From contig NZ_SAWZ01000002.1 in the NCBI RefSeq assembly GCF_004122095.1, forward strand, positions 62,001-126,000: DNA of 64,000 bases, in the 5' to 3' direction. Source of the stretch: Pseudoxanthomonas composti (GTDB lineage Bacteria; Pseudomonadota; Gammaproteobacteria; Xanthomonadales; Xanthomonadaceae). The notes beneath the pieces were generated by a model. That model was not told where the DNA came from. It was given only the letters and a program-made list of their open reading frames with translations, and did no database searches. The position numbers and the translations under genes are program-made. This document shows, piece after piece, positions 1 to 64,000 of this stretch. The number at the start of each line of letters is the position of its first letter. The first letter of the stretch is position 1.

Positions 1-123
1 GCGGAGGGCGTCCCGTGTTTAGCTTCCGTGTAGGGAACAGGACGTCCATGCCCGTCTTTGTTCAGGCTTGTCATGCTGGAATTCGGCATCGATCAACGCG
101 GGCGGTCCGCACGGAGGATCACG

Positions 124-918
124 ATGAAGTCCACAACCACGACAGCCTTGATTGCCGCGGGTGCCTTGCTGGTCGGCGGCGCCGCGACCGCAGCCTTCAT
201 GAGCCACCGCTCCGCGCCCGGCGCTGGCATCGAGGGTGGCATTCCGACCGATTCGGCGGCCCTGCAGGATGGCCGCAGCGACGCGCTGCCGCAGTTCGCC
301 TATGCCGACATTGTCAAGGTCGACCCGGTCACCGAGAAGTCCAAGTTATATGCCACGGTCATCGGCACCGAGCCCGTGCGTGAAGTCACTACCACCTCGA
401 CCCCGCGCGAGGTCTGCAACGACGTGGTCGTGCAGGAGCGCCTGCCCGAGCGCGACGGCAACGTCGGCGGCACGGTGGCCGGCGCCCTGATCGGCGGCCT
501 GGTCGGCAACCAGTTCGGCAGCGGCAATGGTCGCAAGGCCGCCACGGTGGCCGGTGCCGCCGCAGGTGGCTACGTGGGCAATCGCGTGGACCGCAACCAC
601 GTCGGTGGCCGCGTGGTGAACCGCACCGAGCGCCAGTGCCATACCGAGAACACTGCTTCGGAGAGCTCGCGAGTGACCGGTTACAACGTCACCTATCGCA
701 ACGAAGATGGCACCACCGGCACCATGCGCATGTCCGACAAGCCGGGCAACCGGATCGCCATGGGCAATACCGACGAGGTGGTGGGTTATGACGTCACCTA
801 CCGCCTGGACGGCCAGGAAAAGGTGATTCGCATGGACGACAAGCCGCAGTCCGACCGCCTGCCGGTGGTGGACGGCAAGGTCGTCGTCCAGGCGCAGGAC
901 GGCACCATGCGCAGCTGA
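124..918 (+). CDS. Glycine-zipper 2TM-domain envelope protein
   Basis: A 264-residue protein of the Rick_17kDa / glycine-zipper 2TM type, probably in the cell envelope; its precise job is unknown. The start at 124 is chosen because a GGAGG lies at 113-117. An N-terminal hydrophobic stretch (about residues 7-24) looks like a signal or anchor, with no lipobox Cys. The glycine-rich double segment (around residues 120-160, GALIGGLVGNQFG then AGAAAGGYVGNRVD) is the zipper. The C-terminal third has two similar units, VTGYNVTYRNEDG and VVGYDVTYRLDG. It stands alone and is followed by a terminator. Confidence 0.8.
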   Translation: MKSTTTTALIAAGALLVGGAATAAFMSHRSAPGAGIEGGIPTDSAALQDGRSDALPQFAYADIVKVDPVTEKSKLYATVIGTEPVREVTTTSTPREVCNDVVVQERLPERDGNVGGTVAGALIGGLVGNQFGSGNGRKAATVAGAAAGGYVGNRVDRNHVGGRVVNRTERQCHTENTASESSRVTGYNVTYRNEDGTTGTMRMSDKPGNRIAMGNTDEVVGYDVTYRLDGQEKVIRMDDKPQSDRLPVVDGKVVVQAQDGTMRS

Positions 919-944
919 TCGTGGTCTCCGCGATTGCCTGACGG

Positions 945-975
945 AAAGACCGGTGCGCAAGTACCGGCCTTTTTT
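945..975 (+). terminator. Rho-independent terminator after the glycine-zipper gene
   Basis: A 10-bp stem (945-954 with 963-972, one A/C mismatch) and an 8-nt loop run into a T tract at 970-975. Confidence 0.75.
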
Positions 976-1082
976 CGTTGCCCGCGCTGACCGATAAGCG
1001 TCGTGATATCCGGTGGCCGGCGCCGCGCCTTTTCATTCCCGGATCGTCGACACTGCGAGGCTGGACGAACAGGAGCGCCGCC

Positions 1083-1628
1083 GTGAGTGTCTTCGATCTG
1101 CAGCTGGAAACGCCTCGCCTGCTGATGCGCCCGCCGCGGGCGGAGGATTTTGCGGCCTGGGCCAGCTTCACCGGCGATGCGGTGGCCATGGCGCACCTGG
1201 GCGGCGTGCAAAGCCCGCCGGTGGCCTGGCGCAGCCTGGCGGCCATGACCGGCGCCTGGCAGCTGCAGGGCTTTGCCATGTTCATGGTCATCGAGAAGGC
1301 CACCGGCGAATGGGTCGGCCGCGTGGGTCCCTGGCAGCCCTATGGCTGGCCGGGCCCGGAGGTCGGCTGGAGCATCGATCGCACGCATTGGGGCAAGGGC
1401 TATGCGCCGGAGGCGGCGCGTGCGGCCATTGCCTGGGCGTTTTCCCAGCTGGGTTGGAGCGAGGTCATCCACACCATTGCCCCGGACAACCACAACTCCA
1501 AGGCCGTGGCCGCCAAACTGGGCTCGGGCTTCCTGCGCATGGGTCAACTACCCGAGCCGGCGCACGAGCGTCCAGTGGAGATCTGGGGCCAGACCCGCGC
1601 GCAGTGGCAGGCACACAGCAAGGGTTGA
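1083..1628 (+). CDS. GNAT family N-acetyltransferase (RimJ/RimL-like)
   Basis: A 181-residue GNAT acetyltransferase, expected to move acetyl from acetyl-CoA to an amine; the substrate is unknown. The GTG start at 1083 follows AGGAG by 7 nt and gives the typical N-terminus of the RimJ/RimL branch (LETPRLLMRPPRAEDF). The acetyl-CoA region is seen around residues 100-125 (GWSIDRTHWGKGYAPEA), and the NHNSKAVAAKLG segment is the usual C-terminal hallmark. Single gene, convergent with ygfZ. Confidence 0.8.
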   Translation: MSVFDLQLETPRLLMRPPRAEDFAAWASFTGDAVAMAHLGGVQSPPVAWRSLAAMTGAWQLQGFAMFMVIEKATGEWVGRVGPWQPYGWPGPEVGWSIDRTHWGKGYAPEAARAAIAWAFSQLGWSEVIHTIAPDNHNSKAVAAKLGSGFLRMGQLPEPAHERPVEIWGQTRAQWQAHSKG

Positions 1629-1668
1629 CCCTTCGGGCTCGCGCCGATGCAGGAAGGGGCAAGGCGCG

Positions 1669-2532
1669 CTATCGCGCCAGGGGATCCCGGAGGGCGAGCT
1701 CCTGGGCGTTGGCATCGGCGATCTTCCATGTCGATGCGTTGCGCTCCAGCGGCATGACCGCAAGCAACAACCGGGTGGGGCCTTCGCTGGCGACAGACAC
1801 CACGTCGCCGACCTCGCGCTCGCCATCGCCGACGCGCTGTCCAGGCGAGACGCCCGCTGTGGCCTCCATCAGCACCAGCTGGCGCTTGGCCTTGCCGAGG
1901 AAATGTGTGCGCGCCACGATTTCCTGGCCGGGGTAGCAGCCCTTCTTGACGCTGTAGGCGGCAAATCGCTCCAGCGACAGCTGCTGCGGCGTCCACTGCT
2001 CGCGCTGGGCGGGATCCAGGCGGGGAAGGCCGCAGCGCAAATCGCAGGCCCGCCAGCAGCTTGCCGCATTGTCATCGGCCGCCGCTGGAAGCGTTTGCAG
2101 GCGCCAGTGACGCGGTTGCCCGGCATCGCTGCGGTCCAGCTCGAAGCCGGTTTCATCGTCGCCGGCCAGTCGATCTCCGGCCGCTGCAGCGGCCTGGGCG
2201 AACACGCCACTGACCTGCAGCGACGACAGCCGGACCTGCACTTTCTTCCTGAATACGAAACGTTGCAGCCCCGTCACAACTTCGCCCACCGGTGCGTCGG
2301 GAAGCACCAACACGAGGCGATCGGCGCTGATCCTGCACAAGGCGAACAGGGCAATCACGCGCCCCTTGGGGGTCAGCCAGGCGCTCCACTGCCACTGGCC
2401 AGGGGCCAGACTCTTCACGTCGCTGGCGAACTGCGCGTGGCAGAAAGCTTCGGCGTCAGGGCCGATCAGCTCGATCACCGCGTGGTCGGGCAGGGCGAAC
2501 GGCGATGCGTTGGATGCACTGCGATGGGGCAT
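1669..2532 (-). CDS. ygfZ: Folate-binding YgfZ-type protein
   Basis: A 287-residue homologue of YgfZ/IBA57, a tetrahydrofolate-binding protein that supports repair or maturation of certain Fe-S enzymes such as MiaB. The diagnostic KGCYPGQEIVART motif with its conserved Cys is present in the C-terminal half, with an N-terminal GcvT-like fold (DAEAFCHAQFASDV). The ATG at 2532 is preferred over an upstream TTG. It is divergent from the small sdh assembly factor, so Fe-S and succinate dehydrogenase functions sit side by side. Confidence 0.88.
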   Translation of the reverse strand: MPHRSASNASPFALPDHAVIELIGPDAEAFCHAQFASDVKSLAPGQWQWSAWLTPKGRVIALFALCRISADRLVLVLPDAPVGEVVTGLQRFVFRKKVQVRLSSLQVSGVFAQAAAAAGDRLAGDDETGFELDRSDAGQPRHWRLQTLPAAADDNAASCWRACDLRCGLPRLDPAQREQWTPQQLSLERFAAYSVKKGCYPGQEIVARTHFLGKAKRQLVLMEATAGVSPGQRVGDGEREVGDVVSVASEGPTRLLLAVMPLERNASTWKIADANAQELALRDPLAR

Positions 2533-2585
2533 GTTGTCAGCTGAACGGTGCAAGTCTAAAATTGGTGCGTTGCGAGAATCTCGTC

Positions 2586-2738
2586 ATGATAGGTCAATCC
2601 CCTACACCGACACCTGCCGATCCCGAAACACAGCAGCCCGAACCGGCTGAGGTGCCCAAGGAGATCGGTGGTCGCGACGGCCCGGAACCCACGCGCTACG
2701 GGGACTGGGAAAAGAACGGGCGTTGCGTGGATTTCTGA
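2586..2738 (+). CDS. SdhAF4-like succinate dehydrogenase assembly factor (DUF1674)
   Basis: A 50-residue protein. Its C-terminus, GPEPTRYGDWEKNGRCVDF, is the signature of the DUF1674/SDHAF4 family, which binds flavinylated SdhA and helps it dock with SdhB. The N-terminal half is Pro/Thr/Glu-rich and probably disordered. It ends 60 bp before sdhC in the same direction, so it probably belongs to the sdh transcription unit. Assignment rests on the C-terminal motif plus context. Confidence 0.85.
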   Translation: MIGQSPTPTPADPETQQPEPAEVPKEIGGRDGPEPTRYGDWEKNGRCVDF

Positions 2739-2798
2739 CGCAGCGCCTATCAGCCAACGCGACCGCAAGGCCGCTTAGCCGAGACAACGAGCCCGCGA

Positions 2799-3194
2799 AT
2801 GGCGACAAGACCCCGTCCGTTATCCCCCCATCTGCAGGTCTACCGCTGGCAGATCCAGATGGCGACGTCCATCCTGCATCGCGCCACCGGCGTGCTCCTG
2901 ACCTTCGGCGCGCTGGTCATCGCCGCCGGACTGATCACCCTGATGGCCGGTGCCGAGCATTGGACCTGCTTCACCGACATCCTCGGCGCCTGGTACGGCA
3001 AGCTGTTCCTGTTCGCATGGACCTGGGCTTTCGCCTACCACCTGTGCAACGGCATCCGCCACATCGTGCAGGACTTCGGCCACGGCTTCAGCATCCCCGC
3101 CTTCGTGCGCAGCAGCTGGATGTCGGTGGTGGGCAGCCTGGTGATCACCGCGCTGATCTGGGGCTATGTGCTGAGCACCGGAGGTGTCGCATGA
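2799..3194 (+). CDS. sdhC: Succinate dehydrogenase cytochrome b556 subunit
   Basis: A 131-residue membrane anchor subunit of complex II. The N-terminal RPRPLSPHLQVYRWQ and SILHRATGVLL motifs are typical of SdhC; the latter Ser/Arg region contributes to the quinone site. Three hydrophobic helices are visible (about 32-55, 68-90 and 108-128). The His of HNICRH-like segment HLCNGIRHIVQDF is the expected heme b ligand area. Its stop overlaps the sdhD start (ATGA). Confidence 0.93.
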   Translation: MATRPRPLSPHLQVYRWQIQMATSILHRATGVLLTFGALVIAAGLITLMAGAEHWTCFTDILGAWYGKLFLFAWTWAFAYHLCNGIRHIVQDFGHGFSIPAFVRSSWMSVVGSLVITALIWGYVLSTGGVA

Positions 3195-3577
3195 GCCGCT
3201 TCCGTACCCCTTTGAAGAACGTTCGCGGCCTGGGTTCGGCCAAGCTCGGGACCGAGCACTTCGTCATGCAGCGCCTGACCGCGACCGCGCTGGTCGTGTT
3301 GGCGATCTGGTTCCTGGTGTTCGTGGTCAGCCTGATCGGCGCCGACTTCGAAACCGCGCGCGTGGCCGTGGCCAAGCCGTGGAACGCCATCCTGCTGGTC
3401 GGCATGCTGGTGGCCATGTTCTGGCACGCCCAGATCGGCCTGCAGGTCGTGCTGGAAGACTACGTCCACAACACGCTGCTGGCCCTGGCGCTGCAGACCA
3501 CGGTGAAGTTCATCGCCGTCGTCGGCGCGATCGCCAGCATCTTCGCGGTCGTCCGTATCGCGCTGGGCGGTGCCTGA
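3191..3577 (+). CDS. sdhD: Succinate dehydrogenase hydrophobic membrane anchor
   Basis: A 128-residue SdhD, the second membrane subunit of complex II. Three transmembrane helices are visible (about 28-50, 62-83 and 98-122). [16 protein letters not shown] carries the conserved His and the Asp-Tyr pair of the heme/quinone region. The ATG at 3191 overlaps the sdhC stop by 4 nt, indicating translational coupling. Confidence 0.92.
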
Positions 3578-3614
3578 GCTTGCTCGGGCGCCACGAACAG
3601 GAATCCAGAATCTG

Positions 3615-5405
3615 ATGTCCGCTTACAAGATCACCGAACACAAGTACGACATGGTCGTGGTCGGCGCCGGTGGCGCTGGCCTGCGCGCCACCTTCGGCCT
3701 GGCGCAGAAGGGCCTGCAGACGGTCTGCCTGACCAAGGTCTTCCCGACGCGCTCGCACACCGTGGCCGCGCAGGGCGGCATCTCCGCCGCGCTGGGCAAC
3801 ATGGGCGAGGACGACTGGCGCTACCACTTCTACGACACCATCAAGGGCTCTGACTGGCTGGGCGACCAGGACGCCATCGAGTACATGGTGCGTGAGGCGA
3901 TTCCGGCCATCATCGAGCTGGAGCACTACGGCGTGCCGTTCTCGCGGACCGAGGAAGGCAAGATTTACCAGCGCCCCTTCGGTGGCATGACCACCAAGTT
4001 CGGCGAGGGCCCGGCTGCCCAGCGCACCTGCGCGGCGGCCGACCGCACCGGCCACGCCATGCTGCACACGCTGTACCAGCAATCGCTGGCTCACAACGCG
4101 CGCTTCATGATCGAGTACTTCGCGCTGGACCTGATCTTCGACGAGGAAGGGGTGTGCCGCGGCGTGCTGGCGCTGGACATGGCCGAGGGCTCGCTGCACC
4201 TGTTCCGCGCCCATGGCGTGGTGCTGGCCACCGGCGGTTACGGCCGCGCCTACTTCAGCGCGACTTCGGCCCACACCTGCACCGGCGACGGCGGCGGCCT
4301 GGCCATGCGTGCCGGCCTGCCGATGCAGGATATGGAGTTCGTGCAGTTCCACCCGACCGGCATCTACGGTGCGGGCTGCCTGATCACCGAGGGCGTGCGC
4401 GGCGAAGGCGGCATCCTGCGCAACGACAGCGGCGAGCGCTTCATGGAGCGCTACGCACCGCACTACAAGGACCTGGCCTCGCGCGATGTGGTGGCCCGTT
4501 CCATGACCATCGAAATCCGCGAGGGCCGCGGCGTGGGCGAGCACAAGGATCACATCCTGCTCGACCTGACCCACCTGGGCCCGGAAGTCATCCACGAGAA
4601 GCTGCCGGGCATCGCCGAGAGCGCGCGCATCTTCGCCGGCGTGGACGTGGCCAAGCAGCCGATCCCGGTGATCCCGACCGTGCACTACAACATGGGCGGC
4701 ATCCCGACCAACTACCACGGCGAAGTGGTGCGCAAGGTCGGCGATGACAACGATGCGGTGGTGCCGGGGCTGTACGCCATCGGCGAGGCCGCGTGCGTGT
4801 CGGTGCATGGCGCCAACCGCCTGGGTTCGAACTCGCTGCTGGACCTGGTGGTGTTCGGCCGTGCGGTGGCCAACCGCTGCGCCGAGACCATCAAGAAGAA
4901 CGCGCCGCACAAGACGCTGCCTTCCGATGCCTGCGACAAGGCGCTGGGCCTGCTGGACAAGCTGCGCAATAGCAACGGCGATACCCCGACCTCGGTCATC
5001 CGCGACAACATGCAGCGCACGATGCAGGCCGACGCCGCCGTCTTCCGCACCAGCAAGACCCTCTCCGAGGGCTGCGAGAAGATGGCCAAGGTGTTCGACA
5101 GCTTCCAGGACGTGAAGGTCGCCGACCGTTCGCTGGTGTGGAACTCGGACCTGATCGAGACCTACGAGCTGAACAACCTGCTGCTCAACGCGGTGGCGAC
5201 GATCAACTCGGCCGAACAGCGCAAGGAAAGCCGTGGCGCGCACGCGCACGAGGATTTCCCGGACCGCGATGACGTCAACTGGCAGAAGCACACGCTGGTC
5301 ACCGTGGACGAGCAGGGCAAGTGCAGCTTCGACTACCGTCCGGTCCACATGTACACGCTGAGCAAGGACGTGGACGTGGTCCCGCCCAAGCCGCGCGTCT
5401 ACTGA
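3615..5405 (+). CDS. sdhA: Succinate dehydrogenase flavoprotein subunit
   Basis: A 596-residue catalytic subunit that oxidises succinate to fumarate at the inner membrane. The dinucleotide-binding GAGGAG lies at residues 17-22. His48 in [11 protein letters not shown] is the expected covalent FAD attachment site. Also visible are [20 protein letters not shown], the active-site SRDVVARSM region and [19 protein letters not shown] near the C-terminal FAD contact. The ATG at 3615 fits the family N-terminus better than an in-frame codon 45 nt upstream. Full length. Confidence 0.97.
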
Positions 5406-5465
5406 CCACAGCCGGGATTGGAGTGGCGGCGCCGGATTCGAAAAAAATGCTTCGTGTCCCGCGCC

Positions 5466-5508
5466 CGCCCAAATCGCCAATCCCTAATCCCCAATCCCGG
5501 ATTTAAAA
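5466..5508. repeat. AATCCC-type heptamer repeats between sdhA and sdhB
   Basis: A short run of degenerate units (AATCGCC, AATCCCT, AATCCCC, AATCCCG) fills most of the 106-bp sdhA-sdhB gap. Similar short tandem heptamers are common between genes in Xanthomonadaceae (established knowledge). No function is evident. Confidence 0.6.
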
Positions 5509-5511
5509 GCC

Positions 5512-6294
5512 ATGGCAGAGTTCACCCTCCCCAAGAATTCCAAGATCGGCAAGGGCAAGCACTTCCCGGCCCCGGGCGCCAAGAACGTCAAGACGTTCAA
5601 GGTCTACCGCTGGAGCCCGGACGACGAGGCCAACCCGCGCACCGATACCTACGACATCGACCTGGACAAGTGCGGGCCGATGGTCCTGGACGCGCTGATC
5701 AAGATCAAGAACGAGATCGACTCGACGCTGACCTTCCGCCGTTCCTGCCGCGAAGGCATCTGCGGCTCGTGCGCGATGAACATCGACGGCACCAACACGC
5801 TGGCCTGCACCAAGGCCATCGACGACTGCCGTGGCAAGGAAGTGCCGGTGTATCCGCTGCCGCACATGGACGTGATCAAGGATCTGGTGCCGGACCTGAC
5901 GCATTTCTATGCGCAGTACGCCTCGATCAAGCCGTGGATCCGCACCCAGACTCCGGCACCGGCCGCGACCGAGCGCCTGCAGTCGCCGGAGGACCGCAAG
6001 AAGATCGACGGCCTCTACGAGTGCATCCTGTGCGCCTGCTGCTCGACCAGCTGCCCGAGCTACTGGTGGAACGGCGAGCGCTACCTGGGCCCGGCGATCC
6101 TGCTGCAGGCCTACCGCTGGATCATCGATTCGCGCGATGAGGACACCGGTGCGCGCCTGGATGACCTGGAAGACCCGTTCAAGCTGTACCGCTGCCACAC
6201 CATCATGAACTGCGCGCGCACCTGCCCGAAGGGTCTGAACCCGGCGCTGGCGATCGCGGAGATCAAGAAGTTGATGATGGCGCGCCGGGCCTGA
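5512..6294 (+). CDS. sdhB: Succinate dehydrogenase iron-sulfur subunit
   Basis: A 260-residue subunit that carries electrons from SdhA to the quinone site. The 2Fe-2S ligands are in [13 protein letters not shown] (about residues 79-90). The 4Fe-4S and 3Fe-4S ligands are in [12 protein letters not shown] (from about 171) and [14 protein letters not shown] (from about 228). Full length. It follows sdhA after 106 bp of repeat-containing spacer rather than by overlap. Confidence 0.96.
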
Positions 6295-6340
6295 TTGGCT
6301 GGTGCTCCGCACGACCGGGGCAGTCCGGTCGCGGTTTCAG

Positions 6341-6370
6341 GCGGCGCTCCCGAAAGGGCGGCGCCGCTTT
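6341..6370 (+). terminator. Terminator-like hairpin after sdhB
   Basis: GCGGCGC (6341-6347) pairs with GCGCCGC (6361-6367), and an inner CCC/GGG closes a GAAA tetraloop (6352-6355). Only a short TTT follows, so termination may be partial and sdhE may still be cotranscribed. Confidence 0.55.
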
Positions 6371-6485
6371 CGTAAGCGGCCATGTCGCGTCATCGTGGTG
6401 GCGCTGGCGGGCATTGCAGGAACGGCCGTGTCGCCGCATGCGCTGGCGCGGCGGCATGGCCGGCAGCGTGCAGGAGATGAGTGTA

Positions 6486-6737
6486 GTGAGTGAGCTCGAT
6501 CCACAGATGAAGCGCTTGCGCTGGCGCTGCCGGCGCGGCATGCGTGAGCTGGACCAGCTGTTCGAGCGCTATCTGGACCGCGCCTGGGCGCAGGATTCCG
6601 AGGCGCAACGTGCGGTTTTCCTACGCTTGCTCGAATGTGAAGACGATAAGCTCTGGCGCTGGTTCATGGGCTATGAGGCCTGTCCCGATGCCGAGCTCGA
6701 CGCGACGATCCAGCGCATCCTCAAGCTGCCGGCTTGA
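6486..6737 (+). CDS. sdhE: SdhE flavinylation factor
   Basis: An 83-residue SdhE/YgfY protein, needed for covalent FAD attachment to SdhA. The family core [13 protein letters not shown] is present (RGxxE motif), as is the downstream [18 protein letters not shown]. The GTG at 6486 is preferred because AGGAG ends 10 nt before it, while the in-frame ATG at 6477 sits almost on the Shine-Dalgarno. Directly downstream of sdhCDAB. Confidence 0.9.
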
Positions 6738-7140
6738 GTGGCGGCCCTCGCGCCTGCAGCTTGGCCTGCTGGCGCTGATCGTAGCCCTGGCGGCCTTCTC
6801 CGTCCTGCACTGTGCGCTGCCTGCGGCCCTGGCCTGGCCGGCCGCGGGGCTGGTGTGCGGGTGCGGGTCGTGGCAACTGCGCAGGGAATGGCGCCGGCCG
6901 GTGCGCAGCCTGGTGTTCGGTCCCTCGTTCGGGCTGCAGGTCGATGGGGTGGTCGTCGAGCGGGCGCGGCTGCACTGGCGTGGGCCGCTGGCCTTCCTGC
7001 GCTGGCGCCGGCCTGGCGCGCGCCGGGACGAAGCGCTGGCCTGGTGGCCCGATACGCTGCCCCCGGCCCAACGACGTGAACTGCGACTAGCCGCAGGCGA
7101 AGGGATGATATCGCCACGCACGGGCGTGATGGCACCATAG
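6688..7140 (+). CDS. YgfX-like small membrane protein
   Basis: A roughly 150-residue protein resembling the YgfX/CptA group that commonly follows sdhE. An EWRPSRLQL segment is followed by two hydrophobic helices (about residues 25-40 and 43-58) and a basic, Arg/Trp-rich C-terminal domain. The start is uncertain: the ATG at 6688 overlaps sdhE by 50 nt, and no good start lies nearer the conserved EWRPS motif. Function is inferred only from family and position. Confidence 0.6.
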
Positions 7141-7146
7141 CGGCCT

Positions 7147-8394
7147 ATGTTCAGACCCATTCCTGTCGCCATTGGCCTGCGTTACCTCCGGGCCAAGCGG
7201 CGCAACGGCTTCATCTCCTTCATCTCGCTGGCCTCCATTCTGGGCATCGCCCTGGGCGTGACCGTGTTGATCACCACCCTGGCGGTGATGGGCGGCTTCC
7301 AGCGTGAGATCCGCGACCGCCTGCTGCAGATGACCGCCCACGCCACCGTGACCGGGGCTGGCGAGACGCTCTCGGACTGGCAGATCGTCGTGGACGCCGC
7401 CAAGAAGGATGCGCGGGTGGCCGGCGCCGCCCCCTACGTGGAAGTGCAGGGTCTGATCAGCGGCAATCGCGACCCGCAGGGTGCAATGGTGCAGGGCGTG
7501 CTGCCTTCCCTGGAGCCGCAGGTCTCGGTGATCCGCGACAAGATGAAGCAGGGCAGCTTCGATTCGCTGCAGCCGGGCAGGTTCAACATCCTGCTGGGCG
7601 AGGAGCTGGCGCTGTGGCTGGGCGTGCGGGTGGGCGATACGGTCAATGTCACCACGGCCAACATGCAGGGGACGCCGATGGGCGGGCTGCCGCGGGCCAA
7701 GCGCTTCGTGGTCAGCGGTATCTTTTCCGCGGGCATCAACGAGGTCGATCGCGGCCTGGCCCTTGCCGACATGCAGGACATGCAGCGCCTGCTGCGCATG
7801 GGCGATGACGTCACCGGCGTGCGTCTGAAGATGCACGACATGAACCAGGCCTGGGACGTGGCGCGCGACCTGGTGATCGGACTGCAGCGGCAGTACCGCA
7901 TCAGCGACTGGACGCGCGAGAACGCAAACCTCTACCAATCCTTGAAGATGGAAAAGACGGTGATGGGGATCCTGCTGTCGCTGATCATCGCCATGGGCGC
8001 CTTCAACCTGGTGTCCTCGCAGGTGATGCTGGTGACCGACAAGCAGGCCGACATCGCCATCCTGCGCACGCTGGGCCTGACCCCGCGTGGGGTGATGCAG
8101 GTCTTCATGGTGCAGGGTTCGCTGATCGGCATCATCGGCACGGTGGCCGGCGTGATCGGCGGCATCGTGCTGACGATGAACCTGGAGCGCATCCTCGGGC
8201 TGATCGAGCGGGTGTTCAACGTGACGCTGCTGCCGCCGGATGTGTACTACATCACCGGCCTGCCGTATCAGCTGGAGGCGAGCGATGTGGTCGTGATCGC
8301 CTGCGTGGCCCTGACCATGGCCTTCCTGGCCACGCTGTATCCGGCTTGGCGCGCGGCGCGCACGCAGCCGGCGGAGGCGCTGCGCTATGAATAA
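7147..8394 (+). CDS. lolC: Lipoprotein-releasing ABC transporter permease
   Basis: A 415-residue LolC/LolE-type permease that releases outer-membrane lipoproteins from the inner membrane to LolA. The N-terminus FIGLRYL-like segment [19 protein letters not shown] precedes the first helix (about 20-48). A large periplasmic domain follows, then three C-terminal helices with the FtsX-type sequence [20 protein letters not shown]. Only one permease plus LolD is present here, so it may act as a LolC/E homodimer (LolF-like); that is inference. Confidence 0.9.
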
Positions 8395-9106
8395 GCCGAT
8401 GCAGAAGGATGTGGCGGTGCTGCGCGCCGATGCCCTGGGCAAGACTTATGCCGAAGGCCGGATGCGCACGCCGGTGTTCGACGGCCTGGACCTGGCAGTA
8501 ATGCCGGGACAGACCGTGGCCATCGTTGGCGCCTCCGGTGCCGGCAAGAGCACCTTGCTGCATCTGCTCGGCGGGCTGGATACGCCCACCTCGGGGGAGG
8601 TCTACGTCAGCGGCCAGCGCATGTCCTCGCTGTCCGATGCCGCGCGTGGGCGCCTGCGCAACCAGTCGCTGGGCTTCGTGTACCAGTTCCATCACCTGCT
8701 GCCGGAGTTCACCGCACTGGAGAACGTGATGATGCCGGTGATGCTGGGCGGGGCCGATGCACAGGCCGCCAGTCACAAGGCCAAGGCACTGCTGGAGTCG
8801 GTAGGCCTGGGTCATCGCCTGGAGCACAAGCCGGGCGAGCTCTCCGGCGGCGAGCGCCAACGTGCGGCGGTGGCACGCGCCCTGGTCAACAAACCGGCCT
8901 GCCTGCTGGGCGATGAGCCCACGGGCAACCTGGACGAAAAGACCGCCGCGGTGGTGTTCGACCTGATGCTGGAGCTCAATCGCGCGCAGGGTACCAGCCT
9001 GGTGCTGGTGACCCACGACCGACGCCTGGCGGCCAAGCTGGACCGCACCCTGGAACTGCGCAGCGGCCGCCTGTATCCGCTGGAGCGCGCCGAACTGGCA
9101 GGCTGA
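8387..9106 (+). CDS. lolD: Lipoprotein-releasing ABC transporter ATPase
   Basis: A 239-residue ATPase of the Lol system. Walker [10 protein letters not shown] is at residues 48-56, the signature [15 protein letters not shown] is near 150 and Walker [13 protein letters not shown] follows. The LolD-specific [19 protein letters not shown] is clear. The start overlaps lolC by 8 nt; a second in-frame ATG at 8399 is possible. Confidence 0.94.
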
Positions 9107-9115
9107 TCCTCGCGC

Positions 9116-9562
9116 TCAGCGCTGCCGCAGCAGCATCACGTATTCGCTGCCCTCTTCACCGGTGACCACGAAGCCCAGGCGCTCGTAGAGCGCCCGGGCC
9201 GGGTTCTGGGTGAGCACGTTGAGGGTGACATCGCATCCGGCCTGGCGTGCTTCCTGGATGAAGTCCGAGATCAGCGCCTTGCCAATGCCCCGGCCCTGTA
9301 GCGCCGGCGCCAGGTGAATCTGGATGACTTTCCACGGGTCGTGTCCGCGATCCACCTTGAACAGCCCGACGATGCGTCCTTCCTCCTCCAGGACCTGCGC
9401 CAGCTCGTAGCCCTTGCGAAGTTTGGCCATGTGGTAGTCGTCCGAGGTCTGCGCGCCGGAGGCACGCATGTGCGCCTCCATGGTCTGCTTGCGCAGGGCG
9501 AACAGGGCGGGGATATCGGCTTCCACCGCGGGGCGCAGCCGTAGGCTGTCGGGCAGGGGCAT
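9116..9562 (-). CDS. GNAT family N-acetyltransferase
   Basis: A 148-residue GNAT protein with unknown substrate. The acetyl-CoA motif LAPALQGRGIGKALISDFI lies about residues 83-101. VTLNVLTQNPARALYERLGF is the usual C-terminal motif. It is a lone minus-strand gene between lolD and comEC. No clear Shine-Dalgarno precedes the ATG. Confidence 0.82.
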   Translation of the reverse strand: MPLPDSLRLRPAVEADIPALFALRKQTMEAHMRASGAQTSDDYHMAKLRKGYELAQVLEEEGRIVGLFKVDRGHDPWKVIQIHLAPALQGRGIGKALISDFIQEARQAGCDVTLNVLTQNPARALYERLGFVVTGEEGSEYVMLLRQR

Positions 9563-9684
9563 GGCAGTCGATCACGTGGTGGGCGCGGCAGTATGCGACG
9601 GGCCCTGCGGGAACGGAACTTTCCTACATCGGTTGGGCGTTAAGGCCGACGGCTCCAGGCGCCCCGGCGCGCGAGCATGGGGGC

Positions 9685-12132
9685 ATGACCAGACTTCTAC
9701 CGCAGGGACGCGGATGGCACTTGGGACCCGTGCAACCGGGTCTGCGCGCATGGGTGCGGGATTGGCAGGTCGGCGCATTCGCCGTACCGGTGGCCGCGGC
9801 TTTGGTCGCCGGGTGCGTTGGCGTGCTGCAGCTTCCCGTATTGCCGCCGATCTGGCTGCTGTGCGGGCTGTTGCCGCTGGGACTGTTCGCGTGGTGGAAC
9901 GGCGGCACTGCACGCTTGATCGGCGCTGCACTGACCGGCGTGGCCTGCTGTGGGCTGCATGCCGCACTCGTGCTGGGGCAGCAGCTCGCGCCGGCGGACG
10001 AGGGCCGCGAGATGATCGTGCAGGGCGTGGTGGCATCGCTGCCGGACCAACAGGCGCGCCGCGCGCGCTTCCTGTTCGAGCTGGATGCCGATGCCGCACT
10101 GTCCCTGCCCAGCGGCCGCCAGCTGGTGCTGTCCTGGTACGACGATTTCGACGCGCAGGCGCCAGGCCCGAGAACCGCGCTGCGTGCCGGTCAGCGCTGG
10201 CGCTTCCAGGCCAAGCTGCGCGCACCGCGCGGTCTGCGAAATCCCGGCGGGCTGGACGCCGAACGCCAGCTGCTGGCCCAACGCATCGCCGCGACCGGCT
10301 ATGTGCGGGCCCCGGAGCAAGCTGTGCTGCTGGCGCCCGCAGCGGGCCTGGGCGCCTGGCGCGACGCCACCGCGCGGCGCATCCAGGCCGCGGTCGGCAC
10401 GTCCTCGGCGCGCTTCGTCACCGCCCTGGCCATCGGCGACACCCGCGGCCTGCAAGATCGGGACTGGGAACTGCTGCGCGCGGCAGGGCTGACCCACCTG
10501 ATCGCCATCTCCGGATTCCATGTCGGCCTGGTCTCGGGCTTGTGCGCCTTGCTGGCGTCGGCGCTGTGGCGATGCTGTCCGGCGCTGGGCCTGCGCCTGC
10601 CGCGACCGACGGCCTGCGCGCTGGCGGCCGTGGCCGGCGCGTCGGGGTACGCCGCCATCGCCGGCTTCGCCCTGCCCACCGTGCGCACCGTGCTGATGAT
10701 CGGCGTGGTGGCGCTGGCCAGAGGCTGGCGACGCCCGCTGGGGGCATCGCGCGCGCTGGCGCTGGCGGCTATCGCGGTCCTGCTGGTCGATCCACTGTCG
10801 GTGCTGGTGGCCGGCTTCTGGCTGAGCTTTGCCGGCGTGGCCTGGCTGGTGTGGTGCATGCCGCGCAGCGAGGGTGCGCGTTTGCGCGAGTTCCTGTCCG
10901 CGCAAGGGGTGGCCACCGTGGGCCTGCTGCCGTTGACGGCGATGCTGTTTGGCCAGGCCTCCTTGGCCGGGCCGCTGGCCAATCTGGTGGCCATCCCCTG
11001 GTGGAGCCTGGTCGTGGTGCCGCTGTCGTTGATCGGAACCGGCCTGGAAGCCTTGCATGCCGGCTGGGGCGGCGGGCCCTGGCGCTTGGCGGCGTGGTGC
11101 TTCGACCTGAGCTGGCCCCTGTTCACCTGGCTGGCCAGCGGGCGCCTGTCGCTGCTGTGGTTGCCCGAGGCTTCCGCCCTGGCGTTCGCGCTGGCCCTGG
11201 TTGGGGGCCTGTGGTTGCTGTTGCCGCGTGCGGTGCCGGGCAAGCCCTGGGCCTTGCTGTTGTGGTTGCCGCTGCTGTGGCCCTCCACGCAGAGACCTCC
11301 GCAGGGCGCGGTGGACGTGACGGTGCTGGACGTGGGGCAGGGGCTGTCGGTGCTGGTGCGCACGCATCGGCACACCTTGCTCTACGACGCGGGGCCTGCG
11401 GTGCCCGAGGGCTTCGATGCCGGCGAGCGGGTCGTGTTGCCCGCCTTGCACGCGCTAGGCGTGCGTCACCTGGACAAGTTGATGCTCAGCCACGGCGATG
11501 CCGACCATGCCGGCGGGCTGGAGGCGGTGCGGCGCGGCATGCCGACGCATCGGGTCCAGGCGCCTGCGGGCAGCCCGGTGCCGTTCGACCAGGCCTGCCG
11601 CACAGGACAGGCATGGACCTGGGATGGCGTGCGGTTCCAGGTGCTGCACCCAGGCGCGCATTTTCCCTATCTGCGCAACGAGGCCAGCTGCGTGCTGCGC
11701 ATCGAAGGCCGCCACGGCGCGCTGCTGCTGACTGGCGATATCGGCGAGGTGATCGAACGCAAGCTGCTGCGCCAGCAGCGCGCGCTGTTGAAAGCCGATG
11801 TCGTCCTGGCTGCCCACCATGGCAGCAGCGGATCGTCCGAGCCTGGCTTCGTTCGCGCCACCGGGGCCAGGCTGGCGCTGGTGTCGGCCGGGTTCGGCAA
11901 CCGCTTCGGACATCCGCACACCGGGGCGGTACGCCGCTGGCAACGCCATGGTGCCGAGGTGCTGAATACAGCGGAGAGCGGAGCGCTGACGGTGTGGCTG
12001 GATGCCGATGGGCTGTCCGTGCGCGAGCGCCGGCAGTTCCAGCGGCGTCCCTGGGATGCGGTCTGGCTGCGTCGGGCGGCTAGGCTATCCTATCGGCCTG
12101 CCATCGATCGGCCATCGACGCCGAAGGATTGA
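9685..12132 (+). CDS. comEC: ComEC/Rec2 DNA-uptake channel
   Basis: An 815-residue inner-membrane protein expected to carry transforming DNA into the cytoplasm. It has N-terminal helices, a ComEC N-terminal domain, and the competence core with GDTRGLQDRDWELLRAAGLTH and IAISGFHVGLVSG. A multi-helix region is followed by a C-terminal metallo-beta-lactamase-like domain (VLDVGQGLSVLV, SHGDADHAGG, LLTGDIGE, AAHHGSSGSS). Full length, with no frame disruption. It overlaps the start region of exbB. Confidence 0.93.
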   Translation: MTRLLPQGRGWHLGPVQPGLRAWVRDWQVGAFAVPVAAALVAGCVGVLQLPVLPPIWLLCGLLPLGLFAWWNGGTARLIGAALTGVACCGLHAALVLGQQLAPADEGREMIVQGVVASLPDQQARRARFLFELDADAALSLPSGRQLVLSWYDDFDAQAPGPRTALRAGQRWRFQAKLRAPRGLRNPGGLDAERQLLAQRIAATGYVRAPEQAVLLAPAAGLGAWRDATARRIQAAVGTSSARFVTALAIGDTRGLQDRDWELLRAAGLTHLIAISGFHVGLVSGLCALLASALWRCCPALGLRLPRPTACALAAVAGASGYAAIAGFALPTVRTVLMIGVVALARGWRRPLGASRALALAAIAVLLVDPLSVLVAGFWLSFAGVAWLVWCMPRSEGARLREFLSAQGVATVGLLPLTAMLFGQASLAGPLANLVAIPWWSLVVVPLSLIGTGLEALHAGWGGGPWRLAAWCFDLSWPLFTWLASGRLSLLWLPEASALAFALALVGGLWLLLPRAVPGKPWALLLWLPLLWPSTQRPPQGAVDVTVLDVGQGLSVLVRTHRHTLLYDAGPAVPEGFDAGERVVLPALHALGVRHLDKLMLSHGDADHAGGLEAVRRGMPTHRVQAPAGSPVPFDQACRTGQAWTWDGVRFQVLHPGAHFPYLRNEASCVLRIEGRHGALLLTGDIGEVIERKLLRQQRALLKADVVLAAHHGSSGSSEPGFVRATGARLALVSAGFGNRFGHPHTGAVRRWQRHGAEVLNTAESGALTVWLDADGLSVRERRQFQRRPWDAVWLRRAARLSYRPAIDRPSTPKD

Positions 12133-12134
12133 AT

Positions 12135-12803
12135 GTGCTGGAACTGGTGAAGGCGGGCGGTTGGCCCATGATTCCGCTGCTGTTGCTGGGGGTGCTGGCC
12201 CTGGCGATCGTGCTGGAGCGGTTCTGGAGCCTGCGTCGCAAGGAACTGCTGCCGCCAGGGCTGGGCGAGGAAGTGCGTCGCTGGGCCGCGTCGGGCCAGC
12301 TGGATCCGGCGCACATCGAATCGCTGCGCCGCACCTCGCCGCTGGGCGCCCTGCTGGCCGCTGCGCTGGACGTGCGGCATCGCCCGCGCGAGGTGATCCG
12401 CGAGCGCATCGAGGATACCGGCCGGCACCTGGTGCATCGGATGGAGAAGTTCCTGAACACCCTGGGCACGATCGCCGCCGCTGGCCCCTTGCTGGGCCTG
12501 CTGGGCACCGTGGTCGGCATGATCCAGATGTTCCTGGGCATCCTCGATGGCGGCTTGGGCGATGTGAACCAGCTGGCAGGCGGCATCGGCAAGGCGCTGG
12601 TGTGCACAGCCACCGGCATGCTGGTGGCGATCCCGGCCCTGATCTTCCACCGCTACTTCCGCGGCCGTATCGCCGGCTATGTGATCGAGATGGAGCAGCA
12701 GGCCACCGCGCTGGTCGATACCCTGGACCGCGTGGCGATCACCACGCGGGCCAAGGCCGCCGGGCTTGCCGGCCATGCCGCGCCCGACGCGGCGCGGGCC
12801 TGA
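12135..12803 (+). CDS. exbB: ExbB/TolQ-type proton channel subunit
   Basis: A 222-residue MotA/TolQ/ExbB family protein that powers TonB or Tol systems with ExbD. There is an N-terminal helix (about 12-29), a cytoplasmic region, and two further helices with the family sequence GTIAAAGPLLGLLGTVVGMI and GGIGKALVCTATGMLVAIPAL. The GTG at 12135 is chosen for the GAAGG 7 nt upstream; a TTG at 12129 overlaps the comEC stop. Confidence 0.9.
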   Translation: MLELVKAGGWPMIPLLLLGVLALAIVLERFWSLRRKELLPPGLGEEVRRWAASGQLDPAHIESLRRTSPLGALLAAALDVRHRPREVIRERIEDTGRHLVHRMEKFLNTLGTIAAAGPLLGLLGTVVGMIQMFLGILDGGLGDVNQLAGGIGKALVCTATGMLVAIPALIFHRYFRGRIAGYVIEMEQQATALVDTLDRVAITTRAKAAGLAGHAAPDAARA

Positions 12804-12813
12804 GGCCGCACCG

Positions 12814-13251
12814 ATGCGTATCCGAGACGACCGCGCCCACGACGAGCCGGAGATCAACCTGGTCCCGCTGATCGATGTGATCCTGGTGCTGATCATCTTC
12901 TTCGTGATCACCACCACCTTCGATGCCCGCTCCACGCTGCAGCTGCAGTTGCCCAGCGCGCAATCCAAGGCCGAGCAGCTGCCGAACCAGCCGCTGAGCG
13001 TGCTGGTCAATGCCGAGGGCCGTTACTTCGTCGATCAACGCGAAGTACTGCGCACCGACACCGATGCCTTGAAGCAGGCCTTAGGGCAGGCGGCCGGTGA
13101 GGACCGCCAGCGCGCCGTGCTGCTGCGCGCCGACGCGCGCACGCCGCACCAGGCCGTGGTCACCGCGCTGGATGCGCTGGGCCAGCTGGGCTTCCGCCGC
13201 GTGTCCATCGCCACCGCGCCGGAAGCGCCAGGCCGGGAGCCTGCGCGGTGA
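12814..13251 (+). CDS. exbD: ExbD/TolR-type biopolymer transport protein
   Basis: A 145-residue partner of ExbB. The single N-terminal helix carries the essential Asp in NLVPLIDVILVLIIFFVITTTF region (Asp about residue 24). The periplasmic domain follows (residues 45-145). Its last codons overlap the msbA start by 4 nt. The position between comEC and msbA is a conserved proteobacterial order. Confidence 0.92.
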   Translation: MRIRDDRAHDEPEINLVPLIDVILVLIIFFVITTTFDARSTLQLQLPSAQSKAEQLPNQPLSVLVNAEGRYFVDQREVLRTDTDALKQALGQAAGEDRQRAVLLRADARTPHQAVVTALDALGQLGFRRVSIATAPEAPGREPAR

Positions 13252-15005
13252 GTGCCGGCAAGACCGCCACGGCCACGCCCTGGCAGATCTATCGTCGGCT
13301 GATCCGCTTCTCGCGCCCGTACTCGGGGCTGCTGCTGCTCGCGTTGATCTCCGCGCTGATCGAGGCGGGGGCGAGCAGTCTGTTCCTCGGCATGATGAAG
13401 CCGATCACCAACGAGACTTTCATCAACAAGAACGCGGGTGTCGCGGCGTGGCTGCCGGCTGCGATCATCGGGTTGTTTCTGGTGCGTGGCGTGGCGGGTT
13501 ATGCCACGGACATGTGCATGGGCAAGTCCGCGCGCAGCATCGCTCGCGACCTGCGGGTCAAGGTGCTGGGCAAGTATCTGCGCCTGCCAGGCTCGCGTTT
13601 CGATGCCGAGCCGGTGCCATCGATGCTGGTGCGGTTGGGATCGGATTCGGATCAGGTCGCACAGGCTGCGGTGGATGCGGTCAAGGTCATGGTGCAGCAA
13701 TCGCTGCAAGCCCTCGGGGCCTTGGGCGTGATGCTCTGGTACAGCTGGTCTGTCACGCTTTCGATTCTGGTGCTCGCGCCGCCCCTGGCCTGGGTGATGA
13801 ACAAGGTCGCAAAGCGTTATCGCAAGATCAGCCATCGCATCCAGGAAAGCAGCGGACATCTACTCCAGGCCGCGGACCAGACGCTGTCCAACCAGCAGGA
13901 AGTGAAGATCTATGGCGCCCAGTCCGCCGAGCTGGCGCGTTACGAGGAACTGGCCAACAGGAACCTGCAGTTGGCGATGAAGGTGGAGTCGACCCGCGGA
14001 ATCTCATCGGCCACCGTGCAGTTGGTCGGTTCGGTCGGGCTGGCGGCGCTTCTGCTCATTGCCGGGCGTGAGTCCATGGCTGGCCGGCTAACGGCCGGAG
14101 ATTTCGTCTCGCTGATGACTGCGATGATGGCCATCATCCCCGCCTTGAAACAGCTGACCAACGTGCAGAACATGGTCCAGCGCGGCGTGGCCTCGGCCGA
14201 GCGCCTGTTCTCGGTGCTGGACAGCGAGGACGAGCACGATGCCGGCACACGGCCGCTGCAGCGGGCCAAGGGGTTGATCGAGTTCCGCGACGTGTCCGCA
14301 CGCTATCCGGGGCAGACCAAGCCGGCGCTGAGCGGGATCAGCTTCATCGCCAGGCCCGGCACGGTCACGGCGATCGTTGGGCGCTCGGGCAGCGGCAAGT
14401 CCAGCCTGATCAAGCTGATCCCGCGCTTCTACGAGGCCGAGTCCGGCCAGATCCTGATCGATGGCCATCCCGCCCAGGAGTACGCCCTGGGCGACCTGCG
14501 CCGGCAGATTGCGCTGGTGGGGCAGCAGGTCATGCTGTTCGACGGCACCGTGGCCGACAACGTGGCCTACGGCGAGATGCAGAAGATGGGCGAGGATGCG
14601 CTGCGCCAGGCGGTGCAGGGCGCCAACGCGATGGAGTTCGTGGCCGAGCTGCCCGAAGGCATGCGGACCCAGATCGGCACCAAGGGTGGGCGCCTGTCCG
14701 GCGGCCAGCGCCAGCGCCTGGCCATTGCCCGCGCCATGCTCAAGGACGCGCCGATCCTGATCCTGGACGAGGCCACTGCCGCGCTGGACAACGAATCGGA
14801 GCGGCTGGTGCAGGAGGCGCTGCAGAAGCTGCTGCCGGACCGGACCACGCTGGTCATCGCCCACCGCCTGTCCACCATCGAACACGCCGACCAGGTGCTG
14901 GTGCTGGACCAGGGGCGCCTGGTCGAACAGGGCACCCCGGCCGAGCTGCTCGAGCGCGGTGGCCTGTACGCGCACCTGCACCGCATGCAGTTCAGCGAAG
15001 CCTGA
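13248..15005 (+). CDS. msbA: Lipid A export ATP-binding/permease MsbA
   Basis: A 585-residue ABC half-transporter that flips lipid A-core across the inner membrane. The transmembrane domain spans about residues 20-320. The nucleotide-binding domain has GRSGSGKSS near 380, [15 protein letters not shown] near 482 and [12 protein letters not shown] near 503, with the H-loop in [13 protein letters not shown]. The start is GTG, overlapping exbD (GTGA). It overlaps lpxK by one base. Confidence 0.94.
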
Positions 15006-15994
15006 TGGCCGCACCGACGTCCAAGACCCCGGCGTACTGGTACGACGGCAGCGCGGTGCCGGCCCCGGTGCGCATGCTTTCCCGGGTCTACGCGGCGGCC
15101 GTGCGGCTGCGTGGCGGTCTGTACCGGCTTGGGCTGCTGCGGCGCCGTCGCGCACCGGTGCCGGTGATCGTGGTGGGCAACATCACCGTGGGCGGCACCG
15201 GCAAGACGCCGCTGACCATCGCCCTGGTCGAGCGCTTGCGCGCGGCCGGCTTCACCCCGGGCGTGGCCAGCCGGGGCTATGGGCGTCAGGACGAGCGCAC
15301 GCCGCGCTGGGTCGAGCCCGGCACCGCGCCGGCCGAGGGCGGCGACGAGCCGGTGCTGATCGCCCGCCGCACCGGCGCCAAGGTGCGCGTGGACCGCGAC
15401 CGCCTCGCCGCGGCCAGGGCGCTGGCGCAGGCCGGCTGCGACGTCGTGATCTGCGACGACGGCCTGCAGCACTATCGCTTGCACCGCGATCTGGAGATCG
15501 AGGTGATCGACGGCCAGCGCCGCTACGGCAATGGGCAGCTGCTGCCGGCCGGCCCGCTGCGCGAGCCGGTGGCGCGGGCCCAGCGCTGCGATTTCCATGT
15601 GGTCAACGGCGGACAAGCCGCCTTCGGCGAATGGCCGATGCGGTTGCTCACGCGCCAGGCGGTACCGCTGGTGGGCGGCAAGCCCCGCGATCTGGCGCTG
15701 TTTGCCGGGCATCGCGTGCATGCGGTGGCCGGCATCGGTTACCCGCCGCGCTTCTTCGACATGCTGCGCGGCCTTGGCATCGGCGTGGTACCGCATGCCT
15801 TCGCGGACCATCACGCCTACAAGGCCGAGGACCTGGCCTTCGGCAGCGAACTGCCGGTGTTGATGACGGAGAAGGACGCGGTCAAATGCGCGCCATTCGC
15901 CGCGGACTGGCAGTTCTCGATTCCGGTCAGCGCCGAGTTGCCCGAAGCCTTCTGGATCGCCCTGACCGAGCGGGTGCAGGGGCTGCGCCGCTGA
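15005..15994 (+). CDS. lpxK: Tetraacyldisaccharide 4'-kinase
   Basis: A 329-residue membrane-associated kinase that phosphorylates the 4' position of the lipid A disaccharide. The P-loop GGTGKTPLT is at about residues 63-71. [23 protein letters not shown] and [12 protein letters not shown] are family motifs. The ATG shares one base with the msbA stop, which fits the usual msbA-lpxK pair. Confidence 0.94.
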
Positions 15995-16109
15995 GCCACA
16001 CCCGGCCTTGCCGAAGCGTGACTGCCGCAGCGGAAGTGGCAACGCCAGGCTGGACGCGCCGGCCCCGCTTCACGTTGAATGTGGGGCCCTTTGGCCCCAG
16101 ATTGGCCCG

Positions 16110-16913
16110 GTGACCGTGACCAACCCGCCCCTGGCGTCATCCGCGGACGACTTCGTCGTCGCCATTCCCGCCCGTTATGCCTCCAGCCGGCTGCCAGGCA
16201 AGCCTTTGCGCCCGATCGGCGGGGTGCCCATGGTGCTGCGGGTGGCGCGGCAAGCACTGGCCGCCGGCGCCCGCGAGGTCTGGGTGGCCACCGACGATGC
16301 CCGCATTGCCACGGCCCTGCAGGACAGCGGCGTGCAGGTGGCGATGACCTCCGATGACCATGTTTCCGGCAGCGACCGCATCGCCGAGTGCGCACGCATC
16401 GCAGGCTGGTCCGAGGAGACGGTGGTGGTGAACCTGCAGGGCGATGAGCCCTTCGCGCCGCCGGCCGGAATCCGCGCGGTCGCCTCGGCCCTGGTCGCCA
16501 GCGGCGCCGACATGGCCACCCTGGCCACCCCCCTGGCCGATGCCGAGCAGCTGTTCGACCCCAATCTGGTCAAGCTGGTGCGCCGCCTGGATGGCGATGC
16601 CCTGTATTTCAGCCGCGCGCCGCTGCCCTGGCCGCGCGATGCCTTCGCCCAGGCGCGCCAGGCGCTGCCCGCAGGCGGGCATTGGCTGCGCCATATCGGC
16701 ATCTATGCCTATCGGGCCGGCTTCCTGCAGCGGTTCTCGGCCATGCCGCCGGGCGTGCTGGAACAGATCGAATCCCTGGAACAGCTGCGCGTGCTGGAGG
16801 CGGGTTACCGGATCCAGGTGGGCCTGACGCCTGAGGCCTTTCCGCCCGGCGTGGACACCCCCGAGGATCTGGAGCGCGCCGAATCGCACGTCCGCGCCGG
16901 TGTCGCGGCATGA
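16110..16913 (+). CDS. kdsB: 3-deoxy-manno-octulosonate cytidylyltransferase
   Basis: About 267 residues; activates Kdo as CMP-Kdo for lipopolysaccharide inner core synthesis in the cytoplasm. Family motifs are [54 protein letters not shown] and [11 protein letters not shown]. The start is not certain: GTG at 16110 or 16116 would both fit and neither has a strong Shine-Dalgarno. The 115-bp gap after lpxK may hold its own promoter. Confidence 0.92.
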
Positions 16914-17380
16914 AGCTGCTGGTGGTCTGCCTGGGCAACATCTGCCGCTCGCCGATGGCCGAAGGCGCCCTGCGTGCCCGCATCGAGGCCTCGCCGCTGG
17001 CCGGGCGGGTGCAGATCGATTCCTGCGGCACCGGTGACTGGCACGAAGGCGAGCCGCCCGACCGCCGCGCCATCGCTTGCGCGCGTGGGCATGGTGTGGA
17101 CATTTCCGGCCTGCGCGCGCGGCCCTTGCAGGCCTCGGACTACACTGCCTTCGACGTGCTGCTGTGCGCCGACCTGCAGAACCTGAAGGACGTGCGCCGC
17201 CGCGCCCCGGCCGATTCGACGGCCAAGTCGGTGCTGCTGATGGAGTGGGCCGGCGCCGGGGCGGGCATGGCCATCCCGGACCCATACACCGGCGACCACG
17301 ACCATTTCGAGGAAGTTTGGCGGATGGTCGATTCGGCCGCGCAGGCGGTCGTGGAAAAGCTACTGAGGGAAGGACCCTGA
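16910..17380 (+). CDS. Low-molecular-weight protein-tyrosine-phosphatase
   Basis: A 156-residue LMW-PTP. The N-terminal P-loop C-L-G-N-I-C-R lies at residues 7-13 and the general acid Asp is in [12 protein letters not shown] near residue 122. The start overlaps kdsB by 4 nt. Such genes often follow kdsB in this group; the substrate is unknown. No partner tyrosine kinase is in the window. Confidence 0.9.
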
Positions 17381-17391
17381 GCGCAGAATCG

Positions 17392-18816
17392 ATGGACACG
17401 ATGGAGCCCATTCCCGCAACCGAATTGCCGTCAGGCCTGGCCTGGCTCAACGCTGCGCCGACCACCCTGCGCCGTCAGCGCGGCCGGGTGGTGGCGCTGG
17501 CCTTCGTCAATGTCGGCTCGGCCTGGTGCGCGCAGCGGCTGCAGGAACTGGCCCTGCTGCAGCAGCGTTCGGGCGGCCGCCTGGTGGTGTGGGCCATCCA
17601 CGTGCCGCGCTTCGATTGCGAGCGCGATCCGGCCTTCGTGCGCAGCCGCTTCCGGCGCCACGGTCTGAGCTTGCCACTGGCGCACGACGCGGCCTGGCAG
17701 GCCTGGCAGGAGTACCAGATCGAGGCCTGGCCGACGGTGGCGCTGATCGATGCCGACGGCCTGCTGCGGGGGCGCATCAGCGGCCTGACCGCGGACCTGG
17801 ACAAGCGCGTGAACGCGCTGTGCGAGCAGGTCATCCTCCCCCCAGATGCCGAGACCCGGCCGCTGCCGGAACTGGATCCGGAACCGCGCCTGCCGCTGGC
17901 CTTCCCCACCGGGATCGCGGCCACCGCCGACCGCCTGTATGTGGCCGACACCGGCCATCACCGCGTGCTGGAATGCACCCACGGCGGCCGCGTCCTGCGC
18001 CAGTTCGGCTCCGGCGCCGGCGGCCTGATGGATGGGCAGGCCGACCACGCCGCCTTCCTGCGTCCGCATGGCTTGGCGCTGCTGCGCGAGTTCCTGTTCG
18101 TCGCCGACACCGGCAACCATGCACTGCGCCGGATCCATCTGCGCAGCGGTCAGGTGGATACGCTGGCCGGGAACGGCCGCGAAGGCGCGCCGGTGGAAGG
18201 GCCGGTGCGCGATCCGCATCGCGTGTCGCTGTCTCAGCCGATGGGCCTGGTGGCAACGGACAATGCCCTGTACCTGGCCATGGCCGGCGACAACCGGCTG
18301 TGGAGCTACGACCTGGGCCGTCACGAGCTGAAGTGCGAGGCCGGTGCCGGCCCGCTGGAAGTGCGGGACGGCAGCGGCATGATGGCCGCCTTCGCCCAGC
18401 CGGCGGCGGTGGCGCTGGTGCAGCAGACCCTGTACGTGGCCGATGCGGCCGGCTCGGCCATCCGCTCGATGCAGCTGCGCAACGGCGTGGTCCAGACCCT
18501 GGTGGGCAGCGATGCCTGGAGCTTCGGCGATGCCGACGGCCCGCGCGAGCAGGCCTCGCTGCAATCGCCGCAGGCCGTGGCCCTCAGCCCGGATGCGCCG
18601 CTGCTGTGGATCGCCGACACCGGCAACGGCTGCCTGCGCACCTTGCGGCTGGGCGGCGGCATGCTGTCCACCGTGTCCATGGCGCGCCGGCTCAAGGCGC
18701 CGGCTGGGCTGGCCCTGGCTGCGGGCAAGGTGTGGATCGCCGAAACCGACGCGCATGCCGTGGTGTGCTTCGATCCGGCCAGCGGCGAGCTGAGCCAGGT
18801 GCCGGTCGACGAATGA
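17392..18816 (+). CDS. Thioredoxin-fold plus NHL-repeat protein (NHLRC2-like)
   Basis: A 474-residue protein with an N-terminal thioredoxin-like domain (about 20-140) and a C-terminal beta-propeller built of NHL repeats (about 160-470). Repeats are visible as RLYVADTGHHRVLE, FLFVADTGNHALRRI, TLYVADAAGSAIRSM and LLWIADTGNGCLRTL. At the usual CxxC position the sequence is W45-C46-A-Q-R49, so the second Cys is missing and disulfide chemistry is unlikely. No signal peptide is seen. Function unknown; ends in an ATGA overlap with uvrC. Confidence 0.8.
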   Translation: MDTMEPIPATELPSGLAWLNAAPTTLRRQRGRVVALAFVNVGSAWCAQRLQELALLQQRSGGRLVVWAIHVPRFDCERDPAFVRSRFRRHGLSLPLAHDAAWQAWQEYQIEAWPTVALIDADGLLRGRISGLTADLDKRVNALCEQVILPPDAETRPLPELDPEPRLPLAFPTGIAATADRLYVADTGHHRVLECTHGGRVLRQFGSGAGGLMDGQADHAAFLRPHGLALLREFLFVADTGNHALRRIHLRSGQVDTLAGNGREGAPVEGPVRDPHRVSLSQPMGLVATDNALYLAMAGDNRLWSYDLGRHELKCEAGAGPLEVRDGSGMMAAFAQPAAVALVQQTLYVADAAGSAIRSMQLRNGVVQTLVGSDAWSFGDADGPREQASLQSPQAVALSPDAPLLWIADTGNGCLRTLRLGGGMLSTVSMARRLKAPAGLALAAGKVWIAETDAHAVVCFDPASGELSQVPVDE

Positions 18817-20672
18817 GCGGCAAGCCGGTGCAGGAATTCGATGGCAAGGTCTTTGCCGCCGCGCTGAGCACGGCGCCCGGGGTCTATCGCATGTACGGCG
18901 CGGACGATGCGCTGCTGTACGTGGGCAAGGCGCGCGCGCTGCGCAACCGCGTCGGCAGCTATTTCAACAACACCCCCAAGTCGCCGCGCATCCAGGCGAT
19001 GGTGGCGCAGATCGCGCGGATGGACGTCACCGTCACCCGCACCGAGGCCGAGGCGCTGCTGCTGGAAAACCAGCTGATCAAGTCGCTGACACCGCGTTAC
19101 AACGTGTCCCTGCGCGACGACAAGAGCTACCCCTACGTGCTGGTCACGCGCGAGGACTGGCCGCGCATCGCCCTGCATCGCGGTCCGCGCGCGGTGCAGG
19201 GGCGCTACTTCGGGCCGTACGCCAGTGCCGGTGCGGTGCGCGACACGCTCAACCTGATGCAGAAGCTGTTCAAGCTGCGCAACTGCGAGGACAGCGTGTT
19301 TAAGAACCGCTCGCGGCCGTGCCTGCAGTACCAGATCGGCCGCTGCAGCGCGCCCTGCGTGGAGCTGGTGGCGCGCGCGGACTACGACCAGGCCGTGCAC
19401 CGCGCCGGGCTGTTCCTGGACGGGCGCAGCGACGAGCTGACCCATGAGCTGACCGGCGAAATGGAAAAAGCCGCCGAGCAGCTGCAGTTCGAGCAGGCCG
19501 CGCGGCTGCGCGACCTGCTGACGTCCCTGCGCAGCCTGCAGGCGCGCCAGTACGTCGATGGCCATGCCGCCAACCTGGACGTGCTGGCTTGCGCGATGCA
19601 GGGCAGCCAGGCCTGCGTGCTGCTGCTGGCCTTCCGCGATGGCCGCAACCTCGGCACGCGCGCCTTTTACCCGCGTACCAACGGCGAGGACAGCGCCGAG
19701 GAAGTCCTGGGCGCGTTCGTGTCCCAGTACTACGCCGAGCAATCGCCCCCGCGCGAGATCGTGCTCGACCGCGAGATCCCCGATGCCGAGCTGCTGGAGG
19801 AGGCGCTGTCCTCGGCCGGCGGGCGCCGCGTGCAGCTGAAATGGAGCGTGCGTGGCGAGCGCGCCGGCTACCTGGACCTGGCCCGTCGCAACGCGCAGAT
19901 CACCCTGGCCAGCGAACTGTCCAGCCGCAGCGCCCAGCAGGCGCGCAGCGAGGACCTGCGCGACATGCTGGGACTGGCCGAGCCGGCCAAGCGCATCGAG
20001 TGCTTCGACATCAGCCACACCATGGGCGAGGCCACCGTGGCCTCGTGCGTGGTGTTCAACGAGGAAGGCGCGGTGCGCTCGCAGTACCGCCGCTACAACA
20101 TCACCGGCATCGAGCCGGGCGACGATTACGCGGCCATGCACCAGGCGGTGGAACGGCGTTTCCGCCGTGCGGTGGAGGAGGGCGGCGTGCTGCCCGATGT
20201 GCTGCTGATCGACGGCGGCGCCGGCCAGCTGGCGCAGGCCACCGCGGTGCTGGCCGACCTGGGCGTGGATGGCGTGCTGCTGGTCGGCGTGGCCAAGGGC
20301 GTGGAGCGCCGCGCCGGCCACGAGACGCTGGTACTGCCCGATGGCCGCGAGCTGCGCCCGGGCGCAGCCTCGCCGGGCCTGCAGCTGATCCAGCAGGTGC
20401 GCGATGAGGCGCATCGCTTCGCCATCACCGGCCACCGCGGCAAGCGCCAGAAGGCGCGCATGACCAGCAAGCTGGAGGACATCCCCGGCATCGGCCCGCG
20501 CCGCCGCGCCAGCCTGCTCAAGCACTTCGGTGGACTGGGCGGGTTGAAGAAGGCCGGTGCCGAAGAGATCGCCCGGGTCGAGGGCGTCAGCGAGGCCTTG
20601 GCCGCGCGCATCTACGCCAGCCTGCATGGACTTGTGACTGCGCCGACGCCGGATGGGCGGGGCAGCGGGTAA
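18813..20672 (+). CDS. uvrC: Excinuclease ABC subunit C
   Basis: A 619-residue subunit of nucleotide excision repair that makes both incisions with UvrB. It has an N-terminal GIY-YIG domain (APGVYRMYGADDALLYVGKA, residues about 17-36), a UVR motif near 205-240, an RNase H-like endonuclease domain (ECFDISHTMGE, DVLLIDGGAGQL) and C-terminal helix-hairpin-helices (LEDIPGIGPRRRASLLKHFGG). Full length. The start overlaps the preceding stop by 4 nt. Confidence 0.96.
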   Translation: MSGKPVQEFDGKVFAAALSTAPGVYRMYGADDALLYVGKARALRNRVGSYFNNTPKSPRIQAMVAQIARMDVTVTRTEAEALLLENQLIKSLTPRYNVSLRDDKSYPYVLVTREDWPRIALHRGPRAVQGRYFGPYASAGAVRDTLNLMQKLFKLRNCEDSVFKNRSRPCLQYQIGRCSAPCVELVARADYDQAVHRAGLFLDGRSDELTHELTGEMEKAAEQLQFEQAARLRDLLTSLRSLQARQYVDGHAANLDVLACAMQGSQACVLLLAFRDGRNLGTRAFYPRTNGEDSAEEVLGAFVSQYYAEQSPPREIVLDREIPDAELLEEALSSAGGRRVQLKWSVRGERAGYLDLARRNAQITLASELSSRSAQQARSEDLRDMLGLAEPAKRIECFDISHTMGEATVASCVVFNEEGAVRSQYRRYNITGIEPGDDYAAMHQAVERRFRRAVEEGGVLPDVLLIDGGAGQLAQATAVLADLGVDGVLLVGVAKGVERRAGHETLVLPDGRELRPGAASPGLQLIQQVRDEAHRFAITGHRGKRQKARMTSKLEDIPGIGPRRRASLLKHFGGLGGLKKAGAEEIARVEGVSEALAARIYASLHGLVTAPTPDGRGSG

Positions 20673-20681
20673 GCTGTCGCC

Positions 20682-21326
20682 ATGAAGCTGACAATTCCCA
20701 CCTGGTTGACCCTGCTGCGGATCGTGCTGATCCCGGTGCTGGTCGTGGTGTTCTACCTGCCGTACTGGTGGGCCAACCTGGCCTCGGTGGTGATCTTCGT
20801 GGTGGCCGCAGTGACCGACGCGCTCGATGGCTGGATCGCGCGCAAGTACCGGCTGTTCTCGCTATTCGGCGCCTTCCTGGACCCGGTGGCGGACAAGCTG
20901 ATGGTGGCCGTGTCGCTGGTGCTGATCGTGCAGGGCCAGCACACCGCGTGGATGGCGTTCTGGGCCTCGGTGATCATCGGGCGCGAGATCGCGGTGTCCG
21001 CGCTGCGCGAGTGGATGGCCGAGATCGGCCAGCGCGCCAAGGTGGGCGTGGCCTCGATCGGCAAGATCAAGACCATCGTGCAGATGGTGGCGCTGGGCTG
21101 CCTGCTGTATTCGGTGACCCCGCCGGGCCGCGAGCGCAGCGACATCTGGATGGGCTCGCCGGTGTTCCACCTGGGCGACTGGCTGCTGGCCATCGCCGCC
21201 ATCCTGACCCTGTGGTCCGGGCTGCAGTACCTGCGCGCGGCCTGGCCCAGCCTGCGCGAGGACGAGCGCGCAGCCGTTGACAGTGCAAAAAAGGACGCTA
21301 CAATTTCGCCTCTCCCGCGGGATTAG
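20682..21326 (+). CDS. pgsA: Phosphatidylglycerophosphate synthase
   Basis: A 214-residue inner-membrane enzyme that makes phosphatidylglycerol phosphate from CDP-diacylglycerol and glycerol-3-phosphate. The CDP-alcohol phosphotransferase motif is intact (TDALDGWIARKYR then FGAFLDPVADK, residues about 45-75), with several transmembrane helices. The last ten bases lie inside the tRNA-Gly gene: its TAG stop (21324-21326) is the first TAG of the tRNA. Confidence 0.94.
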   Translation: MKLTIPTWLTLLRIVLIPVLVVVFYLPYWWANLASVVIFVVAAVTDALDGWIARKYRLFSLFGAFLDPVADKLMVAVSLVLIVQGQHTAWMAFWASVIIGREIAVSALREWMAEIGQRAKVGVASIGKIKTIVQMVALGCLLYSVTPPGRERSDIWMGSPVFHLGDWLLAIAAILTLWSGLQYLRAAWPSLREDERAAVDSAKKDATISPLPRD

Positions 21327-21392
21327 CTCAGTTGGTAGAGCGCGACCTTGCCAAGGTCGAAGTCGAGAGTTCGAGTCTCTTATCCCGCTCCA
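21317..21392 (+). tRNA. tRNA-Gly (anticodon GCC)
   Basis: The acceptor stem GCGGGAT/ATCCCGC, D arm, anticodon stem CGACC/GGTCG with loop TTGCCAA, T arm with TTCGAGT, and encoded CCA are all visible. The 5' end overlaps the pgsA 3' end by 10 bp, so the tRNA is probably processed from the pgsA transcript or read from a promoter inside pgsA. Confidence 0.96.
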
Positions 21393-21435
21393 GTTTCAAA
21401 CGTGCTGGAAGACAAGCGCTTCAAGCACGGAGATG

Positions 21436-21460
21436 AGACCCCTTCCAGGGGTTTCGTTTT
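21436..21460 (+). terminator. Terminator-like hairpin between tRNA-Gly and tRNA-Cys
   Basis: ACCCC (21438-21442) and GGGGT (21448-21452) with a 5-nt loop, followed by TTCGTTTT. Confidence 0.55.
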
Positions 21461-21493
21461 ATCGGGGGGTCGAAAGACCAACCGCGGGTCACC

Positions 21494-21567
21494 GGCCTGG
21501 TGGCAGAGTGGTCATGTAGCGGACTGCAAATCCGTCAACGCCGGTTCGATTCCGACCCAGGCCTCCA
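21494..21567 (+). tRNA. tRNA-Cys (anticodon GCA)
   Basis: The acceptor stem GGCCTGG/CCAGGCC, anticodon loop CTGCAAA, T loop TTCGATT and encoded CCA are present. Confidence 0.96.
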
Positions 21568-21582
21568 TTTCGAACAACGATC

Positions 21583-21606
21583 AAGCCCGCGGAAGCGGGC
21601 TTTTTC
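21583..21606 (+). terminator. Rho-independent terminator after tRNA-Cys
   Basis: AAGCCCGC (21583-21590), a GGAA loop and GCGGGCTT (21595-21602) lead into a T tract. Confidence 0.85.
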
Positions 21607-21806
21607 GTTTTGGGTGGTGTGGCTGATTCAATGAAACGCATTGCGCGCCGCTGGCATACGAGGCAGTTTCCATGTGGCCGTATCGGCGCCTTGCGCTGCG
21701 TCCTCGAGTGCCCGCCATTGCCACCGCCGAGCGAGCTCAGACACGGCGAAAAAGTTGGTTGGGCTCGACGCGCTCTTCGAGCTGATCGTTCCACTATAGT
21801 CGTGCG

Positions 21807-22484
21807 ATGCAAAAGCGACTTTTAGCGTTCCTACTGCTGCTGACAGGGCCCGCCCACGCAGCCTGCCTCGATCAAGTGAAGGCTGACCTGCGCACCTCCT
21901 GGCCGGATAACAAGACCATCAACATCGTGGCCTACGGTCACAGCGTTCCGGCCGGGTACTTCGACGCACCCGAGGTGCACACACGCGAGGCATACCCCAG
22001 GCTCCTGGCCGATGGCCTCGCAGACTTGTATCCGCATGCCGTCATCAACGTCATCACCTCGGCTGTGGGCGGCGAGAATTCATTGAAAGGTTTGGCTCGG
22101 TTCGATCGAGAGGGGCTCGGGCACATGCCCAGGGTCGTCCTGATCGACTACGGGCTCAACGACCGACTCATTGCGAGGGAATCGTCCAGGGCGAGCTTGA
22201 TCGCGATGACCCGCAAGGCGAAGGCCGCAGGGGCCTGCGTCATTCTCCTCACGCCAAACCCGGATCTAGGCGGGGATTTGCCGAGTTATAACTCGACGCT
22301 TGCACAAGAGGCAGCGCTGATCCGTGCCGTTGCGAAGGAGGAGCGGGTCTCCCTGGCCGACTCCGCCGCGGCCTTCGCAGCCCAGAAGGCGCCGACGAAA
22401 ACGTTCATGTCCGTCCACGGCCATCCCAATGCTGCGGGCCACCGTCTCATCTTCCAACAGCTGATTCGGCTGTTCCGGGAGTGA
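21807..22484 (+). CDS. Exported SGNH/GDSL-type hydrolase
   Basis: A 225-residue protein with a signal peptide (MQKRLLAFLLLLTGPAHA, then ACLDQ). Block I appears as AYGHSVPAGYF with Ser near residue 48, block II as AVGGENS, block III as DYGLNDR and block V as SVHGHPNAAGH with the catalytic Asp/His area. It is probably a periplasmic esterase or deacetylase; the substrate is not known. It opens the lower-GC accessory block downstream of the tRNAs. Confidence 0.75.
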   Translation: MQKRLLAFLLLLTGPAHAACLDQVKADLRTSWPDNKTINIVAYGHSVPAGYFDAPEVHTREAYPRLLADGLADLYPHAVINVITSAVGGENSLKGLARFDREGLGHMPRVVLIDYGLNDRLIARESSRASLIAMTRKAKAAGACVILLTPNPDLGGDLPSYNSTLAQEAALIRAVAKEERVSLADSAAAFAAQKAPTKTFMSVHGHPNAAGHRLIFQQLIRLFRE

Positions 22485-22767
22485 GTGGGTCATAAATCAA
22501 CGAAACCAGGTCGACTCTACGCGGACTTGTGCCCTGCCAGCTGGTGCGCACTGCATGGTTCGTCCCGTGAGCGCAGACCGTGCACGAGCTGACGCCAATT
22601 GCATAGACCGCCGTGCTCGGTTCCGTCGCTTCCGGTTTCGTGAGAAGAGATGGCTGCCGCTGCGCCATTGCCAGCCGCAGATGCATCGTTGGTTAGCTCC
22701 GGGACGCAATCGAGTGGTCGCGTCAAGCGCGTTCAGTCGCGCGGCATCAAGGCAGGATGAACTGCGA
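22485..22767. other. Intergenic region without a recognised gene
   Basis: 283 bp between convergent genes. I see no convincing coding frame, strong terminator or repeat. Confidence 0.5.
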
Positions 22768-23715
22768 TCAAGGCGCCGCAGAGTCGGTCAATGCGCTTCG
22801 CGACAGCTCCTGCTGCCGAGCGCGCTGTACCAGTTCCTCTGCAACTACCTCGATGCTCGAGGCCTCGATTCCGAGTTCCGCGGCTGCCTCCCGAATGATG
22901 CGCGCCAGTGGCGTCGCCCACACTTCTTCGCGCTGGATCTCCTGGAGAAGCGCCAGCTTGTTCTCAGAGTCGCGGCTGGATTGATGGCTCAAGGTCGCAA
23001 AGAACTCGAACCCCAATGTGTCGTGATACTGATCCAGCCTCATGTCGATCAGTTGATAATCGGCCAGCTCCTGGATCAGGAAGCGAAAACTGGAAGGCGT
23101 GAAGACCCATTTGTGCGCGTCTGTGTAAGTGTCGCTAGCCAGACACTGATCTAGCGCGCTTCTGCAGATTTCCGTCGAATGAATGGCCTCCAGTGCGAAC
23201 GGTTGCTGGTCTCCCCACGCCATCTGTCCATTGTTCCGGACGAAGTACGAGTAGTGATCCAACAGGCCCCCAACATGGCGCGTCTGGCGATGCAGATGGG
23301 AGTCAAGTACAGCACCAGGCGTGCTAAGCGGCCTGAATGCATCGAAGCAATAACGCTTGTCAGGGACGAGCAGCGCCAATGTGCCAGCGTCCGTCAGCAG
23401 AGCCGAACAATCATTGATGAACTTGATCAGGTCGGGCGTGTGCTCGATCAGATGACTGGCGACGATCAGGTCGAACTTCTCTTCTCCGCGAAGGGTGGAG
23501 AGATCAATCGTGACGAAGTCAACAGACTCAATGTTGCTCGTGTCAGTGACGCCAAAAGCCCGATACTTTTCGATCAGCTCCTGCTGGGTCGCATGGTCAA
23601 CAACGAAAACCCGAAAACCATCCTTCTTGGGCAGAATCGGGTTGTAGGAAGGGCCGATCTCTAATGCACGCTGCCTGTGCTGGGCAATGTTTCTAATGTG
23701 CTGACGGAAGTCCAT
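22768..23715 (-). CDS. Class I SAM-dependent methyltransferase
   Basis: A 315-residue protein. Motif I is ALEIGPSYNPILPK (residues 17-30), the acidic loop is VVDHATQ and the post-motif is FDLIVASHLIEHTPDLIKF. This pattern is common in glycan or lipopolysaccharide-associated methyltransferases. The last 60 residues are helical and charged. Substrate unknown. Base composition is lower in GC than the flanking core genes. Confidence 0.72.
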   Translation of the reverse strand: MDFRQHIRNIAQHRQRALEIGPSYNPILPKKDGFRVFVVDHATQQELIEKYRAFGVTDTSNIESVDFVTIDLSTLRGEEKFDLIVASHLIEHTPDLIKFINDCSALLTDAGTLALLVPDKRYCFDAFRPLSTPGAVLDSHLHRQTRHVGGLLDHYSYFVRNNGQMAWGDQQPFALEAIHSTEICRSALDQCLASDTYTDAHKWVFTPSSFRFLIQELADYQLIDMRLDQYHDTLGFEFFATLSHQSSRDSENKLALLQEIQREEVWATPLARIIREAAAELGIEASSIEVVAEELVQRARQQELSRSALTDSAAP

Positions 23716-24024
23716 TCGCTTTGCTCGTCTCGTCGTGCGGAGAGTGAAGATATCTGCGAAGAAGCGTGTTGCAAATTTTGTGCGGATGCAGCATGAAAGA
23801 GCGGGCCGTCGGCATCAGTCTCTCAGAAAAATCGAGCTGCAACCCCGCTAACTAAGTGAAATTAAACAGAACGGAGACGTCGCACAAGGGGCCCATGTTG
23901 AACCCATGAGGGCTTAGAACTCGGGGCTATCACGTACTGGATGGCAGATGTACGCGACGTGCTGAGCGCATCGCTCACAAGTCGGTTTCTCAACGATCCA
24001 CAAGCTCGTAAGGTCACGCCCTGA
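23716..24024. other. Lower-GC intergenic region without a recognised gene
   Basis: About 310 bp upstream of the methyltransferase and downstream of the XRE gene. AT-rich stretches near 23750-23880 could hold the methyltransferase promoter; no RNA gene or repeat is recognised. Confidence 0.45.
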
Positions 24025-24324
24025 TCAGAGCTTGGACTTGGCCTTCAGCTCGCTGGCGAGTTTGCGTTGATCCGCGGGCGACAGCCGCGCCGCTGCCAGG
24101 ATGATGTCGGCCAGCACGTCGCTGTCTGCGAGGAGATAGGCCAGCGGAACGCCCAGTTCCTTGGCCAGCTTGGCGGCTGTTTCGAAATCGGGCTCCGAAG
24201 TTCCGCGCTCGTACCTTGTCACCCTGCTGGACACGACGTCCTCCGAGAGTCCGATTCTCCTGCCGAGTTCCCGTTGCGAGATGCCCAAAGCCAAGCGGGC
24301 CTGCTTCAGGCGCTTGGTGAACAT
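24025..24324 (-). CDS. XRE-family helix-turn-helix regulator
   Basis: About 99 residues from the ATG at 24324 (an in-frame ATG at 24348 is also possible; neither has a strong Shine-Dalgarno). The HTH spans residues 4-58: RLKQARLALGISQRELGRRI, then a recognition helix with VVSSRVTRYERG and a DFETAAKLAKELGV tail. The short basic C-terminus has no enzymatic domain. A perfect 7-bp inverted repeat upstream (24409-24427) may be its own operator. Which genes it controls is not known. Confidence 0.78.
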   Translation of the reverse strand: MFTKRLKQARLALGISQRELGRRIGLSEDVVSSRVTRYERGTSEPDFETAAKLAKELGVPLAYLLADSDVLADIILAAARLSPADQRKLASELKAKSKL

Positions 24325-24408
24325 GCTGCTGGGACTGGATGGCGACATCTGTCGAGGAGGACCCTTCCTGGAGTAGAGACAGGATGGCTTCCCTGACGTG
24401 CTTCTGTA

Positions 24409-24427
24409 TGCTACAACATGTGTAGCA
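24409..24427. promoter_or_regulatory. Inverted repeat upstream of the XRE gene, candidate operator
   Basis: TGCTACA and TGTAGCA, perfect 7-bp arms with a 5-nt spacer (ACATG), lie 85 bp before the chosen XRE start. Size and symmetry suit an XRE dimer; this is inference. Confidence 0.5.
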
Positions 24428-24459
24428 ACGGGCGACTGCATCTTTGAGCGGGCCGTTGT

Positions 24460-24469
24460 GGGGGGGGGG
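24460..24469. repeat. Ten-base G homopolymer
   Basis: An uninterrupted run of ten G lies between the divergent XRE gene and the lasso TonB receptor gene. It is not in the receptor reading frame. Confidence 0.85.
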
Positions 24470-24682
24470 ACTCACACAACAGACTGGGGATGAAAGCCAA
24501 TGGAGTGGAGGCATGTCAGTGCGCAGAGTTGCTTCATTAAATGTAGCGTTCGTGCCGAGGAGGCATTTGAGAGTCGGGCGCTGGAAGGCCGGGGGCGGCC
24601 GAACGCGAGGTGGAGAATCGACTCTTCATTTCCGCAAAGTGCGCATGTCTTAGAACGGCGGAAAGGCGAGGCGATCAGCCGG

Positions 24683-27070
24683 TTGTTTCGCCTCGTAACC
24701 GCTAGGGTAGAGGCCACGGCATGCGCCCTCAAAAGCAAGGTCTTTATCCTAACGCTCGTTCCGCTGCTGCTGACCCACAGCGTCGCAGCGCAGGAGGGGC
24801 AGGCTGACACCGGCACCGCGCAGCGCGACAGTCCGGAAGGCCAGGCAGCTCAATTGGATGTCGTCACCGTCACAGGCACCCGCATCAAAGGCGGTGCCTC
24901 GCCGTCCCCGGTTGTCGTGATCGGCAGCGAGCGCATCCGGGAAGAAGGCTTTACCGACCTGGGACAGGTCATCCGCAGCATCCCGCAGAACTTCTCTGGA
25001 GGGCAGAACCCAGGGGTGCTGATGGGCAATGTGGCCGGCGGTGGTTTGGCTAATCAGAACGTGACGGGGGGATCTGGACTGAACCTACGTGGCCTGGGTC
25101 CAGATGCCTCGCTGACGCTTCTCAACGGGCGGCGCATGTCCTATGGCGGCTTTGTGCAAGCGGTGGACATCAGCGCGATACCCGTCGAGGCGGTCGAACG
25201 TATAGAGATCATGGCCGACGGAGCATCCGCTATCTATGGTTCCGATGCGGTGGGAGGTGTGGGCAACGTCATCCTCAAGCGCGACATGGATGGGGTCACG
25301 GTCGGTGGGCGCTACGGCGCAGCGACGAGCGGTGGATTGGCGACCCGTGAGTACACGGCCAGCGCGGGGACCGTCTGGCCCACGGGCGGAGTGCTCGCTA
25401 CATTCAAGGACGCCTCGGTCGATCCGATCCATGCCCGCCAGCGCGGTTACACCGCTCAACTACCGGATCCGTACTCACTGTTTCCCGCCAGCGAGCTGCG
25501 TAGCGTCCTATTGAGTACATATCAGACACTGGGCGATCGATTCGATCTGCAAATCGATGCAGTGAGGACGCGCCGTGACCAGCGCTACGAGTATTACTAC
25601 GGAACGCGGGCGATCTATAACCTGCTGTCACCACAGACCACGACCACCTTCGTTGCTCCCAGTCTGGAATACCAGTTCGGATCATGGGGCCTGACCCTTG
25701 GAGGAGCCTGGGGCAAGGACGAGTACCTCAACAGACACGATGAAGTCTCGGCTGCGAGCGGCGCCGCAACGCCTTATCTATACGAGTGCTTCTGCAATGC
25801 CAGTCGCAGTGCCGAGCTCGGTGCGGAGGGGCCTGTGATGGATCTGGCGGCGGGAGAGGCTAGGCTGGCGCTGGGCGCAGGGCATCGCACGAATGAATTC
25901 TCCTGGACCAACCTCTACGCCGGCAGCGAAGTCATGCGAGGCGAGGAGGCCAGTCGCTTTGCTTATGCCGAGCTTAGCGTGCCACTGCTCGGGACGGAGA
26001 CTGGCAGAGGTCAGCAGCGGTTGGAGCTGACAGGCGCGGTGCGCCGGGAGAATTACGACAGCTTCGGCGGGGTCAGTACGCCCAAGCTGGGCCTGACCTA
26101 CAGCCCTAGCAAAGACTTGACGTTCAAGGCCTCGTGGGGGCGATCGTTCAAGGCACCGACGCTGTTTCAGCAATACCGGCCGCAGATCGTGCAAATGGGG
26201 CTGGCGCAGATCTATGGGAGTCCAGCGGCAGCGCCGGATGCGTTGATGATGATCTTTGCCGGTGGCAATCCGGACCTGTCTCCGGAAAGGGCACGGACCT
26301 GGTCCACCTCCCTGGTGGTACATCCCGATACGCTGCCGGGCTTCGAGGCAGAGCTGAGCTGGTTCGAGATCGACTACGCAGAGCGGGTGGTGGAGCCCAT
26401 CGGCAACTTCTACGAGGCGCTCAGCAGCCCGATCTACGCTGAATTTGTCACTCGTTCGCCTTCTGCTGACCAGCAGGCCGCCGCCATTTCCGACGCCAGC
26501 TACTTCTTCAACTTCACCGGTGTGACGTATGACCCGTCCAATGTGGTCGCATTACTGGATAGCCGCTATGTCAATGCGATGAAGCAAAGGATCCGTGGCG
26601 CTGACCTGTCAGCCTCATACAAGTTCGATGTGGGATCGAGCGAGCTCACGGTGAGGGGTGCGGCAAGTTGGTTAAATAGTCAGCAGCGAACGCGCGGTAC
26701 GCCGCAGTCCCGCGATCTGGCAGGCATGCTGCACAACCCGGCCAAACTCAACGCTCGCGCTGGTGCTGTGTGGGTTCATGGCGGGCTCACCGCGTCGACT
26801 TTTGTCACTTTCATAGACGGGGTGACCAACCCCAGTGACGGCATTAAGGGCAGCTCGTTCACCACGCTCGATGCAACGCTGAGCTACCGGACTGGCGAGC
26901 GGGCGGGGGTGCTCTCTGGCTTGGACCTGCAGTTGGCGGCGACGAATTTGCTGGACTGGGAGCCGCCGCGCTACGCCACGATCTCGCCCGAGTACGTGCC
27001 GCCCTACGACTCGACGAACTATTCGGCAATCGGGCGCTTCGTAGGCGTGTCGGTGTCTCGACACTGGTAG
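24683..27070 (+). CDS. TonB-dependent receptor of the lasso peptide locus
   Basis: An outer-membrane TonB-dependent receptor of about 795 residues. The mature N-terminus after VAAQEG leads to a TonB-box-like LDVVTVTGTRIKGG and a plug domain (PSPVVVIGSERIREEGF, LNLRGLGPDASLTLLNGRRM, VERIEIMADGASAIYGSDAVGG). The beta-barrel ends in the aromatic FVGVSVSRHW. The start is unclear: the frame is open from ATG 24500, but that 61-codon extension does not look like a signal peptide, so the TTG at 24683 is chosen. A receptor paired with a lasso isopeptidase is the known import arrangement; ligand identity is inferred. Confidence 0.85.
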   Translation: MFRLVTARVEATACALKSKVFILTLVPLLLTHSVAAQEGQADTGTAQRDSPEGQAAQLDVVTVTGTRIKGGASPSPVVVIGSERIREEGFTDLGQVIRSIPQNFSGGQNPGVLMGNVAGGGLANQNVTGGSGLNLRGLGPDASLTLLNGRRMSYGGFVQAVDISAIPVEAVERIEIMADGASAIYGSDAVGGVGNVILKRDMDGVTVGGRYGAATSGGLATREYTASAGTVWPTGGVLATFKDASVDPIHARQRGYTAQLPDPYSLFPASELRSVLLSTYQTLGDRFDLQIDAVRTRRDQRYEYYYGTRAIYNLLSPQTTTTFVAPSLEYQFGSWGLTLGGAWGKDEYLNRHDEVSAASGAATPYLYECFCNASRSAELGAEGPVMDLAAGEARLALGAGHRTNEFSWTNLYAGSEVMRGEEASRFAYAELSVPLLGTETGRGQQRLELTGAVRRENYDSFGGVSTPKLGLTYSPSKDLTFKASWGRSFKAPTLFQQYRPQIVQMGLAQIYGSPAAAPDALMMIFAGGNPDLSPERARTWSTSLVVHPDTLPGFEAELSWFEIDYAERVVEPIGNFYEALSSPIYAEFVTRSPSADQQAAAISDASYFFNFTGVTYDPSNVVALLDSRYVNAMKQRIRGADLSASYKFDVGSSELTVRGAASWLNSQQRTRGTPQSRDLAGMLHNPAKLNARAGAVWVHGGLTASTFVTFIDGVTNPSDGIKGSSFTTLDATLSYRTGERAGVLSGLDLQLAATNLLDWEPPRYATISPEYVPPYDSTNYSAIGRFVGVSVSRHW

Positions 27071-27181
27071 CCGAACCTGACCGGCGCCGGGGAGCAGCGG
27101 GGCTTCGAGGTGGCTGCACTACATGTCAGACGGGGTTGCTCGCGACGTCGTCCCCACCGTTCTGAATCTGGAGAGATTGCG

Positions 27182-29257
27182 ATGACCGCACCGGTTAGGC
27201 TTGCCTTGTGTGTGTTGCTGAGTGCAATAGGGTGCGCGAACGCGCAATCGATAACTCCACGCCGGCTGGTTGAAGTGGCCGATATGCAGGGGCCGGTCGT
27301 GTCACCGGATGGTTCACTGGTCGCGTTCCGGGTTGATCGGCCTTCCGTGGACGGCAATCGGTACGACTCGACTTGGTATGTGCAAGGTATCGAGGGTGGT
27401 ACGCTGCCCCGTCCCGTCGGACAAGGCGGTTTTCCGCTGCGGGACACAGCCGGTACGCCCCTTCCTGAGCCTGCGGTCTGGTCCCAGGATTGCCGCTGGA
27501 TCTATTACCGCGCTTCGGTCGATGGTCGGATCGACGTGTGGCGAGCCGCAGCCGATGGCTCACGCGCCGAGGTCGTGACGCGCGATGGCGCTGATGTTCG
27601 CCGGTTTCAGCTGGCCAAGGATGGCGATGCGCTGAAGTACGCAGTCGGCGCCACGCGCGAGGAGGTCATCGACGCGGAGGAGGTCGAATACGCACAGGGC
27701 TTTTTAATCGATGCTCGGGCCGCGATAGGCCAGGGTCTTTTTCGTTCCGGCCTGGTGGATGGCAGGCTTGGAACGCAGCGGCTAAGTGCCGATTGGTTCG
27801 GCCGCACACCCTTGCTGGCCGATAGGCCGGATCAGTGGAAAGCACTCGATCTGTCTAGCCGTACCAGTCGCGATCTAAAGGGCGACGAGCTGCCGGCGCG
27901 CTCACCCGAGGCTTCCGCTCTTAAATGGAGCGGGCTTGCGGCTTCACGCGTCGTCGTGGATCCCAAGAGCGATAGACTAGCTCTCTTGATTCCCGCCGGC
28001 GATGGGGCAGGACTAGCTGACAAGCCCAGCGTCGCCCTCTCCGTGCTCAGGGGCGCAGACGATCGGCAAGATACCCCCTGCGCCGTGGACCATTGCATGG
28101 ATCGAATGATCACCGGCGCGCTATGGCGGCCGGACAGCGATGAGGTGCTATTCACCGTGACCGATCCGCTGCGGACACATGCGCAGGCGATCCATGCATG
28201 GGACGTCTCGACGGGGGGTGTGAGGGAGGTTGTTTCGACGCAGGGCCTGATCAATGGGGGACGCGAACTCTCGAGCGATTGCGGAGTATCCGCCAGCGCC
28301 TTGGTCTGTGTGACCGCCGCGGCGAACCAGCCGCCGCGCCTGGAGCGCGTCGATGTGATGACAGGAGAACGCCGCATCCTGTTCAACCCCAATGCCGGAC
28401 TGGCTGTGGATCTGGACGCGCAGATACAGGTGAGGCCGTTGCGCTGGAGCGATGCCAATGGCCAGCAGTTCTCCGGGCAATTCTTTCCCGCCCGGGGCCA
28501 GGCCGGGCCGCCGCCGCTATTTGTGACCTACTACTCGTGTCCCGGATTCTTGCGCGGCGGGCTGGGCGATGAGTGGCCACTCGCACCTCTTGCTCAGCAC
28601 GGCATCGCTGTGCTGTGCATCAATCGCGTACACCCATTTGAGCTGGATGCAGTCAAGCGCTACGGACAAGGGCTCTCCGCGCTTGGCAGTGCCATTGAGC
28701 TGCTAGCCAGCCAAGGAGAGATTGATCGGAATCGGATCGGCATGGGTGGATTGAGTTTCGGAAGTGAAGTGACATTGTGGAGCATGGTCTACTCAGATCT
28801 TGTCACCGCCGGTTCAATCAGCACGCCCACGTTGACGCCGACCTATGCGCTTATGGGAGGGATCAAAGGCGACCCTTTCGAAAGAAGCCTGCAGGAGTAC
28901 TGGCAGATCGGCCTAAAGCCCCAGACTTTCGGGCAGTGGAAGCGGCTGTCCCACGACCAGAACCTGGATAAGATCTCTGCGCCGCTGCTAATGCAGATGT
29001 CGGAACAAGAATACCTGTACGCGCTGGACTACGCAGTTCCGCTGGTAAGAGACCGCCGGGCCGAGCTTTACGTCTTCGCCAACGAGCCTCATCAGAAGTT
29101 CCAGCCCCAGCATAAGCTCGCCGTCTACGAGCGAAACTTGGACTGGTTCCGCTTCTGGTTGTTGGACGAGGAGGACCCAGACCCTCTCAAGCGTGCGCAA
29201 TACGCTCGCTGGCGGATCATGCGCTCACAGCAAGACCACGACCGGTCCCAGCACTAG
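27182..29257 (+). CDS. Lasso peptide isopeptidase (S9/prolyl-oligopeptidase-like)
   Basis: A 691-residue enzyme with a signal peptide (ALCVLLSAIGCANA, then QS), an N-terminal beta-propeller-like region and a C-terminal alpha/beta hydrolase domain. The nucleophile is Ser525 in GMGGLSFGSE; the likely acid is Glu608/Glu610 in MSEQEYLYAL; the likely His is His637 in NEPHQKF. This layout and length match AtxE2-type isopeptidases that cut the lasso isopeptide bond and release linear peptide. The ATG at 27182 has GGAGAG upstream. It lies 111 bp after the receptor and its stop overlaps the convergent cyclase gene by 4 bp. Confidence 0.87.
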   Translation: MTAPVRLALCVLLSAIGCANAQSITPRRLVEVADMQGPVVSPDGSLVAFRVDRPSVDGNRYDSTWYVQGIEGGTLPRPVGQGGFPLRDTAGTPLPEPAVWSQDCRWIYYRASVDGRIDVWRAAADGSRAEVVTRDGADVRRFQLAKDGDALKYAVGATREEVIDAEEVEYAQGFLIDARAAIGQGLFRSGLVDGRLGTQRLSADWFGRTPLLADRPDQWKALDLSSRTSRDLKGDELPARSPEASALKWSGLAASRVVVDPKSDRLALLIPAGDGAGLADKPSVALSVLRGADDRQDTPCAVDHCMDRMITGALWRPDSDEVLFTVTDPLRTHAQAIHAWDVSTGGVREVVSTQGLINGGRELSSDCGVSASALVCVTAAANQPPRLERVDVMTGERRILFNPNAGLAVDLDAQIQVRPLRWSDANGQQFSGQFFPARGQAGPPPLFVTYYSCPGFLRGGLGDEWPLAPLAQHGIAVLCINRVHPFELDAVKRYGQGLSALGSAIELLASQGEIDRNRIGMGGLSFGSEVTLWSMVYSDLVTAGSISTPTLTPTYALMGGIKGDPFERSLQEYWQIGLKPQTFGQWKRLSHDQNLDKISAPLLMQMSEQEYLYALDYAVPLVRDRRAELYVFANEPHQKFQPQHKLAVYERNLDWFRFWLLDEEDPDPLKRAQYARWRIMRSQQDHDRSQH

Positions 29258-30996
29258 TGTTGATGTCGAATCCAGTTCTCGATCATGCACAGATCGAAAA
29301 CCCGGGCGAATGTCTCATTGCGCGCATGGTGCTCGCGGCGGAAGAAGGACTCCAGGGCGACGGTATCAAGTAGGCCGTGTTGCTGCAGCTCTCCTTCCAT
29401 GAGGAACTCGAGCATCGCTAGCCGATTCCTACGAAAGAGCGCGCCGGTGAAGTGTGCGAAAGTGCCTTTGCTTCTTCTGGCCACGACCTGCGGGGGGAGC
29501 GCATCGGAGAACGCGTCGCGTGCAACTGCGCGATTGATGCCACCGGCGATCCACATCCAGCTTGGTACTCGCAGGCAAGCCTCAATGACCGGCTGTGAGA
29601 GCAGAGGCATATGGAACGCGCGCAATCTGCTGCGCGGTAGGCCATCAATGAAGGATTGGGTGCCGGCCAGGTCGAATACGCGCTCCTGCACGCCCGTCAG
29701 CGCGCCGGCAGGTGCGTTGAACCATGGATGCGAGGGTGGCTTGCTTGTGACGGCGAAGGGTGTGAGAAAAGCGGTGTCAGCGACTCGGGCAGGGCGCGGC
29801 GTCAGCAGTAGTTTCTTGAGTGCCAGCCGGCCCGCCTTCCAGGTTGTGCAACGGTGAAGCTCAGCCAAGTCTCTGATCGCCGTGAAGCCAGAGAAGATCC
29901 CACTCGCTCTGAATGCGTCCGCCGCAGGCGAGGCGTTGCCGAGATAGCCAAAGACCGTGTCGCCCCCGCCGCCAGAGAGGTGGCATGTTGATGCGTGCCG
30001 GCGGGCGGATCTTTCCATCAGGCTGTCGGTAGCCTGTTGCAGCATCGTGACCGCAGGACTGGTCGGATTGGAGACAAGTGGGAAGTTGAAGGCGGCAGCG
30101 CCGAAGTCCAACTGCTCAACATGGAGCGGCGCGTCGAGGTCCGATGCGACTAAGCTTGCGTAAAATCGCTCGTCCGCGCCTGGAACAGGTGTCACCAGGG
30201 TGGAGCAGTTGATCTTGGCATCTGTACCGCGAAGACACGAGGCGATGATGGATGAGTCAAGTCCTCCGGATAGCTCAAGCAAGATCGAGGCTTCTCCAGT
30301 GGTCACCGCCCTGACGGCCATCTCCACGGTCTGGCGGATCCCGAGAGCTGCCTGCGTCGCGTCCTTGAAACGTCGCTCAGGTTGGACGAAGGTCCATGGG
30401 GACCAAGCGATTGATGTATGGGCGGACTGCGGGCCAAGCTTGATCACACAACCCGGCAAGAGCTCATTCACTCCGGCCAGCGCTGTCTGCCTCTTCTTCG
30501 AGTGGGGGTAGTTGAGGTAGTAGGGTATGGTGGTCCAATCGACGCGTCTCTGGTAAATCCCGAGACGCTCAGGTAGCGCGATGTCAGATGTAATGAAGGC
30601 AGGATCCGAGTCCGTGAGGTAAACACACGGGACTCCGCCCGAGGGGTCGCGAAGGACGGTGATGGGCTCTTGCGGGTCACCTCCGCCTTGGATGGCAACG
30701 TACTGCCCCCAGAAGTTACTCACCAAGTGGTCTCGGATCTCTGAAAGCTGGGTCAGTGCAGGGAACGAGGAGGCGTCGCGGATGCGATTTCCTGAATGAT
30801 CGAATAGCCGCCCGACGAGTAGCGTGCCGTTTGGGAGTTCCAGTAGATCCGTGGAGCTGCCCACGAAGAGGTCGAGTTTCGTGAGGGACGCACCTAGGCG
30901 TAGACCTGAAGCGCGTTGGACAGGCTTAAGGCCGAGGTCCAAGGCCTTGGTGAGCAAACCCGACCTCTTCAGAATGATCAGATAACCGAGATCCAT
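29254..30996 (-). CDS. Lasso peptide cyclase, asparagine synthetase-like (C protein)
   Basis: A 580-residue asparagine synthase B homologue expected to adenylate the side chain of a core Glu and form the isopeptide bond to Gly1. The ATP pyrophosphatase motif LELSGGLDSSIIAS lies near residue 240 and a second conserved motif is CHLSGGGGDTVFGY. The N-terminus has the degenerate glutaminase-like domain and begins MDLGYL, so the catalytic Cys2 of true glutamine-dependent enzymes is absent, as expected for lasso cyclases. The ATG shares one base with the stop of the B gene, indicating coupling. Confidence 0.9.
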   Translation of the reverse strand: MDLGYLIILKRSGLLTKALDLGLKPVQRASGLRLGASLTKLDLFVGSSTDLLELPNGTLLVGRLFDHSGNRIRDASSFPALTQLSEIRDHLVSNFWGQYVAIQGGGDPQEPITVLRDPSGGVPCVYLTDSDPAFITSDIALPERLGIYQRRVDWTTIPYYLNYPHSKKRQTALAGVNELLPGCVIKLGPQSAHTSIAWSPWTFVQPERRFKDATQAALGIRQTVEMAVRAVTTGEASILLELSGGLDSSIIASCLRGTDAKINCSTLVTPVPGADERFYASLVASDLDAPLHVEQLDFGAAAFNFPLVSNPTSPAVTMLQQATDSLMERSARRHASTCHLSGGGGDTVFGYLGNASPAADAFRASGIFSGFTAIRDLAELHRCTTWKAGRLALKKLLLTPRPARVADTAFLTPFAVTSKPPSHPWFNAPAGALTGVQERVFDLAGTQSFIDGLPRSRLRAFHMPLLSQPVIEACLRVPSWMWIAGGINRAVARDAFSDALPPQVVARRSKGTFAHFTGALFRRNRLAMLEFLMEGELQQHGLLDTVALESFFRREHHARNETFARVFDLCMIENWIRHQH

Positions 30997-31601
30997 CAGA
31001 TCACCTTGATCGGCGTGTAGGTACGCGTGTTGCCCAGCGTGTCGTTTAACACCATGTTCCCTCGCTGCACCCAGCTATGCGCGGTGAATGGATCGGTTGT
31101 AACGCCAAAGACCAAGTCGCTGTGGAAGCCTCGGCGTGCCAGGAAATGGATGAGCGAGATCGAATCGAGCAGGCAGCGTGTCGGTATCGGAACATGCGGG
31201 CGTGCTCGTCGAAAGATGGTGCAGGCGCGCAGCAAACTGCCTTCTTCGTCGACGGCATCGGTTGCACCAAAGTTGCCTTGACTTGCTCTAGAGGGCAGCT
31301 CGTCCAGAACGAGTCGCAACCTTTTCCGTTTGAGCTGGAGTCTGACGGACAGAGTGATTGCAGCCACTTCCAAGAAGGCGGGTAGTCCCCCGGACGACTC
31401 GAGCGTTGGCAGTTCCAGGATGCTACACGTCGATGATTGAATGGGCAGCTCTTCGATCGTCGCGCCCAAGGATTGCTCTGCCAAGAGGGCATCAGTGCGA
31501 TCGGAGGGCAGCGTGAAGTAACGATCGGCTTCGATGTCGAGAAAGATGGGGTTTCCATCGATCAGGCAGAAGCTGAGGTCTGGGGTGATGCTGAATGCCA
31601 T
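30996..31601 (-). CDS. Lasso peptide leader protease with RRE domain (B protein)
   Basis: A 201-residue fused B1-B2 protein. Residues 1-85 match the PqqD-like RRE that binds the leader (LCLIDGNPIFLDIEADRYFTL-like start); residues 100-201 are the transglutaminase-like peptidase with Cys143 (TRCLLDS), His175 (FTAHSWVQ) and Asp187 (VLNDT). The ATG at 31601 is preferred since GGGAG lies 5 nt upstream and the hairpin at 31621-31642 sits just before it. A GTG at 31652 overlapping the precursor stop would add 17 residues. Confidence 0.9.
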   Translation of the reverse strand: MAFSITPDLSFCLIDGNPIFLDIEADRYFTLPSDRTDALLAEQSLGATIEELPIQSSTCSILELPTLESSGGLPAFLEVAAITLSVRLQLKRKRLRLVLDELPSRASQGNFGATDAVDEEGSLLRACTIFRRARPHVPIPTRCLLDSISLIHFLARRGFHSDLVFGVTTDPFTAHSWVQRGNMVLNDTLGNTRTYTPIKVI

Positions 31602-31620
31602 ACGCGCTCCCACACGGGAG

Positions 31621-31642
31621 AGGCGCACCTCGCGGTGCGCCT
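31621..31642 (-). promoter_or_regulatory. GNRA-tetraloop hairpin between lasso precursor and protease genes
   Basis: Perfect 9-bp arms, AGGCGCACC and GGTGCGCCT, enclose GCGA when read on the coding (minus) strand. It starts 6 nt after the precursor stop. Hairpins after lasso A genes are known to favour precursor mRNA over BC mRNA; no T tract follows, so it is a stabiliser or partial attenuator rather than a full terminator. Confidence 0.75.
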
Positions 31643-31648
31643 CGTTGA

Positions 31649-31795
31649 TCACTCCTCGGAGATTTCGGCAGGGCTTTGCCGGCCGATCATTTCACCCGGA
31701 ACCGCACCGCCTCCGAGTGTCTCCACGCTCGCCACACCGAGCACGATCACGTCCTGCTGCGGCGCCGGGGTCTTGCTTTCGTTGCGCTTGTCCAT
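31649..31795 (-). CDS. Lasso peptide precursor (A gene)
   Basis: A 48-residue peptide with a strong AAGGAG Shine-Dalgarno 6 nt before ATG 31795. The leader is residues 1-27 and ends VLGVASVETL, with Thr26 at the penultimate position required for lasso leaders. The core starts at Gly28: GGGAVPGE forms the predicted eight-residue ring through Gly1-Glu8, and MIGRQSPAEISEE is the loop and tail. Position 7 is Gly and position 9 Met, so Glu8 is the only acid at a usual ring position. Hand-summed monoisotopic mass of the lasso form is 2051.96 Da. Cotranscribed with the B and C genes. Confidence 0.88.
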   Translation of the reverse strand: MDKRNESKTPAPQQDVIVLGVASVETLGGGAVPGEMIGRQSPAEISEE

Positions 31796-31813
31796 TTCGT
31801 TCTCCTTGGTGGA

Positions 31814-31834
31814 TGCCATGGCGAATCCATGGCA
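31814..31834 (-). promoter_or_regulatory. 5'-UTR stem-loop or operator before the lasso precursor
   Basis: Perfect 8-bp arms TGCCATGG and CCATGGCA around a 5-nt spacer, 19 bp upstream of the precursor ATG and just above its Shine-Dalgarno. It could be an mRNA hairpin or a protein-binding palindrome. Confidence 0.5.
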
Positions 31835-31849
31835 GCCACAGCGTAGGAG

Positions 31850-31885
31850 ACGGAATTTTCTATATTCAAATAGTTAATGCGTGAT
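31850..31885 (-). promoter_or_regulatory. AT-rich probable promoter region of the lasso operon
   Basis: The only strongly AT-rich stretch between the GntR gene and the precursor; the coding strand reads TTAACTATTTGAATATAG then AAAATTCC. I cannot assign convincing -35/-10 boxes. Parts of it (AACTATTT, TTGAATAT) recur beside the palindrome upstream of the GntR gene. Confidence 0.35.
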
Positions 31886-31930
31886 CTTTGACTGATTCCG
31901 AGCTGCCGATGCGGACCACGGCTTACCCGC

Positions 31931-32560
31931 CTATGGAACGCCGTCTCTGCGGTCGATCAGCAAGGCGACGATGCGCGGCACCAGCTGCTTGCGTCGTGCG
32001 TGGTAGGCGCGGATGGCATCGCGTAGCGCCTCCGATTCCTGTCGCTGCCACAAGGCGCTGAGCTCGGTCAGCTCTTCCAGTGCGTGGTCCAGCAGCCCGG
32101 ACTTGGCGCGTCTGATGGGTGCCAGGCGGTCATTGTGGCGCTTGATGGTCTGGTGCAGGAGCCGATGGCCGCTGGAGAGGGCGATGGCGTTGAACAGCTG
32201 CCAGGTGCTCTTGGGCACATCGATATCATGCGCGAGAAGCTCGAACGCGCTCGGCCGGCGCACCGTCGCGTTGAAGCCGATGTCGCAGGCCATCAACAGC
32301 AGCCGCTCCATGAGGTCGTAGAGCTCGTGCAGGGCGACCTCATTCAACAGTGGAACCTGCAGTCCGCTGCGCGCGTGGTCGATGATCACGCCTTCCCCCA
32401 CCAGGTGGTGCAGGGCTGCGCGGACCGGCGTCTGGCTGACCTTGAGCTCTCTGGCCAGCGTGGCCGGGTCGATGCGCTGGCCTGGTGGATAGCGTCCGGA
32501 CTGCAGGTCGCGCCTGACCTGGCCGTAGACCAGCGCCTTCTTGGAGTGAGAAGTGCCCAT
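31931..32560 (-). CDS. GntR-family regulator (FCD subfamily)
   Basis: A 209-residue regulator with an N-terminal winged helix (VYGQVRRDLQSGRYPPGQRI, ARELKVSQTPVRAALHHL, residues 13-65) and a helical C-terminal ligand domain (EVALHELYDLMERLLLMACDIGF onward) of the FCD type. The ATG at 32560 follows GGAGG; an upstream in-frame codon at 32587 is less likely. It lies 135 bp upstream of the lasso precursor in the same direction. That it controls the lasso genes is inference from position. Confidence 0.85.
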   Translation of the reverse strand: MGTSHSKKALVYGQVRRDLQSGRYPPGQRIDPATLARELKVSQTPVRAALHHLVGEGVIIDHARSGLQVPLLNEVALHELYDLMERLLLMACDIGFNATVRRPSAFELLAHDIDVPKSTWQLFNAIALSSGHRLLHQTIKRHNDRLAPIRRAKSGLLDHALEELTELSALWQRQESEALRDAIRAYHARRKQLVPRIVALLIDRRDGVP

Positions 32561-32647
32561 CGCCAACCTCCGTGTGTGCGTTGCCACCTCCCGGCGCGAT
32601 GGTACAGCAGCGAAATTGGCAGCAACACCGCTCTGCGGCGTTGTCAG

Positions 32648-32675
32648 AAGGAAATTATGTAGAAACTATTTCCTT
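32648..32675. promoter_or_regulatory. Palindrome upstream of the GntR gene, candidate autoregulatory operator
   Basis: Perfect 8-bp arms AAGGAAAT and ATTTCCTT separated by 12 bp, in an AT-rich patch of otherwise GC-rich DNA, about 90 bp before the GntR start. Confidence 0.45.
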
Positions 32676-32769
32676 TGAATATGCATCGCGCAAAATGCGC
32701 TGCGTGACTTTCGATAGCATCGTGCGCTGGCGGTGGCGAACGCCGCAGGGTCTGCCGCGGCTGCAGACC

Positions 32770-33756
32770 TCATGCGCTATCGCTGGGATAGCGCAGGCCG
32801 ATCTGCTGGCGCGCCAGGTCCAGGGTTTCCATGATCTGGATGCTCTGTTCGTTGCTCATCAGCGCGCTGGGCGTCCCGCTGCGGATCGCCGCTTCCAGCG
32901 CCAGCGCCTGGTACTGCATGCCGCGGCCTTGCACGGGCGTCTGGTAGCGCTCAATGCATGCGTTCTGGTCGTCGTAGACGCTGAAGCAGGTCGGGCAGTA
33001 CCAGACGTCGTCGATTTCGATGCGCCCTTGCGTGCCATGGACCACCGCGCGGTTGCTGCCGCCCTGGTCCAGCGCCGCGGTGCTGACCGACAGCGCGCCG
33101 CCGCTGTGCTTCATGGTCAGGCTGATTTCGGCATCGACGCCGGTGGCGTTCATGCGCGCCATCGCCGTCAGTGCCGTGGGCGGGCCCAACAGATCGAAGG
33201 CGAAGGACACCGGGTAGACGCCCAGGTCCAGCAGGGCGCCGCCCGCCAGGGACAGGGCATTGATGCGGTGCGTCGGCTCCCTGGGCAGCTGCTGCATGTG
33301 GGTGGCATGTACCGAGGTGATACGGCCGATGGCGCCATCGGCGATCAGCTCGCGGATGCGCGCCATGTGCGGGAGGAAGCGCGTCCACATCGCCTCCATC
33401 ACCATGCGCTTGTTGACGGTGGCCAGCCGCACCACGCTGCGGGCCTCGGCGGCGTTGACGGTGAAGGGCCTTTCCAGCAGCACATGCTTGCCGGCCATCA
33501 GCGCCGCGCGCGCCTCCGGCGCGTGGAAGGGGTGGGGCGGGGCGATGTAGACCACATCCACCTCGGGGTCGGCCAACAGCTCGGCGTACGAGCCATAGGC
33601 CTTGGCCACGCTCAGCCTGGCGGCCAGTGCGCGTGCGCGTTCGCGGCTCCGCGAACCCACCGCGGCGACATGCAGCCCCGCCAGTTGGATATCCGAGGCG
33701 AACTGCTCGGCGATCCAGCCGGTGGTCAGGATTCCCCACTTCAGATGCTCGCTCAA
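32770..33756 (-). CDS. Gfo/Idh/MocA family oxidoreductase
   Basis: About 328 residues. An N-terminal Rossmann fold (KWGILTTGWIAEQFASDI, AVGSRSRERARALA) precedes the EKP-like motif HVLLERPFTVNAAEA, in which the usual Lys is replaced by Arg, and the substrate-binding domain with GGALLDLGVYPVSFA. It probably oxidises or reduces a sugar or diol with NAD(P); substrate unknown. The start is uncertain: TTG 33756 puts the Rossmann strand near the N-terminus; a TTG at 33822 would add 22 residues. Confidence 0.8.
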   Translation of the reverse strand: MSEHLKWGILTTGWIAEQFASDIQLAGLHVAAVGSRSRERARALAARLSVAKAYGSYAELLADPEVDVVYIAPPHPFHAPEARAALMAGKHVLLERPFTVNAAEARSVVRLATVNKRMVMEAMWTRFLPHMARIRELIADGAIGRITSVHATHMQQLPREPTHRINALSLAGGALLDLGVYPVSFAFDLLGPPTALTAMARMNATGVDAEISLTMKHSGGALSVSTAALDQGGSNRAVVHGTQGRIEIDDVWYCPTCFSVYDDQNACIERYQTPVQGRGMQYQALALEAAIRSGTPSALMSNEQSIQIMETLDLARQQIGLRYPSDSA

Positions 33757-34007
33757 GCGCGCCGCCCAGGTCGTTTGGAAGGAGGGCGATGATACGGGCC
33801 CGGCCAGGAGCAAGATGTCCAATGCGTTGCGATCCTGGCCGCGGTTGCGCCCGACGCGTGCAGGTCTTGCGCATTCAGCGAGCTATGCGGACGAGGCGGC
33901 GCTGTCATGCGTGCAGCTGAAGGGCGGGATCCAACTTCCTGCGCGGATCTGGCGGCACACCAGTACCACGCTCCCGCGCGCCTTCCACTTGAGCGATGCT
34001 TTCGTGG

Positions 34008-35522
34008 TTAGCGCTCGACGCCCGGAGTGGTGGAAGGGGCATCCCCAACGCGATAGAGCTTCATTGGCGGTGCGCCTTCGATCATCGTCGCGCTGGAGAA
34101 GTCGGGCGCGAACTCGACGGTGACGCCGATGGACTCGGCGCGGAAGCGGGTCGGCGAGAGCGTCACCAGGCGCTCGGCCACAGGCGCGCCGGCATTGGCG
34201 TAGAGGCCATCGGGCTTGGCTTCGAGCACCACGTCCAGTCCACCGCCGTGGAAACGCCCGGCCGCCCTGTACAGCACCGCAAGCGGGAGCGTCTTGGCTT
34301 GGGCAGCGGGCGCCGCGATCTCCGGCCAGCCATAATCGGTGGCCACGGCGCGCACGATCTCATCGATCAGGCGCCGGCCCTGGCCGCCGTTGGTCAGTAC
34401 GACCACGCCTTCGCCCCTATCTGCGTAGGCCACGGCCAGGGATTGAAACCCCTGGTTGGTGCCGTCGTGCCCGAAGCGCAACGGGCCGTCGGTGTACAGG
34501 AAGGGCCCCAGGCCCCAGTTGTCCTTGACCGGGCGCAACATGCGATGGGTCATCGCAGGCGACAGCCGGTGACCTCGCTTTCCCTTCGCCGAGGCTTGCA
34601 GATCCATCAGCAGGCGCGCCAGGTCGCTGGCGCTGGCCCACAGACCAGCGGGCGCGAGCTGGGGATAGATGGCGAAATCCCCTTCGATCGGCTCGCCGTT
34701 GGCGTGGGCAAAGGCCAGGTTGGCGCGCAGCGATGCGGGAGGCGGCATGGCGAAGGCGCTGTGCGCCATGCCCAGCGGCGCCAGCAGCTCGCGCTGGGCC
34801 AGTTCGCCGAACGTAAGGCCGCTGACATCGGACAGCGCGAGCTGGGCGAGCACGTAGCCGCCACCGGAGTACTCGAACTGGCCACCGGCCGGCAGCACGC
34901 TCCTCACCGGCGGGTTCTGGCTGGGCGGCTGGCCGTCCAGGATCTGGACGAGGGTGGGCAGGAGTTGGCCGGGACGAAATCCGCGGTCGAAGCCATGGAC
35001 GCCCAGGCCGGCCGTGTGGCTGAGCAACTGGGCCAGGGTGACGCCCTTGGGTGCCAGCGTGGGGTCCGTGGGCAGCTGCCAGGAGCCAAGCGCCTGGTTG
35101 ATGTCCTGGTCCAACCCGATCTTTCCCTGTTCGGCCAGGCGCAGTGCCAGCGTCGCCGTGGCCAGCTTGCTGATGGACGCGGCCTGGAACGCCGTGTCCG
35201 GCGTGACCGGCGCGCAACGCGCGCGGTCCCGATAACCCCAGCCCCGTGCCCACTCCAGCCTGCCCCGGTGAATCACCGCCACGCTTACGCCAGGGACGCC
35301 ATAGGCCTGCATGCGATCGGCAAGTCGGAAGGGCGCGTCCCCAGCGGCGATGACCGCCGGCTGCAGATGACGCTCCAGATAACGCGTGTGCGCATTGCTT
35401 GGCCCACCATCTGCTTCGGCAGGAGCAGGGCATGGCGGTTGTTGGGCGTGCGCCTGCAGGTGCACGAGCGCAAGCCCTGCAAGCGCAAGGATCTTCAAGC
35501 CGGTGCAGCGCATCATCGCCAT
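34008..35522 (-). CDS. Exported serine hydrolase of the beta-lactamase (class C/PBP4*) family
   Basis: A 504-residue protein with a signal peptide (LKILALAGLALVHLQAHA). The nucleophile motif is S116-I-S-K119 in FQAASISKLATA, the second motif is the Tyr of FEYSGGGYVLAQL, and a C-terminal domain begins after about residue 390. Such proteins are often periplasmic esterases, peptidases or D-aminopeptidases; true beta-lactamase activity is not implied. ATG 35522 has GGAGA upstream. Confidence 0.8.
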   Translation of the reverse strand: MAMMRCTGLKILALAGLALVHLQAHAQQPPCPAPAEADGGPSNAHTRYLERHLQPAVIAAGDAPFRLADRMQAYGVPGVSVAVIHRGRLEWARGWGYRDRARCAPVTPDTAFQAASISKLATATLALRLAEQGKIGLDQDINQALGSWQLPTDPTLAPKGVTLAQLLSHTAGLGVHGFDRGFRPGQLLPTLVQILDGQPPSQNPPVRSVLPAGGQFEYSGGGYVLAQLALSDVSGLTFGELAQRELLAPLGMAHSAFAMPPPASLRANLAFAHANGEPIEGDFAIYPQLAPAGLWASASDLARLLMDLQASAKGKRGHRLSPAMTHRMLRPVKDNWGLGPFLYTDGPLRFGHDGTNQGFQSLAVAYADRGEGVVVLTNGGQGRRLIDEIVRAVATDYGWPEIAAPAAQAKTLPLAVLYRAAGRFHGGGLDVVLEAKPDGLYANAGAPVAERLVTLSPTRFRAESIGVTVEFAPDFSSATMIEGAPPMKLYRVGDAPSTTPGVER

Positions 35523-35667
35523 GGTGTCTCCGTGTTTGGGGGTCGTTCCAGGGCGAGATCGTCATTGAAGACGCCTGGCATCCAGTGCCTGCTGACCCGC
35601 CTGATGGTTACATGCGCGTTGGCCTGCGGCGGTGAACGCAGACGACGAGCGCAGCCGCGTGCCGGCC

Positions 35668-36357
35668 TCAGCGCAGCGCTTCCAGGGCCGCGGCGCGTGC
35701 ATGGATGGCGGTGGTGTCGAACAACGGTACGCTCGCGTCTTCCTCGCCGACCAGCAGCGAGATCTCGGTGCAGCCCAGGATCACCGCCTGCGCACCTGCG
35801 GCGACCAGCTCGGCCATGATGGACCGATACGCGGCGCGGGAATCCTCGCGCACTACGCCCTGGCACAGTTCGTCGTAGATGATCCGATGCACGGTGCCGC
35901 GGGCTTCAGGCTCGGGGGTCAGGACCTCGAACCCGCGCGCCTGCAGCCGCGCGCGATAGAAATCCTGTTCCATGGTGAAGCGCGTGCCCAGCAGGCCGAC
36001 GCGGTCGATGCCGGCCTCGGCCAGGGCATCGGCGGTGGCATCGGCGATATGCAGCAGCGGCAGCGGCGTGGCCTGGGTGATGGCCTCGGCGACTTTGTGC
36101 ATGGTGTTGGTACACAGGACGATGAAGTCCGCCCCACCGGCCTGCAGCGAGCGCGCCGCTCGGGCCATGGCCAGGCCGCAGCCGTCCCAGTCGCCTGCGT
36201 GCTGCAGCTGTTCGATCTCGTGGAAATCCACGCTGTGCAGCAACACCCGCGCCGAATGCAGGCCGCCCAGCTCGGCGCGGATGGTCTGGTTGATCAGGCG
36301 GTAGTACGGCAGCGTGGACTCCCAGCTCATGCCGCCGATCAGGCCGATGGTCTTCAT
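35668..36357 (-). CDS. Aspartate/glutamate racemase family protein
   Basis: A 229-residue enzyme of the Asp/Glu racemase superfamily, likely converting L- and D-amino acids without cofactor. The N-terminus is MKTIGLIGGMSWESTLPYYR. Both active-site cysteines are seen, in IVLCTNTMHK and ILGCTEISLL. It resembles the YgeA type of broad-specificity amino-acid racemase. It stands 86 bp downstream of the TPM gene on the same strand. Confidence 0.87.
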   Translation of the reverse strand: MKTIGLIGGMSWESTLPYYRLINQTIRAELGGLHSARVLLHSVDFHEIEQLQHAGDWDGCGLAMARAARSLQAGGADFIVLCTNTMHKVAEAITQATPLPLLHIADATADALAEAGIDRVGLLGTRFTMEQDFYRARLQARGFEVLTPEPEARGTVHRIIYDELCQGVVREDSRAAYRSIMAELVAAGAQAVILGCTEISLLVGEEDASVPLFDTTAIHARAAALEALR

Positions 36358-36442
36358 CTGTGCATCGCGCTCGCTTCCAGTGGACCTGCACTGTGCGCGG
36401 CCATGGGCGCCGCCACAAGTCGCCCTCGTGCGGGGCTGTGTT

Positions 36443-37504
36443 TCACCAACTTGAGCTGGCGCCGCCGCCGCCGGAGCTGCCGCCGCCAGATGAGGAGCTG
36501 CTCGAGGAGGAGGAGCTTTGGCTGGCGTAGTAGGCGGACGTGTAGGTGTAGGCGCCTGAGTCGCTCTGTGCGACATGGCCCTTGCGGATCAGGCTTGCCC
36601 GTTCGTTGGCCACGCGCTCGAGGAAGGCGCGGAACTGGCCCGCGCTGCGGTAGCGGACGCCGGCATAGCGCAGGGTGAGCACCAGGAACAGCAGCTCCAA
36701 GGCGATGATGATCGCGAAGGCCGGGGCGAACACCGCCGAGAGGATCAGCACGAAGCAGCCAGGATTGAGTGTCATGAATCCCTTGACGAACAGGCCGAGG
36801 AAACGCCGCGGCCGCGCCTTGCTGCCGGCCACGTGCTCGTCCTCCCCGGCTAGCTCCGGGTGTTGCGCGATCAGCTTGGCGCGCCGACGTCCTGCCAGAT
36901 GGCGCACCAGCGGCTGGAACACCCAGACCAGGGCCACGAACCCCAGCCAGGCCACCAGGCCACGAATCACCTTGCCGCGTTTCCCCGCTTCGGCCTGCTG
37001 CAGCAGCGCCAGGGTGGCTGGATCCTTCGCCGCGACGCCTGCCATGAACTGAAAGGCATCGATGACCGCACCGGCGGTATCGCCCTGGCGCATCTTCGGG
37101 GCCAGCACATCGTCCAGCGCGCGCTTGGCGATCACGTCGGGCAAGGTGCCCTCCAGGCCATAGCCGACCTCGAAGCGCGAGCGGCGGTCCTCGATGGCCA
37201 GCACCAGCAGCAGGCCATTGTCGGCGCCGCGCTTGCCCAGCTGCCATTGCTCGAAGGCGCCGGCCGCCACCTGCTCGATGCGCTCACCCTGCAGCGAAGG
37301 CACCAGGTACACCGCGCCCCAGATCTGCTGTTCGTTGCGGATCTTCAGCAGGGTCTGGTTGACCCGCTCGGTGTCCTGCGCGCTGAGCAACCCGGCCGGG
37401 TCGACCACGTTGGGTGTGTAGGCGGGAATCTGCAGTGCATGGGCCGCCAGCGGCATCAGCAGCAGGAACACGGTCGTGATGCACAGCAGGCGGTGCAGTT
37501 TCAT
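36443..37504 (-). CDS. TPM-domain membrane protein (YgcG-like)
   Basis: A 353-residue protein: signal peptide (MKLHRLLCITTVFLLLMPLAAHA), a TPM domain (about 25-150; YTPNVVDPAGLLS, GVGLEGTLPD-like GYGLEGTLPDVIAKR), a basic linker and transmembrane helices (about 180-200 and 245-280). The C-terminus is a low-complexity Ser/Gly run ending in Trp, as is usual in this family. Role unknown; related proteins act in the envelope and photosystem repair in other lineages. Confidence 0.85.
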   Translation of the reverse strand: MKLHRLLCITTVFLLLMPLAAHALQIPAYTPNVVDPAGLLSAQDTERVNQTLLKIRNEQQIWGAVYLVPSLQGERIEQVAAGAFEQWQLGKRGADNGLLLVLAIEDRRSRFEVGYGLEGTLPDVIAKRALDDVLAPKMRQGDTAGAVIDAFQFMAGVAAKDPATLALLQQAEAGKRGKVIRGLVAWLGFVALVWVFQPLVRHLAGRRRAKLIAQHPELAGEDEHVAGSKARPRRFLGLFVKGFMTLNPGCFVLILSAVFAPAFAIIIALELLFLVLTLRYAGVRYRSAGQFRAFLERVANERASLIRKGHVAQSDSGAYTYTSAYYASQSSSSSSSSSSGGGSSGGGGASSSW

Positions 37505-37706
37505 CGCGCTCCTTAGGGCGTCGGCGACGTCGGCCGCCAGGGTCCTGTGACCCGCCGATCATCGCAAGAACGCGACCTGGCGGGAACGGGGCGCGCCAGC
37601 CATCACGCGCGCCATCCAGCCAGGCGGCGGCGCGGCGCACCGGCGTAGGCGATGGCTTCCGGGTCTTGTGGAACGGCGCGGTGGGCGTGCGGGCGTACGG
37701 CCCGGC

Positions 37707-38612
37707 TCACTCGCCCGGCTTGGCGCCTTCCACCGGGGCATTGGTGGCCGCGCGCCTTGCCAGGGTCGCCTCGCGATGGGCGATGTAGGCGGTGGAGCCC
37801 AGGATGATGGCCGCACCCACCGCGGTCCACCGATCCAGGCGCTCGCCGAACAGCAGCCAGCCGAAGAAGATCACCACCGGCAGCTGCATGAAGCTGATCG
37901 GCTGCAGCGCCGAGACTTCCCCAAGCTTCAGGGCGCGGGTCCAGAACAGCTGGCCCAGCGTGCCGAACACGCCCGTGCAGGCCAGCCACACCCAGGCCAG
38001 GCCCTGCGGCCAGGTCCACTGGAACAGCGCGGGCACCAGCGACATCGGCACCCAGAAGGCATAGGTGTAGAACACCACCGTGTCCGGCGGGTCCAGCCTG
38101 GACAGCTGCTTGATCTGGATGGCGACCACGGCGCTGATCACCGCCGCGGCCACGGCCACCAGCAGGCCGGGAGAGAACGAGCTGGACCCTGGCCGCAGGA
38201 TCACCAGCACGCCGATGAAGCCGGCGGCCACCGCCAGCCACCGGCGCAGGCGCACCGGCTCGTGCAGCCACAGCACCGCGGCGATGGTCACGAACAGCGG
38301 CGTGGAATAGGACAGCGACACCGCTTGCGACAGCGGCAGGTGGCCGATGGCCCAGAAGCCGCACAGCATCGAGGCCAGGCCGATCGCCGTGCGCAGGAAG
38401 TAGCGCCCGACGTGGCGGGTGCGCGGCAGCGGCTTGCCCCTGCCCAGCACCATCGGCAGCAGCGCCAGCATGCCGAAGGCGTTGCGGAAGAAGGCGACCT
38501 CGGTGGTCTCCACCGTGGCCGAGGACAGGCGGATGCACACGGCCATCAGGCCGAAGGCCATGGTGCTGGCGAGCATGAACATGGCCGCGCGCAGCGGGTG
38601 CGCGGTGCTCAC
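37707..38612 (-). CDS. DMT superfamily transporter (EamA domains)
   Basis: A 301-residue inner-membrane permease with about ten helices and two EamA repeats (first from residue 10, second near 150). The first repeat contains VETTEVAFFRNAFG and the second EVSALQPISFMQLPVVIFFGWLL. The GTG start at 38612 overlaps the murB stop (GTGA). Substrate unknown; many relatives export amino acids or metabolites. Confidence 0.84.
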   Translation of the reverse strand: MSTAHPLRAAMFMLASTMAFGLMAVCIRLSSATVETTEVAFFRNAFGMLALLPMVLGRGKPLPRTRHVGRYFLRTAIGLASMLCGFWAIGHLPLSQAVSLSYSTPLFVTIAAVLWLHEPVRLRRWLAVAAGFIGVLVILRPGSSSFSPGLLVAVAAAVISAVVAIQIKQLSRLDPPDTVVFYTYAFWVPMSLVPALFQWTWPQGLAWVWLACTGVFGTLGQLFWTRALKLGEVSALQPISFMQLPVVIFFGWLLFGERLDRWTAVGAAIILGSTAYIAHREATLARRAATNAPVEGAKPGE

Positions 38613-39649
38613 CACTGCGCTCCGACCAGCCGTGGCTCGGGCTCGATCGCCACGCCGAAGCGCGCCTGCACGGCCCCGGCAATGCGCCGGGCCAGCGCCA
38701 GCAGCTGCGCGCCGCTGGCATGGCCATGGTTGACCAGCACCAGGGCATGGCTGGGCGCCACGCCGGCATCGCCCTCGCGGTATCCCTTGAAGCCGCAGGC
38801 CTCGATCATCCACGCCGCCGAGAGCTTGCGCGTGGCATCGCCATCGCCGCCGAATACCGGCAGGGCCGGCCACTGGGCCAGCAGCGCGGCGGCCTGGCCG
38901 GCCGGCACGATGGGGTTCTTGAAGAAGCTGCCGGCGTTGCCCAGCACGGCCGGGTCGGGCAGCTTGCGGCGCCGGATGCGGATGACCGCCTCGGCCACGT
39001 CGGCACAGCCAGGGCTTTCAATGCTCATGGCCTGCAGCTCCTCGGCCACGCCGGCGTAATCCACCCGCGGCGCGCGCTGCAGCGGCAGGGCGAACTCCAC
39101 GGCCGTCACCAGCCAGCGCCCGGGCTGCTGCTTGAACACGCTGTCGCGGTAGGCGAAGTGGCAGGCCGCGCGGTCCAGCCAATCCTGGCGCCCGGCCTGC
39201 AGGTCCCAGACCTGCACGCGGGCGATGAACTCGCCGACCTCGCTGCCGTAGGCGCCGATGTTCTGGATCGGACTGGCGCCCACGGTGCCGGGAATCAGCG
39301 CCAGATTCTCCAGCCCGCACAGCCCCTGCTGCAGCGACCACATGACCAGCCGGTGCCAGGACACGCCAGCCTGCGCCAGCACGATGGCATGGCCCTGACG
39401 GTCGGCCGCGCGGCTGATGGCCTCGGTACGGAACACCAGCACTGCCCCGGGCGCATCGTCGGCCAGCAGCACGTTGCTGCCGCTGCCCAGCACCATCCAC
39501 GGGGCGCCGGTCATCTGCGGCATGCCCAGCACGGCGGGCAGGGCGGCGGTGTCGTACAGCTCCAGCAGGCACGGCGTGCGCGCCGCGACGCCGAAGGTGT
39601 TGAGGGACTGCAGGGACGCGTCGGGGGTCAGGCGCCAGGCATCGGTCAT
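38609..39649 (-). CDS. murB: UDP-N-acetylenolpyruvoylglucosamine reductase
   Basis: A 346-residue FAD enzyme of peptidoglycan precursor synthesis, of the longer E. coli-like class. Conserved sequences include [55 protein letters not shown] with the catalytic Ser, and [15 protein letters not shown] 39649 overlaps the pyrD stop by 4 nt. Confidence 0.95.
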
Positions 39650-40704
39650 GGCGGTGCGATGGGCCCGCCGCTGGGGTGGTCGCGCCGACGCCGGATCGCC
39701 TCGACGCATTCGCCGATCAATGCCGGGCCGCGGAACACCAGCCCGCTGTAGAGCTGCACCAGGCTGGCCCCGGCGGACATCTTGGCCACCGCATCGGCAC
39801 CGGAGGTGATGCCGCCCACGCCGATCAGCGGGATGTGATCCGGCAGGCGCGTGCGCAGCCGGCGCAGGACCAGGGTGGACTGGCCCAGCAGCGGCGCGCC
39901 GGACAGGCCGCCGGTCTCGCGGGCGAGTTTGTGCGTATCGACCATGGGCCGGGCCACGGTGGTGTTGGTGGCGATCACGCCATCGACCTGCAGCTCGCCC
40001 AGCACCCGCGCGGCCGAATCGATATCGCTATCGCTCAGGTCCGGCGCGACCTTGACCAGCATCGGCACGCGCTTGCCATGTCGGGCGGCCAGGCGCTCCT
40101 GCGCTTCGCGCAGGATGCCGATCAGCTGGCGCAGCGCCTGCTCTTCCTGCAGCTCGCGCAGGCCGGCGGTGTTGGGCGAGGAGATGTTGACCGTCACGTA
40201 GTCGGCCAACGGGTAGACCTTCTCCAGGCAGTGCAGGTAGTCCTCGGCGGCGGAGGCGTTGGGCGTGTCCTTGTTCTTGCCGATGTTGATGCCCAGCAGG
40301 CCATCGCCGCGGCGGCGGGCGCGGGCCACGTTCTGGACCAGCACGTCCACGCCGGCATTGTTGAACCCCATGCGGTTGATCACCGCCTGCTGCCGCGGCA
40401 GCCGGAACATGCGCGGCTTGGGGTTTCCTTCCTGCGGGCGCGGGGTGATGGTGCCGATCTCCACGAAGCCGAAGCCCAGCGCCATCAGCGCTTCCAGGTG
40501 GTCGCCGTTCTTGTCCAGGCCGGCGGCCAGGCCGACCGGGTTGGGAAATTGCAGGCCCAGGGTGCGCACCGGCATCGGCGCGATGGGTTTGGCCAGGTGC
40601 CCGAGCAGGTCGGCGCGGTGGGCGCGGTCCAGCGCCTGCAGGCTCAGCCCGTGGGCGCGCTCGGCGTCCAGGGCGAACAGGAAGGGCCGCGCCAGTGAGT
40701 ACAT
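39646..40704 (-). CDS. pyrD: Dihydroorotate dehydrogenase (quinone)
   Basis: A 352-residue class 2 enzyme that oxidises dihydroorotate using membrane quinone in pyrimidine synthesis. The N-terminal helical part ([20 protein letters not shown]) binds quinone. The FMN barrel has [56 protein letters not shown] with the catalytic Ser, and [17 protein letters not shown] 40704 is preferred to 40716 because it matches the usual family N-terminus. Confidence 0.95.
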
Positions 40705-40706
40705 GT

Positions 40707-40988
40707 TCAATGCCATGCGGCCAATGCGGCGATGCCGCCGAAGAACAGGATGAAGCCGGCGATGCCCAGGATCCACAGCGACAGCGACAACCAGCCCAGC
40801 ACCAGACCGGTCACCGCCAGGCCATCGCCCTCCAGCTGGCCGGCGGCGCGGCGGATCTCGGCGCGCGCCATGTGCCCGGTGATGACCGCCACGGCGCTGC
40901 CGAGGAAGGGCAGCAGGGTCCAGCCCAGGATGCCGAACACCAGCGAGACCACGGCCATGCTGCTGTTGGGACGGATGGCGACGTTCAT
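40707..40988 (-). CDS. Small DUF4190-like membrane protein
   Basis: A 93-residue protein with two hydrophobic hairpin segments (about 11-37 and 58-88). [10 protein letters not shown] between them matches the GxxAxxxIRR-type sequence of DUF4190 proteins. Function unknown. It lies just upstream of pyrD with a 2-bp gap. Confidence 0.72.
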
Positions 40989-40997
40989 GGCAGGTCT

Positions 40998-41774
40998 TCA
41001 GGAGGCGGTGGCGGGAAGCGTACCGGCAAACACGCGGGTGTCGTAGTCGAAGGAGACGGTGCCATCGCGGGCGGTGGCATCGAACAGCTTGCGCAGCGCC
41101 TCCAGCATCGGCGCATGCTGCGGGTGACCGGCCTGCGGGGCGTAGGAGGACGACAACAGCCGCCCGCGCAGGGCCTCCAAATCCAGCTGCTGGCCGTGGT
41201 CGAAACGGGCCGTCCCGCGCAGGCCGCCGCCGAACCAGGCTTCCATCGAGGCGTCGTCGTTGTAGCGCTCGGCCACGCTGGTGTAGTCCAGGCCGTAGTC
41301 GAGCAGCATCTGCTCGTAGCCTTCCAGGAAAGGCGTGCCGCTCAGTCGGCGCGAATTCCAGAACACCACCGCCAGCCCGCCGGGCTTGAGGATGCGCGCC
41401 CATTCGGTCCGCACCGCCTGCTGGTCGAACCAGTGGAAGGCCTGCGCGGCGGCGACCAGGCCGACGCTGGCATCTGCCAGCGTGGTGGCCTCGGCGGTGC
41501 CGGCCACGGCCGAGAAGCCAGGGTTGCCGCCTAGCCAGTCAATCGAAGCTGCGCGCATGGACGCATTGGGTTCGACCGCGGTCACCGGGTGGCCGCCGTC
41601 GAGGAACAGCTTGCAGGAAATGCCGGTGCCGGCGCCGATGTCGGCCACCGGCGTGTCCCGGTCCACGCCCAGTTCTCGATGCAGCCACTCCACCAGCGCC
41701 ACCGGATAGTCCGGCCGGTAGCGCACGTAGTCGGCCACGCGGCTGGTGAAGCGCTCGGTCGAGTTGAGTGACAT
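40998..41774 (-). CDS. SAM-dependent methyltransferase (class I)
   Basis: A 258-residue methyltransferase. Motif I is [15 protein letters not shown] (residues 43-57), followed by [13 protein letters not shown] and [13 protein letters not shown], a pattern typical of the UbiE/trans-aconitate methyltransferase-like group. Substrate unknown. The ATG at 41774 lies 20 bp after the aldehyde dehydrogenase stop on the same strand. Confidence 0.8.
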
Positions 41775-41793
41775 GGTCCCGAACCCTCCGCGT

Positions 41794-43326
41794 TTACAGA
41801 TCGAACTTGATGCCCTGGGCCAGCGGCAGCGAGTCGGAATAGTTGATGGTGTTGGTCTGGCGGCGCATGTAGGCCTTCCAGGCATCGGACCCGGACTCGC
41901 GTCCGCCGCCGGTGTCCTTCTCGCCGCCGAAGGCGCCGCCGATCTCCGCACCGGAGGTGCCGATGTTGACGTTGGCGATGCCGCAGTCGCTGCCGGCCGC
42001 CGACAGGAAGCGCTCGGCGGTCTTGAGGTTGTTGGTGAAGATCGAGGAGGACAGGCCCTGCGGCACGCCGTTCTGCATGTCGATGGCTTCTTCCAGCGTG
42101 TCGTACTTCATCACGTACAGGATCGGCGCGAAGGTCTCGTGCTGGACGATGGCATCGCTGTTCTTCAGGCCCGAGATGATGGTGGGCAGCACGAAGTTAC
42201 CTTCGCGCGGCAGCGCCATGCCGCCGGTTTCCACGGTGCCGCCGGCGGCCTTGGCCTGTTCGACCGACTTGAGGAAGGCGTCCACGGCCGCCTTGCTGTT
42301 AAGCGGGCCCATCAGGTTGGCTGCATCCAGCGGGTCGCCGATCTTGCCCTCGACCTGCTTGTAGGCCTTGACCAGGGTGGACAGCACGGTGTCGTAGATC
42401 GAGGCATGCACGATCAGGCGGCGGGTGGTGGTGCAGCGCTGGCCGGCGGTGCCCACCGCGCCGAACACGATGCCCGGCACGGCCAGCTTCAGGTCGGCGG
42501 TCTCGTCCAGGATGATGGCGTTGTTGCCGCCCAGCTCCAGCAGGCTGCGGCCCATGCGGCGGGCCACGCGCTCACCGACGATGCGGCCGACCTGGGTCGA
42601 GCCGGTGAAGCTGATCAGCGGCACGCGGGTGTCGTCCACCAGCTGCTGGGACAGTTCGATGCCGGCATCGTTGATCAGGAAGAACAGGTCCGGGAAGCCG
42701 GCGTCCTTCAGCGCCTCGTTGCAGATCTTCTGCGTGGCCAGCGCGGTTAGCGGGGTCTTGTTGGACGGCTTCCAGATGCAGATGTCGCCGCAGATGGCGG
42801 CCAGGAAGGCATTCCACGACCACACCGCGACCGGGAAATTGAAGGCGCTGATGATGCCGACCAGGCCGATGGGGTGGTACTGCTCGTACATCCGGTGGCC
42901 CGGGCGCTCGGAGTGCATGGTATAGCCATAGAGCATGCGGCTCTGGCCCACGGCGAAATCGGCGATGTCGATCATCTCCTGCACCTCGCCATCGCCCTCG
43001 GGCTTGGACTTGCCCATTTCCAGGGCCACCAGCGAGCCGAGCAGATCCTTGTTGGCGCGCAGCGCCTCACCGCACAGGCGCACGGCTTCGCCACGGCGCG
43101 GGGCCGGGGTGGTGCGCCAGATCTTGTAGGCGGCCTGGGCGCGCTCGATCACCGTGTCGTAGTCGGACTGGCTGCTGGCGTGGACCGTGGCGATGACGGC
43201 ATTGGTGGTCGGGTTGACCGATTCCAGCACGCCGGCATCGGTGGTGGTGGACCACTGGCCCTGGCCCAGGTAGGTGCCGGCATTGGTGGAACCCAGGCCC
43301 AGGGCCTGCAGCAGCTCGGATGACAT
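41794..43326 (-). CDS. Aldehyde dehydrogenase, ALDH7 (alpha-aminoadipic semialdehyde) type
   Basis: A 510-residue NAD-dependent dehydrogenase. The catalytic Cys is in [16 protein letters not shown] and the conserved Glu in [32 protein letters not shown] is the cofactor region. These sequences fit the ALDH7/antiquitin family that oxidises alpha-aminoadipic semialdehyde in lysine breakdown. ATG 43326 has AGGAG upstream. No other lysine-degradation genes are next to it. Confidence 0.88.
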
Positions 43327-43844
43327 GAAAACTCCTGTGTTTGGGACGAGCCGCAATGGGGGACGCGGCCCAAAAAGGGGCGCAAATTCTAACAGAGGCG
43401 CCGGGGCCGTCGGTCTCTGACCCGTCGGCTGCGCGCGCTGCCGGAATGGCGAAAGCGCGCATCTGGCGCCGCGCCAGGCTGGCGGCGCGTCGCCTGTTGC
43501 CGGGGCCGGCGGAATCGAAGGGCGGACATGCCAAGCCCTTGTTTTGCAAGTGCTTGGCGTGTCGGGTGCTACGGGCGTTGCGCAGGCTCAGGGCCGCCGG
43601 CCTGGGACCCGTGGTGCTTGGAGCCGAAGCCTCCAAACCGACGCGCGCGGCGGCGGTTCGGCGGGCGATGGCGCGGCAAGCGAGGCAGGAGCACGCGCCT
43701 GCTGTCAGGGCAGGATGCCCCGGCCGGGGGCAGGGCGGCCACCGGCCGGCGGAGCGCTGCCGCTCTTCCATCTACCCACCGCGGCGGACGCCCACTACAG
43801 GCGCGTTGCGCCTCTACGGGCGTCCAGCGCCGCCCTGACCGGCG
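43327..43844. other. GC-rich intergenic region with a nested hairpin
   Basis: 518 bp between the aldehyde dehydrogenase start and the superoxide dismutase stop. Frames open here look like GC-driven shadows. The one clear structure is a nested hairpin at 43786-43825: outer arms GGACGCCC/GGGCGTCC and inner GGCGC/GCGCC, 20 bp beyond the dismutase stop, which may end the zinc operon transcript. Confidence 0.55.
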
Positions 43845-44552
43845 TCAACTGGCCTGATCGAAGCGCCGGCTGACCTCTTTCCAGTTCACCACGGACCACC
43901 AGGCGGCCAGATAGTCCGGGCGCCGGTTCTGGTAGCGCAGGTAGTACGCATGCTCCCAGACGTCCAATGCCAGGATCGGCTGCCCGCGGGTGGACGCGGT
44001 CGGCATGAGCGGGTTGTCCTGGTTTGGCGTGGTGGCGATCTGCAAGGACCCGTCCGCACCGACGATGAGCCAGGCCCAGCCCGAACCGAACACGCCGGTT
44101 GCCGCCTTGGTGAAGGCTTCCTTGAACGTCTCCATCGACCCGAACTGCTTCTCGATGGCCGCGGCCAGTTCCACGCTGGGTTGCCCGCCCTGTCCCGGAG
44201 CGGCCAGGACGGACCAGAACAGGCTGTGGTTGTAATGCCCGCCCGCGTTGTTCCGGAGTGCCGGGCTCAGCGCGTCCGCCTTGGCCAGGAGCGCCCGGAG
44301 CGTCTGCGACTGCAGCGCCGGATCCTGCGCGATGGCCTTGTTCAGATTGTCGACATAGGCCTGGTGATGGCGATCGTGATGGATGCCCATGGTGGCCGCG
44401 TCGATCGCAGGCTCCAACGCATCGGCTGCGTAGGGCAGGGCCGGCACGGCGTAGGGAGCATGCTGCTGCAGCACGGCGTCCACGCCCTTGGCCTGGGCCA
44501 GGGCGGCGGTGGCAAGCAGTCCGGTCAAGCACAGGTGGCGAAGCAACATCAT
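43845..44552 (-). CDS. Exported Fe/Mn-type superoxide dismutase
   Basis: A 235-residue Fe/Mn superoxide dismutase with a signal peptide ([14 protein letters not shown], then KG), so it should act in the periplasm. Metal ligands are visible in [24 protein letters not shown], and [13 protein letters not shown] 44552 follows AGGAG. It is the last gene of the presumed zinc-limitation operon, where a non-zinc enzyme could stand in for a CuZn dismutase. Whether it uses Fe or Mn cannot be read reliably here. Confidence 0.9.
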
Positions 44553-44649
44553 GCGATCTCCTGGGGTGTGGAGGGGAGGTGGAGCCAGGGCCGACAGGAA
44601 CCGCCGGCGAGCTCCATGCGAGGCGATGGTGGCGGGTTGGCCCCGGCGA

Positions 44650-45723
44650 TCACGTGGGCGGCCGCGCTGCAGCGCTGGCGCGAACGAAGGCCCCCTCGAA
44701 GAACGCCTCCAGGCCCTTGTCCACCAGCGGCTGCACATGTGTCTCGGAAATGAAGACCATGCGGCTGACACGGCGCGCCTGCGGCCAGGCCTCGAGCCAG
44801 ATGCCGGGCCCGCTCACCCCCTGCACCCCGTGCAGCACGAACGGCTGCTCGGCCCCTTGCACATCCAGGACGGCCTTGAAGCGCAACACGTCCTGGCCGA
44901 GCAGGGGCAGCATGGTCATGCACCAGCCGTTGACGGCGCTTGGCGGCAGCGGTGAGCTGGCCTCGAAGCTGGTCACGCGATAGCGGCCACCGTGCGCGCG
45001 GGCCTGCGGCGCGGTCAGGCCGGCGAGCATGCCGCCTGCGCCCATGAGCGTTCCCGCGCCCACGTGCGGCGCTTCGTCCAGTAACAGCAGTGGACGGCTC
45101 AGGCGCAGGTCCGGGTCGAAGATCTCGCGGCCGTCCACTCGGCCATGCGCGATGGCGCGGATCTTGGCGAAGGGGTTGCGCGAGGCCAGCGCGGTGGTCA
45201 GTCCGGCCTGCGCGTCGGTAGCCACCGCGTCGGTTTTGGTGATCAGGATCAGATCGGCCAGTGCGATCTGGGCGGCGGCTTCTTCGAAGCGTTGCAGATT
45301 GTCCCGGCCTTGCCCGGCATCGATGAGGGTCACGATCGCCTCGAGGTGGAAGCGGTCGGACAGCGCCGGATCCATGGTCAGGGCCTTGGCGATGGAGGTC
45401 GGGTCGGACACGCCCGAGGTCTCGATGACCACGCGCCGGAACGGCGCCTGGCCCGCCGCCGCGCGGGCCTGGAAGGCATCGAGGATGGCGTCGGTCAGCG
45501 CGCCATGAAGCGTGCAGCACACGCAGCCGTCGCTCAGCTCGACCACCAGCTCATCCTTGGCTTCGATCATCAGCAGGTGGTCCAGCCCGACCTGGCCGAA
45601 CTCGTTGATCACGATGAGCGTGTCGGTCAGCGCGCCGGTCTTTCCCAGATGATTGAGCAAGGTGGTTTTTCCGGCACCCAGAAAGCCGGTGAGCACGGTC
45701 ACGGGCAGGGTGTCCGCACTCAT
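44650..45723 (-). CDS. COG0523 GTPase, putative metallochaperone
   Basis: A 357-residue G3E GTPase of the CobW/ZigA/YeiR group. Walker [10 protein letters not shown] is at residues 12-20. The metal-binding C-x-C-C motif is in [12 protein letters not shown] near 68, and the guanine-specificity motif is TKTD. A C-terminal CobW domain follows (about 250-350). ATG 45723 overlaps the folE2 stop (ATGA). In a Zur-type operon it is expected to deliver scarce zinc to a client. Confidence 0.88.
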
Positions 45724-46642
45724 GCCGCACCCCACCGCACGGCGGCATGCGCATCGTGGGGATGCAGGCTTTCCAGATGGGTGACCTCGATGACGCCATC
45801 GGCGTAGCGGGCGGAGAGGGCGCTCAAAAGCCGCCTGGCGGCGTCTTCGACGAACATCAGGTTGTGTCCATTGCGTTGGGCGAAGGCTTGCTCGTCGGCG
45901 CGCTTGACCGGCCCCTGCGAGAAGGTGCCCAGGGCGTCATCGGCAGCGCCGATCAGGCCGCCGAGGTCCCAGCGAGCAGACGGGTCTACCCGCACCCGCA
46001 GCTGCGCCAGGCTGCGCTGGCTATGCGGGGTGGCGAAGCTGGCGTTGCGGCCGATCCAGTCGCTCGCGCGCTGCAGGTCGATGGTCCCCTGGCCGGCATG
46101 TTCGCGCTCGAACTGTTCCTGGATCAGCTGCCGTGCGAGCGAGGCCGAGCACGGGCAGGTCGAGGCGTAGGTGGCCTCCACCGTGAGCCAGATGGCCGCG
46201 CCCGCGGTCGACAGCTCGGCCTCCAGCTTCACCGCGTGGCTCATCCAGCCTTCCAGGTCGGGCGTGACCAGCGCGCCGGTCGGACAAACGATCTCGCCGT
46301 GCCAGACGAACCTGGCGGCGTCACTCCGGCTTTCGGCATGGCCTGCGATGGCTTGCTGCAGCAGGGCGATCAAGCCCGCAGGCGACTGCGGTGCCTTGGC
46401 CACGCGCATCAACAGCGTGTAGAGCCGGGACATGTGGATCCCCCTGATGCCCGCGCAGGGGAGGTTGATCAGCATGTCCACGCCCGAGGGCACGGCGCTG
46501 GGGCATAGCGGATCATCCAGCTGCAGCGGCAGGCGGATGTTGCGCATCCCGACCCAGTCCAGCGCCTGAGCCATGCCTGGGCTTGCGCTGCGCGAGAGAT
46601 CCGGCAGGGCGCGTGGGGGGGATGTCGAGGCCATCGGCGGCT

Positions 46643-46646
<4 letters not shown>
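45720..46646 (-). CDS. folE2: GTP cyclohydrolase FolE2 (type IB)
   Basis: A 308-residue type IB enzyme making dihydroneopterin triphosphate from GTP for folate. Unlike the zinc enzyme FolE it can use other metals. Family features include DWVGMRNIRLPLQL, ATYASTCPCSASLARQLI with the active-site Cys, and the C-terminal VTHLESLHPHDAHA. ATG 46646 overlaps the preceding GTPase stop (ATGA). Zur-controlled folE2 is an established zinc-sparing strategy. Confidence 0.9.
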
Positions 46647-47953
<1,307 letters not shown>

Positions 47954-47975
47954 TGCATGGCTTTGGGATGTTGTC

Positions 47976-47999
47976 GTTATAGTTATAACATATCATTTC
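47976..47999. promoter_or_regulatory. Zur-like box before the zinc-sparing operon
   Basis: The minus strand reads GAAATGATATGTTATAAC then TATAAC, close to the established Zur consensus (GAAATGTTATANTATAACATTTC) in both half-sites, 23 bp before the first start codon. The spacing is one base off the consensus. Confidence 0.65.
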
Positions 48000-48432
48000 T
48001 GGGTCGCGTCTCAGGCTCTTTGACGGCGAGCGATGGCATCGAGCCGAACTGGGCATCGACCCTGATGTGCCCGCAAAACACAGCCGCGCCTGGACGCGGC
48101 GTACACCGCAGCCCTGCGTGCCAACGGCCTTGCCATCGTGAGCGCAAGCGCGATGGAACGGCTATGGAGAAGGCAGACGCCATCAGTGCGCGATGAAGCG
48201 TTGGCAGATCCGCGGGAGGACGACGGGAGGACTGGGCTCGGAACCGAAGACTGCTGCCGCATAAGGCAGGCCAGTGATGCCCGCCTTTTTGTGGACCGGA
48301 CCTTCCGCGACCCACGCTGCATCGATGACCGAATCGAGGCAGCACGCGTCTTGAGATCTCCTCAAGGGTCGGGCCTGGCGAGGCGGCTTCTGCTTTGCTC
48401 GCCTTGCCCGCGCCTGTATCCTTGCGCATTCA
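48000..48432. other. Intergenic region without a recognised gene
   Basis: About 430 bp between the zinc operon promoter and tRNA-Arg. No frame has coding character, and I see no repeat or RNA gene. Confidence 0.5.
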
Positions 48433-48509
48433 GGCCCCGTAGCTCAGCTGGATAGAGCGTCCCCCTCCTAAGGGGAAGGTCGCCCGTTCGAATCGGGCCG
48501 GGGTCACCA
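48433..48509 (+). tRNA. tRNA-Arg (anticodon CCT)
   Basis: The acceptor GGCCCCG/CGGGGTC with one G-T pair, a D arm AGCTCAGCTGGATAGAGC, anticodon stem CCCC/GGGG with loop CTCCTAA, T loop TTCGAAT and encoded CCA. Confidence 0.95.
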
Positions 48510-48634
48510 GAGGTCGCAACCGAGGCGTTGGTGGACGTACCGCGCGGGCCCTTGCAGCCGATGCGCATCCAGTCCCTCAAGACGCAGCGCCAATGTGGTT
48601 GCAAGTGCTTGTTTCTTCGTTGCAAACGCAACAC

Positions 48635-48666
48635 TTGACAGCCTGCGCGGGCATCATGACCCTAGC
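48635..48666 (+). promoter_or_regulatory. Candidate promoter of the thr operon
   Basis: A consensus -35 hexamer TTGACA at 48635-48640, about 120 bp before the leader peptide. The -10 box at the right spacing is poor, so the call rests on the -35 and location. Confidence 0.4.
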
Positions 48667-48757
48667 GTTCATGCCTGTTGCCAACCGCCCTTCGCCGTAC
48701 TCCGCACCGCGTCCTGACGGATGTGGCATGGCGTGCCCGAATCCGGGCATCGGCATC

Positions 48758-48811
48758 ATGATCACGACCACCATCACCACTATGTCGGTGCGGTCGGTCG
48801 TGCTCGCTTAA
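48758..48811 (+). CDS. thrL: thr operon leader peptide
   Basis: A 17-codon frame MITTTITTMSVRSVVLA with five Thr and two Ile in its first eight residues, 90 bp before thrA. Runs of Thr/Ile codons before thrA are the classic attenuation arrangement. A small stem (CCCGCA 48829-48834 with TGCGGG 48846-48851) lies between leader and thrA, but I see no T tract, so the exact terminator is unclear. Confidence 0.8.
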   Translation: MITTTITTMSVRSVVLA

Positions 48812-48901
48812 GTCCAAGCAACCACGGCCCCGCACCGGATCAGGATGCGGGCAGCCCCCACATCCCACGCCGGCGCAGGGCCTTCCACCGAGGTCAGTGC
48901 C

Positions 48902-51415
48902 ATGTCGTCCGTCGCCGTCGTCCAATCCGTCGCTGAAGCGGCACTCCCCGAACCGTCCAAACGCAGGACGGTCGCGCACAAGTTCGGCGGCACCTCCGTG
49001 GCCGATGCCGAGCGCTATCGGCACGTGGCCAAGCTGCTGCTGGCGCGCGACGAGGACGTGCAGATCACCGTGGTCTCGGCGATGAAGGGCGTGACCGATG
49101 CGCTGATCGACCTGGCCACCCTGGCCGGTACCGAGCTGGACTGGCGCGATCGCTGGCACGAGCTGCGCGCGCGCCACCGCGGCGCTGCCGTGGCCCTGCT
49201 GGGCGAATCGGTGGGCCAGACCATCGAGTGGCTGGAAGGCCGCTTCGATCATCTGGCCGAGATCCTCTCGGCGCTGTCGGTGATCGGCGAGCTGCCGCGC
49301 GAGGTGCTGGACCGCGTTCAGGGCCTGGGCGAGGTCTATTCGGCGCGACTGCTGGGCGATTACCTGTCCAGCCTGGGCGAGGACTGCGCGGTGCTGGACG
49401 CGCGCGAGGTGCTGGTGGTGGACCGCACCGACCTGGGCGTGGACGTGGACTGGGAATTGAGCGCGGCGCGGCTGGCCGAGTGGCGCGCGGCCAACCCGAG
49501 CCGACGCGTGGTGGTGACCGGCTTCGTCGCGCGCGACCGCGCCGGCCACATCACCACCCTGGGCCGCAACGGCAGCGATTACTCCGGCGCCATCTTCGCC
49601 GCGCTGTTCGATGCCAGCGAATTGCACATCTGGACCGACGTGGACGGCGTGCTGTCGGCCGACCCGCGCGTGGTGCCCGAGGCGGTGCAGCTGGAATCGC
49701 TGAGTTACGACGAGGCCTGCGAGCTGGCGTATTTCGGCGCCAAGGTCGTGCACCCGCAGACCATGTCGCCCGCGATCGAGCGCAAGCTGCCGATCATCAT
49801 CCGCAACACCTTCCAGCCCGAGCACCCGGGCACGCGCATCACCAGCAACAGCGAAGCGGTCGGCCCGGTCAAGGGTCTGACGCTGTCGCCGGACCTGGCG
49901 GTGGTCAACCTGGAAGGCACCGGCCTGATCGGCGTACCGGGCACGGCCGAGCGCGTGTTCTCGGCCCTGCGCCAGGCGCGGGTGTCGGTGGTGATGATCT
50001 CGCAGGGCTCCTCGGAGCACTCGATCTGCTGCGTGGTCAAGGCCGCCGATGCGGTGCGCGCGCGCGCCACGCTGATGAGCGCCTTCGCCCACGAGCTGTC
50101 GGTGGGGCAGATCCAGCGCGTGCAGCTCACCGACGATGTCTGCGTGCTGGCGGCGGTGGGCGATGGCATGGCCGGCTCGCCGGGCGTGGCCGCGCGCCTG
50201 TTCGAATCGCTGGGCCGGGCGCAGGTCAACATTCTGGCCATTGCCCAGGGTTCGTCCGAGCGCAACATCTCCGTGGCCATTGCCGGCGCCGATGCGACCA
50301 AGGCGCTGCGCGCCGCGCACGCGGGCTTCTGGCTCTCGCCGCAGACCTTTTCGGTGGGCGTGATCGGCCCGGGCAATGTGGGCGCCGCGCTGCTGGACCA
50401 GCTGCAGGCCGCGCAGCCGCAGCTGCTGGGCAAGGCCAACCTGGACCTGCGCCTGCGCGCGATCGCCTCGCGCAGCCGCATGCTGCTGGAAGGGCGCGAC
50501 ATCAGCGGCAGCTGGCGCGAACGTTTCCAGTCCGCGCGCGAACCGCTGGACCTGGACCGCTTCACCGATCATCTGCTGTCCTCGCACCTGCCGCATGCGG
50601 TGATCGTGGACTGCAGCGCCAGTCCCGAGGTAGCCGAGCGCTACGCGCAGTGGCTGGCCGCCGGCATCCACGTGGTGACGCCGAACAAGCAGGCCGGCGC
50701 CGGCCCGCTGGCGCGCTACCAGGCCATCGCCGAGGCGGCGGCCGGCAGCGGGGCACGCTTCCGCTACGAGGCCACGGTCGGCGCGGGGCTGCCGGTCATC
50801 ACCACGCTGCGCGACCTGGTGGACACCGGCGACACGGTGACCAGCATCGAGGGCATCTTCTCCGGCACTCTGGCGTGGTTGTTCAACAAGTTCGACGGCA
50901 GCGTGCCGTTCTCGCAGCTGGTCGCCCAGGCCCGCGGCATGGGCTACACCGAGCCGGACCCGCGCGATGACCTGTCCGGCACCGATGTGGCGCGCAAGCT
51001 GGTGATCCTGGGCCGCGAGGCCGGGCTGGGGCTCTCGCTGGAGGACGTGCAGGTGGAAAGCCTGGTGCCCGAATCCTTGCGCCAGGCCAGCGTGGAGGAT
51101 TTCATGACGCGCCTGGACGAGGTGGACGCCGAGTTCGCCCAGCGCCTGGCCCAGGCGCGCCAGGCCGGCCACGTGCTGCGCTATGTCGCCCGCCTGGACG
51201 AGGGCGGCAAGGCCAGCGTGGGCCTGGTGGAATTGCCGGACACCCACGCCTTCGCCAATCTGCGCCTGACCGATAACATCGTGCAGTTCACCACCCGCCG
51301 CTACTGCAGCAATCCGCTCATCGTGCAGGGCCCGGGGGCCGGTCCGGAGGTGACCGCCGCCGGCGTGTTCGCCGACCTGCTGCGGGTGGCGGCCGGGCAG
51401 GGCGCCCGGCTGTAA
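48902..51415 (+). CDS. thrA: Bifunctional aspartokinase/homoserine dehydrogenase I
   Basis: An 837-residue fusion. The aspartokinase part begins [16 protein letters not shown] (about residues 23-38) and includes [10 protein letters not shown] and [11 protein letters not shown]. Two ACT-like regulatory segments follow ([40 protein letters not shown]). The dehydrogenase part starts near 480 with [17 protein letters not shown] and carries [10 protein letters not shown] and [15 protein letters not shown] 48902 is preferred over 48845. It opens thrABC and should be feedback-controlled by threonine. Confidence 0.95.
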
Positions 51416-51524
51416 CCGACCTGGGTCAATGAACACAGCGCCGTGGCGGGCCGATGATGGCCGCCACGCATCGACACCGCCCCGCATCGCGCATCCCGCG
51501 CGTGAGGGGCACCAAGGAATCGCA

Positions 51525-52490
51525 ATGCCCAGCAGTGCCAGCATCGGCAGTTCGACTGCCCGCAGTTCCCCCCCCCGCGTCGCGACCGCGTTCTCGCCGG
51601 CCTCGGTCGGCAATGTCGGGGTCGGCTTCGACATCCTCGGCCACGTCATCGAGGGCGTGGGCGATACCGTCACCGTCCGTCGCATCGAAACGCCTGAGGT
51701 GCGCATCGCCGCGATCACCGGCACCACGGTGGAGCTGCCGCTGGATGCGCCCTCCAACACCGCCGGCGCGGCGCTGATCGCCATGCGCCAGGCGCTGGCG
51801 CTGCCGTTCGGCTTGGAGGTGGAGATCGACAAGGGCATCGCGCTGGGCTCGGGCATGGGCGGGTCGGCCGCGTCCTGCGTGGCCGCCCTGGTGGCGGCCA
51901 ACGCGCTGCTGGACGCGCCACTGCCCCCGCAGGCGCTGTATCCCTTCGCGCTGGTGGGCGAGGCGGTGGCCAGCGGCGGACAGCATGGCGATAACCTTGG
52001 CCCGATGCTGCTGGGCGGGCTGGTGCTGGCCACGGCCGAACACCTGGTGCCGGTGTCGGTGCCGGCGCACTGGCACAGCCTGCTGGTGCATCCGGATGCG
52101 GTGCTGGAAACCCGCCGTGCCCGCGCGGCGCTGCAGGGGGCCTACGCGCTGGAGGACTTCGTCCACCAGAGCGCCAACCTGGCGCTGGTGCTGGCCGGCT
52201 GCCAGACCGGCGATGCGGCCCTGGTCCGCGCAGGCTTGAAGGACGTGCTGGTCGAGCCGCGCCGCGCCCCGCTGATCGTGGGCTTTGCCCAAGCCAAGGC
52301 AGCGATGCTGGATGGTGGCGCCATGGGCGCGAGCATCTCCGGTGCCGGCCCCAGCATCTTCGGCTGGTTCGAGGAGCGCGCCGCTGCCGATGCCGCCGCG
52401 CCCAAGGTACAGGCCGCCTTCGCCGCGCAAGGCTTCACCAGCCAGGCCTGGGTGTCCACGCTGGCCGCGCCCGGCGCGCGCCTGCTGTGA
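51525..52490 (+). CDS. thrB: Homoserine kinase
   Basis: A 321-residue GHMP kinase that phosphorylates homoserine. The family sequences are [22 protein letters not shown], the ATP loop [18 protein letters not shown] and [19 protein letters not shown] precedes ATG 51525. Second gene of thrABC. Confidence 0.95.
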
Positions 52491-52534
52491 CGCCTGCGCA
52501 CTTCCCGTTTCCGATCTTCCCCCAAGAGACTCCC

Positions 52535-53827
52535 ATGCATTTCATTTCCACCCGTGACGGTGCCCCGGCCGTCAGCCTGAGCCAGGCCATCGCCGCCGGC
52601 CTGGCGCCCGATGGCGGCCTGTACGTGCCGCAAGCGCTGCCGCAGGCGCGCCAGCTGAAGGTCGGTGCCGATCTGGCGCAGACCAGCGCCGAGCTGCTGC
52701 AGCCGTTCTTTGAAGGCGATGGACTGGAATCGGAGCTGCCGGGCATTTGCGCGCAGGCCTTCGACTTTCCCGCGCCGCTGGCGCCGCTGGCCACGCCGGG
52801 CGATCACGTGCTGGAGCTGTTCCACGGGCCGACCGCGGCCTTCAAGGACTTCGGCGCGCGCTTTCTCGCCCAGTGCATGACCCGCCTGCGTCGCGGTGCG
52901 TCCACGCCGTTGACCATCGTGGTGGCGACCTCCGGCGATACCGGCGCGGCGGTGGCCGCCGCGTTCCACCAGCAGCCGGGCCTGCGCGTGGTGGTGCTGT
53001 ATCCGGATGGCCGGGTCTCCCCGCGCCAGGCGCACCAGCTGGGGTGTTTTGGCGACAACGTCACCGCGCTGCGCGTCCAGGGCACCTTCGACGACTGCCA
53101 GGCGCTGGTGAAGCAGGCCCTGGGCGATGGCGTGCTGCAGGCGCAGGCGCCGTTGAGTTCGGCCAACAGCATCAGCCTGGGGCGCCTGCTGCCGCAGATG
53201 GGCTATTACGCGCACGCGGCGCTGTCGCATCACGCGGCCACGGGCAACCCACTGAACTTCGTGATTCCCACCGGCAACCTGGGCAATGCGATGGCGGCGA
53301 TCCTGGCCCGCGAGCTGGGCGTGCCGCTGGGGCGCATCGTGCTGGCCACCAATGCCAACCGGGTGCTGCCCGATTACTTCGACGGCCAGGACTACACGCC
53401 GCAGGGCAGCGTGCCGACCGTGGCCAACGCCATGGACGTGGGCGCGCCGAGCAACTTCGAGCGCCTGCGCTGGCTGTACAAGGGCGACGACGCCGCGCTG
53501 CGCCAGGCCTTCAGCTCGGCCAGCGTCGGTGATGCGGACATCAAGCTGGTGATCGCGCGCCGGTTCCGGCATTTCGGCGAGGTGTTCTGCCCGCACACCG
53601 CCGTGGCGGTGAAGGTGCTGGAGGACCTGCGCAACGACGGCGTGCGCGGCGACTGGGCGGTGGCGGCCACCGCGCATCCGGCCAAGTTCGAAAGCATTGT
53701 CGAGCCCTTGGTGGGCGACAGCCTGCCGGTGCCACCGGCGCTGCAGGCGCTGCTCGAGCGCCCGGCTGCGGCCGAACCGCTGCCAGCCAGCTACGAGGCG
53801 CTGCGCGCGCACATTCTCGCCGCTTGA
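52535..53827 (+). CDS. thrC: Threonine synthase
   Basis: A 430-residue PLP enzyme that converts phosphohomoserine to threonine. The PLP lysine is in FHGPTAAFKDFGARFL (about residue 107), with VVATSGDTGAAVAAAF, SANSISLGRLLPQ and PTGNLGNAMAAILA. The start at 52535 (MHFISTRDG) matches the family. Confidence 0.95.
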   Translation: MHFISTRDGAPAVSLSQAIAAGLAPDGGLYVPQALPQARQLKVGADLAQTSAELLQPFFEGDGLESELPGICAQAFDFPAPLAPLATPGDHVLELFHGPTAAFKDFGARFLAQCMTRLRRGASTPLTIVVATSGDTGAAVAAAFHQQPGLRVVVLYPDGRVSPRQAHQLGCFGDNVTALRVQGTFDDCQALVKQALGDGVLQAQAPLSSANSISLGRLLPQMGYYAHAALSHHAATGNPLNFVIPTGNLGNAMAAILARELGVPLGRIVLATNANRVLPDYFDGQDYTPQGSVPTVANAMDVGAPSNFERLRWLYKGDDAALRQAFSSASVGDADIKLVIARRFRHFGEVFCPHTAVAVKVLEDLRNDGVRGDWAVAATAHPAKFESIVEPLVGDSLPVPPALQALLERPAAAEPLPASYEALRAHILAA

Positions 53828-53840
53828 GCGTGGCCAGCAC

Positions 53841-53873
53841 TGCCGCCCATGCTGCGATGCAGCGTGGGCGGCA
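53841..53873 (+). terminator. Strong hairpin after thrC
   Basis: 15-bp arms (53841-53855 and 53859-53873, one G-T pair) with a 3-nt loop begin 13 bp after the thrC stop. No T tract follows, so termination efficiency is uncertain. Confidence 0.6.
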
Positions 53874-53912
53874 TGGCATCATCGGCGCGTCGTTCCGAGA
53901 AGACCCGTTGAC

Positions 53913-54968
53913 GTGAGCGTGCCGATCCGTGGGAAGGCCACATCGCTGGATATCGCGCACCTGGCCGGCGTCTCGCAGCCGACCGTGTCGCGCGCGCTGC
54001 GCGGCAGCCCGATGGTCAGCGAGGAGACCCGCCGGCGCGTGCTGGCCATCGCCGAGCAGCTGAACTACAAGGTCGACAAGAACGCCTCCAACCTGCGCAC
54101 GCAGCACACCGGCACGCTGGCGCTGCTGTTCTTCGAGGACCCCACGCCGGACGAGTCGGCGATCAATCCCTTCTTCCTGTCGATGCTGGGCTCGATCACG
54201 CGCGCCTGCGCGCAGCGCGGCTTCGACCTGCTGATCTCCTTCCAGCAGCTGTCCAACGACTGGCAGGCCGACTACGAGGACAGCAAGAAGGCCGATGGGC
54301 TGATCCTGCTGGGCTACGGCGACTACCTGGAAGCGCGCTCGCGGCTGGAGCGGCTGGTGCAGCAGGGCACGCATTTCGTGCGCTGGGGCGCGGCGCAGCC
54401 GGGACAGCCCGGCGTGTCCATCGGCTGCGACAACTTCCAGGGCGGCCACGACATCACTGCGCACCTGCTGGCGCAGGGATGCAGGCGCATCGCCTTCCTG
54501 GGCCATGCCTCCAACCATTATCCGGAGTTCGAAGAGCGCTACCGCGGCTATGCGCAGGCGCTGGAAGCAGCCGGACTGGCGCCCGATGCGCAATTGCAGA
54601 TCGACGCGGTGACCAGCGAGCAATCCGGCCAGGAAGCTGCCGACGCGCTGCTGGCGCGCGGCGTGGCCTTCGATGCGATCTTCGGCGCCAGCGATTTGAT
54701 CGCCATCGGTGCGATGAAGGCGCTGCACGAGCGCGGCGTGCGCGTGCCCGAGGACTGCCTGGTGGTCGGCTTCGACGATATCCCGCTGGCCAGCTTCGTC
54801 AATCCTGGCCTGTCCACGGTGCAGCAGGACACCAAGCAGGCCGGTGCCTTGCTGGTGGAGCGCCTGCTGCAGCTGATCGCGGGCGAGGCGGTCGATAACC
54901 TGACCATTCCGGTGAAGTTGGCGCTGCGCGGGTCGTCGCGGCGGGTGACGGCCTCGCCCGAGGCCTGA
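53913..54968 (+). CDS. LacI-family regulator, probable maltodextrin repressor
   Basis: A 351-residue regulator. The HTH is SLDIAHLAGVSQPTVSRAL (residues 11-29) with hinge ASNLRTQHTGTLALLF; the sugar-binding domain runs from about 65 (GVSIGCDNFQGG, DAIFGASDLIAIGAM, GFDDIPLASFVNPGLSTV). The GTG at 53913 is the likeliest start. It sits beside two sugar gene clusters that share a 16-bp palindrome-like site, which makes it the best candidate repressor; that link is inference. Confidence 0.9.
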   Translation: MSVPIRGKATSLDIAHLAGVSQPTVSRALRGSPMVSEETRRRVLAIAEQLNYKVDKNASNLRTQHTGTLALLFFEDPTPDESAINPFFLSMLGSITRACAQRGFDLLISFQQLSNDWQADYEDSKKADGLILLGYGDYLEARSRLERLVQQGTHFVRWGAAQPGQPGVSIGCDNFQGGHDITAHLLAQGCRRIAFLGHASNHYPEFEERYRGYAQALEAAGLAPDAQLQIDAVTSEQSGQEAADALLARGVAFDAIFGASDLIAIGAMKALHERGVRVPEDCLVVGFDDIPLASFVNPGLSTVQQDTKQAGALLVERLLQLIAGEAVDNLTIPVKLALRGSSRRVTASPEA

Positions 54969-55041
54969 GGCGGCCCCGATGATTTGCTGGTAGTCGCTCG
55001 CCTCGGGCGGATCCCGATCCCCTGCTAAGACGGCGAGGGTC

Positions 55042-55115
55042 CTTGTGGGAGCGGCTCCAGCCGCGAAGAGGCTTTCCCGGTAAGGCCCCGTCGCGGCTGG
55101 AGCCGCTCCCACAAG
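55042..55115. repeat. REP-like palindrome
   Basis: Two perfect 25-bp inverted arms (55042-55066 and 55091-55115), beginning CTTGTGGGAGCGGCT, enclose 24 bp. The sequence class (GTGGGAGCGGCT-type) is common as extragenic REP elements in pseudomonads and xanthomonads. It lies between convergent genes and may also terminate transcription. Confidence 0.85.
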
Positions 55116-55146
55116 TTCATTCTTGGGCCATGCGTAACCGGTCGGG

Positions 55147-56847
55147 TCAATCCTCGCGCCGGGTGCGCTCCATCAGATCGCTCAGTCGCGCCCGCAGGGC
55201 CGGGTCGGTCAGCGGCTGGTCGTAGAGCAGCACGCGCACCTCGTGGGCCGGAACCTCGAGACGGGCCGTCGTGCCGAGCTTGAGAGATTTGCCGTCGAAC
55301 GCATCCTTCCAGCGCCCCGGTTGCAGCAGCTTGTCCAGCTCGATCCTGGCGGCCGTGTCGGCCTTGTTGAGCAGCACCAGCGCGGTCTGCGCCTGCCCGT
55401 CGTGCTCGTACACGCGATAGAACGCCGCCTGATTCTGGCCCAGCTGCAACGGCAGCATCAGGCCGCGCTGCAGGGCAGGAGTGTCGCGCCGCAAGGTGGC
55501 GATGCGGGTGAGCTTGCGCAGGATGGGGTTATTGCGGCCGGCATCGACACGGGCCTGGCCGTAGTAGTTGCGGTTGCCCGAGTGCTCAGCGCGGCCGCGC
55601 ATGAAGCCGGTCTCCGAGCCGTAGTAGACGGCCGGAATGCCACGCGCGGTGAACAACCAGTGGTGGGCATCGATGAAGCCGGCATCGGTCGCGTCGATGC
55701 GCGCCATGTCGTGGTTGTCGTAGAAGGTCACCAGATCGTAGGGATTGGCGTAGGGGCCATCCTCCAGGTACAGCGCCTTGCCGATCTCCTCGTAGCTGCC
55801 GCCTTCCTTGCCGAAGACCTTGGCGAGCTTTCCGCGCTGAGGAAAGTCCAGCACGCTGTAGCGTCCATTGCGCGCCAGCGTGTGCCCGGCGATGGTCGCC
55901 GCGTCGTAGTCGAAGGCCTCGCCGAACATGAAAAGGCCCGGGTGCCTGGCGCGGATGCGGTCGGCGAAGGCCTTCCAGAACCGGTGCGGCATCCAGGCGA
56001 TGGTGTCCACGCGAAACGCCGCCGCACCCTGGTCCAGCCACTGCGTGTAGGCGCCGACCAGATAGTCCAGCACCGCCGGATTGTCCTCGGCCAGGTCGGA
56101 CAGCTCGGCCAGGCCGCCACCGGTGTTGTAGAAGGCGTGCAAGGGATTGTGCTCAGGGTCGAGCTTGCCCGGTGCCAGGTTCTGGTGGTCGGCCAGCAGC
56201 TTGCCGTCGCGATCGAAGATCTGCCCGAACTTGGGCTGGGCCTTGGGCATGGAATAGGCCGGCGAGCCATGGTTGCCGACGATGTCCAGCACCACGTCCA
56301 GCTGCTGGTCCTTCATCGCCTTGGTGAACCCGGAGAAGTCCAGCCCTGGACTTGGCAGGTGCTCGTCCAGCTTGTAAAAGTTCACGCCCCAGTAGCCGTG
56401 ATACCCGGTTTTGCCTCGATCGGTCAGCGTGCTGTTCCAGGACACTGGCTTGCCGCCGGTAAAAGCCTCGTCCGGGTTGTCGACGATGGGCGTGACCCAC
56501 ACCGAGGTGAAGCCCATGCCGCGGATGTAGCCGGCATTGTCGACCACGCCTTTGAAGTCGCCGCCGAGATAGCCGATGTTGTCGTCTTCGCCCTCGGGTG
56601 TGCCTGGTGTGCGCACGTCGAAGGTGGGGTGCGCGCCCCCCTGGTCGCGCTGGTCGTTGGACGGGTCGCCGTTGACGAAGCGATCGGTGACGACGAAATA
56701 GATCGCGTTGCTGGCGAAGGGCTCCAATGTGCCGTAGTACTCGTCGTCGGTTGCCTGCGCTTTGGACGGCGCGGCCAGGCCGAGCGCGCCGAACAGGGCG
56801 ATGCCCAGCACTGCACGCGGCAGGTCATGGTTCGAGAAGGTGATCAA
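55147..56847 (-). CDS. Exported GH13 alpha-amylase-family enzyme
   Basis: A 566-residue glycoside hydrolase with a signal-like N-terminus (LGIALFGALGLAAPSKAQA). The (beta/alpha)8 barrel starts IYFVVTDRFVNGDPSND, and the catalytic triad is the Asp of AAFRVDTIAW, the Glu of FMFGEAFDY and the Asp of FYDNHDMARID. It may be a cyclomaltodextrinase, glucanotransferase or amylase. The TTG start at 56847 has GGGAG upstream and overlaps the symporter stop, so the two are coupled. Confidence 0.85.
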   Translation of the reverse strand: MITFSNHDLPRAVLGIALFGALGLAAPSKAQATDDEYYGTLEPFASNAIYFVVTDRFVNGDPSNDQRDQGGAHPTFDVRTPGTPEGEDDNIGYLGGDFKGVVDNAGYIRGMGFTSVWVTPIVDNPDEAFTGGKPVSWNSTLTDRGKTGYHGYWGVNFYKLDEHLPSPGLDFSGFTKAMKDQQLDVVLDIVGNHGSPAYSMPKAQPKFGQIFDRDGKLLADHQNLAPGKLDPEHNPLHAFYNTGGGLAELSDLAEDNPAVLDYLVGAYTQWLDQGAAAFRVDTIAWMPHRFWKAFADRIRARHPGLFMFGEAFDYDAATIAGHTLARNGRYSVLDFPQRGKLAKVFGKEGGSYEEIGKALYLEDGPYANPYDLVTFYDNHDMARIDATDAGFIDAHHWLFTARGIPAVYYGSETGFMRGRAEHSGNRNYYGQARVDAGRNNPILRKLTRIATLRRDTPALQRGLMLPLQLGQNQAAFYRVYEHDGQAQTALVLLNKADTAARIELDKLLQPGRWKDAFDGKSLKLGTTARLEVPAHEVRVLLYDQPLTDPALRARLSDLMERTRRED

Positions 56848-58328
56848 GCGTGGGTCTCCCGATGCGGTTCCGGTACGCGCAGGGTGAACAGCCCGGCCAG
56901 CACCAGGCTCACCCCGCCCACGGCCAGGGCATGGAGCGGCGCATTGCCCATGAAGGTCTTGAGCAGGAAGCCGAGGATGCTGGCGGCCACCAGCTGCGGA
57001 ATGACGATGAAGAAATTGAAGATGCCCATGTACAGGCCCATCTTGTGCGCCGGCAGGCTGTCGGATAGCAGGGCGTAGGGCAGGGACAGGATCGAGGCCC
57101 AGGCGATGCCCACGCCGGCCATGGACAGCAGCAGCCACTGCGGGTCGCGGATCAGCAGGAAGGACAGCAGCCCGGCACCGCCGGCGCAGGTGTTGATCAG
57201 GTGGCTGCGACGCAGGCCCAGGCGCCGCACCATCGGAGGGATGAGCACGGCGGCCAGCGCCGCAAAGCCATTGTAGGCGGCGAACAGCACGCCGACCCAG
57301 TTGGCGCCTTCGTTGTAGGCAGCCGAGGACGCATCGCTGGTGCCGTAATGCACGGCGGTGACCGCGCCGGTGGTGTAGATCCACATGGAAAACAGCGCGA
57401 ACCACGAGAAGAACTGCACCACGGCCAGCCGTCGCATGGCCTGCGGCATGCGCAGCAGGTCGTCGACGATGCTGGCGTACATGCCACCCCCCCGCACCAG
57501 CGGGCGCAGCAGCAACAGCGCGCCGAACACGACGATGCCCAGGCTCAGCACGTACAGCTGGCGGTCCAGGGCGCGCCAGGCCACCAGCGCGGTCCCGGCC
57601 GCGCCGATCAACAGCGCGGCCATGCCCAGGCCGAGCGTTTGCGGCGCGGGGCCTTCCGACGACGGTGCCAGGCCAGCGTGCGCATCGTCGAAGGCGTCCA
57701 GCGCCTCGGGCGGATACTCGCGCGTGCTCAGCACCGTCCACAGGATCGACAACAGCAGCACCGCCCCGCCGAAGTAGAACGCGTAACGCACCGTGTCCGG
57801 GACCTGGCCGGGCCCTGCGGTGTTACCGACGCCGGCCTGCGCCAGCAGCCAGGGCAGCAGGCTGGCGATCACCGAGCCGATGCCGATGAAGAAACTCTGC
57901 ATGGCGTACCCGGTGGGCCGTTGCGCCGGTGGCAGCTGGTCGCCGACGAAGGCGCGGAAGGGCTCCATGGAGATGTTGATCGATGCGTCCAGCACCCACA
58001 GCAGCCCGGCGGCGATCCACAGGCTCGGCGAGTTAGGCATGGCCAGCAGCGCCAGGGTGGCCAGCACCGCACCGGCGAGGAAGTAGGGACGGCGGCGGCC
58101 CAGGCCATTCCAGGTGCGGTCGGAGAAGTAGCCGACGATGGGCTGGACCAGCAGCCCGGTCAGCGGCGCGGCCACCCACAGCATCGGGATGTCGTCCACC
58201 GGCGCACCGAGGGTCTGGAAGATGCGGCTGACGTTGGCGTTCTGCAGCGCGAAGCCGAACTGGATGCCCAGGAAGCCGAAGCACATGTTCCAGATCTGCC
58301 AGAACGACAGGGTGGGCTTTCGTGTCAT
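56844..58328 (-). CDS. GPH/MFS-type maltose or maltodextrin symporter
   Basis: A 494-residue inner-membrane transporter with about 12 helices. SFWQIWNMCFGFLGIQFGFALQ, PIVGYFSDRTWNGLGRRRPYF and DASINISMEPFRAFVGDQLP are typical of the sucrose/maltose symporter group found in xanthomonad sugar loci. It is cotranscribed with the downstream GH13 gene and divergent from the alpha-glucosidase. Confidence 0.88.
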   Translation of the reverse strand: MTRKPTLSFWQIWNMCFGFLGIQFGFALQNANVSRIFQTLGAPVDDIPMLWVAAPLTGLLVQPIVGYFSDRTWNGLGRRRPYFLAGAVLATLALLAMPNSPSLWIAAGLLWVLDASINISMEPFRAFVGDQLPPAQRPTGYAMQSFFIGIGSVIASLLPWLLAQAGVGNTAGPGQVPDTVRYAFYFGGAVLLLSILWTVLSTREYPPEALDAFDDAHAGLAPSSEGPAPQTLGLGMAALLIGAAGTALVAWRALDRQLYVLSLGIVVFGALLLLRPLVRGGGMYASIVDDLLRMPQAMRRLAVVQFFSWFALFSMWIYTTGAVTAVHYGTSDASSAAYNEGANWVGVLFAAYNGFAALAAVLIPPMVRRLGLRRSHLINTCAGGAGLLSFLLIRDPQWLLLSMAGVGIAWASILSLPYALLSDSLPAHKMGLYMGIFNFFIVIPQLVAASILGFLLKTFMGNAPLHALAVGGVSLVLAGLFTLRVPEPHRETHA

Positions 58329-58696
58329 GCCTGTGTGTTTCCGTGACGAGTCGTTCGTCGCGGACGCTGCGAACGTGTGGCGCATGGTGAACGTTGCGCC
58401 TGGGCTTGCCATGCTGCAGTGCAAACAAACGATCTCGCTCGCGCCCTGCGCGCGGCGATCGCCTAGGTGGGCCGTTGGTTGCGGAAAATGCCTTGAAAAC
58501 AGCGCCGCGCTGCGCCCGACCCATGAGCCGCATGTGTGATCGCCGGCATTTGCCGTCGTCGCACGCCCATGTTTGCGCATACGTATTCATGCCCGACCCC
58601 CACCAAAGACACGCAACGCCTCGGCGGACGCATGGAATAGTGGCGCCCGTTTTCCGGCCGTGCCGTGCCGGTGTCATTCGCTGGAGGGGAGGGGAC
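58329..58696. promoter_or_regulatory. Divergent promoter region of symporter and alpha-glucosidase
   Basis: 368 bp with no gene. It holds the 16-bp operator-like site at 58577-58592. Confidence 0.55.
58577..58592. promoter_or_regulatory. Candidate LacI-type operator 1
   Basis: GCATACGTATTCATGC, centred near the ACGT core. Its exact reverse complement recurs at 62380-62395 in the other divergent promoter region of the locus. Confidence 0.65.
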
Positions 58697-60307
58697 ATGG
58701 ACAACTGGTGGCGTGGCGCGGTGATCTACCAGGTCTACCCGCGTAGCTTCCTGGACAGCAACGGCGATGGCGTGGGCGACCTGCCGGGCATTGTCGAGAA
58801 GCTGGACTACATCGCCAGCCTGGGCGTGGATGCGATCTGGATCTCGCCGTTCTTCAAGTCGCCGATGGCCGATTTCGGCTACGACATCGCCGACTACCGG
58901 GATGTGGATCCGCTGTTCGGTCAGTTGGAAGACTTCGACGCGTTGCTGGCCAAGGCGCATCGACTGGGGATCAAGGTGATGATCGACCAGGTGCTAAGCC
59001 ACTGCTCTGACCAGCACCCCTGGTTCCTGGAGAGCCGCACCAGCCGCGACAACCCCAAGGCCGACTGGTACGTCTGGGCCGATCCGAAGGATGACGGCAC
59101 CCCGCCCAACAACTGGATGTCCCTGTTCGGCGGCGTGGCCTGGCGCTGGGAGCCGCGGCGTGAGCAGTACTTCCTGCACAACTTCCTGTCCGCGCAGCCC
59201 GACCTGAACTTCCACAACCCCCAGGTGCAGCAGGCCACGCTGGACAACGTGCAGTTCTGGCTGGACCGCGGCGTGGATGGCATGCGGCTGGATGCGATCA
59301 ACTTCTGCTTCCACGATCCGCAGCTGCGCGACAACCCGCCCAAGCCCAAGGACAAGCGCGTGGGACGTGGCTTCAGCCCCGACAACCCCTACGCCTACCA
59401 GTACCACTACTACAACAACACGCGGCCGGAGAACCTGCCGTTCCTGGAGCGCCTGCGCGCGCTGATGGACCGGTACCCGGATGTGGCCGCGCTCGGAGAG
59501 ATCTCCTCGGAAGATTCGCTGGCGACCACGGCCGAATACACCGGGCCTTCGCGCCTGCACATGGGCTACAGCTTCGAGCTGCTGGTGGAGGACTTCAGCG
59601 CGGCTTATATCCGCCAGACGGTCTCGCGGCTGGAAGCGGCCATGACCGGCGGCTGGCCGTGCTGGGCGATCTCCAACCACGACGTCATGCGCGCGGTCAC
59701 GCGCTGGGGCGGGGAGGGCGATACCGCCTTTGCCGCGCAGCTGGTGGCGATGGTGTGCTCGCTGCGCGGCTCGGTATGCCTCTACCAGGGCGAGGAGCTG
59801 GGCTTGCCGGAGGCCGAGGTGCCCTACGAGCTCCTGCAGGACCCCTACGGCAAGACCTTCTGGCCCAACTTCAAGGGCCGCGATGGTTGCCGCACGCCGA
59901 TGCCGTGGACCGACGGTCCTGCCGGTGGCTTCACCTCGGCCACGCCCTGGCTGCCGGTGCCGCAGGCGCATCGCGCGATCAGCGTGGCGGCGCAGGAGAC
60001 CGATCCGGGCTCCGTGTTGAACCAGGTGCGGCGCTTCCTGGGCTGGCGCAAGCAGCAGCCGGCGCTGGTGACGGGCGAGCTGCGCTTCCTGCCCACGCCC
60101 GAGCCCGTGCTGGCCTTCGTCCGTGAAGCGGTCGATGGCAGGGCCGTGCTGGTGGTCTTCAACCTGTCCGCGCAGGACATCAGCTGGAGCTTGCCGGAGC
60201 AGCTGCAGGCCGAGGCGCTCGACGGCCACGGCCTGTGCGCAGGCACGTTGCAGGCGCAGGCGCTGCAGCTGCCGGCGCGCGGCAGCTTCTTCGGCGTGTT
60301 GCGCTGA
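58697..60307 (+). CDS. GH13 alpha-glucosidase
   Basis: A 536-residue cytoplasmic enzyme, no signal peptide, expected to split maltose and maltodextrins to glucose. It begins WWRGAVIYQVYPRSFLDSNGDG. The catalytic residues are in GVDGMRLDAINF (Asp), AALGEISSED (Glu) and CWAISNHDVMRA (Asp). GGAGGGGAGG precedes ATG 58697. It resembles the Xanthomonas alpha-glucosidases of sugar loci. Confidence 0.92.
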   Translation: MDNWWRGAVIYQVYPRSFLDSNGDGVGDLPGIVEKLDYIASLGVDAIWISPFFKSPMADFGYDIADYRDVDPLFGQLEDFDALLAKAHRLGIKVMIDQVLSHCSDQHPWFLESRTSRDNPKADWYVWADPKDDGTPPNNWMSLFGGVAWRWEPRREQYFLHNFLSAQPDLNFHNPQVQQATLDNVQFWLDRGVDGMRLDAINFCFHDPQLRDNPPKPKDKRVGRGFSPDNPYAYQYHYYNNTRPENLPFLERLRALMDRYPDVAALGEISSEDSLATTAEYTGPSRLHMGYSFELLVEDFSAAYIRQTVSRLEAAMTGGWPCWAISNHDVMRAVTRWGGEGDTAFAAQLVAMVCSLRGSVCLYQGEELGLPEAEVPYELLQDPYGKTFWPNFKGRDGCRTPMPWTDGPAGGFTSATPWLPVPQAHRAISVAAQETDPGSVLNQVRRFLGWRKQQPALVTGELRFLPTPEPVLAFVREAVDGRAVLVVFNLSAQDISWSLPEQLQAEALDGHGLCAGTLQAQALQLPARGSFFGVLR

Positions 60308-60329
60308 GGTAGGCAGTCGGTCAAGCATG

Positions 60330-60357
60330 GATCGCCGATCGCCGATCGCCGATCGCC
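60330..60357. repeat. Four tandem GATCGCC heptamers
   Basis: Four exact copies of a 7-bp unit, 22 bp after the alpha-glucosidase stop. Confidence 0.85.
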
Positions 60358-60416
60358 GACGATCAAACGACGGCAGCGATTCATCGGGCAGCGCTAGAGG
60401 TTCGTGCTTCTGCTCG

Positions 60417-60575
60417 TCATCCCCGCGCAGGCGGGAGACGCTTCAGAACAGACGAATGTCTGGTCATCCGTGCATTGGAACCATCACGTAGACAGGGCCT
60501 GGCCATCCGGAAGGCTCTCGGCCGGATGACCAGACATTCGTCTGTTTCGAAGCGCCTCCCGCCTCGCGGGGATGA
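60417..60575. repeat. Long imperfect inverted repeat between convergent genes
   Basis: Arms of about 54 bp (60417-60470 and 60523-60575) differ at only about four positions and flank a 52-bp centre. The outer part (TCATCCCCGCG and AGGCGGGAG) resembles REP-type sequences; the inner part reads AACAGACGAATGTCTGG. It may end transcription from both sides or be a non-autonomous mobile repeat. Confidence 0.75.
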
Positions 60576-60580
60576 GCGCC

Positions 60581-62308
60581 TTAGCGCGCGGCGGGGCCCT
60601 CGACCTCCCAGACCTGTCCCGCACCAGGCGGCAGCAAGGTCTGCAGCCCGCCTTGGGCATCTGCCGCCTGGTCCGGCGTTGCGCCGTGGATGGCGAACAC
60701 GCTGTGCATCCGCGCGCTGGCGCTGAAACTGCCGGCCGGCAGCGTCAGGACCTGGGCCTTGTCGGCCGTGTTGAACGCCACCAGCAGCTGGTGGCCTTCG
60801 TGCTGCATCGTATAGGCCAGCACGCCGGCAGCCTTGGCATCTGAGGCCAGGACACGCGGCGTGCCGCGACTGAGCACCGGGTGGCTGCGGCGCAGCGCGA
60901 TGGCCTCATGCAGGTAGCGATACAGCGGCGCCTGGGTGTCGTAGTGGTCGCGCCCACCGGCATCTACCCCGGTGGCGAACATGGCCGGGCGGCGCTTGTC
61001 GAAGCCCTGCTCGGTGCCGTAGTAGATCACCGGGATGCCGGGCAGGGTCATGATCGCCAGCAAGGCCTGCTTCAACGCGGCCTGGCTGCCGCTGGCCAGG
61101 AAGCGGTCCACGTCATGGTTGTCCACGAAGCTGGGCATCAGGTGCGGCCGCGCATGCACCTGCATCATGTTGTCGATGCGCCAGGCCAGTTCCGCGGTGG
61201 GCTGGCGCTTGGCGAAGACATCCAGGGTGGCGCCGTACAGCGAGAAGTTGAGCACGCTGTCCAGGCGACGGGTGCCATCCGCGGCGGGCGTGGCGTAGAC
61301 CTCGATGCGCCGGGCTTGCGTGTCCTGGAACGCCTTGTCCACCTTGAACGCCTCGCCGAAGGCGATGAACCGTTCGCGGCCGGTCTGCCTGGCCACAGTG
61401 GCGATGCCCGGCGCCTGGGCATCGCCCGCATGCATGAAATCCTCGAAGAAGTCTTCCGGAACGTGCAGGGCGGTGTCCACGCGGAACGCGTCCACGCCCA
61501 CCTTACGGATCCAGTCGCCGTAGGTCTGGCGCATCGCCCTGCGTACCACCGGGTTCTCCGTGTTGAGATCATCCAGCCCGGCCAGCTGCCAGTTCACGTA
61601 TTGGTCGCGGACCTCGTAGTCGGTGATGTCCGGCGTCCAGTGATAGATCGCCTCGCTGCGCTGCACCGGGTCGCGGGCGTCGTTGCGGTCGAACGGCGCC
61701 TGGGTTGGAGCGTGTTGCCCCTGCGAGTCGGTGATCAGCGAAAAGCCGCGCGCCGGCTCACCGGCCTTCCAGCGCCGGTCGTAGCGGATGAAGTTGGCGG
61801 TGTGGTTCACCACGATGTCCTGCACCAGGTACATGCCGCGCCCGTGCAGCGCCCGCGACAACGCCTGGTAGTCGGCCAGGGTGCCGTAGTGCGCATCGAC
61901 AGCGCTGAAGTCGGTGGCCCAGTAGCCGTGGTAGCCGCCGTAGCGCGTGTCCGGGTTCCACCACTGGTTGGCCACCGGCGGGGTGATCCACACCGCGGTG
62001 GCACCCAGGCCCTGAATGTAGTCCAGGCGCTGCTGCACGCCGCGCAGGTCGCCACCGCTGTAGCGACGGTGGTCGCGTGGATCGTATTCGCCCTTGCCCT
62101 GGTCGTTGTTGCCCGGGTCGCCATCGGCGAAGCGGTCGATCATGACGAAGTAGATCACCGCATCGCGCCAGTCCGGCGAGGGCACGTGCAGCGCGCCCGG
62201 CGTCTGCGCACCGGCGGCCAGCGGAAACAGCAGTGCGGCGCGCAGCGCGCCTCGTGCGGCGCAGCATTTTGCGCGCCTTGGACCCTGAAACCGCTTTCGC
62301 ATCGACAT
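60581..62308 (-). CDS. Exported GH13 alpha-amylase-family enzyme
   Basis: A 575-residue glycoside hydrolase with a long basic signal peptide (GALRAALLFPLAAGA, then QTPG). It begins DWRDAVIYFVMIDRFADGDPGNND. Catalytic residues are in VDAFRVDTALHV (Asp), FIAFGEAFKVD (Glu) and PSFVDNHDVDRF (Asp); a C-terminal beta domain follows. GGAGGAG precedes ATG 62308. It is divergent from the TonB receptor and probably breaks starch fragments before or after uptake into the periplasm. Confidence 0.9.
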   Translation of the reverse strand: MSMRKRFQGPRRAKCCAARGALRAALLFPLAAGAQTPGALHVPSPDWRDAVIYFVMIDRFADGDPGNNDQGKGEYDPRDHRRYSGGDLRGVQQRLDYIQGLGATAVWITPPVANQWWNPDTRYGGYHGYWATDFSAVDAHYGTLADYQALSRALHGRGMYLVQDIVVNHTANFIRYDRRWKAGEPARGFSLITDSQGQHAPTQAPFDRNDARDPVQRSEAIYHWTPDITDYEVRDQYVNWQLAGLDDLNTENPVVRRAMRQTYGDWIRKVGVDAFRVDTALHVPEDFFEDFMHAGDAQAPGIATVARQTGRERFIAFGEAFKVDKAFQDTQARRIEVYATPAADGTRRLDSVLNFSLYGATLDVFAKRQPTAELAWRIDNMMQVHARPHLMPSFVDNHDVDRFLASGSQAALKQALLAIMTLPGIPVIYYGTEQGFDKRRPAMFATGVDAGGRDHYDTQAPLYRYLHEAIALRRSHPVLSRGTPRVLASDAKAAGVLAYTMQHEGHQLLVAFNTADKAQVLTLPAGSFSASARMHSVFAIHGATPDQAADAQGGLQTLLPPGAGQVWEVEGPAAR

Positions 62309-62379
62309 GACCGCGCACTCCTCCCATGATTGGCGTGGGCACGCTACCAATGCGCATGCGCCTAAGCCGAAGGTGCAAG

Positions 62380-62397
62380 GCATGAATACGTATGCAT
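62380..62397. promoter_or_regulatory. Candidate LacI-type operator 2
   Basis: GCATGAATACGTATGCAT, containing the exact reverse complement of operator 1, lies in the 227-bp gap between the divergent GH13 and TonB receptor genes. Confidence 0.65.
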
Positions 62398-62535
62398 CCA
62401 GATGGCGCGGACGATGCCCGGACATACCATTGCCGCCACGTTACAGGGCAGACACATCCGCCTCTCGCAACGCGTGGTTGCCACCTGGCACCCAGAACAA
62501 CTCGGCAACCAAGACAACATTGACTGGAGGGGAAA

Positions 62536-64000
62536 ATGTTGCATCTCAAGCGCAACCTGCTGTGCGTGGCATTGGCGTCGGTCATGACGCTGAGCGCCCA
62601 TGCGCAGGCACAGACCACCGCGTCCGAGGCGACGTCGTCCAACGACGCCACCGCGGGCAACGCCAACCAGGCCACCAACCTGGACACGGTGACCGTCACC
62701 GGCATCCGCCGCGGCATCGAGAACGCGATCGAGACCAAGCGCGAATCGACTTCGATCGTGGAAAGCATTTCGGCCGAGGACATCGGCAAGCTGCCCGACG
62801 TCTCCATCGCCGAGTCGATCTCGCGCCTGCCGGGCCTGACCGCCCAGCGCGTGGCCGGCCGCTCGTCCACCATCAGCATCCGCGGCCTGTCCGGCGACTA
62901 CGGCACCACGCTGCTCAACGGCCGCGAGCAGGTCAGCGTCGGCGACAACCGCACCGTGGAGTTCGACCAGTATCCGGCCGAGCTGATCAACGCGGTCACC
63001 GTCTACAAGACCCCCGACGCTTCGCTGATCGGCCAGGGCCTGTCGGGCACGGTCAACCTGCAGACGGTGCGCCCCCTGCAGTTCGCCGAGCGCACCTTCT
63101 CGGTCAACGGCCGGCTGGAAGACAACTCGCTCGGCAAGCTCAACAGCGGCAGCGACGACCGTGGCAGCCGCGTCAGCGGCGCCTACATCGACCAGTTCGC
63201 CGACCGCACGGTCGGTCTTGCGGTGGGCTACGCGCGGCTGGATTCGCCCGGCCAGGCCAACCGCTGGGAAGCCTGGGGCTATCCCACCGACGCCGCTGGC
63301 ACCTACGTGCTCGGTGGCACCAAGTCGATGGCGTCCTCCACCAGCAACGTGCGCCAGGGCCTGATGGGCGTGCTGGAGTTCCAGCCCAACGACAGTTTCC
63401 ACTCGGTGCTGGATGCGTACTACTCCAAGTTCGAGAAGGACGAGACCACGCGCTTCATGGAGACCGGACTGGCCTGGGGCGCCGGCACTTCGCTGGACCC
63501 GACCTCGGTGGTGGTCCAGGACGGCGTGGTCACCGCCGGCACCTTCAATGGCGTGCGCCCGGTGCTGCGCAACGACCGCAATACCGGCGATGACAAGCTC
63601 TTCGCCATCGGCTGGAACAACGAGTTCAAGGCCGGCGACTACTGGACCCTGGTCGGCGATGTCAGCTACTCGCGCGCGGACCGCCAGGAAAGCATCCTGG
63701 AAACCTACTCGGGTATGCGCGCCGGGGTCACCGACTCGGTGGATTTCCTGCTGGGTCGTCACAAGCCGACTTTCAGCTACGGCATGGATTACACCGACCC
63801 GTCGCAGATCGTGCTGACCGACCCGAACAACTACGGCCAGGACGGCTACATCAAGCTGCCGGAAGTGGAGGACACGCTGAAGTCCTTCCGCGCCAGCGCC
63901 GAGCGTAGCTTCGAGAGCGGCATCTTCAGCAGCCTGGAATTCGGCGCCAACTTCTCCGACCGCGAAAAGCGCCGCTCGGTGCCGGAGTCCTTCGTCGACC
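62536..64000 (+). CDS. TonB-dependent receptor, probable maltodextrin receptor (partial)
   Basis: The first 488 residues of an outer-membrane receptor cut by the window end. It has a signal peptide (LLCVALASVMTLSAHAQA), a TonB-box-like LDTVTVTGIRRGIENAIETK, and a plug domain (SISAEDIGKLPDVSIAESIS, TISIRGLSGDYGTTLLNGRE). This N-terminus is the hallmark of the large carbohydrate TonB receptors of xanthomonads and caulobacters. GGAGGGG precedes ATG 62536. Ligand is inferred from the neighbouring GH13 genes. Confidence 0.9.
   Translation, partial: MLHLKRNLLCVALASVMTLSAHAQAQTTASEATSSNDATAGNANQATNLDTVTVTGIRRGIENAIETKRESTSIVESISAEDIGKLPDVSIAESISRLPGLTAQRVAGRSSTISIRGLSGDYGTTLLNGREQVSVGDNRTVEFDQYPAELINAVTVYKTPDASLIGQGLSGTVNLQTVRPLQFAERTFSVNGRLEDNSLGKLNSGSDDRGSRVSGAYIDQFADRTVGLAVGYARLDSPGQANRWEAWGYPTDAAGTYVLGGTKSMASSTSNVRQGLMGVLEFQPNDSFHSVLDAYYSKFEKDETTRFMETGLAWGAGTSLDPTSVVVQDGVVTAGTFNGVRPVLRNDRNTGDDKLFAIGWNNEFKAGDYWTLVGDVSYSRADRQESILETYSGMRAGVTDSVDFLLGRHKPTFSYGMDYTDPSQIVLTDPNNYGQDGYIKLPEVEDTLKSFRASAERSFESGIFSSLEFGANFSDREKRRSVPESFVD

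Follow-up and report, generated by a model that had tools for sequence, protein, structure and literature searches.

A complete lasso peptide locus of the isopeptidase type in Pseudoxanthomonas and related receptor–isopeptidase units in the Lysobacterales

Why should a bacterium keep, beside the genes for making a lasso peptide, a receptor that would take the peptide up and an isopeptidase that would open it? In the passages of a review that deal with isopeptidase-class lasso peptides, their purpose is termed enigmatic (PMC9266682). A complete locus of this type lies in a 64 kb stretch of a Pseudoxanthomonas genome (the window), where it forms two convergent operons, R-E (TonB receptor and isopeptidase) and GntR-A-B-C. 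The reading developed here, to which we give a probability of about 0.72, sees in the locus the producer form of an uptake (release-and-retrieval) system for lasso peptides, the other form of which would sense and import the peptides of neighbours. The features of the locus, in window positions, are as follows.

24025..24324, minus strand: XRE-family regulator (HTH of the Cro/CI type), transcribed divergently from the receptor gene (PF01381, 1.7e-15)
24410..24426, no strand: palindrome GCTACAACATGTGTAGC, predicted XRE operator (pattern search)
24683..27070, plus strand: TonB-dependent receptor with plug and barrel, without STN (PF07715, 5.4e-17; PF00593, 5.8e-34)
27182..29257, plus strand: lasso peptide isopeptidase with presumed signal peptide (NF033523, 611 bits)
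29254..30996, minus strand: lasso cyclase C, asparagine-synthetase-like (PF00733, 2.4e-30)
30996..31652, minus strand: B protein, N-terminal block (presumed RRE) and cysteine peptidase domain (NF033537, 78 bits; PF13471)
31649..31795, minus strand: lasso precursor A, leader MDKRNESKTPAPQQDVIVLGVASVETL, core GGGAVPGEMIGRQSPAEISEE (core/ring analysis; relatives' model)
31931..32560, minus strand: GntR-family regulator ahead of the precursor (PF00392, 2.8e-12)

All genes named in the original prediction were found where it had placed them, with precursor, B and C on one strand, receptor and isopeptidase converging on them and the GntR regulator at the head; its left boundary has to be moved, since the XRE gene and the palindrome, both of which it missed, extend the locus leftwards. 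The stop codon of C overlaps that of the isopeptidase gene, and the GTG start of B overlaps the precursor stop (an alternative B start is the ATG at 31604). R-E faced C-B-A-GntR in all eight other loci of the genus, including the GntR gene, and an XRE homologue occupied the equivalent place in six of them. The earlier remark that no exporter is visible agrees with the Pfam scan of 14 distinct window proteins (20.7–38.9 kb), among which there was no ABC exporter; one of the 14 is an EamA-type transporter (37707–38873). Terminator and sigma-70 scans found nothing. The locus may have been inserted beside a tRNA-Gly/Cys pair; the neighbouring oxidoreductase had a match in only one of 37 other genomes of the genus at 1e-60.

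The precursor has 48 aa, with Thr at position −2 and Glu8 of the core within reach of Gly1. Glu8 is the only acid within core positions 7–9, and a macrolactam ring between Gly1 and Glu8 of GGGAVPGEMIGRQSPAEISEE is predicted; a xanthomonin-type seven-residue ring was rejected, position 7 not being acidic. The computed monoisotopic mass of the full-length lasso is 2051.958 Da ([M+2H] 1026.986), in agreement with the values given earlier (2051.96 Da and about 1026.99). This mass may not be that of the main product, because the tails of xanthomonin I and benenodin-1 are shortened: according to the relevant part of PMC13352647, four tail residues are absent from the xanthomonin I crystal structure and benenodin-1 as isolated is five residues short. 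Tail-trimmed forms of the window peptide are therefore likely, for which masses of 1922.916, 1793.873, 1706.841 and 1593.757 Da were calculated. The benenodin precursor model NF033522 gave the window precursor 30.8 bits (E 1.9e-7), under its curated cut-off of 33, and four precursor relatives 39.2–68.8 bits; the E value of 5.6e-18 against a model built from the precursor itself and its relatives is not an independent test. Precursor relatives were confined to loci having C, except for L064 and L148, both of which are cut by a contig end. The precursor had no match among the PLSDB plasmids, and the core string GGGAVPGE was not found in the literature searched.

The assignments of both maturation enzymes were largely borne out. 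C matched PF00733, as expected of an asparagine-synthetase-like protein, and shared 42–46 % identity with C of the eight other loci of the genus. B exceeded the NF033537 cut-off of 33 bits and carried PF13471, which was present in 26 of 26 B proteins. Of the Cys-His-Asp peptidase residues proposed for B, Cys144 and His176 were invariant in these 26 proteins and Asp was the majority residue only. The RRE that had been proposed for its N terminus is presumed from a conserved N-terminal block; no RRE/PqqD model in Pfam matched it, and a profile of B had no match in the PDB.

The isopeptidase was likewise correctly named: it was the sole protein of its genome above the curated NF033523 cut-off (400 bits), and its PDB match was AtxE2 (5txc, E 1.2e-47). 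The serine of its GLSFG motif aligns with the serine position occupied by Ala in the 5txe chain, the His and Glu columns are retained, and Ser549, Glu632, Glu634 and His661 were invariant in nine loci. Its open frame begins with GTG at 27110, and the ATG at 27182 is the better start; as this start gives an apparent Sec-type signal peptide, the enzyme is probably periplasmic. The TonB receptor, named as such from the outset, has plug and barrel domains and an uncertain TTG start codon. A purpose-built model found no STN domain in it, so that it should not signal through FecR, and a search of all 64 kb for FecI and FecR at 1e-4 had no match.

The class to which the locus belongs is clear from the isopeptidase beside A, B and C, the TonB receptor and the GntR regulator, a set that the class-level text of the review gives as nearly constant (PMC9266682). 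The same text states a sigma/anti-sigma pair for the isopeptidase-type clusters known at its writing, and the window contained neither FecI/FecR nor STN; in our view the pair does not define AtxE2-type clusters. The loci of astexin-2/-3 and benenodin in alphaproteobacteria (AtxE2, BenE), as described in that part of the review, resemble the window in A-B-C, AtxE2-type isopeptidase, TonB receptor, GntR ahead of the precursor and lack of an ABC exporter (PMC9266682), but have the sigma/anti-sigma pair where the window has XRE and palindrome and a receptor without STN. Xanthomonins I–III of Xanthomonas share the gene order of the window and have a seven-residue ring, whereas in the window core the ring acid is predicted to be Glu8 and position 7 is not acidic; the original comparison with the astexin/xanthomonin kind thus applies to the isopeptidase class and not to the xanthomonin ring size (predicted 8 versus 7). 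Leader and GISEE-type tail are a further resemblance, being of the kind seen in the L037 locus, whose cores (GGPLAGEE...) are near xanthomonin I. A predicted lasso peptide of Stenotrophomonas acidaminiphila, in the section of PMC4675943 concerned with it, shares the leader ...VIVLGVASVET and the tail ISEE, but differs from that of the window in having a ring of seven and another core.

Some Lysobacterales possess R-E units that are not accompanied by precursor, B or C; we call these receivers. In 102 assessable units, alphaproteobacteria being excluded from the 2×2 counts, the receptor had an STN domain in 19 of 19 receivers versus 16 of 83 producers, FecR was present in 16 of 19 versus five of 83, and an XRE homologue in the equivalent place in one of 19 versus 45 of 83. 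The three receivers without FecR lacked it at the expected place and strand. FecR was also found in 14 of 15 alphaproteobacterial producers which, with the five others, indicates that the producer/receiver split belongs to one clade. Example receiver units carried an ECF sigma factor (PF08281/PF04542), FecR (PF04773) and STN (PF07660). Siderophore receptors with FecI-FecR signalling (FecA, xenosiderophore uptake) likewise comprise sigma factor, anti-sigma factor and STN receptor; receivers share these parts but pair them with a lasso isopeptidase, and the window itself is without them. Receivers often shared their genome with the genes for a different lasso peptide. Of 16 genomes checked, three, of which two are isolates and the third a MAG, had isopeptidases but no C or B match. 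The only XRE-type orphan, L040, was counted as a receiver; it is better read as a split producer, since a separate A-B-C-GntR set is present in the genome and its core closely resembles that of the nearest producer. In one genome of the family E was missing and C was distant (30 %).

These counts come from units that are not independent, with receivers drawn from few genomes. A stricter first STN model found the domain in 14 of 18 receivers and 10 of 45 producers, and its iterated version in 18 of 18 and 11 of 45, the frame of one receptor (L038) being chosen by eye. The validation set added 38 producers and only one assessable receiver, after 28 of its 71 units had been dropped as >97 % identical to others and then four as cut short. 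Duplicates, or units covered by longer stretches (L053, L075, L084, L110–L112, L092, L044, L080 and L047), were dropped before tree and counts, as were, outside the alphaproteobacteria, three producers and two orphans with short upstream sequence and one unit with short downstream sequence. Two to three candidates were scored per genome in the family and order searches, which makes copy numbers lower bounds.

In place of FecI-FecR, the window has the XRE gene, the ATG start of which (24324) is inferred within an open frame reaching 24441. The pattern RCTACRN5YGTAGY had a single match in the window (24410–24426; chance mean 0.01), and TGCTACAN5TGTAGCA with at most one mismatch had one genome site, which was exact, versus three for the reversed control pattern. 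The pattern was present in 43 of 48 XRE-type producers, two of the 33 producers without an XRE match, none of five FecR producers and none of 19 receivers; as it was found on the 81 producers also counted, with shuffles that preserved base make-up only, the contrast with receivers and XRE-less producers is the informative part. The palindrome is accordingly offered as the predicted operator of the XRE protein.

In the isopeptidase tree, receivers were scattered among producers, and at least 14 changes of state were needed on the starred branches. Over 10 independent pairs, STN accompanied the receiver state in a mean of 9.5 and the producer state in none (median p 0.002), and FecR the receiver state in 8.2 and the producer state in none; XRE fell on the producer side in 8.2 and on the receiver side in 1.0. 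In one receiver–producer pair the plug-barrel was 92.9 % and the isopeptidase 85.9 % identical, versus 34.2 % for the 110 residues before the plug; in a second these values were 92.3, 90.2 and 26.7 %. A receiver isopeptidase of Rhodanobacter sp. B05, at about 174–176 kb of contig C16, is 86 % identical to that of producer L081, whose peptide is its predicted ligand. All compared pairs are under purifying selection (dN/dS 0.13–0.31 in 16 of 16 comparisons). At a receptor identity of ≥75 %, producer pairs had similar cores in 12 of 12 cases, so that the peptides of some receivers are predictable; over all producer pairs the Spearman correlation of receptor identity with core was 0.08, in 22 of 47 cases the nearest producer by receptor also had the best-matching core, and many receivers had no close producer. 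The set of 93 distinct cores takes in two Sphingopyxis cores, by oversight. In each of five genomes examined, the predicted peptide of the receiver differed from the genome's own.

On this basis B would cut the leader off after Thr-Leu and C would join Gly1 to Glu8, leaving a threaded peptide that would then exit the cell. The TonB receptor would carry it, perhaps loaded with a cargo, to the periplasm, and the isopeptidase exported there would cleave the Gly1–Glu8 bond. The XRE protein may control the receptor–isopeptidase operon through the palindrome, and GntR may control A-B-C. Solitary R-E units, with STN and usually FecI-FecR, would detect the lasso peptides of others, induce themselves and import these peptides. 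Uptake and opening, proposed originally in preference to plain killing, are judged the more likely; receiver units in other genomes make uptake the likely central function, be it for signalling or for scavenging.

One reading on the signalling side, possible though doubtful, makes the peptide a pure signal on which receivers eavesdrop by STN-FecR-FecI, the isopeptidase clearing it. The FecI-FecR-STN combination serves FecA-type receptors as a sensing device, and the scattered receivers, with receptors that track the peptide at high identity, suit such a role; FecI systems, however, usually serve nutrient uptake. It is unlikely that receivers are a defence by which the cell would recognise the toxic lasso peptide of a competitor and break it down in the periplasm, the isopeptidase of producers being self-immunity. 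Sensing joined to a destroying enzyme fits detoxification, as does a predicted peptide other than the genome's own in the five genomes, but an energy-driven import receptor would be a costly means of toxin removal, and isopeptidase-type lasso peptides, astexin-1 apart, are reported in the corresponding passage of the review to be without antimicrobial activity (PMC9266682). We attach a similarly low probability to this being one more isopeptidase-type cluster with a new core, its XRE/FecR difference reflecting lineage wiring without function; the near-constant gene set of the class and the weak clustering of state on the tree (as few changes sufficed in 22 of 500 shuffles) are consistent with this, but the pair comparisons indicate that wiring tracks producer/receiver state more than lineage. 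That orphan units are merely inert, decaying remains of full loci which lost A, B and C is very improbable and was rejected on the pair comparisons and dN/dS: they do lie mostly in genomes or genera that also have full loci, sometimes adjoining one, but their trimmed sequences are free of stops (before trimming, the match of a single Rhodanobacter B05 unit holds one TGA), no A, B or C matches adjoin them, B05 has five units in tandem, and they have the STN and mostly FecI-FecR that the nearest producers lack.

Under the release-and-retrieval reading, we lean slightly towards a wider proposal, that isopeptidase-class lasso peptides are goods or signals shared between bacteria, which STN/FecI-FecR receivers would pirate or eavesdrop on, much as in xenosiderophore uptake; the receptor of producers would be non-signalling and under XRE, and the peptide of a receiver could be read from its receptor at high identity. 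Receivers that match particular producers, some without detectable B or C in their genome, make the purpose of lasso peptides of this class experimentally approachable, and the XRE palindrome would offer a second handle, on the control of uptake in producers.

The window locus is composed of two convergent operons lying end to end, with the receptor and isopeptidase genes on the + strand and the GntR regulator, precursor, B and cyclase genes on the - strand:

24025-24324, small XRE-type (Cro/CI-type HTH) regulator, left of the receptor and divergent from it, start inferred
24410-24426, palindrome RCTACRN5YGTAGY, single site in the window (chance mean 0.01)
24683-27070, +, TonB receptor (R), plug and barrel (Pfam family match)
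27182-29257, +, isopeptidase (E), from an ATG; NF033523 at 611 bits (cut-off 400), AtxE2 in PDB at 1.2e-47
30996-29254, -, lasso cyclase (C), PF00733
31652-30996, -, B (presumed RRE and cysteine peptidase), NF033537 at 78 bits (cut-off 33)
31795-31649, -, precursor (A), 48 residues
32560-31931, -, GntR regulator (GntR family match)

The stop codons of E and C overlap where the operons meet, and the GTG start of B overlaps the stop of A. The genes named in the original prediction (A, B, C, TonB receptor, isopeptidase and GntR) were recovered, with strong family evidence for E, B, C, R and GntR, but the divergent XRE regulator and the palindrome left of R had been missed. The AtxE2 serine (Ala in the 5txe chain) aligned with the GLSFG serine of the window isopeptidase, and the His and Glu columns were retained. 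From ATG 27182 its N-terminus reads as a signal peptide, from which periplasmic action would be expected; a crude pattern detected a hydrophobic stretch at the same place in 57 of the 63 relatives with a recognizable mature start.

Isopeptidase (E-value below 1e-190) and cyclase (below 1e-140) were found in the same eight of 38 Pseudoxanthomonas genomes, including the window genome. These eight genomes hold eight further loci, all with GntR and six with an XRE homologue. The genes in 24025-31795 have a G+C content of 58-65 %, compared with 67 % for the window, and two tRNA genes (Gly and Cys) lie 2.5 kb to the left; the low G+C, the tRNA pair and the patchy presence in the genus are possible signs of transfer.

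The core is GGGAVPGEMIGRQSPAEISEE, with Thr at position -2 of the precursor and Glu8 as the only acid at positions 7-9. The mass originally given agreed with the 2051.958 Da computed for the full-length lasso. A set of 93 distinct cores included two from alphaproteobacteria; Gly was always the first residue, the acid among positions 7-9 occurred only at 7 in 51 and only at 8 in 18, and the tail motif was kept in 91. The tail may be lost, and shorter window products are also likely because, according to a 2026 review (PMC13352647), four tail residues are absent from the xanthomonin I crystal structure and benenodin-1 as isolated is five residues short. The string GGGAVPGE had no match in the literature searched.

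The strongly conserved tail (GISEE and variants; 31649-31795 and relatives) resembles the leader motif LGVASVET. A single precursor of Luteimonas lumbrici (L061:13830-13501, -), matched by NF033522 in three stretches, carries three consecutive cores, each preceded by its own leader-motif copy (LGTASTETR, LGIASEETR and IGIASEETQ). The tail could be a remnant of a repeated leader, with this precursor as a possible intermediate. In Luteimonas granuli (L093:5810-5595, -) a lone precursor lies beside a receptor without adjacent isopeptidase or cyclase, near a full locus.

In named genomes 76 loci were found, and 14 of them (L038, L040-L045, L047, L056, L059, L068, L069, L080 and L090; L044 and L080 are overlapping stretches of one contig) possessed R-E without adjacent C, B or precursor. 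Such units are termed receivers here, and loci with R-E plus A, B and C producers. When 16 genomes were inspected singly, isopeptidases versus cyclases numbered six to one in Rhodanobacter sp. B05, where a full locus is followed by five further R-E units in tandem, five to two in Luteimonas saliphila, three to none in Luteimonas sp. Y-2-2-4F, and one to none in L. kalidii and a Rhodanobacter MAG. Genome searches of the last three found no B match; completeness is 100 % for the Y-2-2-4F and L. kalidii assemblies, and contamination is 5 % in one of them. In a family sample E was present in 49 of 395 genomes, and among the matches listed 8 of 61, in 5 of the 49 genomes, had no adjacent C, as judged by eye from match tables.

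L040, the sole XRE-type orphan, is best read as a producer split in two pieces, because another contig of its genome carries A-B-C-GntR, whose core closely resembles that of the nearest producer. A 7.9 kb contig in the assembly recorded as Paenibacillus dendritiformis, a Gram-positive bacterium, holds a lasso locus of Lysobacterales type, probably through contamination. The betaproteobacterium Pseudothauera nasutitermitis has a producer locus, with FecI-FecR and STN, that falls within the Lysobacterales set and looks like transfer.

Receivers and producers differed in regulation. ECF sigma factors and FecR proteins lie between tandem R-E units, as confirmed with Pfam for examples. Outside the alphaproteobacteria, the first set had FecR in 15/18 receivers versus 5/45 producers (p 7.6e-8) and the STN signalling domain in 18/18 versus 11/45 (p 1.3e-8, iterated model; 14/18 versus 10/45 with a stricter first model). 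In a later set of 39 units after duplicate removal, none of the 38 producers had FecR and five had STN, whereas the sole receiver carried both. Combined, receivers versus producers had FecR in 16/19 versus 5/83, STN in 19/19 versus 16/83 and XRE in 1/19 versus 45/83. Alphaproteobacterial producers carried FecR (14/15) and STN (15/15), in agreement with the published class description (PMC9266682).

The palindrome, which lies between XRE and R given the inferred XRE start, was found upstream of R in 43/48 XRE-type producers versus 2/33 producers without an XRE match, and in 0/5 FecR-type producers, 0/19 receivers and 0/19 alphaproteobacterial units (shuffled-sequence rate 0.0004); it was discovered on the same producers that are counted, so the between-group contrasts are the informative part. 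A longer form had a single genome copy at one mismatch or fewer, but the reversed control pattern had three, so rarity by itself is no proof. A ten-G run (24460-24469) between the palindrome and the R start is a possible slippage site for on/off receptor expression.

Shared lineage alone would account poorly for this regulatory split. On the isopeptidase tree (89 rows) producer/receiver state required 18 changes, at least 14 on well-supported branches, compared with about 21 for shuffled labels; 22 of 500 shuffles were equally low, so state is weakly clustered. Of ten independent pairs differing in state, an average of 9.5 had STN on the receiver side (median p 0.002). FecR accompanied the receiver in 8.2 pairs (median p 0.008, with values up to 0.07), and for neither feature did any pair show the opposite pattern. 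XRE was associated with the producer in 8.2 pairs and with the receiver in 1.0, at a median p of 0.04.

Receiver and producer R-E can be nearly the same protein pair with a different front end. Plug-barrel and E identities were 92.9 and 85.9 % between L081 of Rhodanobacter thiooxydans (core presumably rhodanodin) and the B05 unit nearest to it, 92.3 and 90.2 % between L. kalidii and L. saliphila, and 83.9 and 80.8 % between Stenotrophomonas sp. MMGLT7 and Xanthomonas sp. AmX2, whereas the 110 residues ahead of the plug were just 26.7-34.2 % alike, the receiver of each of these three pairs having an STN domain. Many remaining receivers lacked a close producer (E identity about 59-68 %). In all 16 comparisons from eight pairs dN/dS was 0.13-0.31, which argues that selection maintains both R and E.

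Among 47 producers with a core (1081 pairs, tail excluded from core similarity), all 12 pairs with receptor identity of at least 75 % had similar cores (0.55-1.0), compared with a median similarity of 0.09 below 60 %. Over all pairs, Spearman coefficients with core similarity were 0.08 (receptor) and 0.37 (E), and for 22 of the 47 producers the closest one by receptor also had the best-matching core; below 75 % the receptor tells little of the core. Ligands are thus predictable for some receivers: the L081 peptide is expected for the B05 unit, that of locus L072 for the L. kalidii unit, and a xanthomonin-like peptide for the units of MMGLT7 and Y-2-2-4F. Among the genomes examined, five (B05, MMGLT7, the L068 MAG, Y-2-2-4F and L. 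kalidii) have a core of their own that differs from the predicted one, or no B/C match; L040 is the exception.

The reading that we favour, at a probability of about 0.7, is that producers would release their lasso peptide and then retrieve it, and that receivers would sense and take up foreign ones. A signal, cargo or defence version may each apply. A siderophore-like cargo role was proposed earlier (Chekan 2016, as cited in PMC11006600), and a Sphingomonas lasso B-gene mutant lost phenanthrene use, according to the latter paper. No publication on R-E units without biosynthesis genes was found in literature that covered few subscription papers, which is no proof of their being unpublished. 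The known isopeptidase lasso class gains a member with distinct wiring in the window locus, whose chief value is that it pointed to the division between producers and receivers, so that the function of the class becomes testable.
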